From Planctomycetaceae bacterium (GTDB lineage: Bacteria > Planctomycetota > Phycisphaerae > Sedimentisphaerales > UBA12454), in contig JAJFVK010000019.1 of NCBI GenBank assembly GCA_021371795.1, forward strand, positions 248,001 through 312,000: 64,000 nt of DNA. Direction: 5' to 3'. The notes under the pieces were generated by a model that worked only from the letters and a program-made list of their open reading frames with translations, was not told where the DNA came from and did not search any database. The position numbers and the translations under genes were made by a program. Of this stretch, positions 1-64,000 are shown piece by piece. Positions within the stretch are counted from its first letter, which is position 1. The number at the start of each line of letters is the position of its first letter.

Positions 1-27
1 CAGTTCCGCCACGCTCGCATAATAATA

Positions 28-57
28 TCTCTGTGAACTCTGTGTTCTCTGTGGCTA
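28..57. repeat. CTCTGTG-type dispersed micro-repeat
   Basis: Short units of the form CTCTGTG are repeated three times and end in GTGGCTA, running into the stop codon of xseB. The same words occur at 40777-40806 (same strand) and 8857-8875 (opposite strand). It is an intergenic repeat of unknown role. I see the repetition directly; its mobility or function is not shown. Confidence 0.6.
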
Positions 58-264
58 CTTAGTAATTTCTTCGATTTTCTTTTCGGCCTTTTCCAGAATG
101 CCGCGGCAGTACTTAATCAACTCCATGCCCTCTTCATACTGCGTTAAACTCTGCTCGAGCGGAATCTGTCCGGCCTCGATTTTGCCGACTATATCGCTCA
201 ACTTCTTGAGAGCCTGCTCAAAAGTTATGTTCTTTTCGTCTTTATTTTCAGTTTTTTCTGTCAT
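55..264 (-). CDS. xseB: Exodeoxyribonuclease VII small subunit
   Basis: This 69-residue protein has the typical XseB sequence: an N-terminal charged stretch, then FEQALKKLSDIVGKIEAGQI, PLEQSLTQYEEGMELI and a Lys/Glu-rich helical end. The family forms a helical hairpin that binds the XseA C-terminal coiled coil, and together they degrade single-stranded DNA to oligonucleotides in the cytoplasm. It is the last gene of a leftward unit behind xseA, but it is separated from xseA by an unrelated chimeric frame whose stop lies only 15 bp upstream. No clear Shine-Dalgarno is seen at its ATG, so translation may depend on the frame before it. Length is normal for the family. Confidence 0.93.
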   Translation of the reverse strand: MTEKTENKDEKNITFEQALKKLSDIVGKIEAGQIPLEQSLTQYEEGMELIKYCRGILEKAEKKIEEITK

Positions 265-279
265 AGTACGACATTCTAC

Positions 280-1116
280 TTATAAACCCTGATTTTTGCA
301 AGATTTTACTATTTTACCAATCAAAGCCTCGCTGATATTCTGCGGCAGATTCTCCAAAGCCATAATCCACGACATCGCCATACTCGTACCAATCAGCAGA
401 AAAACAACCGATGTCGTTACGCCGGTCTGCAAAAGCATCTGCGGCAGTTCTTTTAGTTTGACCTCACGATAAATCGGAACAGCAAGAATAAACGAATAAA
501 GCACAGCGACAGCCGACGCTTCTGTCGGAGTAAACCAGCCGAGTAAAATTCCACCAATCGCGATGAAAATCAAAAGCATCGGGCCGGCAGCTTCGAGCAG
601 CATTTTTACGGTCTGTTTGAATGTGAATGTTTCGCCGTTGCCGTCGAGAGTGCCTTTGCCGGTTATTGCGATATTCTTCTGCTTATACGCGTAAATCAGC
701 GGAGAATAATTCATACACTCCAGACCCTCCCAACGGGTGAAAACTGCCGGAAGATACATATTCGGGTCATCGGAAAATTTAATAACCGAACCTTCGGACA
801 AATGCAGATTAATATTGCTTTTGAGATGAATTGCGCCAGTCAAAAATTCACCTGTCGGCACGACAACTCTGCCCCCGCCGGCATTGCTTGCGGCTTCGAT
901 AGTTTTTTTGAAAGCCTGTGTGCAATCAGTTTTGCCATTGCTGACGGCGCCGTAATTTGTAATATTAAAATCCTTGTCGGGAAAGACCGGATGCTTGATT
1001 CTGTTAAGTATTTTTTCCATTTGTTTCCAACCATCATTAGCAAGACAATCAGGAATGATAAAACAAAAAAGGGTAACAAATAAAACGATAGCATGGCACT
1101 TTGATTTGGCAGTCAT
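280..1116 (-). CDS. Chimeric ORF: GH28 N-terminal fragment joined to TRAP permease DctM fragment
   Basis: The 278-residue frame has two unrelated halves. Residues 1-26 are a signal peptide and about 47-162 match the start of GH28 polygalacturonase-type beta-helix enzymes (FNITNYGAVSNGKTDCTQAF, GGGRVVVPTGEF, TGKGTLDGNGE). The GH28 catalytic Asp region lies further downstream in the family and is absent. From about residue 163 (near position 630) the sequence becomes a DctM-type TRAP large permease segment (GGILLGWFTPTEASAVAVLY, then LKELPQMLLQTGVTTSVVFL) that itself breaks off before the family's C-terminus. A good AAGGA ribosome site precedes the ATG. Neither half can work as its family does, so this is probably a deletion scar kept in frame, or a new membrane-anchored protein. 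It lies between xseA and xseB, which are usually adjacent. Confidence 0.8.
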   Translation of the reverse strand: MTAKSKCHAIVLFVTLFCFIIPDCLANDGWKQMEKILNRIKHPVFPDKDFNITNYGAVSNGKTDCTQAFKKTIEAASNAGGGRVVVPTGEFLTGAIHLKSNINLHLSEGSVIKFSDDPNMYLPAVFTRWEGLECMNYSPLIYAYKQKNIAITGKGTLDGNGETFTFKQTVKMLLEAAGPMLLIFIAIGGILLGWFTPTEASAVAVLYSFILAVPIYREVKLKELPQMLLQTGVTTSVVFLLIGTSMAMSWIMALENLPQNISEALIGKIVKSCKNQGL

Positions 1117-1152
1117 AGCACATCCTTAAATAAATAAGAGTTGGCCGCTATT

Positions 1153-2598
1153 TTACTTTTTAATTACTCTGCTTTCAATTGTTTTATCGTTCGCAAGCTC
1201 GGTTATCAGTAAATCAGATTCCCGCACATCGTCGGAAGACTTCACCAGAGCGGCGGTTCGTTTATTGCGGGTAATGCTGTAGCCTCTTTGTAAAACGGAT
1301 TTCGGGTTCAAGCCGGCCAGTCGGCTTTCGCGATTTGTAAGCTCAAGGTTCAATTTGTGCAAAACAGACTTGATTTGATTGTCGAATTTATTCCGCAGAT
1401 TGTTGATGATGATTTTTTTATCGGCAAGCAATCTGTGCGGCTCGATTTTGAGAATTTTTTCAAAAAACGCCTGAATAAGCTGCCGTTTGTTTGCGATTAA
1501 ACTTTTAACGGAATCTTTCAGTGTGCTTTCAAAATCGTCCAGCATCTGCGATTTATTCTGAATTATCGTCATTGGATTGCGAAACGCAGACGATGCGAGA
1601 ATCGTGTTAAGTCTTTCTTTTGAAATTCTCAACACATTATCCGTGCTTGCTCTAATCCTGTTATCTATATTATCAATGTGCGACATCACTTCGTTAATAT
1701 CCGGTACGGCCAGAACGCCTGCCTTTGTAGGCGTCGAAGCGCGAGCATCCGCGACAAGGTCTGCGATTGTAATATCAACTTCGTGTCCGACGGCACTGAT
1801 AACCGGAATTTTAGAATTATAAATTGCCCTTGCCACCGGCTCTTCGTTGAATGCCCATAAATCCTCCATCGAACCGCCGCCGCGGCCAACAATCATTACG
1901 TCAATTTTTAAATCCTTATTTCTCTTGTTCACATCTTTAATAGCAAGAGCTATTTTCTCCGCGGCACCGGCTCCCTGAACAGGCACATCGTAAAACAGCA
2001 ATTTACCGACCGGCCAGCGATTGCGGATACTATCGACAATGTCGTGCAGCGCAGCGCCTGATTTGCTGGTAAGAATCGCAATACGAAATGGGATTTTCGG
2101 CAAGGGTTTTTTGTGTTCGTCGTCGAACAATCCCTCGGCGGCAAGTTTTTCTTTCATCTGCTCAAAGGCAAGCTGGAGTGCGCCAACGCCGGCGGGAGTC
2201 ATTGAATCGGCGTAAAACTGATACTTGCCCTGCGGCGGATAGATGTCAATGTGCCCTTTGGCGATAATCGCCAGACCGTTTTCCAGCCTGAATTTCAACT
2301 TTGCAGAATCGCTTTTCCACATCACCGACGGAATGACCGCGTTTTCATCTTTGATATCGAAATAATAATGGCCGCTGGAATGAGGCCTAAAACCGCTGAT
2401 TTGTCCTGTGATTGTCAGCCTGCCGGGCAGCGTATTTTCAAGGCAAACCTTTATCAGTGCTGTTACTTGGCTGACGGTATAGACTTTGGCCTGCTCGCTC
2501 TGTTTTGGCTGTTCAGGCGGTTTGGGCTTCGGGTCTTTCGGCAAATCAAATAAACTGTCTTTCATATAGCAAGGATTATAAGTTTTATTAAAATTCAT
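1153..2598 (-). CDS. xseA: Exodeoxyribonuclease VII large subunit
   Basis: The protein has an N-terminal OB-fold (about residues 40-135, with ITGQISGFRPHSSGHYYFD), the catalytic core (IAILTSKSGAALHDIVDSI, MIVGRGGGSMEDLWAFNEE, PVISAVGHEVDITIADLVAD, ASTPTKA) and a long helical C-terminal region ending in the PKSVLQRGYSIT motif. These are hallmarks of XseA, the nuclease subunit acting on single-stranded DNA in repair and recombination. At 481 residues it is a little longer than usual because of a Pro/Lys/Gln-rich N-terminal extension. A second Met at residue 12 (2565) is an equally plausible start, since neither has a convincing ribosome site. It leads the leftward group with the chimeric frame and xseB. 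Confidence 0.95.
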   Translation of the reverse strand: MNFNKTYNPCYMKDSLFDLPKDPKPKPPEQPKQSEQAKVYTVSQVTALIKVCLENTLPGRLTITGQISGFRPHSSGHYYFDIKDENAVIPSVMWKSDSAKLKFRLENGLAIIAKGHIDIYPPQGKYQFYADSMTPAGVGALQLAFEQMKEKLAAEGLFDDEHKKPLPKIPFRIAILTSKSGAALHDIVDSIRNRWPVGKLLFYDVPVQGAGAAEKIALAIKDVNKRNKDLKIDVMIVGRGGGSMEDLWAFNEEPVARAIYNSKIPVISAVGHEVDITIADLVADARASTPTKAGVLAVPDINEVMSHIDNIDNRIRASTDNVLRISKERLNTILASSAFRNPMTIIQNKSQMLDDFESTLKDSVKSLIANKRQLIQAFFEKILKIEPHRLLADKKIIINNLRNKFDNQIKSVLHKLNLELTNRESRLAGLNPKSVLQRGYSITRNKRTAALVKSSDDVRESDLLITELANDKTIESRVIKK

Positions 2599-2742
2599 TC
2601 CATAAAAAAAGACTTCTATCCATCATAATATGATTTCTATCTGTAATTATGCAGATTCCAAAAGCATATACAATATTACTTATCAAACATTTCAGCGATT
2701 TTTGCCGCTAAAAAAATTTAATTTAAAAATTTCAACGCAGTG

Positions 2743-2771
2743 TTGACAAGCGGCTGCAATGTGACTAATAT
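2743..2771 (+). promoter_or_regulatory. Putative sigma-70 promoter of kdsB-pyrG
   Basis: TTGACA at 2743-2748 is followed after 17 bp by TAATAT at 2766-2771. Transcription would start near 2779, about 50 nt before the kdsB start. A TATAAT also exists three bases further on, but its spacing would be 20. Confidence 0.5.
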
Positions 2772-2829
2772 AATCCGGCAGTGTTAATATAAATTTAAGC
2801 AAAAAAATAATTATCGCTGCGGAAAAAAT

Positions 2830-3570
2830 GTGAAAATATTAGCTGTTATACCCGCCCGTTACGAATCTACCAGATTTCCAGGGAAAGTTCTCGCTAAACA
2901 AACCGGCAAATACCTTATCCAGCATACGTGGGAACAGGTACGTAAAGTTAGCGTAATCGAAGATGTTATCATCGCAACCGACAGCGATATCGTGCAAAAG
3001 GCCTGCGGCGAATTCGGCGCAAAATGCGTAATGACTTCGGCGGCTCATCAGAGCGGAACCGATAGAATCGCTGAAGCTGTGTCGAAAATCGATGTCGATG
3101 TAATTATCAATGTTCAGGGAGACGAACCTGAAATCGAGCCGGCGAATGTCGAACTGCTGGCAAGGTTAATGATCGATAATGCCAAAACGAAAATGGCAAC
3201 GCTTATCGCGAAATTCGACAGCAAAGAACAGGTCGAAAATCCGAATATCGTCAAAGTCGTCGTCGATAGAAGTCGAAACGCATTGTACTTCTCGCGTTCG
3301 GTTATTCCTTACTGCCGGAAAAATCCGCCTGTGGGAGATTTCAATGATTATTTCAGGCATTTGGGGATTTACGCTTATACAAAAGATTTCCTGCTGGCAA
3401 TAACTAAACTGCCGATGGGCAGGCTTGAACAAATTGAACAACTTGAGCAGCTTCGTGTGCTCGAAAACGGATTTCAAATTCTGACCGGACTTGTATCGCA
3501 TATCGCGCCGGGGATTGACACGCCGGAGCAATATGAAGAATTTATATATAGAATGAAAAACAAGGCATAA
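2830..3570 (+). CDS. kdsB: 3-deoxy-manno-octulosonate cytidylyltransferase
   Basis: KdsB activates Kdo as CMP-Kdo for the inner core of lipopolysaccharide, in the cytoplasm. The N-terminal nucleotide-binding signature (VIPARYESTRFPGK) and INVQGDEPEIEP, FSRSVIPYCR and LGIYAYTKDFL, LEQIEQLEQLRVLENG are all typical. Its 246 residues are the normal length. The start is GTG at 2830, with a GGA six bases before it. An ATG overlapping it at 2828 is followed at once by TGA and cannot start this frame. pyrG begins one base after the stop codon, so the two are co-transcribed; PyrG makes the CTP that KdsB consumes. Presence of KdsB implies an LPS-bearing outer membrane. Confidence 0.95.
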   Translation: MKILAVIPARYESTRFPGKVLAKQTGKYLIQHTWEQVRKVSVIEDVIIATDSDIVQKACGEFGAKCVMTSAAHQSGTDRIAEAVSKIDVDVIINVQGDEPEIEPANVELLARLMIDNAKTKMATLIAKFDSKEQVENPNIVKVVVDRSRNALYFSRSVIPYCRKNPPVGDFNDYFRHLGIYAYTKDFLLAITKLPMGRLEQIEQLEQLRVLENGFQILTGLVSHIAPGIDTPEQYEEFIYRMKNKA

Positions 3571-3571
3571 T

Positions 3572-5296
3572 ATGATAGATAAAACAGACAAAAATGAATT
3601 ATTAGCAAGCATAAGTGATACATCTACGGACAGTGAATATTTTTCGCCAATACCCAAAGGATACGTCAAAGGCAAAACCAAATACGTCATCGTGATGGGA
3701 ACAGTGATGAGCGGGCTTGGCAAAGGTATATTTTCATCCTGTCTGGCTAAACTGATGCAGGATAAAGGACTGAAAGTCGCCCCTGTCAAGCTGGAAGGCT
3801 ATTTGAACATCGATTCGGGCACGCTGAATCCGTTTCGGCACGGCGAAGTTTTTGTGCTCGACGACGGAATGGAAACAGATATGGATCTGGGCACTTATGA
3901 GCGAATGCTCGACCAGAATTTGAGTAAAGAAAATTTTTCAACAAGCGGTCAGATTTACCGCTCGATTCTCGATAAGGAACGGCACGGCGATTATCTCGGA
4001 CGCGATGTGCAAATGATTCCGCACGTTACCGGCGAAGTGAAACTCCGGCTGCGGACGCTGGCACAAAAAACAAAAGCCGATATCGTGTTCGTCGAAATCG
4101 GCGGAACGGTGGGCGATTTAGAAAACGCATTCTACATCGAAGCGATGCGTGAACTGGCTTATGAAGAAGGGCCGACCAGCTGCTGCTTTGTCGCACTGAC
4201 ATATATTCTTGAGCCGCGAATCCTCGGCGAACAAAAATCAAAGGCCGCTCAACTCGGTATCAAACAATTAATGCAAAGCGGTATTCAGCCGGACATCATC
4301 GCGTGCAGAGCGGCAAGTGAAGTAAACGAAAAGGCACGACAGAAAATCAGCGTATTCAGCAACGTACCTATCGGCAGAGTCGTTAGCCTGGCGGACTCGG
4401 CAAGCATTTATCAAATACCGGCAATGCTTCGCGAATGCGGAATGGATTTCGAAGTATTGAGATTGCTGCACATCGAGGACAGAATCGACCTTCGCAAAGA
4501 ACGACAGCAATGGGCCCAATGGTGCGATTTCACAGATAAAATCGGCAAAGAAAAAACCGAAGTTACAATCGGTATCACCGGCAAATATACTTCGGTGCGG
4601 GACAGCTACGCATCGATTATTAACGCGCTGGAACATTCCGGCATTGAACTGGGGTGCAAAGTCAAAATCGACTGGATCGATACAAGCGAAATAAACGAGA
4701 AAAATGTCGACGAACATCTGAAAAACGTTGATGGCATAATTGTGCCGGGCGGATTCGGAACTCGCGGAACTGAAGGCAAAATCCTGTGCATCAAACACGC
4801 ACGAACCAATAATATTCCGTTCCTCGGCATTTGTCTGGGCTTCCAGATGGCAGTTATTGAGTTCGCCAGGAATGTATGCGGACTCAAGAAAGCCAACAGT
4901 ACGGAAATCGAGCCTGCGTGTGCGGAGCCTGTAATCGATATTCTGCCGGAACAGAAAAAAATTGAAAAACTCGGCGGCAATATGCGGCTGGGCGGCCATG
5001 ACATCGAAATCAAACCCGACAGTTTCGCACATAAACTCTTCGGAAATCATAAGACCATCAGAATGCGATTCAGACACAGATATGAAGTTGACCCCAAATT
5101 TATCGAAACACTCGAAAAAGGCGGGCTTGTCTTCTCCGGCAAAGCACCAAATCACCCGATTATGCAGATTCTGGAACTAAAGGATCATCCGTATTTTATC
5201 GCGACACAGTCGCATCCGTGTCTGACATCAAGACCGTTGCGTCCGCAGCCGATGTTCACTGGATTGGTCGCTGCAGCAATGAAAAAGAAATGCTGA
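3572..5296 (+). CDS. pyrG: CTP synthase, divergent form
   Basis: The protein carries an amidoligase domain (about residues 35-305) and a class I glutaminase domain (about 325-570) and converts UTP, ATP and glutamine to CTP. The P-loop region reads GTVMSGLGKG, followed by HGEVFVLDDGMETDMDLG and EIGGTVGDLEN, so the metal-binding Asp and Glu are kept. The glutaminase nucleophile is Cys421 (GICLGF) and His548 is present, but the residue two after this His, normally the triad Glu, is Cys550 (SHPCLTS). The segment KLEGYLNIDSGT also departs from the usual KxDPYxNxDPGT. An N-terminal extension of about 30 residues precedes the domain. Follows kdsB by one base and ends before a strong hairpin. Confidence 0.93.
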   Translation: MIDKTDKNELLASISDTSTDSEYFSPIPKGYVKGKTKYVIVMGTVMSGLGKGIFSSCLAKLMQDKGLKVAPVKLEGYLNIDSGTLNPFRHGEVFVLDDGMETDMDLGTYERMLDQNLSKENFSTSGQIYRSILDKERHGDYLGRDVQMIPHVTGEVKLRLRTLAQKTKADIVFVEIGGTVGDLENAFYIEAMRELAYEEGPTSCCFVALTYILEPRILGEQKSKAAQLGIKQLMQSGIQPDIIACRAASEVNEKARQKISVFSNVPIGRVVSLADSASIYQIPAMLRECGMDFEVLRLLHIEDRIDLRKERQQWAQWCDFTDKIGKEKTEVTIGITGKYTSVRDSYASIINALEHSGIELGCKVKIDWIDTSEINEKNVDEHLKNVDGIIVPGGFGTRGTEGKILCIKHARTNNIPFLGICLGFQMAVIEFARNVCGLKKANSTEIEPACAEPVIDILPEQKKIEKLGGNMRLGGHDIEIKPDSFAHKLFGNHKTIRMRFRHRYEVDPKFIETLEKGGLVFSGKAPNHPIMQILELKDHPYFIATQSHPCLTSRPLRPQPMFTGLVAAAMKKKC

Positions 5297-5313
5297 TTCT
5301 ATAAAAAATGTAC

Positions 5314-5352
5314 AAAAAAAGGGACAAAGCCATCGAGCCTGTCCCTTTTTTT
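5314..5352. terminator. Bidirectional intrinsic terminator
   Basis: GGGACA and TGTCCC form a stem extended on both sides by A and T runs (AAAAAAA before, TTTTTTTT after) around a 13-base loop. It lies between the convergent pyrG and the coiled-coil lipoprotein gene and can serve both. Confidence 0.85.
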
Positions 5353-5370
5353 ATGGTAAACACCTAATAT

Positions 5371-5949
5371 TTATTGCGATGATTTGCCGGCAGATTTTTC
5401 AAGCTCGGCAATCTTTTCAGCCAGTTTCTGGTTTTCGGCAGTTAGGGTTTCAACCTCCTTCATCAAATCGGTCGGGAGCTGATCCATAAGAAATTTGGTA
5501 TTACTGTCGCAGGTGGTTTCAATTTCCTGCTTTGCTTTCTCGCACTCGTCCAGCAATTTCTTCTGCTGTTCAAATTTGTATTTACATAGAGCGGGCGAGT
5601 CTTTGGCTTCAACCATATTCTGACATTCCGCGAGCTGCTTCTTCAAATCAGCTATAACTTTGGCGCTGCCGGCTACAGAGGTCTTTAACGAATCAAGCTG
5701 CATTTCGCTTATCGAAATCTGTTTTTTCATCTTTTCAGCGTTCTGCTTACACTGGGCAAGAAGTTTGTTCTGTTTTTCCATCTCGTATTTGGTCTTTGCC
5801 AATTCATCCTTTAAACTGATGTTTTCAGCGGCCATAAGTCTGCCTTTTTTATCCACACCAGATGAATTCGGAGATGCCTGCTGTGATTGCTGACAGCCTG
5901 ATGAAAAAAGAATAACCACGACAACGCAAAGTGTGCTGATGTATTTCAT
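5371..5949 (-). CDS. Coiled-coil lipoprotein, unknown function
   Basis: Residues 1-19 form a lipoprotein signal peptide with a lipobox ending in SSGC, so the mature protein would be lipid-anchored at Cys19. The rest is nearly all heptad-like helix rich in Lys, Glu, Gln and Leu (about residues 40-125 and 150-190), interrupted near 95-150 by several cysteines (AECQNMVEAKDSPALCKY). No enzyme motif is visible. The protein could be a periplasmic spacer or envelope tether, but this is inference from shape only. It stands alone, with terminators on both sides. I do not recognise a named family. Confidence 0.8.
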   Translation of the reverse strand: MKYISTLCVVVVILFSSGCQQSQQASPNSSGVDKKGRLMAAENISLKDELAKTKYEMEKQNKLLAQCKQNAEKMKKQISISEMQLDSLKTSVAGSAKVIADLKKQLAECQNMVEAKDSPALCKYKFEQQKKLLDECEKAKQEIETTCDSNTKFLMDQLPTDLMKEVETLTAENQKLAEKIAELEKSAGKSSQ

Positions 5950-6017
5950 AACCTGTCCTTTAATAAAAAGTGTAATGAAAGCGAATTATAGCAGTATGTA
6001 CGGTTGTGTAAAGCCAT

Positions 6018-6060
6018 AAAAAAACGGAAGACCCTGCCGTGGCGCGTCAGAATCTTCCGT
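6018..6060 (-). terminator. Intrinsic terminator of the Lys-rich mini-gene unit
   Basis: ACGGAAGA at 6024-6031 pairs perfectly with TCTTCCGT at 6053-6060, and the seven A residues at 6018-6024 become a U-run on a leftward transcript. It lies about 100 bases after the stop of the small ORF at 6165-6212 and separates it from the lipoprotein gene. Confidence 0.75.
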
Positions 6061-6164
6061 TACCTTGTGAGCTAAAAATCAAAATTTTGAGTTACGGCCC
6101 ACAGTCCTGCAGTCGTTTGCTTAACTTTGCCGTAGCGAATCAAAGCAACGACCAACTCACAGAA

Positions 6165-6212
6165 CTATTTTTTCTTTTTTGCTACTTTTTTCTTAGCTTT
6201 TTTCTTTGCCAT
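6165..6212 (-). CDS. 15-residue Lys-rich peptide
   Basis: The frame reads MAKKKAKKKVAKKKK and then stops. It is too short for ordinary gene finding, but it has an almost perfect ribosome site (AAAGGAGGTGA, nine bases before the ATG), a promoter-like pair upstream at 6251-6279 and a clean intrinsic terminator downstream at 6018-6060. The unit would be a transcript of roughly 230 nt. The peptide resembles the Lys/Ala tails of histone-H1-like nucleoid proteins, so binding to nucleic acid is possible. Alternatively the RNA itself may be the product and the peptide a leader. The function is not known to me. Confidence 0.55.
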   Translation of the reverse strand: MAKKKAKKKVAKKKK

Positions 6213-6250
6213 TCTCGTTCACCTCCTTTCGGAATTAGGTTCGAATGAGA

Positions 6251-6279
6251 ATTTTCACAGATTTCATACAAGGTGTCAA
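6251..6279 (-). promoter_or_regulatory. Putative promoter of the Lys-rich mini-gene
   Basis: On the minus strand TTGACA (6279-6274) is followed after 17 bases by GAAAAT (6256-6251). Transcription would begin near 6244, about 30 bases before the ATG at 6212. The -35 is perfect and the -10 is weak. Confidence 0.45.
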
Positions 6280-6670
6280 ATGATTTTCGTCATAAGTACA
6301 TCTCTATAACAAGTTTATCGACAAATAAATACAAATTTCTTTACAAAAATTCAAAAATCACCAAGTTAAATCGCATACACAAGATTTTTGTAAGCAAAAA
6401 TAAATTCAAATTTAAAAACTTTACGCACAGTTTTTTATTTTCCAACAGATGCGATAACAGAGAAAACCGTGAATATTTTAACAAAATCAAAGATTTTTTC
6501 ATTAACAAGAAAAGATTTAGAATTTACAACTACGAAAAAAACAAAACTCACAGCAAACATTCGACACTAACAATTGTCATCGCAAAAATTTATGTTAAAA
6601 TGAAAAAAGGTTATGCAAAATATTCCAGCAGAAGAAAAAATTTTAAATTTTATTTATAGTTTTCAACAGT
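6280..6670. other. AT-rich intergenic stretch, no supported gene
   Basis: This roughly 390-base stretch is dominated by A and T with many short A-runs. It holds an open frame on the plus strand (6273-6659) of Lys, Asn, Phe and Tyr codons only, which is what random AT-rich DNA gives, without a ribosome site or recognisable motif. It may carry promoter elements for the divergent units on either side. I see no clear structure. Confidence 0.5.
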
Positions 6671-6686
6671 TTGGTTGTTAGATATT

Positions 6687-7313
6687 ATGACGAAAGAAAA
6701 AATAATACTGTTCGGCGGCACATTTGACCCAATACATAACGGTCATATCGAAGTCGCAATCTGCGCAATGGAAAAAATCTGTGCAAGCAAATTTTTTTTC
6801 ATCCCTGCAAGACGTTCTCCGCTCAAAAACAAACAGCCGGTCGCTTATGACACTGACAGAATAGCAATGATACAACTGGCTATCGAACGGAATAAAGACT
6901 TTGAGATAAGCAATGTGGAGATGAATCGAGCCGAGCCAAGTTACACAATCGATACCATCCGGCAATTACACGAAAAATTAGGCGAAAATTGCGAATTCTA
7001 CTGGCTTATCGGCGCTGATATGCTCAAAGACCTGCCTTTATGGCACGAAATCAACGATTTATTGAGCGAGTGCAATATCTGTGTGATGAATCGAGGTGGT
7101 TATCAAAAGCCCAATTTCGACAGCCTGCGAGGAAGATTAAGCCCTGAACATATCGCAAACCTTAAAAAAAATATGCTCGAAACGCCAATGCTCGAAATCA
7201 GCAGTACGGAAATACGCAAACAACTTGTTGACGAACAGGATGTAAGTAAATTTCTGCCCCCGGCAGTGATAGATTATATCAAACGACGCAAACTGTATAT
7301 TCCCAACGATTAA
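6687..7313 (+). CDS. nadD: Nicotinate-nucleotide adenylyltransferase
   Basis: NadD joins nicotinate mononucleotide and ATP to deamido-NAD in NAD synthesis. The nucleotidyltransferase signature GGTFDPIHNGH lies at the N-terminus, with FIPARRSPLK, YWLIGADML and the C-terminal ISSTEIR motif all in place. Length (208 residues) is normal. I chose ATG at 6687 because it places the signature about ten residues in; a TTG four codons earlier is possible. The gene is alone on the plus strand and convergent with the RACo-like gene, only 28 bases away. Confidence 0.94.
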   Translation: MTKEKIILFGGTFDPIHNGHIEVAICAMEKICASKFFFIPARRSPLKNKQPVAYDTDRIAMIQLAIERNKDFEISNVEMNRAEPSYTIDTIRQLHEKLGENCEFYWLIGADMLKDLPLWHEINDLLSECNICVMNRGGYQKPNFDSLRGRLSPEHIANLKKNMLETPMLEISSTEIRKQLVDEQDVSKFLPPAVIDYIKRRKLYIPND

Positions 7314-7341
7314 TCCGAAAATATCATTCACAGGATGATTG

Positions 7342-8850
7342 TTATGGGAAAATCATCGCGTTGGCAAATTCGTTTTGGAAATCAAAATCCGCGGACAGTT
7401 CTATATGCTCCGTCTGGTCAGCTAAATCTTGTGTTTTCTTTCTGGCATCAAGTGAAAGTAACGCCATTTTAGCGCCGGCAAGCGATGTATTGCCAATAAA
7501 CGAAATCTTTTCATGGCTTACATCAGCAGGCAGCAAACCGATACACTGGGCGTGATTTCTGCGAATAAAGCTGCCAAAACCGCCGGCGACAAGAACACGT
7601 TTCAAATCCGACGACTTAATATCAGCTTTTTTCAGCATAATACTTATTCCAGCACGTATCGCACCGACAGCAAGCTGAATCTGGCGGATGTCCCTCTGCG
7701 TAATTTTTACTTTTGGGGCAAGTTCAATTTCTTCGCCTGTCATTCGGCCGGTACAATCAACTACGCCGGCGTTAAGAAATTCTGCCATCATATCTATAAG
7801 GCCGCTGCCGCAAATGCCGACAGGTTTAGTATCGCCGATGACATTGCAAATGAATTTATTTTCGTTATTATCGAAGTTGACCTTCTCAATAGCGCCGGAC
7901 ATCGCACGCATACCGCAAGATATGCCCGCCCCTTCAAACGCAGGGCCGGCGGCAGTCGATGCGGCGAAAATTTTATTGTCGTTGACCAGCACTATTTCGC
8001 CATTTGTACCAATATCTATCATCAGCAAAGGCTGCGGCTGGTTGAGCAAATCCACGGCGAGCATGCCGGCTGAAATGTCTCCGCCGACAAAGCCGCCAAT
8101 AACCGGAAAAATATAAATCACGCCCTGGGGATTAATGTGTATATCAAGCTGCGAGGCCTTTATGCTTTCGCCGCCTAACCAATTCGGCTCAAATGGCAAT
8201 TGCGCCAGAGGTGCGGGGTCTATGCCGCGGAATAAATGCTGCATCGCGGTATTGCCCGCAACAGAAATTTCCAAAATATTATGATTTTTTATGCCGGCCT
8301 TTTTGCAGAGATTGTCTATCATCGAATTAATCTGCCGAATGACAGCCTTTTGCAAATTTGCAAGACCTTCGGGATTCTCGATTGAAAATTTTATCCTGCT
8401 GATAACATCGTCGCCATTAGAAATCTGCGGATTGTGGCTGCCCATCACGGCAATCTCTGTGCCGTCTTTAAGATTGACCAGAGACGCGGCCAAAGTTGTC
8501 GTGCCGATGTCAACAGCGACGCCAAAACATTCGCCGTTTTCGCACTTTCTGTCTGGTATGATTTTATGAATTATTTCCGAATCGACAACGATTTTGTCAG
8601 GGCTAAACAGCAGGGAATTTTGCGGGACCTCGATTATGGTATTCTTGTCTATCGTTCGCTGACATGCAAGGCAGTCAAATCTTTCGCCGGAAGGCTCGAT
8701 AATTGTAATCTTACATTTTTTACACGTGCCCGCCCCGCCGCAAGGCGTGTCTACAATAACGCCCGCAATGGCGGCGGCTTCAATTATTTTTGTGCCGGGC
8801 AAAACATAAACGGTTCTGCCCTGCGGCTGAAAAGTAACTTTTAGTTCCAT
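7342..8850 (-). CDS. RACo-like ATP-dependent reductive activator of corrinoid proteins
   Basis: The N-terminal 90 residues are a plant-type [2Fe-2S] ferredoxin with Cys37, Cys43, Cys46 and Cys60 (or Cys63). The remainder is an ASKHA-type ATPase of the DUF4445 family (GVAVDIGTTTLAASLVNL, SVAGNTAMQHLF, LLMIDIGTNGEI, AAGPAFEGAGISCGMRA, GICGSGLIDMMAE, VLVAGGFGSF). Proteins of this type use ATP and electrons to return an oxidised Co(II) corrinoid in methyltransferase systems to Co(I). No corrinoid protein or methyltransferase is in the window, so its partner is elsewhere or it serves another cofactor. It ends a leftward series after the radical SAM gene, 36 bases downstream of it. Confidence 0.88.
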   Translation of the reverse strand: MELKVTFQPQGRTVYVLPGTKIIEAAAIAGVIVDTPCGGAGTCKKCKITIIEPSGERFDCLACQRTIDKNTIIEVPQNSLLFSPDKIVVDSEIIHKIIPDRKCENGECFGVAVDIGTTTLAASLVNLKDGTEIAVMGSHNPQISNGDDVISRIKFSIENPEGLANLQKAVIRQINSMIDNLCKKAGIKNHNILEISVAGNTAMQHLFRGIDPAPLAQLPFEPNWLGGESIKASQLDIHINPQGVIYIFPVIGGFVGGDISAGMLAVDLLNQPQPLLMIDIGTNGEIVLVNDNKIFAASTAAGPAFEGAGISCGMRAMSGAIEKVNFDNNENKFICNVIGDTKPVGICGSGLIDMMAEFLNAGVVDCTGRMTGEEIELAPKVKITQRDIRQIQLAVGAIRAGISIMLKKADIKSSDLKRVLVAGGFGSFIRRNHAQCIGLLPADVSHEKISFIGNTSLAGAKMALLSLDARKKTQDLADQTEHIELSADFDFQNEFANAMIFP

Positions 8851-8856
8851 AGGATT

Positions 8857-8875
8857 GCCACAGAGTTCACAGAGG
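8857..8875. repeat. CTCTGTG-type micro-repeat (minus orientation)
   Basis: The complement of this stretch reads CCTCTGTGAACTCTGTGGC, sharing 18 bases with 40788-40805 and most of 29-45. It sits immediately before the start codon of the RACo-like gene, within the ribosome-binding region. Confidence 0.6.
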
Positions 8876-8886
8876 TATTCATTTTA

Positions 8887-9816
8887 TTAACTCTTGTAAT
8901 AAGTTTTATTGTTTTGCTGAACAGATTCGACTTTTTTCGACTTCATCAGTTCCGTGACGGCTTTCAATACTTCAAGCTTCGACAATTTCAGTCCGGCGGC
9001 AATATCATCAGCGCTGCACGGACGGCGGCGAAGCATTTCTACAATATCCTCCGAGTTGCTCGCAAAAGTTTCGCTCACAACGCCCTTGAAATCCGCAATC
9101 ACTTCGGCATTGTTACCAATTCTTTTGGCTATTTCATCCAATCGCTGCGGAGTCATCGCAGCCACTTTTTCGGCAGGCGGACGGCTTACAGTATTAAGCT
9201 GGATTCTGTCAGGATTAATTTTTTTAACACACTCGGCAATTTTCGCGATTTGCTCATCACTATCATTCAGGCCGGCGATTAAGAAAACCTCCAGCCAGTA
9301 CTTGCCTTTATATTCCTTTCGGAAATCAATAAGCCCCTGTAGCATTTTATCAAATGTAATTTCCGGAGCGGGTCGGTTAATCTTTTTAAGCATTTCTTCA
9401 TCGCCTGCATCGAGCGACGGCATTACTATATCGGCGGCAAGCAATTCACTGCGAACTTCCGGCATCCACAGCAGCGAGCCATTCGTAATGACGGCGATGG
9501 GAACATCTGTAATCTTTTTAATTTCGGCGATTAATTTGCCACAGTGAATATACAACGTAGGTTCGCCGGAGCCTGAAAGTGTAATACAGTCCGGCTTTGT
9601 CAGCAGTTTGCCCTTCAGCTCGGCGATAATATCATCGACCGCAATCCAGCTCTGCCGTGTTGCGGTCTTTTCCGTTGTCAAACCCACCTGACAATACAGG
9701 CAGTCATACGTGCAGGTCTTGTGCGGTATAAGGTCAATGCCCAGAGACCTGCCGAGCCTGCGCGACGGAACAGGGCCGAATACATGTGCTTTGTTTTGTA
9801 TTGATTTTTCTGTCAT
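8887..9816 (-). CDS. Radical SAM protein with C-terminal winged helix
   Basis: The radical SAM [4Fe-4S] motif is CTYDCLYC (Cx3Cx2C) at about residues 35-42, preceded by FGPVPSRRLGRSLGID, the hallmark of the COG0731-type group of radical SAM enzymes. SLGID, LSGSGEPTL and VITNGS follow in the expected order. The C-terminal 70 residues read as a winged-helix domain (VVSETFASNSEDIVEMLRRR). The exact substrate of this group is unsettled; some relatives act on tRNA wyosine bases, but bacteria have no wyosine. It overlaps the MBL-fold gene by four bases (ATGA), which indicates translational coupling, and precedes the RACo-like gene. Confidence 0.85.
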   Translation of the reverse strand: MTEKSIQNKAHVFGPVPSRRLGRSLGIDLIPHKTCTYDCLYCQVGLTTEKTATRQSWIAVDDIIAELKGKLLTKPDCITLSGSGEPTLYIHCGKLIAEIKKITDVPIAVITNGSLLWMPEVRSELLAADIVMPSLDAGDEEMLKKINRPAPEITFDKMLQGLIDFRKEYKGKYWLEVFLIAGLNDSDEQIAKIAECVKKINPDRIQLNTVSRPPAEKVAAMTPQRLDEIAKRIGNNAEVIADFKGVVSETFASNSEDIVEMLRRRPCSADDIAAGLKLSKLEVLKAVTELMKSKKVESVQQNNKTYYKS

Positions 9817-10661
9817 ATCGCCTGAAACTCACGAGTTGTGCCGACCGAACACATAAAACAATGTTTCGGATACTGTTTTCTAAACTCCATCGCCGCTTCC
9901 GAACCTGTACAATGGCCGGGGCTGATGTTGCGAACGCCAAAACGCTCAAGGTTGTCTATAACCTTTGAAATTTTGCTTTTTCCGCTGCCGATAAGATGGA
10001 AGCCGCCCATTATCGTATGAACCTGCTGCACGCCGCTGGTTTTTGTTATATGGTCGAGTGTGTTGATAACGCCCGCGTGAGCACATCCAAAGACAACCAC
10101 CAAACCGTCTTTCGTGTTGAAATAAACCGCTTGGTCATCATTCAGTTCGTCCGGCTCGGCTCCCTGGTCATCAATGAAAAAATCCTGCTCTTCAACTTCA
10201 AAACTGTTGGTTCGCGGCACCTGCCCACTGACGAAAAAGCCGGGCACAACCTCTGTCGTGTCTTTTGTCCATATAACCTGATTTTTATCAGCATGCGAAG
10301 CGATAATTTTTTTAGACCCGCCTGTTACCCCAATCGCTCTGCTCGAACCTCCGCCAAAATGATACTTCTTGTCAAGCGCATCAGGATGTATATATACTTT
10401 CGCTTTTGTCGCGATATTAAGTACCGGCTCCAAACCGCCCGTGTGGTCATAATGGCCGTGACTGATTACAATCGCGTCCGTTTCGGCAAGGTTAATGCCG
10501 AGAATTTCCGCATTGCGCAGGATAATGCCCGTCTGGCCGGTGTCGAACAGAATTTTATGTTCACCGAACTCTATCCAGAAACTTATGCCGTGCTCTGAAA
10601 GAAGGCCATCGCCTTCGGCGGTATCTTCTATAAGTGTTACAATTTTAACTTTTTTTGCCAT
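9813..10661 (-). CDS. Metallo-beta-lactamase-fold hydrolase (COG1237-like)
   Basis: The metal motif HGHYDHTGG at about residues 67-75 and FDTGQTG before it place this in the metallo-beta-lactamase superfamily. Further His residues in FGCAHAGVINTLDH and GGFHLIG complete the metal site. The order and spacing match the COG1237 group, which includes enzymes assigned to 7,8-dihydropterin-6-methyl phosphate-type reactions and methanopterin-like precursors. The end FRKQYPKHCFMCSVGTTREF contains two cysteines near the C-terminus. It is coupled to the radical SAM gene by an ATGA overlap, so the two probably act in one pathway. The true substrate cannot be read from the sequence. Confidence 0.85.
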   Translation of the reverse strand: MAKKVKIVTLIEDTAEGDGLLSEHGISFWIEFGEHKILFDTGQTGIILRNAEILGINLAETDAIVISHGHYDHTGGLEPVLNIATKAKVYIHPDALDKKYHFGGGSSRAIGVTGGSKKIIASHADKNQVIWTKDTTEVVPGFFVSGQVPRTNSFEVEEQDFFIDDQGAEPDELNDDQAVYFNTKDGLVVVFGCAHAGVINTLDHITKTSGVQQVHTIMGGFHLIGSGKSKISKVIDNLERFGVRNISPGHCTGSEAAMEFRKQYPKHCFMCSVGTTREFQAI

Positions 10662-10735
10662 GACGTGATAAGTATATACAATAAAGACAGATAATCAAGA
10701 GTTAAGAGTGAATAGTTAAGAGCAGCGGAATTTTA

Positions 10736-11662
10736 TCAAATTTCAATATAGCAGGCGAAATGGCGGTAAAACAGGCCCGTCGCTCTCATTGCGAAAACCG
10801 CGAGAATCTGAATAAAAAGAACAAACAAAAGATTCAGAAAAATAATAAAAATCGACAGCGTTTTGACATCGCCGTAGTTACGACTCCAAATCTGCAACTG
10901 GCATGTAATGTAAAAAAATATCGTGAGAACTAAATAATACCGAAATGCTTTTTTAATCGGTATTATGAAATGCCTCGGCTTGAAAAGCGTCTGGATATCT
11001 CTGCTAATACTGACCAGCAGAACCGCCATCGGAAACAAAAATATCGACAACACCACAAAAGGAATTAACGCCCAATTCGATGTAATTCCCGCAGCGTTTA
11101 ATATGATTTTGAATATAACCGTCGGCATCAATGAAATAACCATCGCCATAACAAATGAAATAAGCGATTTAAACGCAGAGGCGATAAATCCCCATCCTCC
11201 GCCAAATGTAATCTCCGGCAATGCTTCAGTGTCATAAGCAGTGGCATAAATAATCTCCGCATAGCACCAGAAAATCGCACCCCAGGCAATGCCGGCGAAA
11301 ATGCTGCCCAAAGGAAGTGGAATAAATATTTTGCCGCCGCTGTTGCAGGCAAAGTTGAAAGTAAAATCAAGATGCGCGAGGAAAAATTTAAAAGTTATTG
11401 CGATGAGAATGAATATCAGGGTCGTAAAACTTTGTTTGCTGAAAATCGCCGCGTATGACTTTTTGAAAACCGCCTCGTAATAGCCGGGCAAAGGCTCATC
11501 ATATTCTTTGGGTGGTATTATTTTCTTAACCGGTTCGCTATCGCTGTGCGGAATGATGAACCCCTGATTGCACTGCAAACAACGTGCGCGTCTGCCGGCG
11601 TAAACGTCCTTAAACGCACAGACATAACCACAACCTGGACAATTGAAAGTAACTGTTCCCAC
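10736..11662 (-). CDS. Zinc-ribbon membrane protein, unknown function
   Basis: The first 40 residues hold two cysteine pairs (CPGCGYVC and CLQCNQGF) that resemble a zinc ribbon. From about residue 70 to the end there are roughly six hydrophobic segments, so the protein has a cytoplasmic zinc finger and a multi-pass membrane part, similar in plan to planctomycete proteins with an MJ0042/zinc-ribbon head. No enzyme motif is visible. It lies between pilT (28 bases upstream) and the MBL gene (75 bases downstream) on the same strand, but nothing shows that it shares their function. Confidence 0.72.
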   Translation of the reverse strand: MGTVTFNCPGCGYVCAFKDVYAGRRARCLQCNQGFIIPHSDSEPVKKIIPPKEYDEPLPGYYEAVFKKSYAAIFSKQSFTTLIFILIAITFKFFLAHLDFTFNFACNSGGKIFIPLPLGSIFAGIAWGAIFWCYAEIIYATAYDTEALPEITFGGGWGFIASAFKSLISFVMAMVISLMPTVIFKIILNAAGITSNWALIPFVVLSIFLFPMAVLLVSISRDIQTLFKPRHFIIPIKKAFRYYLVLTIFFYITCQLQIWSRNYGDVKTLSIFIIFLNLLFVLFIQILAVFAMRATGLFYRHFACYIEI

Positions 11663-11690
11663 TTTTCACTCTTAACTTTTCACTATTCAC

Positions 11691-12833
11691 TTACACCGTA
11701 ACGGTGTTCATTGCGTCGATGAAACACTGGTAATCATTGACCCATTTTTTCGCTTCGAGCAGGTCAACCTTTCCGGCCTTGACAAGACGGGCAAGGTGAA
11801 TCTCAAAAGTAATCATCTTTTCATCCGGTTTTTCCCGTGTTCTTGTCTGAAGCTGCGAGTAAAGCTGCTCAATTTTGCCGGTTCGAATAATATTCGCACA
11901 GGCATAATTATTGTTCATGATCTCCATACAAACTAATCTGCCTGTCGAGTCCTTCTTCGGAACCAGTTTCTGACAAACTACATACGCCAATCCCAATGAA
12001 AGCTGATTGCTGACTTCGTCCTGTCTGGATGACGGGAAATAATCGAGAATTCTTGTTATCGTGCCGGTAACGTCTCGCGTATGCAGAGTCGAAAAGACCA
12101 AATGTCCGGTTTCTGCGGCCATCAAGGTCATCGCGACTGTTTCAGCATCACGCATTTCACCAACAAAAATCACATCAGGGTCTTCACGCAGCATATACTT
12201 CAATCCTTCGGCAAATGAAGCGGTATCCCTGCCGACTTCGCGCTGTGAAATTACGGAATTCTTCTGGTGCAAAATGTATTCAATGGGGTCCTCGACTGAA
12301 ATAACACGACAAGCCTTTATGTCGCTTATCCTGTCAATAAACGAAGCGATTGTCGTGGATTTGCCTGCGCCGGTAATGCCTGTCAGCAGCACAAGACCAT
12401 TTTGCAAATGCACGATATCCTTGTAAACGCTGTTCGGGAAACCGATTTCCTCAAGCTGCGGAACTTCACTGCCAAGCGCTCTTACCGCCATCGCGGGGCC
12501 GTCATTATCCATAAAGACATTGATTCGGAATTGCAGGCCGGCAAACGAATACGAAGCATCAACATTATTCTTCGCCTTGAACTCTGCAACCTTTACCTCG
12601 CCGAGCAAGGGATAGATAAGCTGTTCTGCGATTTGTCTTGTAACCAGTTCGCCCTTGAGTTTCATAAGATTGCCGTCAAAGCGATACGCGGGCTGAACGC
12701 CGACTTTTATGTGCAAATCGGAGACACGCATAACGCCGTGCTTTTTGAAATAGGACAGCATATCCTCCATGCTCCATTCGCCAAACTCGGCGGTTTTGTA
12801 AATTTTTGCACTTATTGGATAATTGTCAGCCAT
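11691..12833 (-). CDS. pilT: Type IV pilus retraction ATPase-like protein
   Basis: This is a secretion ATPase of the PilT/GspE superfamily: an N-terminal PAS-like region (VSDLHIKVGVQPAYRFDGNL), Walker A GITGAGKSTT, Asp box (VISVEDPIEYIL), MLREDPDVIFVGEMRDAET as Walker B, and the His box TGHLVFSTLHTRD. PilT hexamers depolymerise type IV pili for twitching. The Walker A glycine pattern (GITGAGKST) differs slightly from the usual GPTGSGKST. At 380 residues it has normal length. No pilin assembly gene lies next to it, though a prepilin-like gene is found at 59842. It heads a leftward row of five genes. Confidence 0.9.
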   Translation of the reverse strand: MADNYPISAKIYKTAEFGEWSMEDMLSYFKKHGVMRVSDLHIKVGVQPAYRFDGNLMKLKGELVTRQIAEQLIYPLLGEVKVAEFKAKNNVDASYSFAGLQFRINVFMDNDGPAMAVRALGSEVPQLEEIGFPNSVYKDIVHLQNGLVLLTGITGAGKSTTIASFIDRISDIKACRVISVEDPIEYILHQKNSVISQREVGRDTASFAEGLKYMLREDPDVIFVGEMRDAETVAMTLMAAETGHLVFSTLHTRDVTGTITRILDYFPSSRQDEVSNQLSLGLAYVVCQKLVPKKDSTGRLVCMEIMNNNYACANIIRTGKIEQLYSQLQTRTREKPDEKMITFEIHLARLVKAGKVDLLEAKKWVNDYQCFIDAMNTVTV

Positions 12834-12927
12834 AAACGTTTCCTTTCAGGGAAGATACGTCAATTTTAGCCATTTTTCCCTGCAAAATCAAACACAAAGA
12901 CCTTTGCATTAATTATAGAGTAATGTT

Positions 12928-13698
12928 ATGATGAATTCGTTACAAACAATCTTAAAAATGACAGAAAAAAACGAACATAATAGTTTTTTGGAAATGTCCC
13001 TCGGCGACCACCTTGAAGAGCTGCGGATACGAGTAATTCTTGCGGTAATCGGTCTTGCGGTCGCGCTGGCGGTGTGTCTGTTCTTTTCAAAGTTCTTTCT
13101 TGGACATTTGACTAAGCCGTATTTCGACGTTCAGCAGCAAACCGGTCTGCCTGCAACACTGCAAGCTATCACGCTGTCGGAAAAATTTATGGTTTATATG
13201 AAAACCGCCCTGCTGTTCGGCGTCATTCTTTCTTCGCCGTGGATATTTTATCAGATTTGGAAATTTATATCCGCCGGCCTTTACGACCGTGAGAAAAAGT
13301 TTGTACACATAGTCTCGCCGATTTGCGCTTTGCTTTTTGTGTCCGGCGCGATGTTTTTCCTGTTGGTTATCTCGCCGCTGATGATTCGATTCCTAATCGG
13401 CTTCGACCCCGGCGTCAAAGAGATTCAGACACAGGTTACGCTATCGAGTTATGTCAGTTTTATGCTTATTATGATGCTCGTTTTTGGGCTTTGCTTTCAA
13501 CTGCCTATCGCTATTGTCGCCCTGAACAAGATGGGAATTCTCTCTGCGACAGTTCTTAAATCCGTGCGAAAATATGTGATACTGGCGATATTCTTTATAG
13601 CCGCGGTCGTTACGCCTTCGCCCGATATGATAAGCCAGATAGCACTGGCTGTGCCGATGTATATTTTATATGAGTTGGGGCTGCTGTTCTGCCGTTAA
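12928..13698 (+). CDS. tatC: Sec-independent protein translocase subunit TatC
   Basis: TatC is the multi-spanning core of the twin-arginine translocase and recognises the RR signal. The start carries [12 protein letters not shown], a family hallmark, followed by six hydrophobic segments, [24 protein letters not shown] and [21 protein letters not shown]. Start choice is uncertain: Met1 or Met11 ([10 protein letters not shown]) are both possible. It is convergent with tatA with a four-base overlap of their 3' ends, so the two are not in one operon. Likely Tat substrates follow at once (DUF362, polyferredoxin, aldo/keto reductase). Confidence 0.94.
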
Positions 13699-13910
13699 GA
13701 CTTGGGCTTTTCGTCCTTGTCGTTAACCTTGTTTTCTATATCGTCCTGCGTTTCTTTCATACCCTTTTTAAATTCGTTAAGGCTTTTACCAAGTGAACGC
13801 GCAACTTCGGGAAGTTTTCTGCCAAATAAAACCAAAGCGATAAGCAAAATAACAATCAGTTCCGGCATACCAATAGACCATGCCAAAATGTTATCCATAA
13901 TACCAAACAT
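13695..13910 (-). CDS. tatA: Twin-arginine translocase subunit TatA/TatE-type
   Basis: A 71-residue protein has a single membrane helix followed by an amphipathic helix and acidic/basic tail ([36 protein letters not shown]), the typical TatA/TatB build. I start it at 13910, where GGAG lies seven bases upstream of the ATG (MFGIMDN); a longer frame reaching 13946 exists but lacks that support. TatA oligomers form the pore for folded proteins. The gene faces tatC, so their expression is separate. Only one TatA-like protein is visible in the window. Confidence 0.9.
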
Positions 13911-13948
13911 ATTTATCTCCGATTTTTTAAAAGTAAAGTCCAACAAAG

Positions 13949-13976
13949 TTGACTAACAACCGTATAACAGTATAAT
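13949..13976 (+). promoter_or_regulatory. Putative sigma-70 promoter of the redox island
   Basis: TTGACT at 13949-13954 and TATAAT at 13971-13976 are 16 bases apart. Transcription would start near 13983, giving a leader of about 135 bases before the first gene at 14118. Confidence 0.55.
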
Positions 13977-14027
13977 TGTAAACGATTAATGTTGCAAGCA
14001 GGTAATACGGATTTCAAATAAAAGTCA

Positions 14028-14084
14028 CGCGTTGCTCCGCGGTTAAAGCGAAGCGGGCAAGGAAGTTACAAACTTCACAACGCG
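14028..14084 (+). promoter_or_regulatory. Structured leader: possible three-way junction
   Basis: CGCGTT (14028-14033) pairs with AACGCG (14079-14084) and encloses two hairpins: GCTCCGC with GCGAAGC (14034-14040 and 14048-14054, one mismatch) and a perfect GAAGTT/AACTTC (14062-14067 and 14071-14076). It lies in the predicted 5' leader of the gene at 14118. It could be a regulatory RNA element or just another of the palindromic intergenic repeats of this genome. Confidence 0.4.
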
Positions 14085-14093
14085 CGAGCCCTA

Positions 14094-14107
14094 ATACCAA
14101 TTGGTAT
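14094..14107. promoter_or_regulatory. Perfect 14-bp palindrome before the first gene of the redox island
   Basis: ATACCAATTGGTAT is its own complement and ends eleven bases before the ATG at 14118. It could be an operator or could sequester the ribosome site of that gene. Which one cannot be told from sequence alone. Confidence 0.4.
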
Positions 14108-14117
14108 AAAAAACTTT

Positions 14118-15035
14118 ATGTCGGCAAGTCAAAAACAGTCAACTATAAGTATTATCGTCATAATACTCCTATTTTGCATAGCGATTGCGGTAGGTTTTAA
14201 GCAGCAATGCTATCTTACCGAGGATACCGCTCTGGAAAACACCCTTTTCGGCGATAAATTTATACCGACAGACGATGTTGAGAATTACACTTCTTCCAAT
14301 TTATACGAAAAAATCGATGGCAAAGCTGATTTATACCTGAATAACGGGTTTATTTCGCTCCAGTGCAGACGATTTGGGGATAGTTCCGCACTCGACAAGT
14401 GGATGGAAGTATATCTGTATGAAATGGGTAATTCAGATAATGCGTTCGCTGTTTACAGTATGCAAAAACGTGCCGATGGCACTGCATTGGACTGGACGCA
14501 GTTGGGATATTCGACTTCGGATGCGATTTATGCCGCTGCGGGTCAATATTATATCGAAACGGTGATTTCCGTTAATGACGCAGAGCTGTTCAAGGCAGCA
14601 TTGAACGGCGTTACGATGTTGGCAAAGTCAATATCATCGGGTAAAGAGGAAATTCCGGGTAAGAATTTTTTTCCAACGGAAAATCTCGTCGCCGACAGTT
14701 TCAAATTCATCAGTGCCGATGCTTTCGGCAGCGATTTGCAAAATATCTTTGCGGCGGAATACAAAATCGGCGAAAATACCATAACAGCATATCTGTGCAA
14801 AGATCCGACAGGTGGAATATATAAAAATTATCATCAATTCTTAATTGATAATGGCGGGACAGAATTAAAAACAGATTCCCAACTGCCGAACGTTAAAGCG
14901 GTGGAGCTTTTTGGTACAACCGATATAATTTTTAAAGCGGGCGTATATTTTGCCGGCGTGCGAGGCACGGCGCCGTTAAACGACCTGAAACAAACAGCAG
15001 AAAAACTTTTTGAGGGTCTGTCAAAGCAAAAATGA
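14118..15035 (+). CDS. Exported DUF6599-like protein, unknown function
   Basis: The 305-residue protein has one N-terminal membrane segment (residues 10-25) and an otherwise soluble extracytoplasmic part. NLYEKIDGKADLYLNNGF, VYLYEMGNSDNAFAVYSMQ and the GQYYIET and GVRGTAPLND stretches fit the DUF6599 family as I recall it; I hold the name with moderate confidence. No catalytic motif or cysteine set is seen. The start overlaps the predicted structured leader's end, and its stop overlaps the next gene by four bases (ATGA), so it is translationally coupled to the DUF362 gene. It probably works with the redox proteins that follow. Confidence 0.6.
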   Translation: MSASQKQSTISIIVIILLFCIAIAVGFKQQCYLTEDTALENTLFGDKFIPTDDVENYTSSNLYEKIDGKADLYLNNGFISLQCRRFGDSSALDKWMEVYLYEMGNSDNAFAVYSMQKRADGTALDWTQLGYSTSDAIYAAAGQYYIETVISVNDAELFKAALNGVTMLAKSISSGKEEIPGKNFFPTENLVADSFKFISADAFGSDLQNIFAAEYKIGENTITAYLCKDPTGGIYKNYHQFLIDNGGTELKTDSQLPNVKAVELFGTTDIIFKAGVYFAGVRGTAPLNDLKQTAEKLFEGLSKQK

Positions 15036-16027
15036 CCGAACAAGACAAAATATCGCGAAGAGAATTTATGGCACGTACAGCCAGGGCAGGTTTCTCTGTC
15101 GCTGCGGTCGCGGGTGCGGCCGGTCTGCTTTACGAAACTGATGTACTGAAAACGCTTGCCAGTGAAAAGATAATTACAGGTCTGAAGGATTTTTCCGTTC
15201 CGCAAATTGCCGGTCAGACTATGAGCGTCATAACAGGCACAAATAGAACTCAAACTGTAAATAAAGCAATTGAATTATTGGGGGGAATCGACAGATTTGT
15301 AAAGCCCGGTGAAACGGTGCTTTTAAAGCCGAATATCGGATTCTCAAGTCCGCCGAGGATTTGCGCGACAAGTCATCCTGATATAATTGGCGAGCTAACA
15401 CGGCTCTGCTACGAGTACGCAAAAGCGAAAAAGGTTTACATCACCGACAATCCAATCAACGACGCTCAAAGCTGTTTTGTGAACAGCCAAATCGCAGCGG
15501 CGGCGGAAAAATACGGTGCCCAACTGATTCTACCGAAAAAGAGTTTGTTTACGCCGATGTCGCTTGACGGCGGGAAGCTGATAAAGAACTGGCCTTTCCT
15601 ATATGAACCTTTGGCGAAAGTCGATAAAGTCATTGGCATTGCCATCGTAAAAGACCACGCACGAAGCGGCGCATCGATGACGATGAAAAACTGGTATGGG
15701 ATGCTCGGCGGCGGAAGAAATATATTTCATACCAATATCAACACCATTATTACCGAACTGGTAATGCTGATTAAACCGACGCTGGTAATTCTCGACGCAA
15801 CGGAAATAATGGTCGCCAACGGACCGACAGGCGGCTCGACATCAGACTTAAAAAGAACCAATATGATGATTGCGGGCTGCGACCAGGTTGCGGCCGACAG
15901 CTTCGGCGCAGGATTGCTGAACTTAAAGCCGGCTGACCTGCCCTATTTATCAAAAGCACATGAGTTAAAAATCGGAACGACCGATTATCAATCATTGAAA
16001 CCTATTTTTGCACAAGTGAAAGGATGA
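15032..16027 (+). CDS. Tat-exported DUF362-family protein
   Basis: A twin-arginine signal (SRREFMARTARAGFSVAAVA) opens the protein, so it is likely exported in folded form. The rest matches the DUF362 family (VLLKPNIGFSSPP, ATSHPDIIGELTRLC, IVKDHARSGASMTMKNWYGM), whose members are found next to iron-sulfur proteins. Unlike some relatives, it carries no Fe-S cysteine set of its own. The biochemical role of the family is not known to me; a part in transmembrane electron flow is inferred from its neighbours (polyferredoxin, Tat aldo/keto reductase). The ATGA overlap with the gene before it and the four-base spacing to the PHP gene indicate one operon. Confidence 0.8.
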   Translation: MTEQDKISRREFMARTARAGFSVAAVAGAAGLLYETDVLKTLASEKIITGLKDFSVPQIAGQTMSVITGTNRTQTVNKAIELLGGIDRFVKPGETVLLKPNIGFSSPPRICATSHPDIIGELTRLCYEYAKAKKVYITDNPINDAQSCFVNSQIAAAAEKYGAQLILPKKSLFTPMSLDGGKLIKNWPFLYEPLAKVDKVIGIAIVKDHARSGASMTMKNWYGMLGGGRNIFHTNINTIITELVMLIKPTLVILDATEIMVANGPTGGSTSDLKRTNMMIAGCDQVAADSFGAGLLNLKPADLPYLSKAHELKIGTTDYQSLKPIFAQVKG

Positions 16028-16031
16028 TTTA

Positions 16032-16964
16032 ATGAAAAGAATTTTGTTTTGCCTTTTTGTTGTTTCACAATGTTTTGCCAACGATTTAATTAACCCATTT
16101 ACAGTCGAGGGTAACTGGTACAAGACCAATCTGCATACGCATACAAACCTGTCTGACGGCGATGTCAATTTGGCGGTTCGTGTCAAGCAATATCGTGATG
16201 CAGACTATCAGGTACTGGCTGTTACCGACCACGAAAAGACAAACCACATTGACGGATATTCGGACGCCAGTTTCCTGCTGCTGAATGGTATGGAGACACA
16301 TCCGAAAAGCAATTCAGAGACCCCGTACCATCTGGTTTGCGTAAATATTCCGGAAAGCCTCTCGTTCGCGAAAGACGTCAACGCGAATGAACGTGTTCGA
16401 CAAGTCAGGGCGGCAGGCGGCGAAGTAATTTTCGCACATCCGTATTGGTCGGGACATAATATCAACGATATGCTCGCCGTCGATGGCTTTATCGCGATGG
16501 AAGTTTATAACAGCGAATTCTATTACACAGGCAAAGGCTATAGTTCCGTTCAATGGGATCAGTTGCTCAACACAGGCAAAATCATGCCGGCTGTTGCGGC
16601 GGATGATTTGCATAACAGCAAACTCATCGGTCAAAGCTGGATAATGATAAAGGCAAAAGAATTAACGGCAAACGCTGTAATGGATTCCTTGAGAACCGGA
16701 TGCTACTACGCTTCCAACGGACCTAAATTTGAAGATTTCCATGTGGACGTCAATTCGGTGGTTGTAAAATGCTCGCCGGTAGTTGAAATATGTTTTATGG
16801 GCCAAAATACATACAGCTATAATATTACGGCAGAAAAGAATAAATTAATAACGACCGGTAAATACAAACTTCCGGAAGGTATTCAATGGGTTCGCGCGGA
16901 AATTGTTGACGCTAACGGCAGACATGCGTGGACAAATCCGATAGTAATTAAAAATAAAAAATGA
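16032..16964 (+). CDS. Exported PHP-domain phosphoesterase-like protein
   Basis: The PHP metal motifs are present in order: LHTHTNLSDGD near residue 35, VLAVTDHEKT near 60, FAHPYWSGH near 140 and ADDLHNS near 190. PHP domains hydrolyse phosphoesters with several metal ions. A short hydrophobic start (MKRILFCLFVVSQCFA) is a signal peptide, so the enzyme is exported. The C-terminal 90 residues look like a small beta domain. It sits inside the redox operon, which is unexpected for a phosphoesterase; whether it acts in the same process is inference from position only. Confidence 0.85.
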   Translation: MKRILFCLFVVSQCFANDLINPFTVEGNWYKTNLHTHTNLSDGDVNLAVRVKQYRDADYQVLAVTDHEKTNHIDGYSDASFLLLNGMETHPKSNSETPYHLVCVNIPESLSFAKDVNANERVRQVRAAGGEVIFAHPYWSGHNINDMLAVDGFIAMEVYNSEFYYTGKGYSSVQWDQLLNTGKIMPAVAADDLHNSKLIGQSWIMIKAKELTANAVMDSLRTGCYYASNGPKFEDFHVDVNSVVVKCSPVVEICFMGQNTYSYNITAEKNKLITTGKYKLPEGIQWVRAEIVDANGRHAWTNPIVIKNKK

Positions 16965-16977
16965 TTAGTTGAATTTT

Positions 16978-18675
16978 ATGCGAATAACGACAGCAAGAAA
17001 AATTAGTCAGGCTTTCTTTTTTGCCTTGTTCATCTGGCTGTGTATTGTGACAGCGGTCGGGGTCAAGTTCTGGCAATTGCGCGGCTGGCCTGTAAATATT
17101 TTTCTGCATCTTGACCCGCTTGTCGCAATCGGGACAGTTATCTCTACACATAAGTTGCTTGCCCCGCTTCTGTGGTCGCTTGCAACGATTATTCTGACAA
17201 TTTTAATCGGCAGGTTTTTCTGCGGATGGGTTTGTCCGTTCGGAACGCTTCATCAGTTTATATCGTTGCTTTCGCACAGAAAAAAAACTGCGGAGTTGCT
17301 TTCTGTACATAAATATCACAAGGCACAAAATATCAAATACTATGTTCTGATTGTGTTTTTATTAATGGCTGCACTGCCGGGGATGCGGAATCTGCAAAGC
17401 GGCCTGCTCGACCCGATACCAATGTTTACGCGAACGGTCAATATTCTGCTTTTGCCGGTTATAGATAACTGGACGAATGTTATTTCTGCCGGCCAGCGGT
17501 TTTACAAAGCTGTGATACCTGTTCTGGCTGTGTTTTTAGCGTTCACGATTCTTAATTTTTACATCCCGCGGTTTTTCTGTCTGTTTATTTGCCCGCTGGG
17601 CGCACTTTTTGGAATTTTAAACCAATTCGTAATCTTTCGAATCAATCGCAATTCGAAATGCACCAACTGCAAACTTTGCAATGCTCATTGTCAGGGCAAC
17701 TGTCAGCCTTCGGAGACAGTCAAATTGAGCGAATGTCTGCTCTGTATGAACTGTATTGACGACTGCAAATTCGACGCGGTTGATTTCAGCACGGCATCGA
17801 ATCCAAATGTACAAACACCGCCTGATATTACAAGACGCGGCCTTATGGCGGCTGCCTTTACCGGATTGATGGCGATGCCGACATTCAAACTGCTGAAAAC
17901 AAGCAGGGATTCGGTTGGTATTATCCGCCCGCCCGGCGCTTTGCCGGAAAATGAATTTATAAAACGCTGCATCAAATGCGGCCAGTGTATGCGGCTGTGT
18001 CCGACAAATGTGATTCAGCCGCTTGGTATCGAAGCGGGAGTTCTGAATCTTTGGACGTCGACGATGAATTACCGAATCGGCACAAGCGGATGCCAGTACG
18101 ACTGCGTGGCTTGCGGGTATGTATGCCCGACTGGTGCGATACGGCCGCTGACGCTTGCGGAAAAGCTCGGCAAGGGAAAATTCTCCGCCGATGGACCGAT
18201 TAAACTTGGAACCGCGTCATTTGACCGAACCAAATGTCTGCCATGGGCATTCAGCACGCCTTGCCTCGTTTGTCAGGAAAACTGCCCTGTCAGCCCGAAA
18301 GCTATCTATACGCATGAATCATTTAGTTCTGTTTTCGATACAGACAAAATCAAAAGCGTCCAGGATGGTGAAATTGTATTGGGCGAAAACTCGCTCGAAG
18401 CCGACAAGTTCGCGGCCGGCGATTATTACTGCCAGTTTAATGCAAACGGCAAAGTTGCCCGCGAACCAATTATCGCCAACAGCAGTAATACTATTAAGAT
18501 TGCTCAAAATATCTCCGACGCTGCGGTAAACAACATTCAAATTATGCTGCGATTGCAGAGGCCTTTTGTAGATTCCTCAAAGTGTATCGGATGCGGAATT
18601 TGTCAGCACGAATGTCCAGTGTCCGGCAAAGGCGCAGTAATTGTAACACCTTACGGCCAAAGCAGGGAAAAATAA
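16978..18675 (+). CDS. NapH/NapG-type fused membrane polyferredoxin
   Basis: The N-terminal half (about residues 1-270) has five to six membrane helices and the NapH/MauN motifs CGWVCPFGTLHQF and CLFICPLGALFG, then two [4Fe-4S] sites (CTNCKLCNAHCQGNC, CLLCMNCIDDCKFDAV). A second half begins with an internal twin-arginine-like stretch (TRRGLMAAAFTGLM) and carries four more cysteine clusters (CIKCGQCMRLCP, CQYDCVACGYVCP, CLVCQENCP, CIGCGICQHECP), as in NapG/MauM. It should pass electrons from a membrane quinol to exported partners. I start it at ATG 16978; a TTG nine bases earlier is possible. It precedes the Tat aldo/keto reductase, its likely client. Confidence 0.85.
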   Translation: MRITTARKISQAFFFALFIWLCIVTAVGVKFWQLRGWPVNIFLHLDPLVAIGTVISTHKLLAPLLWSLATIILTILIGRFFCGWVCPFGTLHQFISLLSHRKKTAELLSVHKYHKAQNIKYYVLIVFLLMAALPGMRNLQSGLLDPIPMFTRTVNILLLPVIDNWTNVISAGQRFYKAVIPVLAVFLAFTILNFYIPRFFCLFICPLGALFGILNQFVIFRINRNSKCTNCKLCNAHCQGNCQPSETVKLSECLLCMNCIDDCKFDAVDFSTASNPNVQTPPDITRRGLMAAAFTGLMAMPTFKLLKTSRDSVGIIRPPGALPENEFIKRCIKCGQCMRLCPTNVIQPLGIEAGVLNLWTSTMNYRIGTSGCQYDCVACGYVCPTGAIRPLTLAEKLGKGKFSADGPIKLGTASFDRTKCLPWAFSTPCLVCQENCPVSPKAIYTHESFSSVFDTDKIKSVQDGEIVLGENSLEADKFAAGDYYCQFNANGKVAREPIIANSSNTIKIAQNISDAAVNNIQIMLRLQRPFVDSSKCIGCGICQHECPVSGKGAVIVTPYGQSREK

Positions 18676-18733
18676 AATACAAATGGAAACCACGAATTAA
18701 CACGAATAAACACTAAATATAACGGAGATAGTT

Positions 18734-19960
18734 ATGGAAAAGAAAAATATAAACAGACGTGAATTTTTTAGAGTTGCCGCCGGAAGCGGTTTGGCTGCGG
18801 CGATAACTTCCAGTCTTTCTTTCGGAGCTGACAGTAACGCTCCTGCTAATTCTAACAAACCGGCAAAACCAAAATTTCCACAAGTTCCCACCAGAACCTT
18901 TGGAAAAGCTAATGTTTCTGTGCCGATGCTGTCGCTGGGTGCAATGTTCGATACAATAGAAAACCAAATCATTCTGTATAAATCAATGCAATGGGGCATC
19001 AATTACTGGGATACCGCTCACGGCTACGCTGGCGGAAAAAGCGAAGAAGGTATCGGAATGTATTTCGCCAAAAATCCAAACAAGCGAAAAGATGTATTTC
19101 TGGTCACAAAGGCTTCCGGCGCAAGCGATTCAGCGTCTCGCACCGACCGGCTGCAAACATCTTTTAAAAGAATGAACACGAATTATATCGATTTATATTT
19201 CGGTGTACATGGAATGAACAATCCGGCCGACCTTAACGACGATTTGAAAAACTGGGCAGCAGACGCCAAAGCAAAAGCCCAAATTAAATATTTCGGCTTC
19301 ACAACGCACAAAAATATGACCGCCTGCCTTGAAGCCGCTGCAAAAACCGACTGGATTGACGCGATTATGACCAGCTATAATTTCAGACTTATGCAGGACC
19401 CGAAATTTATGGCCGCTGTCGACACGTGCAAAGCAAAAGGAATCGCGTTAATCGCAATGAAGACACAGGCAGGCAGGTCTGACGGCAGTGATGAAAAACC
19501 ATTAGACAGATACTTCCTCGACAAAGGCTTCACTGAAGGTCAGGCAAAAATTAAAACCGTTCTGCAGGATGACAAAATCTGCTCGGCGTGCGTCGGAATG
19601 AAAAACATAGCACTGTTGACTTCCAACGTCGCGGCAATTCTTGACAAAACAAGACTTACACAGAGCGATTTGGATTTTATGAACAGTTACGCGAAAGAAA
19701 CCAGCGGCGGATACTGTAATGCGTGCGGCGCGTGCAGCGCAGCGGTTCCGCAAATACCTTATGTAAGCGATGTAATGCGTTCGCTGATGTATCATAATAA
19801 ATACGGCGATGTGAAACTGGCAAAGGGACTTTTCGCTGAAGTTCAGGCAAAAACAAATTGTAGAATTGGTTCCGCTGATTATAGTGCAGCTGAAAAAGTT
19901 TGTCCGAACGGCAACAGAATCAGCAAGTTAATGCTCGAAGCGGAAAGACTTATGGCGTAG
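18734..19960 (+). CDS. Tat-exported aldo/keto reductase with C-terminal Cys motif
   Basis: The first 30 residues hold a twin-arginine signal (NRREFFRVAAGSGLAAAI). The aldo/keto reductase barrel follows with the catalytic Asp and Tyr in WDTAHGYAGG, Lys in LVTKAS and His in FGVHGMN. Such Tat-type enzymes with iron-sulfur tails are common in planctomycetes. The C-terminal motif reads CNACGACSAAVP: three of the four cysteines usual in CxxCxxCxxxCP, with Val at the fourth place, and one more Cys further on (KVCPNG). A cluster there may be incomplete or of unusual geometry. The substrate is unknown. It closes the redox group. Confidence 0.85.
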   Translation: MEKKNINRREFFRVAAGSGLAAAITSSLSFGADSNAPANSNKPAKPKFPQVPTRTFGKANVSVPMLSLGAMFDTIENQIILYKSMQWGINYWDTAHGYAGGKSEEGIGMYFAKNPNKRKDVFLVTKASGASDSASRTDRLQTSFKRMNTNYIDLYFGVHGMNNPADLNDDLKNWAADAKAKAQIKYFGFTTHKNMTACLEAAAKTDWIDAIMTSYNFRLMQDPKFMAAVDTCKAKGIALIAMKTQAGRSDGSDEKPLDRYFLDKGFTEGQAKIKTVLQDDKICSACVGMKNIALLTSNVAAILDKTRLTQSDLDFMNSYAKETSGGYCNACGACSAAVPQIPYVSDVMRSLMYHNKYGDVKLAKGLFAEVQAKTNCRIGSADYSAAEKVCPNGNRISKLMLEAERLMA

Positions 19961-19994
19961 CAACAGCCACAAAGACACAAAGATTTATAATATA

Positions 19995-20909
19995 TTACTG
20001 CGCAAAGGCGGCCTCGATTATTTCGTCAAATGTTGGGGCATAGCCGCCCCATGCCTTTAATACCAGTCCGTCACGCACAACAACAACCACAGGCGTTTCG
20101 ACATACCACGTCTTTATATCGCTCAAACGCCCTTTGTTTACTTTGCTGTCGGCGGGCATCAACTGCAATTCGCCCTCTTCGTACGGCTGCATTTCGATAA
20201 AAGCCATATCAACATTGTTGCCTTTGAGATCGCCGTAAAACTTTTCGTAAATCGGCATCGCCTGTCGGCAGTCGGGACAGTCATTGTGATACATAAGCAC
20301 GACCCAGTCGCCGGTTTGCAGTTTGTCCTGAATATCAACATACTGCAGCAGCGGCCATGTTTGCTGACTCTCCCATTTGCTTACATCGATAACTTCATAC
20401 TTCTCGCTTACCATCGGCGGTTTATTTGTAATCAAAACATACTCAATCGTCGGCAGCAAAATAAAAGTCGGTATCGCAATAGCCAGAAAATATCGCAGAC
20501 TCGGCCACGGCGGCGGCAAAAGCTTTAGCCCCTTCGGCCTGCATATCGCAAATGCCAGAAACATAGGTATGTCCATAAAGCACAGCGTAATCCACGGCCT
20601 TACGTGTACCGTTCCAAAGCAACCGCAGGATTCTGCACCGATCATCCACTTTTGCAGCGTAACAGCGATAAAACCGGCAAACGCGATAAACCCCAACAGC
20701 CAGGCAGCTTTCCTGAACAAACCGCAGAGCAGCCAAATCGCAAGGCCAAGTTCAAGCGGAATCTGGATAAGGAAAAATTCCCACGATTCCCAAAAACCTT
20801 TGCTCAATATCGGCTCTGTCAACAACTGATTGATTTTCAGCGCCGAAGCGATAAGCAAAACCAGACCGGCGATAGTCATTACAATTTTGTTAGCGTTTTT
20901 CATTTTCAC
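19995..20909 (-). CDS. MauE/DoxX-like membrane protein fused to a thioredoxin-like domain
   Basis: Four hydrophobic helices make up residues 1-160, with the CGCFG motif (ESCGCFGTVHV) of the MauE-type membrane family. The last 120 residues are periplasmic and thioredoxin-like, with NDCPDCRQAM as the CxxC centre at about residue 208 and WYVETPVVVVV as the strand that follows. A protein of this plan would shuttle electrons to disulfide partners outside the membrane. It is encoded on the opposite strand to the redox operon and ends 35 bases from it, so they converge. Its link to that operon is by topic, not by transcription. Confidence 0.8.
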   Translation of the reverse strand: MKMKNANKIVMTIAGLVLLIASALKINQLLTEPILSKGFWESWEFFLIQIPLELGLAIWLLCGLFRKAAWLLGFIAFAGFIAVTLQKWMIGAESCGCFGTVHVRPWITLCFMDIPMFLAFAICRPKGLKLLPPPWPSLRYFLAIAIPTFILLPTIEYVLITNKPPMVSEKYEVIDVSKWESQQTWPLLQYVDIQDKLQTGDWVVLMYHNDCPDCRQAMPIYEKFYGDLKGNNVDMAFIEMQPYEEGELQLMPADSKVNKGRLSDIKTWYVETPVVVVVRDGLVLKAWGGYAPTFDEIIEAAFAQ

Positions 20910-20954
20910 TCTACCAAAAGACTCAAAACTTAAAACTCATAACTCAAAACTATT

Positions 20955-21716
20955 TTATGCCCTCATATGCAGTCCGCCGTTAACGGCGATATATTCACCT
21001 GTAACAAACTCGGCGGCATTGCTTGCCAAAAACAGAATCGCTTTGGCGACATCCTCGGCTGTACCGTTCCTGCCCATCGGCGTTTGCTGCGCAACCTGTG
21101 CCCTTCGCTCTGGAGTGCTGAACTGTTCGTGGAATCGTGTTTCGATAAGGCCGGGCAAAACTGAATTAACCCTTATGCCAAATGGCGCAAACTCTTTTGC
21201 CATCGCAATTGTCATAGTCGCCACGGCCGCTTTAGCAGATGCATAAATTCCGCCGCCAATCGCACCGGCGGTGTGTCCCGCGATTGAGCCGGTGTTTATA
21301 ATGCAGCCTTTTGATTTTTTTAACGCCTCAAGCGATGCCTGTGTCGCCAGAAAAATGCTTTTAATATTTGTCGCCATAACATCATCGAAATATTCCTCGC
21401 TCGCATCGGCAAACGTCTGGCGGGCAATGAGTGAACCGGCGTTATTGACCAGAATATCAATGCCGCCGGCTGTTTTTTCAAAATCCTGAATCATTTTGAA
21501 TACCTGCTTCTTGTCGCGCATATCAGCCTTGAGCAGGCAGCCGTCGGAATGTTTTTTAACCTCGGCAAGCGTCGTTTCGCCGCCCTTTTGCGTTCGGAAA
21601 TAATGAACGCCGACGAAACAGCCCTGCTGGGCGAATATTTTTGCCGTTGCGATTCCAATTCCGCTTGACGAACCGGTAACGAGAACTTTTTTACCCTTTA
21701 AATCTTCGTAAATCAT
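20955..21716 (-). CDS. Short-chain dehydrogenase/reductase (FabG-like)
   Basis: The Rossmann NAD(P) motif is TGSSSGIG near residue 15, with NNAGS, and the catalytic Ser and YASAKAA (YxxxK) motif in the right order. The C-terminal stretch VNGGLHMRA is typical of FabG-like enzymes. At 253 residues it is normal length. The substrate cannot be told; it need not be the fatty-acid ketoreductase, as no other fab genes are near. It overlaps rmuC by four bases (ATGA), so the two are translated as one unit although they have no obvious common task. Confidence 0.88.
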   Translation of the reverse strand: MIYEDLKGKKVLVTGSSSGIGIATAKIFAQQGCFVGVHYFRTQKGGETTLAEVKKHSDGCLLKADMRDKKQVFKMIQDFEKTAGGIDILVNNAGSLIARQTFADASEEYFDDVMATNIKSIFLATQASLEALKKSKGCIINTGSIAGHTAGAIGGGIYASAKAAVATMTIAMAKEFAPFGIRVNSVLPGLIETRFHEQFSTPERRAQVAQQTPMGRNGTAEDVAKAILFLASNAAEFVTGEYIAVNGGLHMRA

Positions 21717-22693
21717 TTATCCGCAAACTCCTTTTCCTGAATTTGCTCCAACTGCATTGTGAATTTATCTAATTTTTTCTGGCCGTCATCATGCTTGGCC
21801 TGCGCGTTGCGAAGATGGCTGCCGAGCGTATCCCAAATCGATAAAAAATCGCCGAACGAATTTTTCAGCGTATTAAGGTTCTGGCGAATCTCGGCGGCCT
21901 GCTTTTCTATCTGCATACCATGCAGCCCCATCACAATCGTCATAAGATAAATATAAAGCAGGTTCGGCGAAACCGGAAAAACCTTTCGTTCCAGAGCGTA
22001 ATCCTGAATGCTTATATTATCATCAGAATTTTTGACCATCGCTTCATAATAAATATTTTCAGCCGGCATAAACATAATCGCGAAATCCAGCGTGCCTTCA
22101 TCGGGCTTAATGTAACTTGTGGAAATCTTATCTATATGATTGCGGACGTCTTTGAGAAAATCCCTGCGGGCTTTCAATCTTTCAGCGTCGCCGGCGGCCT
22201 GCTGAAGTTTTTCAAAATTGCTCAATGGAAATTTCGCATCAATGGGAACAGAATATTTCGGCATTTTCACAAGGCCGTCAACTTTTTTGCCGTCGCGGAA
22301 TGAATATTGAAGGCTGAAACTGTCGGCCGGAAGTACCGCGGAAAGTATATTTTCCAGCGACCATTCGCCAAGTCCGCCGCGAAGTTTCGGGCTGGCGAGT
22401 ATCTGCTGAAGACCTTTTATATCCGCGCCCAATTCGATAATCCTGTTGTTTGCTCCCTGAAGCTGACCGAGCTGCGAGCTTAAGTCTTTTAAGGTCTGTG
22501 AATGGAATTGCAGGTTTTTGTTCACCGAGTCCTGATTGGTTATCATCGATTGCTGAAAGCTCTGCGTGAGGTTTTCCTGGGCGGCTTTTAAATCCTTTAA
22601 CTGCTGCACAAACCCCTTTGCCTGCGAAAGCCAAAGCAACAAAGCAACCACCGCCAGGACAAGTATAATCAATATTATGACAAATGTTTCCAT
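21713..22693 (-). CDS. rmuC: RmuC-type DNA recombination protein
   Basis: A hydrophobic N-terminal segment and a short coiled coil (about residues 30-80) are followed by the RmuC nuclease-like core: GGLGEWSLENIL, VPIDAKFPLSNF, and DFAIMFMPAENIYYEA. RmuC restrains recombination and DNA rearrangement at inverted repeats in E. coli, and is a predicted PD-(D/E)xK nuclease. The length of 326 residues is slightly short, from a reduced N-terminal coiled coil. It is divergent to the lactonase-fold gene; the shared intergenic region has an inverted repeat over the promoter of the latter. Confidence 0.9.
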   Translation of the reverse strand: METFVIILIILVLAVVALLLWLSQAKGFVQQLKDLKAAQENLTQSFQQSMITNQDSVNKNLQFHSQTLKDLSSQLGQLQGANNRIIELGADIKGLQQILASPKLRGGLGEWSLENILSAVLPADSFSLQYSFRDGKKVDGLVKMPKYSVPIDAKFPLSNFEKLQQAAGDAERLKARRDFLKDVRNHIDKISTSYIKPDEGTLDFAIMFMPAENIYYEAMVKNSDDNISIQDYALERKVFPVSPNLLYIYLMTIVMGLHGMQIEKQAAEIRQNLNTLKNSFGDFLSIWDTLGSHLRNAQAKHDDGQKKLDKFTMQLEQIQEKEFADK

Positions 22694-22772
22694 ACCAAAA
22701 TCCTTGTATATTTCATAATTGTAATAAAACTCTACACTTATGTCAACGATTATAGCCGTTAAGTCTTCGCCG

Positions 22773-22813
22773 ACACCAAAGCATTGACACTTTGGTGTTT
22801 ATTATTGTATATT
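22773..22813 (+). promoter_or_regulatory. Promoter with overlapping inverted-repeat operator
   Basis: ACACCAAAG (22773-22781) and CTTTGGTGT (22790-22798) are perfect inverted copies, spaced by eight bases. TTGACA at 22784-22789 falls in the spacer and TATATT at 22808-22813 follows after 18 bases. A repressor dimer bound here would cover the -35 of the lactonase gene. Confidence 0.5.
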
Positions 22814-22848
22814 TTGACAAAATACTTTTGTCTGTTATCATCATAAGA

Positions 22849-23961
22849 ATGAAAGTTTTTGTTATAACAGCGTTTTTGATGACTATATCAATGGCTCCTG
22901 CTAAGTCGTTTTATGTCTATTTTGGAACTTATACCGAAGGTGAAAATTCCGGCAAAGGTATCTACCGCGGCAGCCTTAACCTTAAAACCGGGAAGCTCTC
23001 TGATATTGTACTTGCCGCAGAAGTGAACAACCCATCATTTCTTCAAATACATCCAAACCACTGTTTCCTCTATTGTGTCAGTGAATCAAACGGCATCGGC
23101 AGTGTGAATTCGTTTGTAGTCAACCCTAAAAACGGGAACCTTAAACCTCTAAATCAACAGCTATCAAACGGCAGCAATCCCTGCCATATAAGCATCGATC
23201 ATACTGGTAAAAATCTGTTTGTCGCCAACTATACAAGCGGCAGTATTTCTGTGATTCCTGTCAAGTCGAATGGTATGCTTGCAGAACTTTCATGCTCTTT
23301 CCGGCATGAGGGGAGCGGCATAAACCCTCATCGGCAACAAAAACCACATGCTCATTCAATTAATGTCAGCCCGGATGACCGTTTTGTTTTCGCGGCGGAC
23401 CTCGGAATTGATAAGATAATGATTTACAAATTAAATTCGGAAACAGGAACAATTACTCCAAACAATCCGCCTTTTGTAAAACTCAAATCCGGCGCAGGCC
23501 CGCGTCATTTTACATTTCATCCATCTGGAAAGTTCGCCTACGTCATCAACGAACTTGATTCTACAATAACCGCATTTAAATATAATGCGCAATCTGGCAA
23601 TCTCACAGATATCCAGACTGTAAAAACCATTCCTGATGATTATAATGGTTCAAATTACCCTGCCGAAATATGCGTTCATCCGAACGGAAAATTTCTTTAC
23701 GGCTCAAATCGCGGACACGACAGTATTGCCGCATACCAAATCGATACGGACACAGTAAAATTAACTTTCATCAAATATGAAATTACGGATATCAAAACGC
23801 CAAGAAATTTCTGCATTGACCCAACAGGTACATTCTGCCTTGTTGCCAATCAGGACAGCAATTCAATTGTGGTCTTCAGAATAAATGCTAAAACCGGCAC
23901 ACTTGAACCTGCGGGATACAAAATATCCATTCCAAAGCCCGTCTGCATCAGAATATTATGA
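22849..23961 (+). CDS. Secreted lactonase of the seven-bladed beta-propeller type (6-phosphogluconolactonase-like)
   Basis: The protein opens with a short signal peptide and continues as a repeated beta-propeller (FYVYFGTYTEGENSGKGIYR, FLQIHPNHCFLYCVSE, SNPCHISIDHTGKNLFVAN, GAGPRHFTFHPSGKFAYVIN, PAEICVHPNGKFLYGSNRG). The Lactonase family includes the E. coli 6-phosphogluconolactonase and carboxymuconate cyclases. I start at ATG 22849 because this gives the signal peptide; an in-frame upstream start would put a hydrophobic stretch first. The substrate of a secreted member is unlikely to be 6-phosphogluconolactone. It has its own promoter with an operator-like repeat, which suggests regulation by a small-molecule repressor. 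Confidence 0.82.
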   Translation: MKVFVITAFLMTISMAPAKSFYVYFGTYTEGENSGKGIYRGSLNLKTGKLSDIVLAAEVNNPSFLQIHPNHCFLYCVSESNGIGSVNSFVVNPKNGNLKPLNQQLSNGSNPCHISIDHTGKNLFVANYTSGSISVIPVKSNGMLAELSCSFRHEGSGINPHRQQKPHAHSINVSPDDRFVFAADLGIDKIMIYKLNSETGTITPNNPPFVKLKSGAGPRHFTFHPSGKFAYVINELDSTITAFKYNAQSGNLTDIQTVKTIPDDYNGSNYPAEICVHPNGKFLYGSNRGHDSIAAYQIDTDTVKLTFIKYEITDIKTPRNFCIDPTGTFCLVANQDSNSIVVFRINAKTGTLEPAGYKISIPKPVCIRIL

Positions 23962-24001
23962 ATAGATGTGAGACAAAATAATACTTTCAGGAAATAAATC
24001 T

Positions 24002-24643
24002 ATGAGCAAATTACATAAACGATTAGTGCTGTTGTACGCGATACTGATTGTGTCAGGTCTGGCATCCACCGGCATCGGCAAGGTTAAAATTGACAGCGAA
24101 AAAACCAAGAAGTATCAAACGCAAAGACCTGCAAACTGGGCTGTCGCAATTAAAGAAGATGGCCTGCCGAATTTTCATAAGGTTTCCGAGACTTTGTACA
24201 GAGGCGCACAACCTGACGCCAACGGAATCGCAAAATTAAAAGCGATGGGAATCAAAACGATATTGAATCTGCGGGCATTTCATTCCGACAAAGATGAAAT
24301 CGGCGATGTCAATATCGGCTGCGAACATATTTCAATGACAGCGTGGCATCCTGAATATAAGGAAATCGTGAAATTCCTTCAGATTGTAACAGACCCCAAT
24401 AAAACGCCAGTGTTCGTGCATTGTCAGCACGGAGCGGACAGAACCGGTTTAATGTGCGCAGTGTACCGCGCAGCAGTTGAAGGCTGGTCTAAAGAAGACG
24501 CCCTGAATGAAATGATTTATGGCGGCTACGGATTTCATTCCATCTGGAAAAATTTGCTGAATTATTATATGCGTCTCGATATTGAAAAACTCAAACAGCA
24601 AATCAACCCAAATTCTCCAGAGCCTGTGAAAAATCCTTTATAA
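24002..24643 (+). CDS. Exported dual-specificity/tyrosine phosphatase-like protein
   Basis: The active-site loop HCQHGADRTG (HCx5R) is intact near residue 141 and is preceded by LYRGAQPDANGIAKLKAMGI and NLRAFHSDKDE, a common plan of bacterial DSP-like phosphatases. An N-terminal hydrophobic segment (residues 7-24) suggests export or anchoring to the membrane. The family removes phosphate from proteins, lipids or inositols; which one is not known here. It follows the lactonase with 40 bases between and is probably in the same operon. Length (213) is normal for this type. Confidence 0.82.
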   Translation: MSKLHKRLVLLYAILIVSGLASTGIGKVKIDSEKTKKYQTQRPANWAVAIKEDGLPNFHKVSETLYRGAQPDANGIAKLKAMGIKTILNLRAFHSDKDEIGDVNIGCEHISMTAWHPEYKEIVKFLQIVTDPNKTPVFVHCQHGADRTGLMCAVYRAAVEGWSKEDALNEMIYGGYGFHSIWKNLLNYYMRLDIEKLKQQINPNSPEPVKNPL

Positions 24644-24774
24644 AGGTCATCCGCTGATTCCAAACCTGCGGACAAACGTATAAGTGTGCCGCCATACGAA
24701 CGCCAAGCGTTTTAATACTGCCAAACGCAAGCCATGAGTCTTAATGTCAATCGACGTCTTTTGACAACCGTTCA

Positions 24775-27543
24775 CTATTTTACGATTTTTACAGGCGCAA
24801 TCTTCTCAAGCTGGGGCTGCAACGTGTTCGCATCGCCTACGACTACAATTATTAATTTATTCGGAGTCAGCGTTTTATCAACGAGGTTTTTGCAATCTTC
24901 AATTTTCGTGCCCTGCACGGACGAAAGCAGTTTATCAAGATAATCGTCATTTAAATTCTGCGATTTTATAAGCCATAAATCCTTGGCAATCTGCTGCGGC
25001 GTTTCACGATTAATCACAAAACTGCCCGCGATATAAGACTTGCTCTGCGACAGCTCATTGCTTTCAGGCGGAACCGTTTTGAGCCTGTTGATTTCTTCAA
25101 GAATCCCCTTTACAGCGTCGGCAGTTGACGCTGTTTTGCTGAATGTTGAAATCTCGAATTCGCCCGCCATATTATTCGCTATATATCCGCCCCAAACGCC
25201 ATAGGTCAGACCTTTTTCAATTCTAATAGATTTATTGAGTCTGCTGTTGAAGCCGAAGCCGAAATAATCCGAAACGATTCTGCTCGTGAAATATTCAGGC
25301 TGCACTTTGCGTGTAATACCGAGCTTGCCGATGCGTATCTGGCTTTGATGACTGCCGAGATAATTAACAAGATATATTTCCGTCGGCTGATTATTGTCCG
25401 GCAAAGCAAAATTTTCCTTCACTTTCGGCTCAACAGCGTTGTGCCATTTGCCGAAATTTTTCTCCGCAAGTTCAACAGCTTTACTCTTTTCGATATCGCC
25501 GGCGAATATAAGAACCGCCTGATTCGGCTGCGAATAAGTATTCCACCATTTTTTGCATATATCCGCTGAAAGTTTATTAATATCTTCAACTTCGCCTGTG
25601 GATGTTCTACTGTACGGATGGTTGCCGTAAAGCTTTTTGCGAAATTCTTTATCAGCTATATATTCCGGCGTCTGCTGCTTGACAGCAAGATCTGTCAGCA
25701 GTTTTTCCTTTTCCTTATCAAACTCAACTGCCGGGAAAGTCGGATTCAAAACAACTTCCGCCATCAATTCCATAGCGTTTTCAATTCTGTCCGAAACGCA
25801 ACTCACCGCCACGCCGCTGTTGTCCATACCGCCGGAGACTGACAGTGAAATCGCCTGGCTTTCCAGCTTTTCGGCAAGCTGCGCCGCTGAATATTTTTTC
25901 GTTCCTTTTTCAAGAAGGCTCATAGCCATCGAACACGTGCCGGGAATTTCATCTGTCCAACCGCCGTATTTTATGCCGAGCTGAACGGTAATAAACGGAA
26001 CTTCCTTATTCGGAACAACCATTACAGTCAGACCGTTAGCCAGCTTTTGGCTGTAAGTTTCGGGCTTTAGACCACTGATATTCGATTTCGCAAATGGAAC
26101 AGACTGTGGATAATCCTGCGGACGAACGCTGTGGCCTCTGCCGGGCTTTGGCTCGTTGGCGTCATTTGTGTCCGATACGACAGTGGATTCTTGTCCTGAA
26201 TTTTTGCTGAATACAGGGCCGTCGATATTCTGCGGGACATAAATTCTGAAAACTTTTTCCGGCGTAAGATATTTATTCGCGACTTCCCTAATTTTTTCAG
26301 TCGTAACTTTTTTGATATCATCAATCGAAGTATTGACAAAATTTACATCACCCATATCTATCGCAGCTGCGCCTAACGCCTCTGCCTTGTTCTCAATTTC
26401 AAGGTTTTGCGTAACTAAGCTTCGCAACATTAGATTCTTTGCCTTTTCAAGTTCCTCCGCAGTTACACCATCAGTTCTGACTTTCGCAACGCACTCTTCA
26501 ATGAGTTTCATGACTGTATTAGGTTCGCCTCCAGTTTGCGGCAAAACAGCATCGATTGCGAAAAGACCTGCCTGCTGCAATGAGTATGTTTCGGCGTCAG
26601 CACTTACTGCCAAACGCTTCGTATCGACCAATTCAGAGTATATCCTGCTCGAATTGCCGGAACCGATAATTACAGAAAGCAAATCGAGAGCGGTAGTGTC
26701 ATCGCTGCACGCCGGCACTGTCAGCCATCTTACGCCGACAATAGGTGCCGGGGCAAGTTCGCCTTTGATTATCACGTCCTCCGGCTTGTCAGGATAATGC
26801 TGTTTGACTTGTATCTGCTGCGGTTTGGCTTTGCCCTCTATCCAGCCGAAATATTTTTTCGCAAGTTCCTGTGCCTGTTGATGCTTAACAGCGCCGACAA
26901 TTATCAGCGTTGCGTTCTCCGGCCCATAATACTTCTGCCAGAAATTGCGAAGTTCATTTGTGGACGCGGCCCGCAAATGTGATATCTGACCAATCGGCAT
27001 CCACCGATAAGGAGTCCCTGCAAATACTGCATCAAACACCTTTTCAGAAATCGTGCCGTAAGGCTTGTTCAATCTTTGTCTTAACTCTTCCTCAACAACC
27101 TTACGTTCCGTAAAAAAGTAGTCCTGTGTGATTTTAAGAAACGTCATTCTTTCCGCTTCGAGCCACAGCGCAACGTCAATCTGTTCCGCGGGCAGCGTTT
27201 CAAGATATACTGTCCTGTCGAAACTTGTGTAGCCGTTACAGGAGCCGCCGACCGAGCGAATAATACTGAAATGTTCTTCGGGACCTAATCTGTCTGTGCC
27301 GCGAAACATCATATGCTCAAACATGTGCGCAAAGCCCTGCCGATTCGGGTCTTCATTCTTGCTGCCGACGTTATACCAAACCTGCACGGCTACAATCGGA
27401 CATGAAAAATCCTCAAGAGTAATAACGGTCAGGCCGTTATCCAGAACAGTTTTTTGATAATCAAATAGCTTGCCGGACCCTGAAGCGGCTAAAACTCCCG
27501 GAAGTAAAACTAACGCGACAAACAGTAAAATCAACTTTCGCAT
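24775..27543 (-). CDS. M16 family metallopeptidase (two-unit, exported)
   Basis: The signal peptide occupies the first 20 residues (MRKLILLFVALVLLPGVLA). The first M16 unit has the inverted zinc motif HMFEH (His73, Glu76, His77) and typical downstream segments. The second unit begins near residue 510 (ETYSQKLANGLTVMVVPNKE) and lacks HxxEH, as expected of the second, non-catalytic repeat of a double M16 protein. I start at 27543, with AAGGA eight bases upstream; a start ten codons earlier has no such support. These secreted or periplasmic peptidases cut small proteins inside a chamber. It is transcribed alone to the left. Confidence 0.92.
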   Translation of the reverse strand: MRKLILLFVALVLLPGVLAASGSGKLFDYQKTVLDNGLTVITLEDFSCPIVAVQVWYNVGSKNEDPNRQGFAHMFEHMMFRGTDRLGPEEHFSIIRSVGGSCNGYTSFDRTVYLETLPAEQIDVALWLEAERMTFLKITQDYFFTERKVVEEELRQRLNKPYGTISEKVFDAVFAGTPYRWMPIGQISHLRAASTNELRNFWQKYYGPENATLIIVGAVKHQQAQELAKKYFGWIEGKAKPQQIQVKQHYPDKPEDVIIKGELAPAPIVGVRWLTVPACSDDTTALDLLSVIIGSGNSSRIYSELVDTKRLAVSADAETYSLQQAGLFAIDAVLPQTGGEPNTVMKLIEECVAKVRTDGVTAEELEKAKNLMLRSLVTQNLEIENKAEALGAAAIDMGDVNFVNTSIDDIKKVTTEKIREVANKYLTPEKVFRIYVPQNIDGPVFSKNSGQESTVVSDTNDANEPKPGRGHSVRPQDYPQSVPFAKSNISGLKPETYSQKLANGLTVMVVPNKEVPFITVQLGIKYGGWTDEIPGTCSMAMSLLEKGTKKYSAAQLAEKLESQAISLSVSGGMDNSGVAVSCVSDRIENAMELMAEVVLNPTFPAVEFDKEKEKLLTDLAVKQQTPEYIADKEFRKKLYGNHPYSRTSTGEVEDINKLSADICKKWWNTYSQPNQAVLIFAGDIEKSKAVELAEKNFGKWHNAVEPKVKENFALPDNNQPTEIYLVNYLGSHQSQIRIGKLGITRKVQPEYFTSRIVSDYFGFGFNSRLNKSIRIEKGLTYGVWGGYIANNMAGEFEISTFSKTASTADAVKGILEEINRLKTVPPESNELSQSKSYIAGSFVINRETPQQIAKDLWLIKSQNLNDDYLDKLLSSVQGTKIEDCKNLVDKTLTPNKLIIVVVGDANTLQPQLEKIAPVKIVK

Positions 27544-27993
27544 TACAAAAATCCTTAAATTTGAACATTCCAATTTTAAATGAATATTTCAATTATGGAT
27601 TAACACCCGCAGAAATGCAACTAAAAACGAACGTAACACTTTTAGATTACAGTATACTACATACAAGTATAGTACGATTTAAATTTAGTTTTGAAATTAT
27701 AGTTCTGATTAGTCGTTAGTCGATGGCGGAACGCCGGTAGTTATAGCTTAAAAATGGCCGGCAATAATTTATAAAAAAATGACAATGTAAAATTTTAAAA
27801 GCTCAATTCGCCGAATATGAACACGTACCCGCTTGAGAGCATAAATATCGCAGGCAAAGAGTTGATAAAAAAAAGCCGTTAGAGGGTGTGAAATAAAAGA
27901 TATGAATTGAAGCGAAACAATGCGGACGATTTAACATTTAACGATTTAAGATTTAAAATTTGAGTTTTTTGGGAATTTACTGATTTAACGAAC

Positions 27994-28074
27994 CACGTCA
28001 TAGTGATGACGTGACTAAACTCCCCCGGCACAGGCCGAGGCTAAACGACAAACCCTGCCAAAGTGTTGGCAGGG
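27994..28074. repeat. Cluster of palindromic hairpins with AGTG tetraloops
   Basis: CACGTCAT-AGTG-ATGACGTG (27994-28013) and CCCTGCCAA-AGTG-TTGGCAGGG (28053-28074) are perfect hairpins with the same tetraloop, flanked by CTAAAC or CTAAC. Between them is a weaker palindrome with GGCCGAGG. The gene-free interval 27574-28087 holds these hairpins and otherwise AT-rich DNA with no supported reading frame. Related sites occur at 34832-34879 and 44781-44823. Confidence 0.65.
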
Positions 28075-28087
28075 CTAACCAAAAATG

Positions 28088-28735
28088 TTAGTATTGCGTC
28101 ATCCAATCATCGGCCAGGATAGCAAAATCTTTCATATTGACGATGCCGTCAAAATTGACATCGCTCAAAGGTATTTTTGTGGTATTTGCATGCCATTCAT
28201 CGCCATAAGCAAAACCGTCCGGTACCCAAATTTCTTGTATATCGCCGTATGTAAATGAAATCCGTTCCACGGGGGGATAGTTTGATGTTTGGGCATCAAT
28301 AGTATTAGGAACTTCCTTGCGAATGCCGGAAATATATGCGTTGTTCAATACCACCGTATAAAAGTGCTGTGTCGTACCGTCGCCGCTGGGATCGGGGCGG
28401 TAAAATTTAAATGTCGCCTGCAGCCTTTCGTGATTGCACCATGCTCTAAACAGCCGAGGCGTAGAACGGTCAAACTTCTTTAGAATGGAAACCGGAAAAT
28501 GGTCCCGCACCTCACCTGTGATGCCGTTTCTTGGATCCGGCTCGCCGACAAGCATGTGCGTATATGCTGATGCTTCGATTGTATTTTCCCGTCCCAGTGA
28601 AATTAGTGTTGAATCTCCTTGTATCCAGCCTTGATCTTGCCCAATCAGTGTAAGATGTACGGTTTCAGCACTGAAAGATACGGCTGTGAAAACAAAGCAA
28701 AACACGATTGACATGAGTAAGCAGGTAGTTTTCAT
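28088..28735 (-). CDS. Secreted Hcp-fold protein with dockerin-like C-terminus
   Basis: After a signal peptide (residues 1-23) the protein matches the Hcp fold of type VI secretion tubes: VHLTLIGQDQGWIQGDS, GRENTIEASAYTHM, GEVRDHFPVSILKKFDRSTP, LFRAWCNHERLQATFKFYRP, TQHFYTVVLNNAYIS and PPVERISFTYGDIQEIW, in the order seen in Hcp. The last 30 residues, SDVNFDGIVNMKDFAILADD, form a dockerin-like calcium motif usual in planctomycete surface proteins. A classical Hcp has no signal peptide, so this copy is probably exported to the envelope and used as a building block there. No T6SS gene is in the window. GGGGGA lies before the chosen ATG at 28735. Confidence 0.8.
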   Translation of the reverse strand: MKTTCLLMSIVFCFVFTAVSFSAETVHLTLIGQDQGWIQGDSTLISLGRENTIEASAYTHMLVGEPDPRNGITGEVRDHFPVSILKKFDRSTPRLFRAWCNHERLQATFKFYRPDPSGDGTTQHFYTVVLNNAYISGIRKEVPNTIDAQTSNYPPVERISFTYGDIQEIWVPDGFAYGDEWHANTTKIPLSDVNFDGIVNMKDFAILADDWMTQY

Positions 28736-28989
28736 AATACATTCCCCCATAAATGGATATTTTAGCCTGTAATTATACCGCTGAACATATCAAGATATCT
28801 GATAAAAGTCAAGTTTTATCTTTATTTGGGTCGTAATAATCGCGGAAACCGGATTTGGCAACAAGGTATTATGTACCGTAAAAAAAGGTTGAAATTTTTG
28901 TTACCTTTTTACGGCCGGATGCACTTAATCTATGTGAAAGTCTCGAAAAGCAACGTTAAAAGTGGCTCTTTTTCATTAAAATAAACCAA

Positions 28990-29017
28990 TGGACGTTTTG
29001 GGGGCATATGGTATAAT
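28990..29017 (+). promoter_or_regulatory. Promoter giving a leaderless ECF sigma transcript
   Basis: TATAAT at 29012-29017 ends only six bases before the ATG at 29024, so transcription would start at or beside the start codon. A weak -35 (TGGACG, 28990-28995) lies 16 bases upstream. No Shine-Dalgarno is visible. Confidence 0.45.
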
Positions 29018-29023
29018 GCGTTT

Positions 29024-29587
29024 ATGGAAAATGACTTACAGGACATATTAGCCAGTGCCGCCGGTGATGGCGAGGCTTATCGCAGGCTGGTAAAGGCCTA
29101 CGAACAGCAAATCGCTCGGCTTATGTGGCGATTTACGCGAGACAAGAACGAGTGCGAAATTCTTGTCCAGGATGTCTTTGTTGAGGCGTTTTTTAGTCTT
29201 AAAAGCTATCGCGGTCAGGGGCCATTTCCACACTGGCTGAATAAGATTGCAACGCGTGTCGGCTATCGGTTCTGGAAGCAGCAAACCAAAGCAAGATTGT
29301 TCGTCGAAGTCGAGGATTTCGACAACATCAACGCACCCCAGACCGAAGAGCAAATTGACCCGACCGAAGCGGCTGCTGCTTTGCATAAGCTGCTGGAAAG
29401 ACTTCAGACCGACGACAGACTCGTGCTGACGCTGATGTATTTTGAGGACTGCTCGATTGAAGAAATCGCGCAGAGGATGGGATGGACTCGTGCAGGGACG
29501 AAAATGCGGGCGATGCGGGCTCGTTCAAAACTGAAAAAAGCTGCTGAAAAAGAAAATTTTTCGGAGAGATTCGAATGGATAAAATAA
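29024..29587 (+). CDS. ECF-type RNA polymerase sigma factor
   Basis: Region 2 is seen in RRLVKAYEQQIARLMWRF and ILVQDVFVEAFFSLKSYRGQ, and region 4 in LTLMYFEDCSIEEIAQRMGW and AGTKMRAMRARSKLKK. The 187-residue length is typical of ECF factors. Two short membrane proteins overlap its end in the same direction and are the likely sensor/anti-sigma partners. The promoter places the transcription start at the ATG itself, so the mRNA is predicted to be leaderless. What stress or signal it answers is not shown, but one downstream protein is Spy/CpxP-like. Confidence 0.9.
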   Translation: MENDLQDILASAAGDGEAYRRLVKAYEQQIARLMWRFTRDKNECEILVQDVFVEAFFSLKSYRGQGPFPHWLNKIATRVGYRFWKQQTKARLFVEVEDFDNINAPQTEEQIDPTEAAAALHKLLERLQTDDRLVLTLMYFEDCSIEEIAQRMGWTRAGTKMRAMRARSKLKKAAEKENFSERFEWIK

Positions 29588-29841
29588 TTAATATTATCGA
29601 AAAACTGGCTGACAAGGCTAAGAATGAAGTCGCGCCTCAATTCTATGTCGCCGACGATGTGATGACTCGCATAGCTTTAATGCAGCGAAGCAGGCCGGGG
29701 CTTCTGCCGCTGGAGCTGTTCGCGGGCTTCACGGCTGTGGCGGCATCGATTATGCTGTTCTTATCGCTTGAGGCAATACAGAATATTTTGAATCCAATGG
29801 CGCAACTGCTTACGCCGTATCAGGGAGCTTCGTTATGGTAG
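29575..29841 (+). CDS. Small membrane protein downstream of the ECF factor
   Basis: The 88-residue protein has a soluble N-terminal 40 residues (MDKIINIIEKLADKAKNEVA) and one membrane segment (about 48-65, AVAASIMLFLSLEAIQNIL). It overlaps the sigma gene by 13 bases and the following gene by seven. Its position and topology fit a small anti-sigma factor whose cytoplasmic part holds the sigma factor, but it has no zinc motif or other signature to prove this. Codon use and coupling support a real gene. Confidence 0.65.
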   Translation: MDKIINIIEKLADKAKNEVAPQFYVADDVMTRIALMQRSRPGLLPLELFAGFTAVAASIMLFLSLEAIQNILNPMAQLLTPYQGASLW

Positions 29842-30248
29842 AAGAAAACACAACGTGCTTATTCAGACAGAATAACAAGATGCTGACCAAACTGCTCTGC
29901 GCAGTAGTTATACTCGCATCGGGCATAATCATCGGCAGCGGAGTAACTATTCAGATGATAAAACACCGTGTTATATGGGTTGACAAGATTCATATGGACA
30001 CAAACGACATCACAAATAAAATCGCGGAAAAATATACACTGGATGCACAGCAAATCGAAGGAGTTCGCGGAATTATGAATCGTGCATTTGAGCACAAAAA
30101 ATCAAATGACGAATGGATGGACAAGCAGCGCGATGATTACGCACAGGTTATCATCACTGAAATGAATTCCGTTATGACGCCGGAACAGTATGCAAAGTGG
30201 AAAAAAGATTTCCTCGAAATGCGCGAGACATTTAAGAAGCGGAAATAA
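29835..30248 (+). CDS. Membrane-anchored Spy/CpxP-like protein
   Basis: One membrane segment (about residues 18-42) is followed by a helical extracytoplasmic domain with TPEQYAKWKKDF and IITEMNSVMTPEQ, which recall the LTPEQ repeats of Spy/CpxP-type periplasmic sensors of misfolding or metals. It overlaps the preceding membrane gene by seven bases, so three genes (sigma factor, small membrane protein, this one) form one coupled operon. A signal-sensing role is inferred from topology and context, and remains to be shown. Confidence 0.65.
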   Translation: MVEENTTCLFRQNNKMLTKLLCAVVILASGIIIGSGVTIQMIKHRVIWVDKIHMDTNDITNKIAEKYTLDAQQIEGVRGIMNRAFEHKKSNDEWMDKQRDDYAQVIITEMNSVMTPEQYAKWKKDFLEMRETFKKRK

Positions 30249-30365
30249 ACTCTCTTCGCCGAGTCACACACCTTATCTCCGCAACTTGTTCTGCCCGTCA
30301 GATATGTTAATACTACACACCTTTTAGCCACAGATTTCACTGATTTTAGGGGACAGGTATAGGCA

Positions 30366-30395
30366 AGCGTTTAGCGTGGAGCGTGGAGCGTTTAG
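30366..30395. repeat. Small direct repeat AGCGTTTAGCGTGGAG
   Basis: AGCGTTTAG flanks two copies of CGTGGAG in the interval after the Spy-like gene. It is a short tandem-type repeat with no gene around it and unknown role. Confidence 0.4.
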
Positions 30396-30443
30396 GATAT
30401 AGGGGGAAATAGTGTAAAACTATGGACCGCTGCGCGGCAAATT

Positions 30444-31805
30444 TTATTCATTGTTCTGAACAGGCCAGAAAACATAGTCGCCACCTTCTTGGTTTGCTCC
30501 CCAATATTCGCTGTGCACTCCGCCGTCATCTTTGAAATTTGCCCCAATACTATACAGTATAAAATCATCGCCTGCCTTTTTATAAACCAAAGATTTATCG
30601 CTATACGGGTCCATTGGCAAACTGTCAATGAACCCTTTATCAATGAGTTCTTCTATCTTTTCGGGAAATTTAGCTTCCTGTTCTTTATATTCAATAATTG
30701 AAATGGTACAAAACAATGCTCCTTTATAAGCATTATGGTTATGCTGAGACCCGCACACCATTCCTTCTGTTTTTCCACTATCAAAATTCAATAAATAATT
30801 ACCTTTAGTAAATACACTTAAACTTTCGGCGTAAGTAGTTTTGGCTTGATTTAACTGCCAAGGCGTTTGCTTAATAAGTTGATTGAAGTAATCACAATAT
30901 TTTTCTGCAAGTTCAACTGTGTCTTTTTTGTCGGGATGGGTAATGCTAATCAATAAAGCCTTAGGATACGAAACCCTTAGAGATGTTCCGTCAATTTGTT
31001 TTTGATCCTTTGTCATTTTTGCAAAAGCAGATGGAATCAGCTTGCCATTCTCATTCCCGTTATCAGTAAAACACTTTTGTATTTCGTTAAGCGTATATAT
31101 CAAGTCGCTGGTGGAAAGTTCTAACATTGTTTTTTGGGTTGCCATATGAATTTTTAATTGTTGTTTGAAAGATTTTAAGATGTCAACTGGAACAGCATCT
31201 TCGTCTATAATTGCAAGAGCTGTTCTAATAACTATAGCTCGACTTGCAAGGCCAACTAATTGTTCTAAAATAACTTTAGGAGGTGTTAATTGTGAAGCTG
31301 ACAAATAAATATTGGATAATTGATCAAAAGCTTCTTCATATTTTCCATCATAGGCATCCAATTTGGCCCGCCAAGCTGCCGCATAAAGTACCTTTCTATA
31401 AGAAGTTATTTCCAGAAATTCTATTTCATCTACACTATTACTGTCTGCCCTTGTCCCAACCCACCAATAAGGTTTTACAACTGCCTGATTAAAGCTGCTA
31501 ATGCAATTTGCATTCTCACTGAGCCATTTTCGTAAAACGCCAATTTCATCATCATTAAATCTTTTTAAAGACACATGTCTGTCTTTATTTTTTAACGCTT
31601 CAGGAATTTCAACATAAGTGTCAAAAGCTTTCTGATAGAAAGGGGCAGCATTATTGTTAGGGTCGAAATTGTCAGGCTTAGTAACTCGATTGTATTCGGC
31701 AATATAGTCAATTGTATTTTTACGCTTTGCCAGATCTCTTCGAGCCGGTGCAATAATGACAACTGCAAATAATATAACAATTAAAAATAAAATTTTATAA
31801 TACAT
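30444..31805 (-). CDS. Exported protein of unknown function
   Basis: A single hydrophobic segment at residues 4-20 (ILFLIVILFAVVIIAP) anchors or directs the protein outward; the remaining 430 residues are soluble. The end (SLVYKKAGDDFILYSIGANF followed by KDDGG) resembles the C-terminal tail of planctomycete pseudopilin-like proteins. Most of the middle is helical and without recognised motif. It stands alone on the minus strand between repeat-rich intergenic stretches. I do not recognise a family name. Confidence 0.7.
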   Translation of the reverse strand: MYYKILFLIVILFAVVIIAPARRDLAKRKNTIDYIAEYNRVTKPDNFDPNNNAAPFYQKAFDTYVEIPEALKNKDRHVSLKRFNDDEIGVLRKWLSENANCISSFNQAVVKPYWWVGTRADSNSVDEIEFLEITSYRKVLYAAAWRAKLDAYDGKYEEAFDQLSNIYLSASQLTPPKVILEQLVGLASRAIVIRTALAIIDEDAVPVDILKSFKQQLKIHMATQKTMLELSTSDLIYTLNEIQKCFTDNGNENGKLIPSAFAKMTKDQKQIDGTSLRVSYPKALLISITHPDKKDTVELAEKYCDYFNQLIKQTPWQLNQAKTTYAESLSVFTKGNYLLNFDSGKTEGMVCGSQHNHNAYKGALFCTISIIEYKEQEAKFPEKIEELIDKGFIDSLPMDPYSDKSLVYKKAGDDFILYSIGANFKDDGGVHSEYWGANQEGGDYVFWPVQNNE

Positions 31806-32121
31806 TATATAGATATATCCTTTGATTTTTTATGAGTTCGTTACTCTCGGTTTGCCGGAGGATGTTTCGCAAAAAACTCCTGCAAAACAATATGGACATT
31901 ATAAGGCGGAATTTATTACGATGCAACATAAAATGAAGATTTGAAAAACCATAAGAGTTTTGAGTTTGAATTTTTCTACTTTACGATTTCTCCACTACGC
32001 TCTAAATGACCTTCACTGCCACAGATGCAGGGGCCAAATTAAAACGATTGATTAAATGTGAATATTTTGGTAGAATTTTAAGTTTACATTATTTTAATAA
32101 CGTTTTAAACGGACTGGATTT
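31806..32121 (+). promoter_or_regulatory. Intergenic region with putative valS promoter
   Basis: This 316-base stretch between divergent genes carries TTGATT (32048-32053), 17 bases, then TAGAAT (32071-32076), which would start valS mRNA near 32083. The rest is AT-rich and has no supported reading frame. Confidence 0.5.
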
Positions 32122-34830
32122 ATGGCAGAAGAATTACCAAAAGTATATGAACCAAAGGAAATTGAGCAGTTTGCCGACGGCATTTGGGCCAAAGGCAATT
32201 ATTTTCATACCGAACCGCCCGCAAAAGGCGGCAGAAATGGAACGCCTTACACCATCGTAATTCCCCCGCCGAACGTTACCGGCGCCCTGCACATGGGACA
32301 CGCAATCGATAACACGCTTCAAGATGTGCTGATTCGCTTCAAAAGAATGTCTGGCTTTAATACGCTCTGGATGCCCGGCACAGACCACGCAGGCATCGCG
32401 ACGCAATCGGTCGTCGAAAAAAATCTAAAAGCTAATACCGGCAAGACCCGCCACGATGTCGGCCGTGAAAAACTCGTCGAAATGATTTGGGAATGGAAAG
32501 ACCAGTACGGCAACAGAATTCTCGAACAGCTAAAACGTATCGGCGCAAGCTGCGACTGGCAGCGGACGAGATTCACACTCGATGAAATGTGCGCAAAGGC
32601 AGTTCGTCATACTTTTGTGAATCTGTTCAAAAAAGGTTTAATCTATCGCGGCAAAAGACTTGTCAACTGGGATTCGATTTTGCAAACTGCTGTCGCTGAC
32701 GATGAAGTTGTGCATAAAACCGTTAAGGGCAATTTCTGGTATATCAAATATCCGTTGGCGGATGGAACAGGCTTTATTACTATCGCAACGACGCGTCCCG
32801 AAACAATGCTCGGCGATACGGCGGTAGCGATAAATCCCAAAGATCCAAGAGCTGCGAAACTCCTCGGCAAAAAAATCAAACTGCCGCTGACCGACAGAGA
32901 AATTACAATCATCGCAGACGACCACGTCAAACTCGGCGAAGGCACAGGCTGCTTGAAAGTAACGCCCGCACACGACCCGAACGATTACGAAATCGGACAA
33001 AGACACAAATTGGAAATGATAAATATTTTAACGTCCGACGGCAAAATTAACGAAAACGGCGGAAAATTCGCAGGCCTCGACAGATACAAAGCCCGCAAAG
33101 CGATTGTCGCTGAACTCGAAGCAATGGGATTGATGGAAAAGATTGAGCCGCGTGAACACGAAGTCGGCCATTCAGACCGCAGCGGCGATATTATCGAGCC
33201 GTATCTTTCCGACCAGTGGTTCGTCAGCGTTAAACCTTTGGCCAAGGAAGCAATCAAAGCTGTCGAAGACGGCAGAATAAAATTCCATCCCGAACGCTAC
33301 GGCAAAACGTATCTCGACTGGCTCTACGGTATCCGCGATTGGTGCATCAGTCGCCAACTCTGGTGGGGACATCGAATTCCGATTTGGTATTGCCAAAAGT
33401 GCGGACATATCAACACCGGCATCGAAGACCCGACACAATGCGAGAAATGCAAATCGACAGATTTGGTGCAGGACCCGGATGTTCTCGACACATGGTTTTC
33501 ATCTGCGCTTTGGCCGCATAGTACGCTCGGCTGGCCGGAGAAAACTGAAGAATTAAAATTTTACTACCCGACCAATACGCTGGTTACCGCGCGCGATATT
33601 ATCACGCTTTGGGTTTCACGTATGGTAATGATGGGACTCGAAAATATGGGCGATGTTCCGTTTTCGGATGTGTTTATCCATCCGACAATCCTCGACGGCA
33701 ACGGCGAACGTATGAGCAAGAGCAAAGGCAATGGTATCGACCCGCTGGATATTATCGAAACTTACGGCGCAGATGCGATGAGGTTTAGCTTGTGCCAGAT
33801 GACGACCGAAAGTCAGGATTTGAAACTGCCTGTAACAAAAGACGAGCAAGGCAGAAACATCAGCGAAAAATTCGACATCGGCAGAAACTTCTGCAATAAA
33901 CTCTGGAACGCTTCACGCTTTGCGATGATGAACCTCGAAGGCCTGAATTACGATGCGTTTGATGCCAAGAAACTGACGATTACCGATAAGTGGATTCTGT
34001 CAAGATTGGCACAGACGGTAAATGAAGTTTCGACGATGTTGGATAAATTCCAGGTCAGCGAAGCATTGATGTCTATTTATAGATTCTTCTGGAACGATAT
34101 GTGCGACTGGTACGTCGAATGGATTAAGGTTCGGATTCACGATGATTCGCAAAAGGCTGTGCCGCAGAATGTGCTGGCGTTTATACTGGATTTGACGCTG
34201 CGAATGCTGCACCCGTTTGTGCCGTTCATTACCGAAGGCATTTATCAAAAGCTGAACGAATTTGCTCCCAAACGCGGCCTGAAAGGCATTTTTGAAATTT
34301 CCTCGGCAAATGCGTTAATTATCGCCGATTGGCCGAAGGGTCTGGATAAGTTTATTGATGCAAAAACCGAAGCGGACATTACCGCAGTTCAGGAAATCGT
34401 CCGCGCGATTCGTGAAATCAGAAATAAATACGCCGTTGCGCCTGGCAAAAAACTTGTCGCGATGGCAAACGCTCCTGCCGATATAGCGAAGAATCTCAAT
34501 GACAATGCGGATTTGATTTGCGATAGAGCGGCACTTGAGAAATTCTCTGCTTCGCCTGATATTGCCAAGCCGGAGAATGCAGCCGCCGCCGTTGTTGAGC
34601 AGACACAGATATTCGTTGAAGGTTTGATTGATGCCAACGCTGAAATCAAACGCCTTGAAAAACAGCGAGATGAAATTCTCAACGGCGTGAAAGGCAATGA
34701 GTCAAAATTAAATAACGCAAACTTTATTAGCCGTGCCAAGCCGGAAGTTGTCGAGCAGACAAAACAAAGACTGACGGAGTTGAAAGAACAGTTAGCCGTT
34801 ATCGAAAAGAATTTAGCGGAACTTAAATAA
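32122..34830 (+). CDS. valS: Valyl-tRNA synthetase
   Basis: Class I signatures are HMGH at residues 57-60 (PPPNVTGALHMGHAID) and RMSKSKG near residue 530. The editing (CP1) domain with TTRPETMLGDTAV and the sequence YDWLYGIRDWCISRQLWWGH mark the Val/Ile/Leu family, and the C-terminal arm is a coiled coil (AEIKRLEKQRDEILNGVKGN). Its 902 residues are normal. It couples valine to tRNA-Val in the cytoplasm. A strong hairpin follows 1 base after the stop. Confidence 0.97.
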   Translation: MAEELPKVYEPKEIEQFADGIWAKGNYFHTEPPAKGGRNGTPYTIVIPPPNVTGALHMGHAIDNTLQDVLIRFKRMSGFNTLWMPGTDHAGIATQSVVEKNLKANTGKTRHDVGREKLVEMIWEWKDQYGNRILEQLKRIGASCDWQRTRFTLDEMCAKAVRHTFVNLFKKGLIYRGKRLVNWDSILQTAVADDEVVHKTVKGNFWYIKYPLADGTGFITIATTRPETMLGDTAVAINPKDPRAAKLLGKKIKLPLTDREITIIADDHVKLGEGTGCLKVTPAHDPNDYEIGQRHKLEMINILTSDGKINENGGKFAGLDRYKARKAIVAELEAMGLMEKIEPREHEVGHSDRSGDIIEPYLSDQWFVSVKPLAKEAIKAVEDGRIKFHPERYGKTYLDWLYGIRDWCISRQLWWGHRIPIWYCQKCGHINTGIEDPTQCEKCKSTDLVQDPDVLDTWFSSALWPHSTLGWPEKTEELKFYYPTNTLVTARDIITLWVSRMVMMGLENMGDVPFSDVFIHPTILDGNGERMSKSKGNGIDPLDIIETYGADAMRFSLCQMTTESQDLKLPVTKDEQGRNISEKFDIGRNFCNKLWNASRFAMMNLEGLNYDAFDAKKLTITDKWILSRLAQTVNEVSTMLDKFQVSEALMSIYRFFWNDMCDWYVEWIKVRIHDDSQKAVPQNVLAFILDLTLRMLHPFVPFITEGIYQKLNEFAPKRGLKGIFEISSANALIIADWPKGLDKFIDAKTEADITAVQEIVRAIREIRNKYAVAPGKKLVAMANAPADIAKNLNDNADLICDRAALEKFSASPDIAKPENAAAAVVEQTQIFVEGLIDANAEIKRLEKQRDEILNGVKGNESKLNNANFISRAKPEVVEQTKQRLTELKEQLAVIEKNLAELK

Positions 34831-34831
34831 A

Positions 34832-34879
34832 TTGTTGTTATAAACCCCGTCATCACTATGACGGGGTTTATAACAACAA
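34832..34879. terminator. Perfect 22-bp inverted repeat with CACT loop between valS and bfn
   Basis: TTGTTGTTATAAACCCCGTC (start of the left arm) and its complement enclose a four-base CACT loop, with 22 perfect pairs. It can end valS transcription, but the downstream gene's ribosome site lies directly after it. The core GTCAT-loop-ATGAC is the complement of the hairpin at 27994-28013, so it belongs to the repeat family too. Confidence 0.65.
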
Positions 34880-34890
34880 AAGGAAACTCT

Positions 34891-35283
34891 GTGGCAAATA
34901 TTGCGGTTGAATTATCTCGAATAATAATTGACGAGACCAGTGACCAGCAGGTTATCGTTCTTAAAGAAAAGAATGGCAGTCGCTATCTGCCGATAATTAT
35001 CGGCATTGTCGAGGTAATGGCTATTGACCGCAAACTGAAAAAAATCGAAACGCCCCGCCCGCTGACGCATGATTTGCTGTATAATACCATTCACGCAATG
35101 GGCGCAAAGATTGAAAAGATTGTGATTGACGACATTAAAAACCATACCTATTACGCAACGATACATCTGAACGTCAGCGGAGAAAAGGTAGAAGTTGATT
35201 CCCGCCCCAGCGACGCCATCGCGCTTTCCGCAGGAACAAAGATCCCGCTTTTTGTGGCGGAACACGTCTTTAGTAAAGGGTAA
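34891..35283 (+). CDS. Bifunctional nuclease family protein (DUF151)
   Basis: The protein has the BFN/DUF151 pattern: LKEKNGSRYLPIIIGIVEVMAI, PRPLTHDLLYNTIHAMGAK, ATIHLNVSGEKVEVDSRPSD and AIALSAGTKIPLFVAEHVF. Members have nuclease activity in some tested cases. I start at GTG 34891, with AAAGGAA just before it; an ATG further up lies in the hairpin stem and has no ribosome site. It follows valS with 60 bases between. The cellular role is unclear. Confidence 0.85.
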   Translation: MANIAVELSRIIIDETSDQQVIVLKEKNGSRYLPIIIGIVEVMAIDRKLKKIETPRPLTHDLLYNTIHAMGAKIEKIVIDDIKNHTYYATIHLNVSGEKVEVDSRPSDAIALSAGTKIPLFVAEHVFSKG

Positions 35284-35320
35284 AATCGAATGAAAACTCA
35301 AAACACGAAGGAGATAAGGG

Positions 35321-36451
35321 GTGGAACAGAAAGATATTCAAAAACGAAAAGAACAACAACACACCGCCATCTGTGTTATATACATATGCGTTATTGTTTG
35401 CCTTTCATGTGGATTGGGGTATGGAACTTTATCTGTAATATACCCTGCAATTAAGGGATACAATGCAGTACATAACTGGTCAAAGCAGAATTGCACCATT
35501 ATCAAAACAGATGTTACGACTCACAAAACCACCGACCGTAGCGGCCGCGGCTACCTAATTAATATTATATATTCATACAATTACAATGGAAAAGATTACT
35601 CGTCAACTCAATATGACTTTCAGGACATCTTCTTTAAACAGTTTTACCCAACGCATAAAACCGCAAATTCCATTATCGCAAAATACATGGTAAATGGTAT
35701 ATATAGCTGTTATGTAAACCCTCAAAACCCTTCGCAGGCAGTGTTAAGTACCACTTTGTATAAACCTTTAAAAAAAGTTATTGTCTCTGCAGGGCTTATT
35801 TTCTTTGGGGCAATGTTAGCTTTTTTTGGCATACGAGAAAAAAACAGAATGAGAACATTTGAAGAATGTTTGCCTTTAAATAAAACACTTCCTAAAATAT
35901 ACAGTTCAACACCTGTTCGTCTTGGGTACTTCATGGGATATTTAGTAACTGCATTGGGTTTTGTGTTAATTGCTTATCTTATTGCAGACGAAAAAACCGA
36001 TAAAATGGGTTATGTAATCATTTTGGCAATTTTAGGCACTCCCGCTATCGTATGTCTCTGTTTAGCATTAAACAGGCTGTATAAGGTTTTTCTCACGCCG
36101 GTACACATCACATTCCATTCAACAAATTTGAGGATCGGCGAAACATTGAGAATCGACTTGAAAATCGGAGGAAAAACCGAAAATATTTCCGCTCTAATGC
36201 TTGAAATTAACTGTCAGGCGGCAATTATAGATGAAAACACAAAAAAATCTGTGGATAAGACTTTGTACTGCGATTGTCAAAACATTGTTAACAATATAAA
36301 AAATGGTTCAGCCGCCTTTATCATTCCGCATACTCCCGAAGTTGAAAAGGCAGTTGATTTGCAGGCCAGATGGATTTTAATTTTTACAGCCATAGGCGAT
36401 AAGACATCGTACTTCCGCGATGAATATGAATTTGAAGTTTATGCAAAATAA
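35321..36451 (+). CDS. DUF3592-like membrane protein
   Basis: Two hydrophobic segments near the N-terminus (residues 15-40) and further pairs in the middle (about 145-165 and 205-250) bracket an extracytoplasmic stretch with CTIIKTDVTTHKTTDRSGRG, LINIIYSYNYNGKDYSSTQY and IYSCYVNPQNPSQAVLST, the pattern of DUF3592 proteins. The start is GTG with GGAG nine bases upstream. The C-terminal 110 residues form a beta-rich domain (HITFHSTNLRIGETLRI). Function unknown. It stands behind bfn with no obvious partner. Confidence 0.72.
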   Translation: MEQKDIQKRKEQQHTAICVIYICVIVCLSCGLGYGTLSVIYPAIKGYNAVHNWSKQNCTIIKTDVTTHKTTDRSGRGYLINIIYSYNYNGKDYSSTQYDFQDIFFKQFYPTHKTANSIIAKYMVNGIYSCYVNPQNPSQAVLSTTLYKPLKKVIVSAGLIFFGAMLAFFGIREKNRMRTFEECLPLNKTLPKIYSSTPVRLGYFMGYLVTALGFVLIAYLIADEKTDKMGYVIILAILGTPAIVCLCLALNRLYKVFLTPVHITFHSTNLRIGETLRIDLKIGGKTENISALMLEINCQAAIIDENTKKSVDKTLYCDCQNIVNNIKNGSAAFIIPHTPEVEKAVDLQARWILIFTAIGDKTSYFRDEYEFEVYAK

Positions 36452-36468
36452 TTTTTTTGAATTAAAAA

Positions 36469-36942
36469 CTACCAAACCAACCCATCCCCTTGAAGTTTTT
36501 CTGTGTTAATTTTCCTTCTACTTTTATACAAGTAAACATGTAAAAATTCCATAGCATAACACCCCATGATCAATGAAAACACTGCCATAAACAATAATCT
36601 CATGGCAATCTTATGCCCAAAATCGTCAATATCTGGCGAAATCATTAAAAACACTCTAACGAAACAAATGATCCCATTAGCTACCCCGTAAATTATGGTT
36701 ATACCCGCAGAAATTTTCAGCCAAATTGGACATAATCCTTTTAAGCTTTTGCCAAAAAACCACTCATCCCCTTGTCGTATATCGTAAGTCAGCAGCAATC
36801 TTACCCCTGTCGATAAAACCATACAAATATTCAATATAATTGCTGCGGCATTAGAAGGGAAATCTAAACAAAGGAATATGGAAACATATGCAAATAAACT
36901 TGCTAAAAAACCTAACAAATCAAACCACAATAAAACTACCAT
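36469..36942 (-). CDS. Small multi-pass membrane protein, unknown function
   Basis: Four hydrophobic segments fill the 157 residues (WFDLLGFLASLFAYVSIFLC at the start). Charges between them (YDIRQGDEWFFGKSLKG) form a cytoplasmic or outer loop. It is 30 bases downstream of lspA on the same strand, possibly one operon. I do not recognise the family. Confidence 0.6.
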   Translation of the reverse strand: MVVLLWFDLLGFLASLFAYVSIFLCLDFPSNAAAIILNICMVLSTGVRLLLTYDIRQGDEWFFGKSLKGLCPIWLKISAGITIIYGVANGIICFVRVFLMISPDIDDFGHKIAMRLLFMAVFSLIMGCYAMEFLHVYLYKSRRKINTEKLQGDGLVW

Positions 36943-36972
36943 TCAACTCTCTCCTAATTTATGTTCAGGTGT

Positions 36973-37482
36973 TTATGAAGTTTTTTCTGTTTCCTTCGGC
37001 GCAAAAATGCTTGTCAAAATCAGCAACCCCACCGCAACGGTCAGCATTGAATCGGCAATGTTAAACGCGGGAAAATGATGGTCACCGTAATAAAAATCCA
37101 GAAAATCTCGCACCCTGCCGTTGTTGAAAATCCGGTCGTACATATTTCCGCATATACCGGCGGCAAACAAGCCCAATGCAATTACAACAATCATCTGCAA
37201 TTTACGGCTAAAAAGGAAAATCCCCAGCACAACCATTATCGCGATAATGGAAATAACAACAAGCGTAACTCGTTTGTCGGACGCAATGCCCCACGCCGCT
37301 CCGCGATTTTCCACCATTACAAACTGAAACAGACCGTTGACAACACTGTAACACTGTGAAGGAAGATTTTCGAGCCATTTGAACATAAGCGATTTGCTGA
37401 TTAAATCAGAAGCCAAACCAATGAAGAAAATCGGCCAGAAAATCAGATGTGCTGTCAATGTTTTATGCATTTCAAAATTCAT
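36973..37482 (-). CDS. lspA: Lipoprotein signal peptidase II
   Basis: LspA cleaves the signal peptide of prolipoproteins at the membrane. The catalytic Asp residues are in GNMYDRIFNNGRVRDFLDFY and FNIADSML, within the usual four-helix membrane layout. NRGAAWG is the typical loop motif before them. The length of 169 residues is normal. Met5 is an alternative start; no ribosome site separates the two. Lipoproteins in this window (5371, 37686) would be its substrates. Confidence 0.93.
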   Translation of the reverse strand: MNFEMHKTLTAHLIFWPIFFIGLASDLISKSLMFKWLENLPSQCYSVVNGLFQFVMVENRGAAWGIASDKRVTLVVISIIAIMVVLGIFLFSRKLQMIVVIALGLFAAGICGNMYDRIFNNGRVRDFLDFYYGDHHFPAFNIADSMLTVAVGLLILTSIFAPKETEKTS

Positions 37483-37540
37483 ATTTAGAATTTGTTTTTA
37501 AGTCTTTGTTAAACACAAGCACAAGTCGATTTATATTAAA

Positions 37541-37636
37541 TATCAAAATTAAAATATCAAAATGACAAATCAAAATTCAAATATAATTTTGACAACGCTT
37601 TTTCACCATTGTCATTTTGATTTTTAATTTTTGATT
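37541..37636. repeat. AT-rich imperfect inverted repeat
   Basis: TATCAAAATTAAAATATC and AAAATGACAA recur as the inverse complement (TTGTCATTTTGATTTTTAAT) about 40 bases away, between the lspA and TPR lipoprotein genes. It can fold into a long AT-rich hairpin. Similar A/T-word repeats are common between genes here; the role is unknown. Confidence 0.4.
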
Positions 37637-37685
37637 TTTTCGACGAACAAGTCGGTATCATTCACGCTGTGGTATTAATATTTAG

Positions 37686-38768
37686 TTATTTTTCCGGCTG
37701 GTATTTTCTGTAAAGTTTCAGCAAATTATCCTGTGCCGGGTTCAAATCCAGAGACTTGCTCCAGTGAGTAAGTGCCTTCTGTTTTAAATCGTTGGCATCC
37801 GCAGACTCGAAACTATCCTGAATTCTATACTTCATCATATACGCAACGCCGAGGCCTTTTTGTGCACGCCAATCATCAGGACTAACCGCAACGGCTTTTT
37901 CATAGCTGCCGACCGCGAGGTCAACTTCGCGCAGTTTCAAATAAACATAGCCCAAATGTCTGAACGCCAGAGTGTTCTGCGGCTCGGTCGCGACAACCGA
38001 TTCGAGATACGAACGTGCTTCCTCGAGTTTACCTGCCTGCAAATACGCCGCGCCGAGCGAGAACATCGTATTGGGATCGCTGCCGTCGAGTTCGAGCGAT
38101 TTTTTGTACGACTCGATAGCCATTTCATTATCTTTGCGGGCGGTATAAATATCGCCCATCAACTTTTCAATATCGCTGTCTGTCGGGTCGAGGTCTTTGG
38201 CCGTCTTGCCGAATTCCAGTGCCGATTCGTAATCGCCAATCTTATAATACGACTCGGCTGCACTGCACAGTGCCGATGTATTCTGCGGGTCGAGCGAACA
38301 GGCCTTTGCGTAAGCGCCGGCCGCCGAGTTGAAATCCTCCATACCGCGATATGCCCTGCCAAGATTGCAGAAATCGTCGAACGACCACGGATTCAATTCG
38401 GTCGCTTTTTTGTACGCTCCAACGCTTTCGTTGAACCTGCTCTGACGGAGATAAATATTGCCCATCAGAGAATACGCAAGTGCGAAATCAGGTTTGCTCT
38501 GAACAGCCTCATTCAGTTTGGAGATAGCCAAATCAGGATTATTCGTCTCGCTCAAAGTGATAGCGTCAACATAAAGACTTACGGACGGGTCTTTTTGGGC
38601 GGTCTGCTTGGCTGACTTTTGAGCCTTTTCAGTTTTGGCGGGCTTTTCAACCTTCGCAACCTTGTCAGCTTTATCTGTTTTGACAGATTCTTCGCAGCCG
38701 ACGAAAAGAAACGCACACATTACCAAAACTAACAGCCGAAAAACATTGAACCGTAGCTTTTCAGACAT
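37686..38768 (-). CDS. TPR-repeat lipoprotein
   Basis: The signal peptide ends in the lipobox LFVGC (Cys25), followed by a Lys/Ala-rich linker (DKADKVAKVEKPAKTEKAQK). From residue 60 on, the protein is a row of TPR helices (ALAYSLMGNIYLRQSRFNES, AYKKATELNPWSFDDFCNLG and several more), so it is a scaffold for protein contacts at the envelope. A partner is not evident. It is divergent to proS. Length 360. Confidence 0.85.
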   Translation of the reverse strand: MSEKLRFNVFRLLVLVMCAFLFVGCEESVKTDKADKVAKVEKPAKTEKAQKSAKQTAQKDPSVSLYVDAITLSETNNPDLAISKLNEAVQSKPDFALAYSLMGNIYLRQSRFNESVGAYKKATELNPWSFDDFCNLGRAYRGMEDFNSAAGAYAKACSLDPQNTSALCSAAESYYKIGDYESALEFGKTAKDLDPTDSDIEKLMGDIYTARKDNEMAIESYKKSLELDGSDPNTMFSLGAAYLQAGKLEEARSYLESVVATEPQNTLAFRHLGYVYLKLREVDLAVGSYEKAVAVSPDDWRAQKGLGVAYMMKYRIQDSFESADANDLKQKALTHWSKSLDLNPAQDNLLKLYRKYQPEK

Positions 38769-38849
38769 TTGACAATCCTTTCATCTTACGTTTAGTACTA
38801 TTTTGCATCCAGAATAAAACCTCGGCCAATTATAACAAAGCAAAACCTG

Positions 38850-38879
38850 CTGTCAAAACGTTTTATGAAAAAATATAAT
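38850..38879 (+). promoter_or_regulatory. Putative promoter of proS
   Basis: CTGTCA at 38850-38855 and TATAAT at 38874-38879 are 18 bases apart. The -10 is perfect and the -35 is weak. Transcription would start near 38886, about 95 bases before the chosen start. Confidence 0.4.
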
Positions 38880-38979
38880 AATATAAAAGTACGCGATGCA
38901 CGCAAAGTTGTTCTTGCAAAAACAGGTTTTTAAGGATATAAATGCGGCTGTTGTTTATTTAATAAGTTCAAGGAATAAA

Positions 38980-40707
38980 ATGAGATACAGCAAAGCGCTT
39001 ATACCAACGGTCAAAGAAGTACCCTCCGATGCGGAGATTCCGAGTCATCAGTTGATGATTCGCGCAGGATTAATGCGTAAACTCGCCAGCGGAACATATA
39101 CTTACCTGCCTTTGGGCTGGAAAATTTTGACAAAAATTATGAACATCGTGCGTCAGGAAATGAACGCAAGCGGCGCACAGGAAATTCTTATGCCATCCGT
39201 TCAACCGATGGAGCTTTGGCAGCAGACCGGCAGAAGTGTCGATTACGGTCTGACAATGGCACACTTCACCGACCGCCATGGCAGGGAAAACGTACTTGCT
39301 CCTACCGCCGAGGAAGTCGTAACGAATCTCGCTGCCGGCGAAATAAATTCGTACAAACAGATGCCGATGAATATCTATCAAATCAGCTTCAAATTCCGCG
39401 ACGAGTTCCGCCCGCGTTTCGGCGTTCTGCGTTCGCGCGAATTCATAATGAAAGACGCATATAGTTTCCACGCGGACGAAAAAAGTCTCGATGAAACCTA
39501 TAAAGTAATGTACGAAACATACAAAAGAATCTTCAGCAAATGCGGCCTGAAGTACGCGATTGTCGAAGCCGAGTCCGGCGAAATGGGCGGCAGCGGTTCG
39601 CACCAGTTTACAATCCCCTGTGAATCAGGCGAAGACGTCATTGTTCAAACCGAAGACGGCAGCTACGCAGCGAACATCGAGAAAGCCCCCGTCGATGCCC
39701 TGCCCGCAGTCGCAAGAAACAAAACATATAAACCCGTCGAAGAAATTCACACTCCGAACCAGAAAACAATCACGGAGATTTGCGAATTTCTGAAAGTTGA
39801 CGCCAAAACGCTAATTAAATCGCTCGTTTACAAAAGCGGCACGGAAATAATCCTCGCTCTTGTCCGAGGCGATTTCGAAATAAATCCTGAAAAGCTCCGT
39901 TCAACTGTCGGCAAATCAATAGAGCTGGCGGACGAGAACACCATTAAAACGCTGACTGGCGCAGAAGTCGGTTTTGCCGGCCCGGTTGGTCTGACGCAGA
40001 AAATCAACAAACTCATCATCGACCATTCGGTGCTGACGATTGAAACAGCCGTTACCGGCGCAAACAAGACCGATTACCATATTAAGAACGTCGTGCCGGG
40101 CAGAGATTTCCCGATTGAAGGCAAAAATATAATTGTCGCTGACGTTCGCAACGCTGTCGATGGCGATACATATCGCGGCATAAAACTTACATTCAAAAGA
40201 GGCATTGAAGTCGGACAGGTTTTCAAACTCGGAACAAAGTATAGCGCAAAACTCAACGCGAAATTCCTCGATAAGGATGGAACGGAAAAGCCGTGCATTA
40301 TGGGCTGCTACGGCATCGGCATTAACAGAATCGCAGCGTCAGCTATTGAAACGATGTACGATAAGGACGGCATTATCTGGCCGATTAACATCGCGCCGTA
40401 TGAAGTGATTATCGTACCGGCAGGCAACACAGAGCCGGTTCTCGCCGCGGCCGAGAATTTATATAACGAATTGAAAGCTGCCGGCGTTGAGGTATTGATT
40501 GATGATAGAGACGAACGCGGCGGCGTGAAATTCAAGGACGCTGATTTGATTGGTATTCCGATTCGGATTACAATCGGCGCAAAATCAATCGCCGAAGGAA
40601 ACGCGGAAATAAAACTCCGCAGGGAAGCCGAAAACAAAAAAGTCGCTCTTGCTGAAGTAAAAGCAAATATTCTAACGATCATTGAAAACTTAAAAAACGA
40701 GTGCTGA
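38980..40707 (+). CDS. proS: Prolyl-tRNA synthetase (bacterial type)
   Basis: The class II core (SHQLMIRAGLMRKLASGTYT, YQISFKFRDEFRPRFGVLRS, REFIMKDAYSFH), the inserted editing domain (about residues 220-380) and the C-terminal anticodon-binding domain (YEVIIVPAGN, VLIDDRDERGGVKFKDADLI) are all present. The enzyme charges tRNA-Pro with proline and removes mis-attached alanine. I choose ATG 38980 because AAGGA lies seven bases before it and it begins at the conserved MRYSKAL; an in-frame start 28 codons earlier gives an unlikely extension. Length 575 is normal. Confidence 0.96.
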   Translation: MRYSKALIPTVKEVPSDAEIPSHQLMIRAGLMRKLASGTYTYLPLGWKILTKIMNIVRQEMNASGAQEILMPSVQPMELWQQTGRSVDYGLTMAHFTDRHGRENVLAPTAEEVVTNLAAGEINSYKQMPMNIYQISFKFRDEFRPRFGVLRSREFIMKDAYSFHADEKSLDETYKVMYETYKRIFSKCGLKYAIVEAESGEMGGSGSHQFTIPCESGEDVIVQTEDGSYAANIEKAPVDALPAVARNKTYKPVEEIHTPNQKTITEICEFLKVDAKTLIKSLVYKSGTEIILALVRGDFEINPEKLRSTVGKSIELADENTIKTLTGAEVGFAGPVGLTQKINKLIIDHSVLTIETAVTGANKTDYHIKNVVPGRDFPIEGKNIIVADVRNAVDGDTYRGIKLTFKRGIEVGQVFKLGTKYSAKLNAKFLDKDGTEKPCIMGCYGIGINRIAASAIETMYDKDGIIWPINIAPYEVIIVPAGNTEPVLAAAENLYNELKAAGVEVLIDDRDERGGVKFKDADLIGIPIRITIGAKSIAEGNAEIKLRREAENKKVALAEVKANILTIIENLKNEC

Positions 40708-40776
40708 TAACAATGAAGTGTCCGGAAAAATCGGACAGTTGAAACAGCAAAACAGCTGATAAAAGTTATAAAAGAA

Positions 40777-40806
40777 ACTCTGTGTTCTCTGTGAACTCTG
40801 TGGCTA
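40777..40806. repeat. CTCTGTG-type micro-repeat before DUF4416 gene
   Basis: ACTCTGTGTTCTCTGTG and CTCTGTGGCTATAAA occur as repeated units just before the start codon at 40810, with the same words as at 28-57 (same strand) and the complement at 8857-8875. Confidence 0.6.
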
Positions 40807-40809
40807 TAA

Positions 40810-41346
40810 ATGTGGACGCTTAAAAAACCTGACCCGGTAAAATTAGTTGTCGGCATACTTGCCTGCGACGAGAAATCGTTGGCGGTATCGGTCGATATGC
40901 TCAAGGCAAAGTTCGGCGTCTGTGATTTTGAAAGTCCGACCTGGCCGTTTACGCATACGAAATATTATGCCAACGAAACCGGAACTGCGATTGTGAAAAA
41001 GTACATAGCGTTTGAAAGTTTGATTTCGCCGGACAAGATGGCGGACATCAAACTCAAGACGAATAAAATGGAAGAAAAACTGGCGAAAATGCTCGGTTCA
41101 AATTTGAGCAGGCCGGTAAATCTCGACCCCGGTTACATGGAGCCGTCGAAATTAGTACTGGCAAGTACGAAAAATTTTTCGCACAGAATTTACATCGGCA
41201 AAAAAATATGGGCAGAAGTTACGCTCGTTTACAGTAAGAAATGGATTTCGTTCGATTATACTTTCCCTGACCACAAGGAAGACCGCTATCACGCGTTTTT
41301 CAGTCAGGTTCGGGAAAGAATCGTAAAACAATTACATTGCGTTTAA
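40810..41346 (+). CDS. DUF4416 family protein
   Basis: The pattern LVVGILACDEKSLAVSVDML, YYANETGTAIVKKYIAFES, NLDPGYMEPSKLVLASTKNF and HRIYIGKKIWAEVTLVY fits the uncharacterised DUF4416 family. No catalytic motif is clear, though GYMEP and the Asp/His residues could be a metal site. It lies between proS and the WecA-like gene on the same strand and may be co-transcribed with the glycan genes. Size 178 residues. Confidence 0.78.
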   Translation: MWTLKKPDPVKLVVGILACDEKSLAVSVDMLKAKFGVCDFESPTWPFTHTKYYANETGTAIVKKYIAFESLISPDKMADIKLKTNKMEEKLAKMLGSNLSRPVNLDPGYMEPSKLVLASTKNFSHRIYIGKKIWAEVTLVYSKKWISFDYTFPDHKEDRYHAFFSQVRERIVKQLHCV

Positions 41347-41357
41347 AAAATTGTTAG

Positions 41358-41405
41358 CCTCTCGATTTATTCGAGGGGTTCATAATCCGCCGCAGGCGGA
41401 TTATG
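41358..41405. repeat. Two adjacent palindromic hairpins
   Basis: CCTCTCGA with TCGAGGGG (41358-41365 and 41371-41378, one G-T pair) and a perfect 11-bp pair CATAATCCGCC/GGCGGATTATG (41381-41391 and 41395-41405) stand side by side. ATTCGAGGGGTT is repeated at 50042, so this is a dispersed palindromic element. Confidence 0.6.
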
Positions 41406-41444
41406 ATCATGGACGTTTTTTTGTATGAATTAAGGCAATAAATT

Positions 41445-42560
41445 ATGGCAGAATCATTAGCTGTGTTTTGTGTGCTTTGTTTTGTAACGGCATTTACGAT
41501 GTCGCTGCTGTTGACTATTCCATCGAAAAGATTCGCGGTCAAAAGAGGCCTGATATCACATCCCAAAGACGACCGTTTCCACAGCAAAGCCATACCGATG
41601 GGCGGCGGAATTGCGATTTTCTTTACAATGCTCATTCTGTGTCTGTCGGCGGTTGTTTTTATTAAGCTGCTTGTTCACGATGGCACAACAAGCCTTTTCG
41701 GCAGAAATTTCGAACTGTACATCGAAGGTTTCGCCGGCAAATTTAACGAACTCCTCATAATCCTCGGCTGCGCAGCGATTTTATTCGTTCTTGGACTTTG
41801 GGACGATTTTAAAAACCTCAAGCCCATACACAAACTTATCGTCGAGTTCGCCGCGGCATTTACTGTCGCGTATTTTGCGGACGTGCGAATGGAATTTTTT
41901 ATCGACAGCAGAATCTACGCATCCGCGTTAAGCTCGATATGGCTCGTACTCATCATAAATGTATTCAACTTTCTCGATAATATGGATGGCGCAAGCGCAG
42001 GAATCGCCGCGATTGTCTCGATGATTATTTTCATCGTGGCGACACTTTCGCAGCAGGCGTTTGTCGCCGGTTTTTCGATGATGCTGGCAGGCACACTGAC
42101 CGGATTTTTGATTTTCAATTTTTGCCCCGCCTCGATTTTTATGGGCGACGCCGGCTCGCTTGTCATCGGTTTTTTCATTGGTATGCTGACAATGAAAACG
42201 ACATATTATAACGAAGCCGAAGACATTCGCTGGTATATCGTGTTAATGCCGCTGGTCATACTGGCGATACCGCTTTATGATTTTATCAGTGTAACCGCCC
42301 TGCGTCTGCATCAGAAGAAAAGTCCGTTTGTCGGCGACACACAGCATTTTTCACACAGACTAAAACGTCGCGGCCTGAACGAAGTGCAGACCGTTCTGAT
42401 GCTTTATCTGGCTACAATCACCACAGGCCTTGGCGCCGTAGTGCTCAAGGAATCAACCTGGCCTTACGGGTTGCTGGTGTTCCTGCAAACTGTTATGGTG
42501 CTGGCGATAATCGCCGTCCTCGAATCAACAGGTAATAATGAAAAAAAACATACAAAATAA
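41445..42560 (+). CDS. WecA/MraY-type undecaprenyl-phosphate sugar-1-phosphate transferase
   Basis: This membrane enzyme has about ten hydrophobic segments. The motifs NFLDNMDGASAG and FMGDAGSLVIGF match the DDxxD and GDxGS sites of the WecA/MraY family, which pass a sugar-1-phosphate to undecaprenyl phosphate at the cytoplasmic face. HKKSPFVGDTQHFSHRL agrees with the HIHH-like end. The mreB-mur cluster is absent, so I favour surface glycan synthesis over peptidoglycan. The following Wzy-like gene overlaps it by 23 bases and would use its product. Length 371. Confidence 0.88.
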   Translation: MAESLAVFCVLCFVTAFTMSLLLTIPSKRFAVKRGLISHPKDDRFHSKAIPMGGGIAIFFTMLILCLSAVVFIKLLVHDGTTSLFGRNFELYIEGFAGKFNELLIILGCAAILFVLGLWDDFKNLKPIHKLIVEFAAAFTVAYFADVRMEFFIDSRIYASALSSIWLVLIINVFNFLDNMDGASAGIAAIVSMIIFIVATLSQQAFVAGFSMMLAGTLTGFLIFNFCPASIFMGDAGSLVIGFFIGMLTMKTTYYNEAEDIRWYIVLMPLVILAIPLYDFISVTALRLHQKKSPFVGDTQHFSHRLKRRGLNEVQTVLMLYLATITTGLGAVVLKESTWPYGLLVFLQTVMVLAIIAVLESTGNNEKKHTK

Positions 42561-44763
42561 ACTATCCGCTCCGAATATTTTCTTCGTTCTGTTTCTCTGT
42601 ATAATCGCTTTCAGATTAAGTTTCACAGAAAACATCTCTATCGATTCTTTCAGTCTGGCAGGGATATATTTCGATAATCTCATCAGCATTATTATTTCCT
42701 GCGTTTTGATAATCGCCTCGGTAGCCTGGTTTTCGGTTTTATTCTGGAAAGGCAAAACCTATAAATACAGCGGACTTGAAATTGGCGCTGTAATCTTTTT
42801 GGCTGCTGCCGTTATCAGTTTCTTCTGCGCATCCAACAAAAGAGCTTCGCTGAATGATTCATTAACAATATTAGCTGTCATAACCTCGGCGATTACGCTC
42901 GTACAGCTTCTGGACAGCGAAACAAAAAAGAAAATCCTGCTGTTTTTCATTATTGCCGCTGCGATTTTGAATGTGTACCAGTGCATTGACCAGAACACCA
43001 CCGGCAACAAAATGATGATAGAAGAATACAAGGCCAACCCAAAACAGCAGCTTCAGGCTCTCGGCATCGAACCGGATACGTTTGCGCAAATGCTCTACGA
43101 ACACAGACTGAACTCCAAAGACGTCAAGGGCTTTTTCTCCACAAGCAACAGCGCAGGCAGCTTTTTTAATCTGGCATTATTTTCAGCTATTGCCGTTTTT
43201 GCCGGCGGAATTAAAAAACACAAAAAAGATTTAAAGACCATTGCTTTCCCCGTGATTATTATTGCGGTGCTCATTTTGGGATTGATTCTAACGGCCAGCA
43301 AAGGGGCGTTAGTGTCTCTCGCCATTGCACTTTTTGTTTTGTGCTGCATTTATTTGTTTGGAAAATTTATCAATCGGCACAAAGTATTAATCATCGGCGC
43401 CGCTACCGCTGTGTTTATCGGCGCAGTTTTGCTTATGATTTCTTACGGCATCAGGCACGATACCCTGCCGGGCGGCAACTCGATGCTTGTAAGATGGGAG
43501 TACTGGACGGCCGCAAGTGAATTAATCGCGGATAATTTCTTCACCGGCATCGGCGGCAACAATTTCGGCACTCATTACACGCAATACAAAGCCGCGAAAT
43601 CGCTCGAAACAGTCCGCGATCCTCATTGCTTTATATTAACGATATTCAGTGGTTATGGCATCATCGGCCTGACAGGCTTCCTGACCTGCCTGCTTGTTCC
43701 GGTTTTCAGGGCCATGAAAAAAACATCGCAAATAGGCGACAACACAAAAAATATTTCTGAAACACTGAAAAAAGTCGCGATACCTGCGGTTTTAGTTCTG
43801 ATATGTTTACGGCCGTTAGCAATCAGAAGCGGACTCGGCTCGCAAATCGATGTAATGATTTATGTTGTTGCCATGCTGTATGTCGCGCCCGTTTTTCTCT
43901 TTGCGGTAGTACTGTGGGTAATCGCCAGAAGCAAAAAATGCTGCGAAGAATTTTCGATTAAACGCGCCGCTCTGCTTTGCGGAATTTTAGCGGTCGTTCT
44001 GCACAATCTCATCGATTTCGGCATTTTTGAGCCGGGCATTTTAATGTCGTTATTCGCCGTTATCGCCTTGACAGCGTCTTATGACGAGCATCATATTGTG
44101 CAGTTGAAAATGAAATATAAATATATTCCGTTGAATTTAACAATCGTGATTTGCGCGGTTTGCTTTTGGCTTTTCATAATACCGGCGGGTAAAACTGCGG
44201 TAAACGTCGAGACCGCCAAAAAAATTTCCTCTTACGGTTATCTCGAACAGGCCGCCGTTTTGGCCGCCGACGCGATGGACGCCGATGTTTTGAATCCTTC
44301 TGCCGCGAATCTTAAAGGTACGATTGAAAGGTATCTCTATCAGGCTAATCCGCCGGAAAACAAAGCAAAACTTATGGATGCGGAAAAGTCCTTTATGACG
44401 GCAATCGACAGAGACCCTGCCGATTTTAAAAATTATGAAAAACTTTCAGAAGTGTATCAATTGCTTGCCGAGGCCAATCCTGACCGGTGTGCCAAATGGT
44501 TCCAGAAGGCTCTTGACGCCCTAAATCAGGCCATAATACGGTATCCATCAGGCAGCGAACTGCATCTCAAGGCCGCGGCACTCGCGCAGCAGTTGAATGA
44601 AACAGACGAGGCAATTGAGCATTACATCCAGACAATAGCGATTGAAGACGCTTACCGCGAAGAGTTTAAAATTATGTATCCGGACAGGGAAATGTTCAGC
44701 AGAATCGGAGAAATTAATTATAATTTCGCCAAACAAAGGCTCGAACAATTAAAAGAAAAATAG
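42538..44763 (+). CDS. O-antigen polymerase/ligase-like membrane protein with C-terminal TPR repeats
   Basis: About twelve hydrophobic segments fill residues 1-540. The Wzy/WaaL-like core reads NSMLVRWEYWTAASELIADN, FFTGIGGNNFGTHYTQYKA and DPHCFILTIFSGYGIIGL, the usual outer loop with Arg and His. Residues 580-741 are TPR-like helices that would face the periplasm. It would join or transfer sugar units on lipid carriers. The gene overlaps the WecA-like gene by 23 bases, so the two are coupled. Whether it is polymerase or ligase cannot be told. Confidence 0.85.
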   Translation: MKKNIQNKLSAPNIFFVLFLCIIAFRLSFTENISIDSFSLAGIYFDNLISIIISCVLIIASVAWFSVLFWKGKTYKYSGLEIGAVIFLAAAVISFFCASNKRASLNDSLTILAVITSAITLVQLLDSETKKKILLFFIIAAAILNVYQCIDQNTTGNKMMIEEYKANPKQQLQALGIEPDTFAQMLYEHRLNSKDVKGFFSTSNSAGSFFNLALFSAIAVFAGGIKKHKKDLKTIAFPVIIIAVLILGLILTASKGALVSLAIALFVLCCIYLFGKFINRHKVLIIGAATAVFIGAVLLMISYGIRHDTLPGGNSMLVRWEYWTAASELIADNFFTGIGGNNFGTHYTQYKAAKSLETVRDPHCFILTIFSGYGIIGLTGFLTCLLVPVFRAMKKTSQIGDNTKNISETLKKVAIPAVLVLICLRPLAIRSGLGSQIDVMIYVVAMLYVAPVFLFAVVLWVIARSKKCCEEFSIKRAALLCGILAVVLHNLIDFGIFEPGILMSLFAVIALTASYDEHHIVQLKMKYKYIPLNLTIVICAVCFWLFIIPAGKTAVNVETAKKISSYGYLEQAAVLAADAMDADVLNPSAANLKGTIERYLYQANPPENKAKLMDAEKSFMTAIDRDPADFKNYEKLSEVYQLLAEANPDRCAKWFQKALDALNQAIIRYPSGSELHLKAAALAQQLNETDEAIEHYIQTIAIEDAYREEFKIMYPDREMFSRIGEINYNFAKQRLEQLKEK

Positions 44764-44780
44764 TCGTTTATAGTGTTTAG

Positions 44781-44823
44781 CCCTGCCAACATTACAATCC
44801 CCCTTGCGGGAACATTGGCAGGG
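44781..44823. terminator. Hairpin after the Wzy-like gene, sharing CCCTGCCAA with the 28053 element
   Basis: CCCTGCCAA (44781-44789) pairs with TTGGCAGGG (44815-44823), and CCCCC with GCGGG inside. The 9-base arms equal those at 28053-28074 but the loop is longer. It can terminate the gene at 44763. Confidence 0.6.
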
Positions 44824-44851
44824 TTTATAAAATAAAAAAAATGGGATAATT

Positions 44852-46312
44852 ATGAAATTAAAAATGTTTATACTGTTATTGTTTACGGCGGTCTGTTTTG
44901 CCGGGCCGGATATGACAAAATCGGTAGTAATGATTCAAATTGTAAAACAGCCTTACGATTATGCCACGCCATGGAAGCAGACGTCCATTTCACAGGGCGT
45001 CGGCTCCGGCTTTATCATCGAAGGCAACAGAATCCTAACAAACGCGCACAACATCTCCGACAGCCGGTTTATTATTGTCAAAAAAGAAAATTTCGCGAAA
45101 AAATATCCCGCAACGGTCGAGTTCGCCGGCCACGACTGCGATTTAGCGATTTTAAAAATCGCGGACGAAACCTTTTTCGATGGAATGCAGCCATTGGCAA
45201 TTGGCGGTCTTCCAGAAGTCAACCGTACAGTCGAAACTTACGGTTTTCCGATGGGCGGCACTCATATAAGCGTAACGAAAGGCATTGTCTCACGAATTCA
45301 GACCGATATGTACGCACACAGCGGTGCGGACGGCCATCTTGTAGTCCAGACCGACGCGGCAATCAATCCCGGCAACAGTGGCGGCCCGGTAATACTTGAC
45401 GGCAACGTCGTAGGCGTCGCTTTTCAGGGTATCCGGCAGGCCGACAACATCGGCTATATGATTCCGACAACAATAATTAATCATTTTCTGCTGGATGTAA
45501 ATGATGGCAGATATGACGGCTTTGGCTCGCTGGGCGTAAGCATTTTTGAAGGTCTGCACAACGAAAGTTACAAGGAATATCTCAACCTGCCAGCCGATAC
45601 CGAAGGCGTCGTTGTTACAGCGGTAACACTCAACAGTTCTGCGGAAAACGTACTGCGGAGAAACGACTGCATTACACAAATCGATAATTACGCTCTTGAC
45701 AACGATGGCATGATTGTGATTTACGGCCAGAAGTATTCGCTTTCCGAAGCGGTCGAAGCGAAACAAATCGGCGAAACTGTAGATGTCGTTTTCTGGCGCG
45801 ACGGCAAAAAGCAAACCGGTCAATTAACAATTCAGCTCAACAGGCCGGTGTTCGAGTTCGCCAGATTATATGATGCTCGTCCGCCTTATGTCTGCTTTGC
45901 GGGTCTTACGTTCGTATCGGCAAACAGAAACTTTCTCGAAACTTGGGGCCGTGAATGGATGAAAGATATTCCGCATATCCTGCGTTATCTCATGAGCGAA
46001 TCACAAACGCTCAACACCGACAAGCTGCGAAAGGAATATGTAGTGCTTTCCGAGATATTGCCCGACCAGATAAATCTCTACGACGGCGATTTTCTCAATA
46101 AACCGCTTGAAAGCATCAACGACCAGCCTGTAAGAAGCCTCGAAGATGTGCGCAAAGCGTTCAGGAACAAAGACTGCGAATTTTTTATCGTAAAGTTTAT
46201 AAGCTCCGATATCCCGCTGCTTTTGGACGCCAAACAGGCTCATCAGCAGAACGACGCGATTTTGAAAAAATATAATGTACCGTCATGGACTTATCCGGAG
46301 GAGCAGTTATGA
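44852..46312 (+). CDS. Exported Deg/HtrA-type serine protease
   Basis: A signal peptide (residues 1-17) leads to a trypsin-like domain with a complete catalytic triad: His66 (LTNAHN), Asp97 (HDCDLAIL) and Ser176 (INPGNSGGP). A PDZ-like domain follows from about residue 230 (EGVVVTAVTLNSSAENVLRR, IGETVDVVFWRDGKKQTGQL), and a third region of about 110 residues ends the protein. The plan resembles plant Deg proteases more than DegP. It cleaves damaged or surface proteins outside the cytoplasm. Its stop overlaps the next gene by four bases, so it is coupled to its triad-less relative. Confidence 0.88.
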   Translation: MKLKMFILLLFTAVCFAGPDMTKSVVMIQIVKQPYDYATPWKQTSISQGVGSGFIIEGNRILTNAHNISDSRFIIVKKENFAKKYPATVEFAGHDCDLAILKIADETFFDGMQPLAIGGLPEVNRTVETYGFPMGGTHISVTKGIVSRIQTDMYAHSGADGHLVVQTDAAINPGNSGGPVILDGNVVGVAFQGIRQADNIGYMIPTTIINHFLLDVNDGRYDGFGSLGVSIFEGLHNESYKEYLNLPADTEGVVVTAVTLNSSAENVLRRNDCITQIDNYALDNDGMIVIYGQKYSLSEAVEAKQIGETVDVVFWRDGKKQTGQLTIQLNRPVFEFARLYDARPPYVCFAGLTFVSANRNFLETWGREWMKDIPHILRYLMSESQTLNTDKLRKEYVVLSEILPDQINLYDGDFLNKPLESINDQPVRSLEDVRKAFRNKDCEFFIVKFISSDIPLLLDAKQAHQQNDAILKKYNVPSWTYPEEQL

Positions 46313-47772
46313 AAAAGACATTTATAATTATTTTGATTTGTGTTTCATCTTTTTCCGTTTTTGCAAAAGACATTTCGGAAAAATTAAAAGATTCGATTGT
46401 ATATCTTCAGATTACATATCACGGTTACGGACAATATACGCCGTGGAAGACTTCTGAATTATCGGAAGGTTTCGCGGTCGGCTGCGCAGTTGACGGCAAT
46501 AAGGTTATCACCATCGCATCGAGCGTCGCCGACGCCAAGCTAATACAGGCCAGAACGGCAAACCAAAACGATTTCATCCCCGCCCAAATTTTGACCGTAG
46601 ATTATGAAAGCAACCTCGCGTTGATTGAGCTGGATTCAAATTCGCTTACAAAACCGTTCAAGCCGCTTGCGTTCAGCGAAAAATACGTCAAAGGCGCCGG
46701 CGTCAGTTTCTACTGGCTTTCCGCCGACGGCAGAATGTACAACGGCAGAGGCTTTCTCGACAGAGTAACCGTCGAAAGCACCGCTGTCTTCTGTTCACAA
46801 ACGCTTACGTTCGTTGCGGCAGGAATATCAGAAACGACGAATCTCGGACAATTATACTGCCTCGAAGACCGGCCTGTCGGCATCGCGAGCCTTTCCGGCA
46901 AGGAAAAAGAAGGCAATATCATTCCCGCTCAAATTATTAATCGCTTTTTGGCAGATGCCCGCAACGGCAAGTATAACGGAATAGCGATGAAAGGTTTCGA
47001 GGCATCCGCTCTGGTTGACCCGGCGATGCGAAAATATCTGAAAATACCCAATGATGTGCAGACCGGCGTTTATGTCGCGAACGTTTACACTATCGGAACC
47101 GGAAGCGACGTTCTCAAATCAGGCGACGTACTGCTCGGCATTGACGGATATTCAATCAATCCTTACGGAAGATACGAAGACCGGAGATTCGGCACGCTCG
47201 CATTCGACAGCCTCATAACCGGCAAAACCGCAGGCGACGCGATTACATTTGAAGTCTGGCGAGACGGCAAAAAACAAATTCTAAACGCCGTCGCAAAAAG
47301 ATTCAACGCTTCCGATATGCTCGTGCCATGGTATGAATTCGACACACAGCCCGAATACGCGATTGTTGGAGGCTGCATCCTGCAGAAACTTACAAAAAGT
47401 TATATGGCAGGCAGAGGCGAAGACTGGCAGGGAAAAGTCGAGCCGCATCTTTATAATTATCTGATTAACGAAGCGTTCAAACCGACTGACCAGCGCAGAG
47501 ACCTCGTAATTTTAAGTTACTGTATGCCGGCGAATATCAACATCGGCTATCAGAACTTGAGTCAGTACGTTGTCGATAAAATCAACGGAATGAAAATCTG
47601 CAGAATGAGCGACATCCCAAAAGCTCTTGCACTAAATCCTGATGCCAAATTTATCGTCATAGAGTTTGAAATGTCCCAGCCCGCGATTGTTTTAGACAGA
47701 AGTCAGCTCGATTACGCCGCTAATTCCATTGCTCAAGTTTACGGCATCGACAAAATGATGAATATAAAGTAG
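46309..47772 (+). CDS. Catalytically dead Deg-like paralogue (pseudoprotease)
   Basis: The same fold as the gene before it: signal peptide (residues 1-19), trypsin-like part, PDZ and a C-terminal domain. Aligned to it, the triad is lost at all three places: His to Ser71 (ITIASSVA), Asp to Asn102 (ESNLALIEL) and Ser to Leu179 (TNLGQLYC). Reading frame and PDZ remain good, so the protein is under selection, perhaps as an adaptor, an inhibitor or a substrate-presenting partner of the active protease. I start at ATG 46309, with GGAGG eight bases before. The ATGA overlap with the protease supports co-translation and a possible complex. Confidence 0.82.
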   Translation: MKKTFIIILICVSSFSVFAKDISEKLKDSIVYLQITYHGYGQYTPWKTSELSEGFAVGCAVDGNKVITIASSVADAKLIQARTANQNDFIPAQILTVDYESNLALIELDSNSLTKPFKPLAFSEKYVKGAGVSFYWLSADGRMYNGRGFLDRVTVESTAVFCSQTLTFVAAGISETTNLGQLYCLEDRPVGIASLSGKEKEGNIIPAQIINRFLADARNGKYNGIAMKGFEASALVDPAMRKYLKIPNDVQTGVYVANVYTIGTGSDVLKSGDVLLGIDGYSINPYGRYEDRRFGTLAFDSLITGKTAGDAITFEVWRDGKKQILNAVAKRFNASDMLVPWYEFDTQPEYAIVGGCILQKLTKSYMAGRGEDWQGKVEPHLYNYLINEAFKPTDQRRDLVILSYCMPANINIGYQNLSQYVVDKINGMKICRMSDIPKALALNPDAKFIVIEFEMSQPAIVLDRSQLDYAANSIAQVYGIDKMMNIK

Positions 47773-47787
47773 GAATACCAAACAATA

Positions 47788-47848
47788 AAATCAGTGAAAT
47801 CTGCGTAATCTGTGATTATAAACGTTTGTAGGGTGGGCTTTAGCCCAC
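47788..47848. repeat. Micro-repeat AATCTGCGTAATCTGTG and GTGGGCT/AGCCCAC hairpin
   Basis: AAATCTGCGTAATCTGTGAT (47797-47816) is similar to a stretch near 50129-50145, and GTGGGCT/AGCCCAC (47833-47848) is a small palindrome just before the larA start. Both are the dispersed intergenic type of this genome. Confidence 0.5.
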
Positions 47849-47859
47849 GCAGTTAAAAT

Positions 47860-49134
47860 ATGAAAATTGAAATTTCTTACGGCAAAGGCAATATCGGTTT
47901 CGACATTCCGGAACAGAATCTGGCCGGCATTATCCGACCTGGAAAATCGCAGCCGCCATTAACCGCCGACCAAATTGACCGTGCAATATTAAATAATGAA
48001 TTTACTCGCGCAGTCGAAAATAAGTATTTATGCGTACTCGTTCCGGATGGCACACGCGATTTGCCCATAAACACAGTCCTGCAATCGGCGGCAAAACTAT
48101 TAAAACACGCCCGCCGTATCAGGTTCATCATCTGCACAGGCACACACAACGCCAAAACCGAACAGAATGATGTGTTGATTGAAAAAATCAGTTCGCTTAT
48201 GAACGACCGCGGAATCAAAAACTTCGACATCGTCGCGCACGATTGCGAAAAAGCCGAATTCATCGACGCAGGTACAACGAGCAGACAAACGCATGTTTTG
48301 TACAACGCGGCAATTAAAGACGCCGAAATTTTCCTTGCGTTGAGCGATGTCAAGCATCATTATTTCGCCGGCTATTCGAATCCCGTAAAAAATCTCGTGC
48401 CCGGCGTATGCGCATACAAAACAACCGAGCAAAATCACAGTTTGAGTCTCGATGAGAACTCACACTTCGGCAAACATCCGTGGCACTTAAATAAAGATGT
48501 GAGAAACAATCCACTCGCCGCCGACCAGACCGAAGCGATGGAAAAAATCATCGGCGACCGACCGTTTTGGGCAATCACAATGATTAGCTCAAACAATAAA
48601 ATCAACTGGCTGCAATTCGGCAAAGCGAAAGAAACAGCCGCCGCAGCCTTCGCAAAAGCGGATGAATGGAATATTTATAAAGTACAACCCGTTGAGCGAA
48701 TGATTGTTTCGTGCGGTAAATCACCAAATGATATAGACCTTTACATCGCCCAGCGTGCGCTGGAACTTACAAAACAGGCGATAATCGACGGCGGAGAAAT
48801 TTTGTTTGCCGCCGAGTGCGAAAAAGGCGTCGGCGCGGAACGCACAATGCCTCATTTCTGGAATTTACTGATTAAGCCGATGGATGAAATTTTCGCGCAG
48901 GTAAAAAATAAACCGTATAAATTATTCAGCCACAAGCCGCTGCGTTTTGCCGAGATGATTAAAAGACTGCGAAAGCTCTGGCTGTATTCCAAATTGCCTG
49001 CCGAGATGATAAAAGCCGCCCATCTGCACCCTGCCGAAAACATGCAAACCGTGATTGATGAATGGATAAAAGAAAAACCGAACGTAAAAATCCTCGTCGT
49101 TGGCGGTGCAAACAAGTTGGCCTTAAGAGTGTAA
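47860..49134 (+). CDS. LarA-like nickel-pincer epimerase family protein (DUF2088)
   Basis: PDGTRDLPI, GTHNAKTE and DVKHHYFAGYSNPVKNLVPG are the LarA-type substrate and cofactor motifs, including His residues and Lys at the cofactor site. LarA-type enzymes racemise or epimerise alpha-hydroxy acids with a pyridinium-nickel pincer cofactor made by LarB, LarC and LarE. None of those is in this window, so cofactor supply must come from elsewhere. The gene is 87 bases after the Deg pair with intergenic repeats between. The substrate is not shown. 424 residues is usual for the family. Confidence 0.82.
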   Translation: MKIEISYGKGNIGFDIPEQNLAGIIRPGKSQPPLTADQIDRAILNNEFTRAVENKYLCVLVPDGTRDLPINTVLQSAAKLLKHARRIRFIICTGTHNAKTEQNDVLIEKISSLMNDRGIKNFDIVAHDCEKAEFIDAGTTSRQTHVLYNAAIKDAEIFLALSDVKHHYFAGYSNPVKNLVPGVCAYKTTEQNHSLSLDENSHFGKHPWHLNKDVRNNPLAADQTEAMEKIIGDRPFWAITMISSNNKINWLQFGKAKETAAAAFAKADEWNIYKVQPVERMIVSCGKSPNDIDLYIAQRALELTKQAIIDGGEILFAAECEKGVGAERTMPHFWNLLIKPMDEIFAQVKNKPYKLFSHKPLRFAEMIKRLRKLWLYSKLPAEMIKAAHLHPAENMQTVIDEWIKEKPNVKILVVGGANKLALRV

Positions 49135-49689
49135 TTCCCTCATTTCGCACAAATCCGTATTCAGCAGAAACGTTTTAAACGGTTCTTTTTTTAATATTGA
49201 AAAATTCAGCGGCGTGTATTCTTCATCGCCGTTTTCGATAACGAATTTATCTCTCGCCATCGCAGCCAATACCAGGCCGTTTGGCGTAAACGGACTGTAA
49301 AAATGCCGTCTTTTGTTTGATATGTAATATGCACCGCAGTATTGCCCTCTTTTGCTGTTAATACTTACACCCATAAATCCTGTCGAATTTTTCAAAACGC
49401 GGTTGAGCATATTTTGCCGATGCGTCACTATTCGCAGATTGCTTTTGCGATTATCCAAAGGATTTCTATTGATATGATCTACTACCTGTCCCTTCTTGGC
49501 GTTTGTGATTACCCGTGCAAGTGCTGTGGTTTTTCGTGTTTGGCGGTTGCGAACAAACACCTGCCCTGCCTTGCTGATTATGAGTGTTGATTTTAGTATT
49601 GCAGGATTATAGAACACATCCGCATCGAGTATAACATTTTTGCCTGCTGTTTTTCTGATAATACAGTTGGAAATGGTTGGTTTAGTCAC
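49123..49689 (-). CDS. HNH endonuclease with AP2-like domain (homing-endonuclease type)
   Basis: The HNH core VVDHINRNPLDNRKSNLRIV and the following NMLNRVLKNSTGFMGVSINS, a region like the AP2 DNA-binding domain, are seen at about residues 65-145. Such proteins occur as free-standing homing-type nucleases in phages and bacteria. The frame ends inside the larA 3' end, overlapping it by 12 bases. No intron or intein flanks it. It could be a solitary mobile element; the DNA around it is intergenic, AT-rich and full of palindromes. Confidence 0.78.
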   Translation of the reverse strand: MTKPTISNCIIRKTAGKNVILDADVFYNPAILKSTLIISKAGQVFVRNRQTRKTTALARVITNAKKGQVVDHINRNPLDNRKSNLRIVTHRQNMLNRVLKNSTGFMGVSINSKRGQYCGAYYISNKRRHFYSPFTPNGLVLAAMARDKFVIENGDEEYTPLNFSILKKEPFKTFLLNTDLCEMRELHS

Positions 49690-50170
49690 AGGATTCCCCT
49701 TTCTATATAGGGATGAATCATGCGCGTTTTTTCACTGAAATTTGAATTGATGCTTTTTATGAAGTAATTAAATCATAAAAATTTTAAAACTGCGCCGGTA
49801 AACACTTGCGCTTTTATTGTTAGCACATCGACCTTTGCCTGGGGTTACGTTTTGTTTAGCCGTTGTCGGTACGACAACGATATTTAACCTGCCGTTCCAC
49901 GGCAGGTTCGTTAAACCAAAAAATTCCAAAAAATATTAAATATTAAGGCTATCTCTACAAATGTAAAAATCAGAGCCATGAGCGTCAGCGATTGGTAATT
50001 CGTTCGTTAGCCCCGCGATTATTATCCGCCATTGGCGTGATATTCGAGGGGTTTGTTTACTAAATACAAAATGCAATATACAAAATACACAAAAAAATCA
50101 GTAAAGCTTGTCCTCGCAAAGGCGGGGATCTGCGTAATCAGCGATTATTTTTTTAGCGCCTTCGTGGCTA
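49690..50170. repeat. Intergenic stretch with several palindromes
   Basis: CGTTGTCG/CGACAACG (49861-49879) and AACCTGCCG/CGGCAGGTT (49886-49908), both flanked by TTTAAC or GTTTAG-like words, are followed by CCCCGCGA/TCGAGGGG (50011-50053, one mismatch) with an inner ATCCGCC, and by a small CCTCGC/GCGGGG hairpin near 50112. No reading frame is supported. The words match the 41358 element and others in the window. Confidence 0.55.
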
Positions 50171-51814
50171 TCAATCAACTCGTTTGAGAATCATTATCCA
50201 GCTTTCAGGCTTTTGCGGCTTGACATCGGAATCCCAGTGATATACCACTTCCCCCTTTTCTTTGAAAATTTCTACAAGCGCAATCTGCCGGTAATGTTCC
50301 GGAAAATATGAGTCCGCCCATTGAAAGATTAATTTCGAGCAGCCGGCAAAAGGCATCCACGAATCGACCGTTTTAACAACGACTATAAATCTTGGTTTAC
50401 CGGCTTCGATTTGACTGATCATTTCCTGCTGCATCTGCACTGCGAACGGCTGGTTTTCCATCAGCGGATAGGTATAGATAAACGAAGTCGCCGAGCGTCT
50501 TTGAGAATAAAAATAAATCTGCGGCTCCGAACCGAAGACCACAATTTTATCGTCTTCGTTAGAGCGGGCTTTAATATATTCGGCAACTCGCAGTGTTTCG
50601 GGAAATGGAAAACCGCCATACATCACTCGTGAAATCATTTCCGGGTCGGTCAGCATAAAACATTTACGCTGCGAAAGAAAACAATACGACCAGGCAAGCA
50701 GAATCACAAGAGCCGCGGCACAAGCCCGTTTCCTGTCGGATTTGAAAATATTTGAAACGAACAGCACACCTGCGCCGGCAAGAATCGACAGCATCGGCAG
50801 GAAAAGTACAAAATAATGATTGCGAAAATACAGCCCTGGACACAGCGATAAAAATGAACATATCAAAAACGTAATCAGAAACACTCTATGTTTACGCAAT
50901 CGTTTATCATATATACTGCCGATAAGCCCTGCCAACCCAAGCAGCCAGATAAAAACCGCTGACGGAACTATCTTGGACAGCGTTTCCTTCAGCAATCCAA
51001 ACCCATCGGCGTATGAATTTAGACTGACATAATGCCTGGCGTAATCGAAAGTCCAAAACCAGAATTTGCCAAATACCCCGCTCTGCCACAGAATCACACA
51101 GGTAACGAGGAACGGCAGAATCACAAAAAACGAATAAACCAAAATCGGAAAGAGGAAGCGACCGGTAAATAATTTATTAGCCCCCTGACCTGTGCAGGGG
51201 GGTTGTCGTAGCGGAAGTAATTTCAAAAACAGAAAACAATACCCAAATAGAATAAACCCGATGCCGTGCTGCTTCATCATAAACGCGACACCCATCAGTA
51301 GCCCGCCAAAGATTAATTGCCATATTTTCTGACTCTCCGCAAATTTAACCAAAAGCAGAATCGCGGCTATGGCAGGCAGAACAACAAAATTCTCGGCGTT
51401 AGCCGTTGCCTGAATATTGATACTCATTGAGGTGATTGCAAAAAAAACCGCCGCCGCGGTCGCTGCAATTTTACCGAAAAGTTTTTTCGAAAGATAATAA
51501 ATCAATATGATTGACGCCGCGTTGATAAGCAGCACGCCGAAATGGATTGCAAGGTGGTTTTGCCCGAACACCGCCATTATCGCTGCGTAAGCCGCGTAAA
51601 TGCCGGGCATTTTCATATTGTACGCCAACTGGTAAGGCGGAACGCCCTGAAGCATTAACTGACCCGCGTAAGCGTATTCACCCTCGTCTCGTTCGAGCGG
51701 CGCAGCAAGCATCCTAATCCGGACAAACACGGTTACGACCATAACCATCGCCAAAATCAGCATCAGGAAAAATTTAAACGCTTTACTATTCACTTCGGCG
51801 GATTCATCTGTCAT
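50171..51814 (-). CDS. GT39-like lipid-dependent glycosyltransferase (ArnT/PMT type), copy 1
   Basis: About ten to twelve membrane helices are present. The first outer loop holds the acidic pair of this superfamily in LERDEGEYAY, followed by LMLQGVPPYQLAYNMKMPG. Such enzymes move a sugar from a polyprenyl carrier onto a lipid or protein at the periplasmic face. It is the second of two tandem paralogues: the ATGA at 51811-51814 overlaps the first, and stretches are almost identical, so they come from duplication. The acceptor is not known. 547 residues. Confidence 0.85.
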   Translation of the reverse strand: MTDESAEVNSKAFKFFLMLILAMVMVVTVFVRIRMLAAPLERDEGEYAYAGQLMLQGVPPYQLAYNMKMPGIYAAYAAIMAVFGQNHLAIHFGVLLINAASIILIYYLSKKLFGKIAATAAAVFFAITSMSINIQATANAENFVVLPAIAAILLLVKFAESQKIWQLIFGGLLMGVAFMMKQHGIGFILFGYCFLFLKLLPLRQPPCTGQGANKLFTGRFLFPILVYSFFVILPFLVTCVILWQSGVFGKFWFWTFDYARHYVSLNSYADGFGLLKETLSKIVPSAVFIWLLGLAGLIGSIYDKRLRKHRVFLITFLICSFLSLCPGLYFRNHYFVLFLPMLSILAGAGVLFVSNIFKSDRKRACAAALVILLAWSYCFLSQRKCFMLTDPEMISRVMYGGFPFPETLRVAEYIKARSNEDDKIVVFGSEPQIYFYSQRRSATSFIYTYPLMENQPFAVQMQQEMISQIEAGKPRFIVVVKTVDSWMPFAGCSKLIFQWADSYFPEHYRQIALVEIFKEKGEVVYHWDSDVKPQKPESWIMILKRVD

Positions 51815-53472
51815 TGCATTGCACCCGCATAATCCTTTCTTTCGAAAATATATATCCGGGAGCTTTTGGGCGACACAACAGCGTCTGTTCCCCAGTAATA
51901 CAATGTTTTCCCAGGCAAAATTTCCACAAGTCCGATTGAGCGATAATGTTCCATATATTGCTCAAACCATGTAAAAATCAGCATTTCAGATTTTGGCAGT
52001 TGGAGCCATGAAAATTTGTTAGTAACAAATATAAAAAATCTCGGTTTGCAGTTCTCTATTTGTTCGATCATTTCCCGCTGCATCACCAGAGCATACGGCT
52101 GCGCCTCCATAAGAGGATACATATATATGTAAGGCGATGCCGAGCGTCTTTGAGAGTAGAAAAATATTTCAGGCTCGGAGCCCAGGACGGCTATTTGGTC
52201 GGTCGGATTGGAGTGTTCTTTGATATATTTAGCGATTTCCTGCATTTCCGGAAACCCATTAGAGCCGAAGGTTAATTGTGAAATCTTGGCCGGGTCTTTT
52301 TCAAAATAATGATTCTTCGGCAAAAACAAAGTGCCCAGCCATACAGCAAGTAAAATCGTCAATCCGATAAACGCGGCTTTATTTTCTGATTTGACAATTC
52401 GCCGGCACAAACTTTCAACCGAGACAATTCCTGCGCCTGCGAAAATTGCTACAACCGGCAAAAACAATACAAAATAATGATAGCGGAAATACAGTCCCGG
52501 ACAAACCGCAAGAAATGAGCAGATAAGAAATAAAACAAGAAAAACCCAATGCCTGCGAATATCTTTATTCCATAAAACGCTCAAAAGTCCCAGTGCTGCC
52601 AATAACCATATCAGCGGCGCCGAAGTAACAATCAGCCATAAATTTTTTTTGAGAATTATGAATCCGATTTTGAGTGGAACTAAGCTTACATATTTATTAG
52701 CATAATCGAAAGTCCAAAACCAGAACTTTTCAAACACTCCGCACAGACACAGAACCAGACAGGTAAAAAGAAATGGCAGAATTACAAAAAAAGAATAAAC
52801 AAAAATTACATAAGTCGATTTCTTATAATTCCGAGGTTGTTGACGGAACAGGTTCCAAAGCAGAAAGCAATAACCGAAAAGTATGAAGCCTATCGCGTGC
52901 TGCTTCATCATAAACGCGATGCCCATCAGCAGGCCGCCTGAAATAAGATACAAAAGTTTTTTGATCTCTGTGAATTTCATTAGGAGCAAAATCGCGGCCA
53001 TGGCAGGCAGAACGACGAAGTTTTCAGCATTAGCCGTTGCCTGTGCAAATTGGCTAAGCGAGGTTATGGCAAAAAACACTGCCGCTGTTACACCTGCGAT
53101 GGAGTTAAAAAGTTTTTTCGCAAGGAAATAAATTAGTATTACCGTTGTGGTATTGATGAGTAGAACACCGAAATGAATGCCCGCCGCTGTCTGCCCGAAC
53201 ACAGCCAAAATCACTGCGTAAGCGGCGTAAATGCCCGGCATTTTCATATTGTACGCAAGTGTATAAGGCGGCACACCCTGGAGCATTAACTGCGCGGAAT
53301 ACGCATACTCGCCTTCATCGCGTTCAAGCGGTACAGACAGTATCTGAATTCGTATAATTACGGTAACAGATACCAGAACAAGAAAAACCGCAATTAGACA
53401 AGCATTAATGTATTTAGCGGGAAATGAGGTATTTTGAACGTTTGCCGGCACTTTTACATCCTGTAATACCAT
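51811..53472 (-). CDS. GT39-like lipid-dependent glycosyltransferase, copy 2
   Basis: It has the same layout as its neighbour: LERDEGEYAY in the first outer loop, many helices, and a soluble C-terminal tail. ATG 53472 is my chosen start, because an earlier in-frame start lies inside the tRNA-Cys gene. The membrane part near residues 25-130 shares long identical runs with copy 1, so the pair arose by tandem duplication, and the C-terminal halves have diverged more, perhaps for different acceptors. It is coupled to copy 1 by ATGA. Confidence 0.85.
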   Translation of the reverse strand: MVLQDVKVPANVQNTSFPAKYINACLIAVFLVLVSVTVIIRIQILSVPLERDEGEYAYSAQLMLQGVPPYTLAYNMKMPGIYAAYAVILAVFGQTAAGIHFGVLLINTTTVILIYFLAKKLFNSIAGVTAAVFFAITSLSQFAQATANAENFVVLPAMAAILLLMKFTEIKKLLYLISGGLLMGIAFMMKQHAIGFILFGYCFLLWNLFRQQPRNYKKSTYVIFVYSFFVILPFLFTCLVLCLCGVFEKFWFWTFDYANKYVSLVPLKIGFIILKKNLWLIVTSAPLIWLLAALGLLSVLWNKDIRRHWVFLVLFLICSFLAVCPGLYFRYHYFVLFLPVVAIFAGAGIVSVESLCRRIVKSENKAAFIGLTILLAVWLGTLFLPKNHYFEKDPAKISQLTFGSNGFPEMQEIAKYIKEHSNPTDQIAVLGSEPEIFFYSQRRSASPYIYMYPLMEAQPYALVMQREMIEQIENCKPRFFIFVTNKFSWLQLPKSEMLIFTWFEQYMEHYRSIGLVEILPGKTLYYWGTDAVVSPKSSRIYIFERKDYAGAMQ

Positions 53473-53492
53473 CCGTACAATAGCAAAACAAC

Positions 53493-53566
53493 AGGCGGCG
53501 GTGGGATTCGAACCCACGGATAATGGTTTTGCAAACCATCGCCTTGGGCCACTTGGCTACGCCGCC
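53493..53566 (-). tRNA. tRNA-Cys (GCA)
   Basis: Acceptor GGCGGCG pairs with CGCCGCC, D stem GCC/GGC, anticodon stem ATGGT/ACCAT around TTGCAAA with anticodon GCA, T stem GTGGG/CCCAC around TTCGAAT. All stems are perfect. No CCA is encoded; the discriminator base is U. Confidence 0.95.
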
Positions 53567-53647
53567 AAAAATTCGCCACAGAACCCACAAGGAACACAGA
53601 AATATTTATTTCATCTGTGCCCCCTGCGCACGCTGTGGCTTGTTAAA

Positions 53648-53730
53648 TGGGCCGGGTTGGAATCGAACCAACGTAGGCTTGCGCCAACGGGTTTACAGCC
53701 CGTCCCCTTTGGCCGCTCGGGCACCGACCC
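53648..53730 (-). tRNA. tRNA-Tyr (GTA)
   Basis: An 83-base class II tRNA: acceptor GGGTCGG/CCGGCCC with one G-U pair, a loop with CTGTAAA giving anticodon GTA, a long variable arm and the T stem GTTGG/CCAAC around TTCGATT. CCA is not encoded. It lies 81 bases before tRNA-Cys on the same strand, and both read towards the GT39 genes. Confidence 0.93.
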
Positions 53731-53893
53731 ATTTCTGTCTCAATCTAAAGACTGAAAACCTGAACTATTAAAGCTTTTTTGTGTCTTCAATCCATAATGC
53801 AAAGACATAAAAATACCAAAAATTAAAGAGAATTGCAACCATTATATTCGGCTAATCTTCTTGTTTTTTGTTATTTTAATCCCTGCAAAATTA

Positions 53894-54832
53894 TCATTGT
53901 CGTTCAAGCCATTCCAGAATAGACTTAATACTACCAGTAGCCAGTGCAATACTCGTATCCGCTGCACCGTAATACAAGTTAATTGTGTCACCATCAGGAG
54001 CTATAGTGTAGCCGCACGGAAAAACAACATTGTCAACATCTCCTCGCTGCTCATACGGTTCTTCCGGACCAAAAACCCACTCATCACCACGTTTAAGGCA
54101 AACCTCCGGGTCGTGCAAATCAAACAATGCCAAACCGAGTCGATAAAGGTTGCCTGAAGCGTTCTCTCGCACACCATGGTATATTACAAGCCACCCCTTA
54201 TCCGTTTCAATAGGCGGAGGTGAAATACCAATCTTATTCGCATCCCACCATCCTCCCTTCCTGGCTTTCAGCATTAACTTATGATTGCCCCATTGACGCA
54301 AATCAGACGAATATGATATCCATATATGTGCACCAAGATTGTTGACCGGCCGGTGAATCAAAGCCCAATTACCAAGTATACGATTAGGCAGAAGCACCGC
54401 ATCTTTATCTTCCGGCTGCATAATCAAACCATAACGTTCAAAGTGAGTGAAATCTTCTGTAAGCGCCAGGGATACACCCGGCCCATCGTGAGTATAGGCA
54501 GTGTAAACAACTGCATATTTATTTAGCTCGCTGATGAATGTTATACGAGGATCTTCAATACCCCAAAACTCTTCAGGGTAGTTCTCTGGAAATGGCACAA
54601 GGGTAGGCTGTTTATCAATCACCCAGCCGTCTTTACCATTGGCAGAACGAGCAGCACATAAGTGAGATTGCCCGCGTCTGTCTTCCACACGACAAAGAAG
54701 CAGAGTCGTGCCGTCAAGCAGCAGTGTGGCGGCAGGATTGAATACGCTATGAACCGGATACGGCCAATCCGCAGCGGTTAATATTGGATTCGACTTATAA
54801 CGGTAAAATAGTTCAGGATATTGGTATTTCAT
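53894..54832 (-). CDS. GH130-family mannoside phosphorylase or hydrolase
   Basis: The five-bladed propeller is recognisable from FNPAATLLLDGTTLLLCRVE, the catalytic Asp94 in FWGIEDPRIT, DAVLLPNRILGNWALIHRP and WLVIYHGVRENASGNLYRLG. GH130 enzymes phosphorolyse beta-linked mannosides or mannosyl-glucose, some as hydrolases. Which bond is cut cannot be read here. It ends a leftward pair with the GT4 fusion, six bases between, and is part of the locus headed by the LacI-type gene. Confidence 0.88.
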   Translation of the reverse strand: MKYQYPELFYRYKSNPILTAADWPYPVHSVFNPAATLLLDGTTLLLCRVEDRRGQSHLCAARSANGKDGWVIDKQPTLVPFPENYPEEFWGIEDPRITFISELNKYAVVYTAYTHDGPGVSLALTEDFTHFERYGLIMQPEDKDAVLLPNRILGNWALIHRPVNNLGAHIWISYSSDLRQWGNHKLMLKARKGGWWDANKIGISPPPIETDKGWLVIYHGVRENASGNLYRLGLALFDLHDPEVCLKRGDEWVFGPEEPYEQRGDVDNVVFPCGYTIAPDGDTINLYYGAADTSIALATGSIKSILEWLERQ

Positions 54833-54837
54833 AATAT

Positions 54838-57117
54838 TTATGCCTCCATAGACATTGTGGTATTTTCGGCCAGACGCAGTTCGAGAAGCGACTGGAGAAA
54901 AGCCAGCGTTGACTCGGCGCCCTGATTTTCGTTCACGCTGTCGGGGTGCAAACCATCACGACACCCTCCGGTCGTTGGGTCATAGACAGGCAAATTCAAA
55001 TCATTGCGTCCCAGGAACCAATCAAAGACCCTGCGGGCTTCTTTGCGCCAACGATTATCGCCTGTAATCCGATAGGCTTCCAGACATGCAGAAACCATTG
55101 TCTGGGTCTCCACCGGCTGTTGATCGAATCTGGCTTTCTCACCATTTTTTGGATAAAAACCATTAGAGCCGACAGGAACAAAATATCCGGTTTTCGAATG
55201 TTGTAAGTCTGCCAGCCAACATAACGACTCTAATCCCGCTTCTGCCATGGCAACATTTGACATCGTTTGGCCGCACAGGAGCAAGGCATGCGGTAACACA
55301 GCATTACAGTAGGTTAACCCGTCTTCATACCATCGCCACTCATTCGAACGGTTGTTTTGATAAAGCGTAAGCAATCGCTTAGCTAATTCATCCAGTACCT
55401 GACCGGCCTGTCTGTCGCCGGAAAAGCGATGCAGGTATTCGTGGATGCCAATGATTGCAAATGCCCAGGCGCGTGGACTTGTAGTATTGAGAATAGTCGG
55501 CAGTGACTGCTCGAATACGCGTCCTGCCATTCTTTGTAATACCGGCGTGCACGAGCGATTCAAAACGACGCCCATTGCCCACAAAGTGCGGCCTTGGCTG
55601 TCATCTGAACCGGCCTCATCAAGCCAGCGACGCTGGTAATCCATAAAGTTACGGAAACGACCAGTTCCCGTATTAAAAGCATAGCATATAAAGGCAAGAT
55701 AACGAATGCTTAACTCTGATGCCGCTTTGTTACCCAGAACTTCCAAATATGTACTCACAATCAAAGCACGGGCATTGTCGTCAACGCTGTAGCCTTCCTG
55801 ATAGTTGGGCACAATGAATGCAGCGTGCTGCAGCATACCGGTATCGTCTGTCATATTACGCAGGTGATTGAGTTTAATGGCCGGCAATTCGGTCGGACGT
55901 TTATCTAAAGGTTTGACCGCAAAGCCTGCCGGAATAAAATGTCGCCGTTCAACGCGAGCACGTTCAAAACTCGCGATATATTGATGCGCCACTTCCGGCC
56001 AAATCATCTGACGACCAAACATATAAGCCCGCTTACGCATAGCGTGCCGTTGTGACTCATTATCTAAAAGGTTAATAACCTGCTCGGCCATCGCCGCGGG
56101 ATTCCTAAACGGTACCAGCATTCCCCGTCCATCAGCCAGCAGCTCCTGGGCGTACCAATACGGCGTCGAAATCATCGCCTTGCCCGCTCCCAGAGTGTAG
56201 GCAAGTGTGCCGGATGTGATTTGCGCCTCATTTAGATAGGGTGTGATGTAAATATCAGCCGCGCTGATAAACCGCACCAGCTCTTCCAAACTGACAAAGC
56301 GGTTATAAAAAATCACCTGACTTTCCACACCTTTTTCCTGTGCCAGCCATTGAAGAGACTGCCGATATCTTTCGCCTTCGTTCTGCAAGACATGGGGATG
56401 AGTTGCACCAAGAATGATATATACCACATTCGGGTGGCGGACTAAAATGTCGGGCAAGGCGGAGATAACAGTTTCGAAACCTTTACTTGCTGAAAGCAAT
56501 CCAAAGCTAAGCAAGACCGTTTTACCCTCGACACCAAACATGTCTTTATGAAAACTTGGGTCAACAAACGGCACATCAGGAATGCCATGCGGAATCATAT
56601 CAATCTTCTCCGGTCGTACACCATATATTTCCTGTAATAATTCCGTACCGCGATTACTCATAACAATCAATCGATCCGACAAAGCCGCAACTTCTTCCAA
56701 AACCCGCTTTTGAGTTGGGTTCGGGTCACGCAAAATAGTGTGCAATGTCGTAACGACAGGCATTCGCAATTCGCGCAAAAGCGACAGGATATGGCTGCCC
56801 TCACGCCCTCCATAAATGCCATATTCATGCTGCAGAGATACCATGTCAACTTTATTTATGTTCAGAAAGTCAGCGGCCCGGCGATATGAATCAATATCTT
56901 TTTCCGTCAGTTCAAACCGAACGCGAGACGGATAAGTGTAACCACCATCAATATCATTGACCGGCAGTGCAATGCAGGCTGTTTGACTATATTGACCGGC
57001 AATGGTCTCACACAAATCTGTAGTAAATGTAGCTATGCCGCATAATCGCGGCTGATAGTTACCAATGAACGCAATTCGATTGAGTATTGAACTTGGTACA
57101 TTATCCACGATGAGCAC
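54838..57117 (-). CDS. GT4 glycosyltransferase fused to an alpha/alpha-barrel-like domain
   Basis: Residues 1-395 are a GT-B glycosyltransferase (GNYQPRLCGIATFTTDLCET, LLSFGLLSASKGFETVISAL, YITPYLNEAQITSGTLAYTL, a family-4 type). From about 420 to 750 there is a second domain of repeated helices with SVDDNARALIVSTYLEVLGN, YLAFICYAFNTGTGRFRNFM, EWRWYEDGLTYCNAVLPHAL and VNENQGAESTLAFLQSLLEL, as in glycoside hydrolase or epimerase-like alpha/alpha barrels. Such a fusion paired with GH130 occurs in several bacteria and suggests a storage or surface mannan that is made and cut by a pair of enzymes. The linkage is unknown. It is adjacent to GH130. Confidence 0.85.
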   Translation of the reverse strand: MLIVDNVPSSILNRIAFIGNYQPRLCGIATFTTDLCETIAGQYSQTACIALPVNDIDGGYTYPSRVRFELTEKDIDSYRRAADFLNINKVDMVSLQHEYGIYGGREGSHILSLLRELRMPVVTTLHTILRDPNPTQKRVLEEVAALSDRLIVMSNRGTELLQEIYGVRPEKIDMIPHGIPDVPFVDPSFHKDMFGVEGKTVLLSFGLLSASKGFETVISALPDILVRHPNVVYIILGATHPHVLQNEGERYRQSLQWLAQEKGVESQVIFYNRFVSLEELVRFISAADIYITPYLNEAQITSGTLAYTLGAGKAMISTPYWYAQELLADGRGMLVPFRNPAAMAEQVINLLDNESQRHAMRKRAYMFGRQMIWPEVAHQYIASFERARVERRHFIPAGFAVKPLDKRPTELPAIKLNHLRNMTDDTGMLQHAAFIVPNYQEGYSVDDNARALIVSTYLEVLGNKAASELSIRYLAFICYAFNTGTGRFRNFMDYQRRWLDEAGSDDSQGRTLWAMGVVLNRSCTPVLQRMAGRVFEQSLPTILNTTSPRAWAFAIIGIHEYLHRFSGDRQAGQVLDELAKRLLTLYQNNRSNEWRWYEDGLTYCNAVLPHALLLCGQTMSNVAMAEAGLESLCWLADLQHSKTGYFVPVGSNGFYPKNGEKARFDQQPVETQTMVSACLEAYRITGDNRWRKEARRVFDWFLGRNDLNLPVYDPTTGGCRDGLHPDSVNENQGAESTLAFLQSLLELRLAENTTMSMEA

Positions 57118-57438
57118 CTCTTTTCCGGCAGCCGGTACTTTTTATCGATTTCTAACCCATGAAAGTGACTTTGGACACTTTTTCGAGGGTATAATGCCCA
57201 ACTGCCCACATTTTTTTATATCAACGTTCAAATTCTTATAGATGGATATAGCCTATAAAAACGCGCTGATATTTAGATTATAGAACAATTCTGTGTATTT
57301 TGAAAGGTTTTAATTTTTTTGCCCAGCACGCGATTTATACCCTTGAGGGTAGTAAATTCCCGCGATTGAAAGAGGAAGATATCATTTCTAAAACACTTAC
57401 CCGCGGATTATCTGGAAAATTCAATCGTGATCAGCATA
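57118..57438. other. Intergenic stretch of about 320 bases
   Basis: This stretch separates the GT4 gene from the 799-residue protein gene. It is AT-rich with short inverted words. A 63-residue plus-strand frame (57300-57491) has no ribosome site or recognisable motif. I see no clear promoter, but the GT4 gene needs one here if it is not read through from upstream. Confidence 0.45.
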
Positions 57439-59823
57439 CTACGGTTTATTGTTCGCAAGCCAATTGTCGGCGAGCTTATTTAAGTCTATGAAATTAACAA
57501 TATTGTCATCGTTGATATCCGCCCTGCCCGAACAAATGCTTTGCTCAAGCCAGTGCTCAACTAATTCCGCAACATCCTGCATATCAACGATACAATCGCC
57601 GACGATGTCGCCGACAAGACGCTGCGGCGATGCCTGAATCTGGGCGCAAGTGGCGAAATTAGTGTTAGTCTTGTAATCAATTACAACATTATTAACAAAT
57701 TTCTTATTGCTCGATATCGTTATCTGCCCGCCTGCCGGTGCAAGCACTATCACAACCGCACTGTCAGGCGTGATGTCGAAATCCGTTATTCCGCTTACAT
57801 CGGTTTTCAGGAAAGTCTGCGAAACAGTATCGTACAAATCGACAGGACATTGGTCAACATCAATCTGTACGTTTTTTGCCGTAGTGTATGGATTATAATA
57901 TAGATATGTCGGATAAGCCGGTGCGTGGTAATAATCTGTCGCAAGTAAATCCAGCCGGAGAATTTTTTCTACGTTTGTCGGCTCTACAATTGCCGCCAGC
58001 ATTCCGACGTGCGATGCACCATACAACGCAAAATCCGTCCCCATACCCCACATCAAACCATCGCCCATCGCATAAGGTGAAAATCCTGTCGTCTCGGTTA
58101 TCACCATCAGCCAATTAACATAAAGCCCGTCATTACCTGTGCCCGCTGTATCCGGATTTGTATCGCGTACCTTTATATATATCGCACCGCTCAAACCTAA
58201 CGGCAGGTCATAAGTGTATTCCTGATTACTGCCTGTGTTATCAACGGTAAACATATCCGTGTAAATTCCATTCGGCAAAATCGCATAAGATAAAATAAAA
58301 CCGCTGTCCACATCTCCACCATCAAAATAACGACCATGGAAGTGAAGCGTATGGCTGCCGCTGTGTTCAATGTTCAACAACCACAGATGGTCAAGTTTGT
58401 CGAACGCTCCGACCGTTTGCTCTTTAAATATTTCATATTTGTTGTCTTTCAGATGAGTATTGACATAAGTGGCGGTAACAGTGCCATAAGTATTGCTGTA
58501 ATCGGACGCGACCCTATCAACGATTCGCGGCGTTTTTCGCAGGCCTTCATACGCGATGCAATTGCATGGGTCATAAATGTACGACCAGTTTTCGCCCGAC
58601 TGATGCGCTGCGTCAAGGCCGTTTGTGTAAAATAAACGTGAAGCGTTTGCGGCGTTGAGTATCCATTTGCCGATAGCGCGAGCATAATCCTGATTATATC
58701 GAGGTATCGGCGCAAGTGCAGCTGCCCATTGAAATGTGTTCATCGCAAAGGCGTATCCGTCGCCATCGGTTACACTGCCCACCAAACCATCGCAGTCATA
58801 TCCGCCCCACGGGCTATCTGCTATTACGCCCCAGCCATATCTTGCATCCGATGCGGTACTCGGCTGAAAACACCAGTTTAAAATTTTATAAAGATTATAA
58901 CTTGTTCCCGTTTCGGCATTCATTCTCGCGGCCGTGTACGCACCATAAGGCAAAAGCACCTCGTAAAGCGGATTGTCGCTGCGTGCATAAAGATACTCTA
59001 TGCCCCACTTTGCTCCCATCAGATGCTGTGGCGCAGACCACTTCACATACGCCATATATTCAATCCACGCATAACCGGCGGCGGCATCCGGCTCGTTCCA
59101 ATTGCCATTGTCGAAAGGCGTCATCGTATCGAAATCAAAAGCCGTGTGCGTAAAATTCGGCACCGTCCACGGCGATGTTCGCCCGCCCATCGCGTATTCG
59201 GCGTTATAAAGCCTATCGGCCATCGCGTACATCAGCGTTTCCATTGAGCCGGTGTTCGGATATTTTGCCAATAGTTGACAAAACAAAAGAGGAGGAAAAA
59301 CTTCGTACCAGAAAGATTGCCCTGAATCTGTGGATGTGTAATTCAACACCATATTCTCGCCGTTTGCCAGATTGTAGTACTGCTGCTGCATCAGGACGAA
59401 ATTATAATACTGCCCTGTTGCCGCGACATATTGATTGCTTTTGTCTATGCCGGCCAGTGTGCCGCCCAAAACCGCACCGAGAACATTTATAGACTCATGT
59501 GCGCCGCCGCTGGTCTGGTCATATCTGCCTACATAAGACGGCATTCCGAATGTGTTCCACGAATAATTTACCCGGTTGGTATCCCACCATATTATCGGAT
59601 ATGTTTTCCACCATGAATCAGATGATGATGTGGTGCGGGTAAAACTGAAGATGTAATTATCGTAATCTCTTGCTACCTGCTTCCAGTTGCGCATTTGATA
59701 CGGCACAGGCATATTCGGCATCAACTCGATTCGTGGTATATTGATTTGAGATGCTGTAATAATATTTGCATAAAACACAACAGCCAGTATTGCAGCGATA
59801 GTTGCCGAATATGAATTCTTCAT
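57439..59823 (-). CDS. Large secreted alpha/alpha-type protein with two dockerin-like repeats
   Basis: After a signal peptide come about 700 residues rich in Trp, Tyr and Asn with long helical stretches (HESINVLGAVLGGTLAGIDK, YFDGGDVDSGFILSYAILPN, YGWGVIADSPWGGYDCDGLV), which suggest an alpha/alpha-barrel carbohydrate-acting enzyme. I cannot name the family or the catalytic residues. The last 60 residues hold two dockerin-type repeats (GDIVGDCIVDMQDVAELVEH and ADINDDNIVNFIDLNKLADN). I start at ATG 59823; the frame opens with TTG five codons earlier. It is in the LacI-linked glycan group, after the pseudopilin gene. Confidence 0.75.
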   Translation of the reverse strand: MKNSYSATIAAILAVVFYANIITASQINIPRIELMPNMPVPYQMRNWKQVARDYDNYIFSFTRTTSSSDSWWKTYPIIWWDTNRVNYSWNTFGMPSYVGRYDQTSGGAHESINVLGAVLGGTLAGIDKSNQYVAATGQYYNFVLMQQQYYNLANGENMVLNYTSTDSGQSFWYEVFPPLLFCQLLAKYPNTGSMETLMYAMADRLYNAEYAMGGRTSPWTVPNFTHTAFDFDTMTPFDNGNWNEPDAAAGYAWIEYMAYVKWSAPQHLMGAKWGIEYLYARSDNPLYEVLLPYGAYTAARMNAETGTSYNLYKILNWCFQPSTASDARYGWGVIADSPWGGYDCDGLVGSVTDGDGYAFAMNTFQWAAALAPIPRYNQDYARAIGKWILNAANASRLFYTNGLDAAHQSGENWSYIYDPCNCIAYEGLRKTPRIVDRVASDYSNTYGTVTATYVNTHLKDNKYEIFKEQTVGAFDKLDHLWLLNIEHSGSHTLHFHGRYFDGGDVDSGFILSYAILPNGIYTDMFTVDNTGSNQEYTYDLPLGLSGAIYIKVRDTNPDTAGTGNDGLYVNWLMVITETTGFSPYAMGDGLMWGMGTDFALYGASHVGMLAAIVEPTNVEKILRLDLLATDYYHAPAYPTYLYYNPYTTAKNVQIDVDQCPVDLYDTVSQTFLKTDVSGITDFDITPDSAVVIVLAPAGGQITISSNKKFVNNVVIDYKTNTNFATCAQIQASPQRLVGDIVGDCIVDMQDVAELVEHWLEQSICSGRADINDDNIVNFIDLNKLADNWLANNKP

Positions 59824-59841
59824 CTGTACTCTTATCAACGA

Positions 59842-60669
59842 TTAATTATACGGCGGATCTAAGTAGAGCCTGTCGCCAATTGGAAACCACGATGGTTTAT
59901 TTAAGAGAAACTGATTAAGGCCGTCGTCAGGATCAACTTTGAATATTTCCTGCTTGGACAGGTACTTTACATGGCCGTCATAGAACAAAATATTTGCGCC
60001 TTCTCTGTGCCTATATGCCGGCATATCCCACTCTCGGCTACTCATCCTGTCGCCTATCTTATCCCAAAACCGTGTATAATCAGCACTCTCATAATGCACG
60101 GCAAACCACTCTGCATCCATAAAGAAAAACTTGGCAGCCGGTCTTTCCACCTTCGATGTCTTCAACGCCTGCGCTTTGCCTCGACGCGTGCTGGTAGTAG
60201 GAACCCAACTGGCCGCAACACTAATACGAAGCCCTACACTGTTCATCCCGTAGCTAACACCTTCCACGTTTCCGTTGCCATATTTTATAAGACCGCCATT
60301 AGCAACTGTTCGTTTATCCGATGGACACTTGTACTCTGCCGGTAACGTCCCTGTAACATTACCCGCTAATGTTTCATCGTTTTTTCGCCCCTGCATACCA
60401 ACTATCTTCATAAACAGCGGATTCTGAAACCACTTCCAATCACGTGGAGGTGGATTAAGCCCGTTGTATATGGGAACATGATAGTCGTCTGAATCAATAG
60501 CATACATTTGATCACCTAACGCCATGGTTTTTAAATGATTTGCACAAACAATTTTTCTGCCCTGTTCGCGTGCCTTGTTCAACGACGGTATCAAAACTGC
60601 CAGCAGTATCGCAATTATCGAAATTACAACCAGTAATTCGACCAGAGTAAAGCCCTTTGTCTTTTTCAT
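59842..60669 (-). CDS. Pseudopilin-like protein with N-methylation signal and H-X9-DG end
   Basis: The type IV prepilin signal [20 protein letters not shown] lies at the very start and will be cleaved at G/F. The C-terminal part ends with [20 protein letters not shown], the H-x9-DG form known from planctomycete proteins of the DUF1559 kind. The middle has NCQ, PIYNG and other strand-like stretches. These proteins are exported by a type II or IV secretion route and polymerise or remain at the envelope; here in a glycan operon it may be part of the cell-surface layer. A hairpin lies just upstream (60678-60726). Confidence 0.8.
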
Positions 60670-60677
60670 ATTATACT

Positions 60678-60726
60678 TCCCTTACAGGGAATACCAGCGG
60701 CGTCTTTAACAAGACACCGCCGGTAT
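60678..60726 (-). promoter_or_regulatory. Two hairpins before the pseudopilin gene
   Basis: TCCCT/AGGGA (60678-60690) and a 16-base arm pair, ATACCAGCGGCGTCTT with AAGACACCGCCGGTAT (60691-60726, 14 pairs, TAAC loop), lie directly before the start. The ribosome site partly falls in the first hairpin. It may be an attenuator, an RNase barrier or a read-through terminator that sets expression of the pseudopilin apart from the upstream gene. Confidence 0.5.
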
Positions 60727-60755
60727 CACCATTAAATTCAGACAATCTTAAGAGC

Positions 60756-60843
60756 ACCTCTAACAATTCGCAAAATTGAGATTGCCTCGTCATTTTTACG
60801 TCTAAAGCCACAAAAAATTTCTCGCAATGACATTTTTAGAGGT
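60756..60843. repeat. GTCATTGCGAG-type palindromic element
   Basis: An 88-base stretch is bounded by ACCTCTAA and TTAGAGGT (perfect inverse copies) and contains TGTCATTGCGAG (minus strand) and GAGGCAATCTC. These words belong to a repeat type widely reported between genes in many bacteria, to my recollection. It fills the 3' interval after the CBM-like gene. Confidence 0.55.
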
Positions 60844-60858
60844 TGCCTTAAATATAAT

Positions 60859-62442
60859 TTACTCTGATAACCATTCATCGGATAATTCAGCAAGGTCTAT
60901 CGCATCCACAACGCCGTCAATCACAATATCAGCGCCATTGCAGAAAATATTGATATTGTTACAGCCGCTGTTGTACCACTTTTCAGCAAACTGCGCGTAG
61001 TCTTCAAAATTCACATCACAATCTCCGGTGAGGTCTGCGGCCGAACATACTAATCGAACATCTTTGGCGTAAATACCCGTCGCGTTTGGCGTACCCTGCC
61101 AGTCCCACAGCTTACCATTAAGCCATGCCGTGCCGCGTTCAGTCGTGGGAGAATTCCATGCTGCGCTTTTCTCAAAATCGTTAAGCCGCGGATTGCAGCC
61201 AAAGATATAACCCGGTTTAATAGCAGCGGCAAGACCGCCATCAGGCAAAAGCCATTCACTTATCGCGGTGTCTAAGTCGCTCCATTTAATTTTTGCCTCT
61301 GTAATGCGATGCCCCAGAGTGCCGCTCGTGCGAGCCATACCATTATTTACAGCCGCCGATTGATGGCGTCCCCAAACGGCATTTGTCCATGCCATCATCA
61401 CATCAGGTTTCTCTTTCGAGTTCAAACCGAGGAACAGCCACAGGCTAATACCTTCCCGGCTGCCGAGTATCGGACGAATGTTAGTAAAGTCAAAATACAG
61501 CGTAAGAGCGTCATAATAAGCATCGCCGCCGAAACGGTCGTCCAGACTCCATTGCTGCGCATACGCTCCAACCTGATTCGCTTCTTTAGCTAATAAATCG
61601 CCGGGCTGTTCTTTCACCAATATATAGAGATAATTTGGATCCCACGCGAGCTGATACTTGACATGCAGATTGCCTTGAGACGGGCTATTAACCGTCGCAA
61701 GGTCAAAATCAACAATATCGCTGTCGTCCAGAGCAGCCCAGTCTGCCGCATTGCCGTCCACGGTAATTGGACTGAAAACTCTATCGGCATTCACTATTGT
61801 CGCTTCGCTTATAGCAACTTGAGCTGCCTCAAGCCGCAAATCATCCAGATAAATATCGCGATTGGTTTCTCCATCACTGCAGCTCGAAAATAATCCCATC
61901 GACTTAATCGAACCCCAGTTGGCATCGTCGGGCGAAATAGGAGTCTCGCTTCCTTCGTTGTACCATGAAAACGCATTCATATTAGCCACTATCTTCGTCC
62001 AGCCATTGCTGTCCGGAGGATGCACGATGTAACGTCCGTTGTGCGGAGGATTATCATTATCATATAAAATAATTTCCCTGAATCTTGAACCACTGCGGTC
62101 GCTCCAAACCCAAAGTGTAATAGCCAGATTGTTATGATCGCTAAAATCCAAAGTAGGGTCAAATACCATCTTTGGCTCAACATCTACATTTCCACTGCCC
62201 CAAAGCGAAAACGCCATCTTCATTGAACCTATACCTTCATGCACTTCGCCCGGAGGCGATTGCTGCATCCAGCCGGTTACACGGTCATCGTACCAAACGC
62301 CCGTAGGCCATGGTTCTACTACCGCCTCATTAATATCATCCATCGAATCAATCTGACCTATCGGTGTTGCCGCAAAGACGGGCATCAAAAAAACTGCCGT
62401 AACAAGAAATGATATATAACAAAATATTTTCAATAACTTCAT
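60859..62442 (-). CDS. Secreted CBM-like/CBM9-type protein with two dockerin-like repeats
   Basis: The signal peptide (residues 1-24) is followed by a beta-sandwich carbohydrate-binding-like region (GQIDSMDDINEAVVEPWPTG, ITLWVWSDRSGSRFREIILY) and then by a DOMON/CBM9-like domain (SPITVDGNAADWAALDDSDI, YQLAWDPNYLYILVKEQPGD). Two dockerin-type repeats end the protein (TGDCDVNFEDYAQFAEKWYN and GADIVIDGVVDAIDLAELSD). The protein binds surface or extracellular glycans rather than cutting them; no catalytic site is seen. Part of the LacI-linked set, between the PEP-CTERM and pseudopilin genes. Confidence 0.78.
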   Translation of the reverse strand: MKLLKIFCYISFLVTAVFLMPVFAATPIGQIDSMDDINEAVVEPWPTGVWYDDRVTGWMQQSPPGEVHEGIGSMKMAFSLWGSGNVDVEPKMVFDPTLDFSDHNNLAITLWVWSDRSGSRFREIILYDNDNPPHNGRYIVHPPDSNGWTKIVANMNAFSWYNEGSETPISPDDANWGSIKSMGLFSSCSDGETNRDIYLDDLRLEAAQVAISEATIVNADRVFSPITVDGNAADWAALDDSDIVDFDLATVNSPSQGNLHVKYQLAWDPNYLYILVKEQPGDLLAKEANQVGAYAQQWSLDDRFGGDAYYDALTLYFDFTNIRPILGSREGISLWLFLGLNSKEKPDVMMAWTNAVWGRHQSAAVNNGMARTSGTLGHRITEAKIKWSDLDTAISEWLLPDGGLAAAIKPGYIFGCNPRLNDFEKSAAWNSPTTERGTAWLNGKLWDWQGTPNATGIYAKDVRLVCSAADLTGDCDVNFEDYAQFAEKWYNSGCNNINIFCNGADIVIDGVVDAIDLAELSDEWLSE

Positions 62443-62568
62443 TTTTTTCTCCTATCGTATTCCAACTCCTATACCTTTACCTTGCGCGCATATACCGCCA
62501 CCATTCCTGCTTAATAGAATCCGGCGGCAGCGCGATTATCGTACCGCCGCCGAATATTCAATTTGCAA

Positions 62569-63243
62569 TTAAGCTTTGCGTTTCTTCAGCATCGCCAGTG
62601 CGCCAAGTGCAAGCAGCGACATAGTTGCCGGCTCTGGAACGAGCTGTAAACAATCAATGTAAACCGGTGTATTGGTCGGCATAATCTGATAGCTTCCTTC
62701 TTCGCCCCATGGTCCTACATAACCCCAGCAGCTAACCCATATATCGATAGTATCGACATCGCTCCAATCAAACGTGCCTTGTGTTACGACAAAATCACTA
62801 ATGTTCGCAACCACATACTGCCAGCCCACGGCTATTGTTTCTTCTCCATTAGCCACAGCGTAACGTGCCACAGCATCTCCTAAATTATTCGAATAGAGAA
62901 TTATCTCGCGAACATGTTCAGGACCGGCCGTATTGCCCTTATACCAGCAAAATGTAATTGCCATATCCGGAGTAAGAGTCGGGAATATGATATTTGCACG
63001 AGGCACAACATCATACTGACCTCCATCGAAAACTGTATAGTCAATCATCATTGAACCTGTGGTGTCGCAAACAAAAGCAACATCAGTGTTCTGTTTCAGC
63101 AGAGGTGGATTATAGTTTCTCTCGTCATGCCACAGACCGCCATTACTCGCCAGAACATTGTCCATGTTATCTAATACTATCGCCTGTACCGCTGGTGCCA
63201 AAAATGCTGCCAACACAAAAATTAAAAACATTCTCATCTTCAT
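62569..63243 (-). CDS. PEP-CTERM sorted protein
   Basis: A signal peptide and a carbohydrate-binding-like beta domain (VLDNMDNVLASNGGLWHDER, ITFCWYKGNTAGPEHVREII) precede the C-terminal sorting signal VPEPATMSLLALGALAMLKK. The PEP motif is read by an exosortase, which anchors or releases the protein at the surface. No exosortase is in this window. The beta domain resembles the first domain of the next protein (62442), so the two likely bind the same glycan. I start at ATG 63243 with GGAGG eight bases before; an ATG 15 codons earlier lacks that support. Confidence 0.82.
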   Translation of the reverse strand: MKMRMFLIFVLAAFLAPAVQAIVLDNMDNVLASNGGLWHDERNYNPPLLKQNTDVAFVCDTTGSMMIDYTVFDGGQYDVVPRANIIFPTLTPDMAITFCWYKGNTAGPEHVREIILYSNNLGDAVARYAVANGEETIAVGWQYVVANISDFVVTQGTFDWSDVDTIDIWVSCWGYVGPWGEEGSYQIMPTNTPVYIDCLQLVPEPATMSLLALGALAMLKKRKA

Positions 63244-63406
63244 TGTTAAATCCTCCAAAATAAATAAGTGATAAAAATTTTCAAACAAACAACTCTTCTC
63301 TTTACGTTATACCACTTTTTTTCAACAACTCCTTTCTCCCGCCCTCTTGTCTGCCTTAATTCGGCAAACAATCCTTATTGTTTAGAAGACCCTATTCAAT
63401 TATAAA

Positions 63407-64000
63407 TCACAATCGGGCAACTGTGCCCATATCCTCATACTCTGCCGGAATTAATACGTGACGAATGTTGGTTTTAGGATTGAGCACAAATTCAGTGGCT
63501 AAGTCCACCATTGCCCGTCCCATTTCACTCCAGTTTACTACCATCGTGGAAATCGGCTCAAAACCCATCACGCCGGGGATTCTGTGCTGACCGTCATATC
63601 CAATGATGCTCATATCCTGCGGCACTTTGAGACCATGCTCCCGCAGAACTACACGTAAAACATGAGCAATCAGGTCATTGGCCGCAACAACGGCTGTCGG
63701 CATTGGTTTCAAAGCTATGACACGTTCAGCGAGTTCTCTCAAATCACTCATTACTTCTTCGTGCGTGCTTGGCGTATAATCATTTCTCGAACAGTCCTTG
63801 GCAATAATCAGACCATCAGTACTTAAACCCACGTTATTCATACCAATCATATAGCCATTTTGCCGCTGGTGTAAATTATATGTGCGTTGCGGATAATCCT
63901 CGTGTCTGCATACAAACGCAATGCGCTTGTGCCCTAATTCAGCAAGAACTTCTACTGCTCTTGATGCAGCGCCAATATTATCACTGTTGACTGTGCTCCA
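63407..64000 (-). CDS. LacI-family transcriptional regulator, ligand domain (5' end cut by window edge)
   Basis: The frame runs out of the window at its right edge, so only the effector half is present. NSDNIGAASRAVEVLAELGH, KRIAFVCRHEDYPQRT, ALKPMPTAVVAANDLIAHVL, DMSIIGYDGQHRIPGVMGFE and the STMVVNWSEMGRAMVDLATE end match the periplasmic-binding-like domain of LacI/GalR-type repressors. The DNA-binding head lies beyond 64000. It leads the glycan group downstream and probably controls it through a sugar signal. Stop codon at 63407-63409. Confidence 0.85.
   Translation of the reverse strand, partial: WSTVNSDNIGAASRAVEVLAELGHKRIAFVCRHEDYPQRTYNLHQRQNGYMIGMNNVGLSTDGLIIAKDCSRNDYTPSTHEEVMSDLRELAERVIALKPMPTAVVAANDLIAHVLRVVLREHGLKVPQDMSIIGYDGQHRIPGVMGFEPISTMVVNWSEMGRAMVDLATEFVLNPKTNIRHVLIPAEYEDMGTVARL

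Follow-up and report, generated by a model that had tools for sequence, protein, structure and literature searches.

The window, a 64,000-nucleotide stretch from a Planctomycetaceae bacterium of the order Sedimentisphaerales, encodes a 215-residue protein that is, judged by its sequence and modelled fold, a true Hcp, fitted with a predicted export signal and a C-terminal calcium-loop tag. We propose that this Hcp no longer belongs to the type VI secretion system (T6SS) and that, once exported, it is anchored through its tag to the cell surface or the matrix, as a putative ring scaffold; the probability of this joint reading is, in our estimate, about 0.5. It builds on what sequence comparison has established, namely Hcp homology, an added export segment, a tag shared with other proteins, absence of the T6SS and repeated independent origin, and it extends to signal cleavage, ring formation, calcium binding, a partner and a scaffold role, which we infer. 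Since an Hcp with an export signal and a tail is found in a genome devoid of T6SS, and since such refitting took place at least twice, a ring-forming part seems to be reused outside the cell.

Inspection of the open reading frame places the start ATG at 28735, with a ribosome site (GGGGGA) upstream, and the stop codon at 28088-28090 on the minus strand. An alternative in-frame ATG at 28750 would make the 215-residue Hcp longer by five residues. Downstream of the gene, three differing palindromes with alike CTAAAC-type spacers follow in series (window 27994-28076). Only the gene-proximal one is terminator-like; the others occupy 28023-28040 and 27994-28013, and a variant of the farthest is found again at 34846-34865.

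Table 1. Features of the exported Hcp gene in the window (residue numbers refer to the 215-residue product)
Feature	Position	Strand	Basis or remark
Whole gene: exported Hcp-fold protein with half-dockerin tail	28088..28735	-	215 aa plus stop
Sec-type signal peptide MKTTCLLMSIVFCFVFTAVSFSA, residues 1-23	28667..28735	-	hydropathy and n-h-c layout by inspection
Hcp barrel, residues 24-183	28187..28666	-	Pfam/NCBIfam, PDB sequence matches, Foldseek, VIA
L2,3 extended (ring-stacking) loop region, residues 61-80	28496..28555	-	diverged from T6SS Hcps
C-terminal half-dockerin tail IPLSDVNFDGIVNMKDFAILADDWMTQY, residues 188-215	28091..28174	-	Pfam, orthologue comparison, tail-module search
Calcium-loop motif DVNFDGIVNMKD, residues 192-203	28127..28162	-	sequence; four orthologues identical or one residue different
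Terminator-like hairpin	28051..28076	-	directly after the stop codon of the Hcp gene

The Hcp body named in the initial annotation is borne out by two curated profiles: Pfam T6SS_HCP (PF05638) matches residues 36-167 with 67 bits against a cut-off of 23.5 (E 2.6e-18), and NCBIfam TssD (TIGR03344) scores 98.6 bits against 58.9 (E 3.5e-28). The closest solved relative by sequence is the Myxococcus xanthus T6SS Hcp 5urw (E 3e-31 over residues 23-182). AlphaFold modelling of the core, with signal and tail trimmed off, reached a pLDDT of 70, and the full-length model, in which signal and tail are not well modelled, was weaker (pLDDT 52); both were built from four-sequence alignments. Foldseek matched an Hcp barrel (E 1.6e-12), and VIA comparison of the core model with the closest solved Hcps gave Z scores of 15.2-19.7 (best 2.6 Å over 159 residues), against around 9-10 for phage and eCIS tubes. 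The initial annotation had staked itself on this barrel, and fold prediction returned it. The protein resembles known Hcp/TssD proteins (e.g. 5urw, 3he1, 6a2v) in passing the curated cut-offs, in its barrel fold and in its mature N-terminus. In contrast to the T6SS tube protein, it has a Sec signal of its own and a C-terminal tag, its genome is without T6SS, and its ring-stacking loop has diverged.

The claimed signal peptide is likewise Sec-like by hydropathy and layout, with a lysine, then a long hydrophobic run, then FSA ahead of the predicted cut (by eye and hydropathy), at odds with a T6SS component, which would carry no such peptide and would leave the cell through the apparatus. The predicted cut between SFSA and ETVHL sits exactly at the usual Hcp start (MAETVHL in cytosolic Hcps), as expected from a signal added onto a normal Hcp. 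The same layout is present in four orthologues, whose signals are kept in kind but not in letters. Export of the window Hcp by a predicted Sec-type signal is well supported.

A T6SS component would also be accompanied in the genome by TssC, TssK and other core genes. However, profile searches, on which all genome-wide statistics are based, found no VipB/TssC, no TssK and no Phage_sheath_1 (PF04984) in the window genome, a 2.85 Mb draft of 28 contigs that is 98% complete, and they returned one Hcp. The earlier statement that no T6SS lies nearby thus holds genome-wide, and the searches for TssC and TssK revealed no T6SS locus elsewhere that could use this Hcp; the many paralogues that had been predicted did not appear. 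An eCIS tube was ruled out by the lack of the phage-type sheath PF04984 in this genome. A phage origin was also rejected, PHROGs giving no match and a viral-contig scan no relative.

Four genomes of the same order (L073, L077, L079 and L087) share the full signal-Hcp-tail layout, and a TssC match was found in none of them. Compared with the window protein, these orthologues are 24-65% identical over the signal, 58-71% over the core and 81-91% over the final 32 residues. Purifying selection acts on core and tail between orthologues, with dN lowest in the tail (0.04-0.16 against 0.22-0.42 in the core). Since no paralogue exists in the window genome and no Hcp was found in five genomes of the same genus, the gene is accessory. 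A conserved operon partner was sought and rejected, the neighbours not being shared among nine related loci; together with the Hcp-less congeners, this marks the gene as a unit on its own that has often been lost or transferred horizontally.

In a tree of 34 Hcps, whose reference database rows L061-L063 bear an assumed T6SS label and stand outside the 122-protein count given below, the dockerin-tailed proteins fall into two clades, the second being sister to cytosolic Hcps from two TssC-bearing genomes. Forcing them into one clade, as a shared origin would require, was rejected (p-AU 0.0028). The two clades indicate that Hcp acquired an export signal and a tail of this kind on at least two occasions. 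Two neighbouring Hcp genes, each with a half-dockerin tail, are present at L078:3875-5043.

The dockerin motif assigned to the tail stands only in part. The tail contains a single 12-residue dockerin-type loop, DVNFDGIVNMKD, and a helix, whereas dockerin type I (PF00404) has two calcium-loop repeats and reaches the Pfam cut-off. Since Dockerin_1 matches over the second half of a dockerin only, scoring 15 bits where the cut-off is 22.9, we term this element a half-dockerin. Its calcium loop, conforming to the pattern DxNxDGx[IV][ND]xxD, is retained in all five orthologues, the window protein included, and the tail is better conserved among them than the Hcp core (72-91% against 53-71% identity), which indicates that the motif is not due to chance. 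The module is also frequent in the window genome, with 45 Dockerin_1 matches at E ≤ 1 and 68 tail-module matches at E ≤ 10 (35-126 per genome across the genomes searched). All 16 tail-bearing ORFs examined from this genome have a hydrophobic N-terminal stretch, and in 10 of these 16 the last loop begins ≤45 residues from the stop; the module is found in pairs and at non-C-terminal positions as well.

A C-terminal calcium loop on exported planctomycete proteins is common to the window tail, dockerin type I and the proposed planctosome (PMC6461901). Indeed, cohesin-dockerin systems have been proposed in Planctomycetes (PMC6461901), and cohesin-dockerin proteins are described there in Limihaloglobus sulfuriphilus of the order Sedimentisphaerales (PMC11557425). 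Unlike in the planctosome, the cohesin-like partners that had been predicted did not emerge from a PF00963 search of the window genome, the best match scoring 12.4 bits, under the cut-off of 24.1, although divergent cohesins could evade this profile. Five of six relatives tested also yielded no cohesin over the cut-off. In the same order, G287 possesses both a dockerin-tailed Hcp and two cohesin domains. The latter belong to a 1966-residue ORF (L190, G287:C1:2213032-2214213), a candidate partner for the dockerin-tailed Hcp.

Among 122 Planctomycetota Hcps, a hydrophobic N-terminal segment is present in 33 of the 40 from TssC-less genomes and in 1 of the 82 from TssC-bearing ones (nominal Fisher p 8.5e-22, which ignores shared ancestry, in a non-uniform sample where the former were fetched deliberately and the latter taken mostly as returned). 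The single case among 82 agrees with the earlier remark that known T6SS Hcps lack such a signal. The segment may act as a cut signal or as a membrane anchor, differing by member. The seven TssC-less Hcps that break this pattern are two pieces from G537, one of them truncated by a contig end, an L078 gene with an ambiguous start, an ambiguous case in G100, a G402 Hcp of the classical kind, whose T6SS may be absent from the assembly, and two poly-Hcp chains that begin with LEPR-XLL, one of them scoring slightly below its cut-off. In the taxonomic class of the window genome, roughly one quarter to one third of the Hcp-bearing genomes sampled lack a TssC match.

Other exported Hcps carry different termini. 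For instance, L091:2102-2761:- combines a signal-like N-terminus with a PEP-CTERM-type C-terminus over the cut-off, and L099:3911-4651:+, from a T6SS-bearing genome, bears a signal-like N-terminus and a weaker PEP-CTERM-type C-terminus. Six tandem Hcp domains are found in each of two single ORFs, of 1053 residues (L092:4008-7166:-) and 1556 residues (L093:2736-7403:-), with a LEPR-XLL-type start over the cut-off in the former and just under it in the latter, which additionally carries PKD and Ig-like domains; both occur in TssC-less genomes, of the same class as the window genome. Six Hcp copies per chain correspond to one ring. Six exported Hcps (L068, L070, L072, L082, L086 and L088) have in common a stretch of the GGNLEPxxPPGPTMxTLDEIY type after the hydrophobic segment, suggestive of a shared planctomycete module for export or linking.

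In the open-access literature searched, no account of Sec export of an Hcp by a bacterium lacking a T6SS was found. A survey of about 61,000 Hcps took out PEP-CTERM-bearing genes before tree building (PMC8262886), so such genes had already been seen but set aside. The Hcp-ETs described there also add a C-terminal part to an Hcp core, but they ride the T6SS and carry toxins, whereas the window protein has no T6SS and bears a 28-residue calcium-loop tag.

The core fold and length of the window Hcp are intact, including the length of the L2,3 loop. Engineered Hcp1 fusions serve to force hexamers. In these constructs (e.g. 4ksr GspE-Hcp1 and 6ap1 Vps4-Hcp1), Hcp acts off the T6SS as a six-fold platform, a possible working likeness, but they are man-made, whereas the window protein is natural and exported, with a putative hexamer. 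Stacking of Hcp hexamers into a tube depends on the L2,3 loop (PMC5874247). The window protein departs from T6SS Hcps at four of the six residues that they conserve in this loop, and two of these substitutions are shared by its whole clade. This speaks against stacked tubes without telling against single rings; we read it as a release of the window clade from tube stacking. All five proteins of this clade share the changes R66P, T74G, L99W, S137G, E158R and W168E, two of which fall within the loop. Some may lie in ring contacts, so they were counted against a ring.

Such clade-fixed changes at T6SS-conserved sites also favour a rival in which the exported Hcp fold has lost the ring and serves, anchored by its tail, as a monomeric or non-ring β-barrel binding domain, an adhesin or ligand carrier. 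Of 27 alignment columns conserved among 14 related Hcps of T6SS type, the window clade retains 61%, against 84% in the second dockerin clade, and the fusion of Hcp domains with PKD and Ig-like domains in one relative points in the same direction. We nevertheless consider loss of the ring less likely, since the tandem six-Hcp chains hint that six copies still matter and the barrel, with its L2,3 loop, has kept its fold and length. The tail, for its part, could be a PEP-CTERM-like sorting or envelope-targeting tag for an export or anchoring machine, not a means of calcium-dependent docking: many exported proteins in these genomes terminate in it, cohesins are mostly undetected, and other exported Hcps bear PEP-CTERM or LEPR-XLL signals. 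This seems unlikely, however, given the intact calcium-loop pattern DxNxDGxVNxxD, the occurrence of the module in pairs and away from the C-terminus, and the cohesin-dockerin proteins reported in Planctomycetes (PMC6461901, PMC11557425).

Two further explanations leave the protein within T6SS history. The sporadic presence of the gene would suit a decaying, now functionless relic left over from a lost T6SS, but the substitution pattern, with purifying selection on core and tail, disfavours it, and signal and tail were gained, not lost, at least twice, making a relic very improbable. An ordinary tube protein with a missed apparatus and a mis-called start is barely credible and largely refuted: although the TssD cut-off is exceeded and the genome is a draft in 28 contigs, neither TssC, TssK nor a phage-type sheath was detected at 98% completeness, and four orthologues, from genomes without a TssC match, have kept both the export segment and the tail. 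As for export and scaffolding, the two cohesin domains of G287 beside its dockerin-tailed Hcp count in favour; the lack of cohesins over the cut-off here and in five of six relatives, the one loop in place of the two of a true dockerin, and the absence of a paralogue, of Hcp in five congeners and of a conserved gene partner count against. Of the scaffold proposed in the initial annotation, export and independence from the T6SS are well supported, whereas no paralogue and no cohesin over the cut-off were found in the window genome.

If the window Hcp is indeed an exported scaffold, it would be exported by its own Sec signal, whose cleavage would leave a mature protein starting where a T6SS Hcp starts, and it would fold as an Hcp barrel outside the inner membrane. 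The C-terminal calcium-loop tag, common to many exported proteins of the same cell, would hold it at the surface or in the matrix. The hexameric ring would be kept, as single rings rather than a tube, thus presenting six tags per ring, and calcium-dependent binding of these tags could fix the Hcp ring as a multivalent surface or matrix scaffold.

More broadly, and only tentatively, Planctomycetota may have repeatedly adapted the phage-tail-derived ring of the T6SS tube for export and a structural use with no injection role, in the form of six-fold rings or six-Hcp chains held at the surface or in the matrix by varied anchors (half-dockerin, PEP-CTERM, LEPR-XLL or a membrane segment). Hcp is routinely read as a T6SS marker, and this inference fails in these lineages, where TssC-less genomes carry mostly export-signal Hcps. 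If rings do form outside the cell, this would clearly be an instance in which a contractile-injection part has found new use as a building block in the extracellular space, and the chains of six repeats would offer a natural covalent ring.
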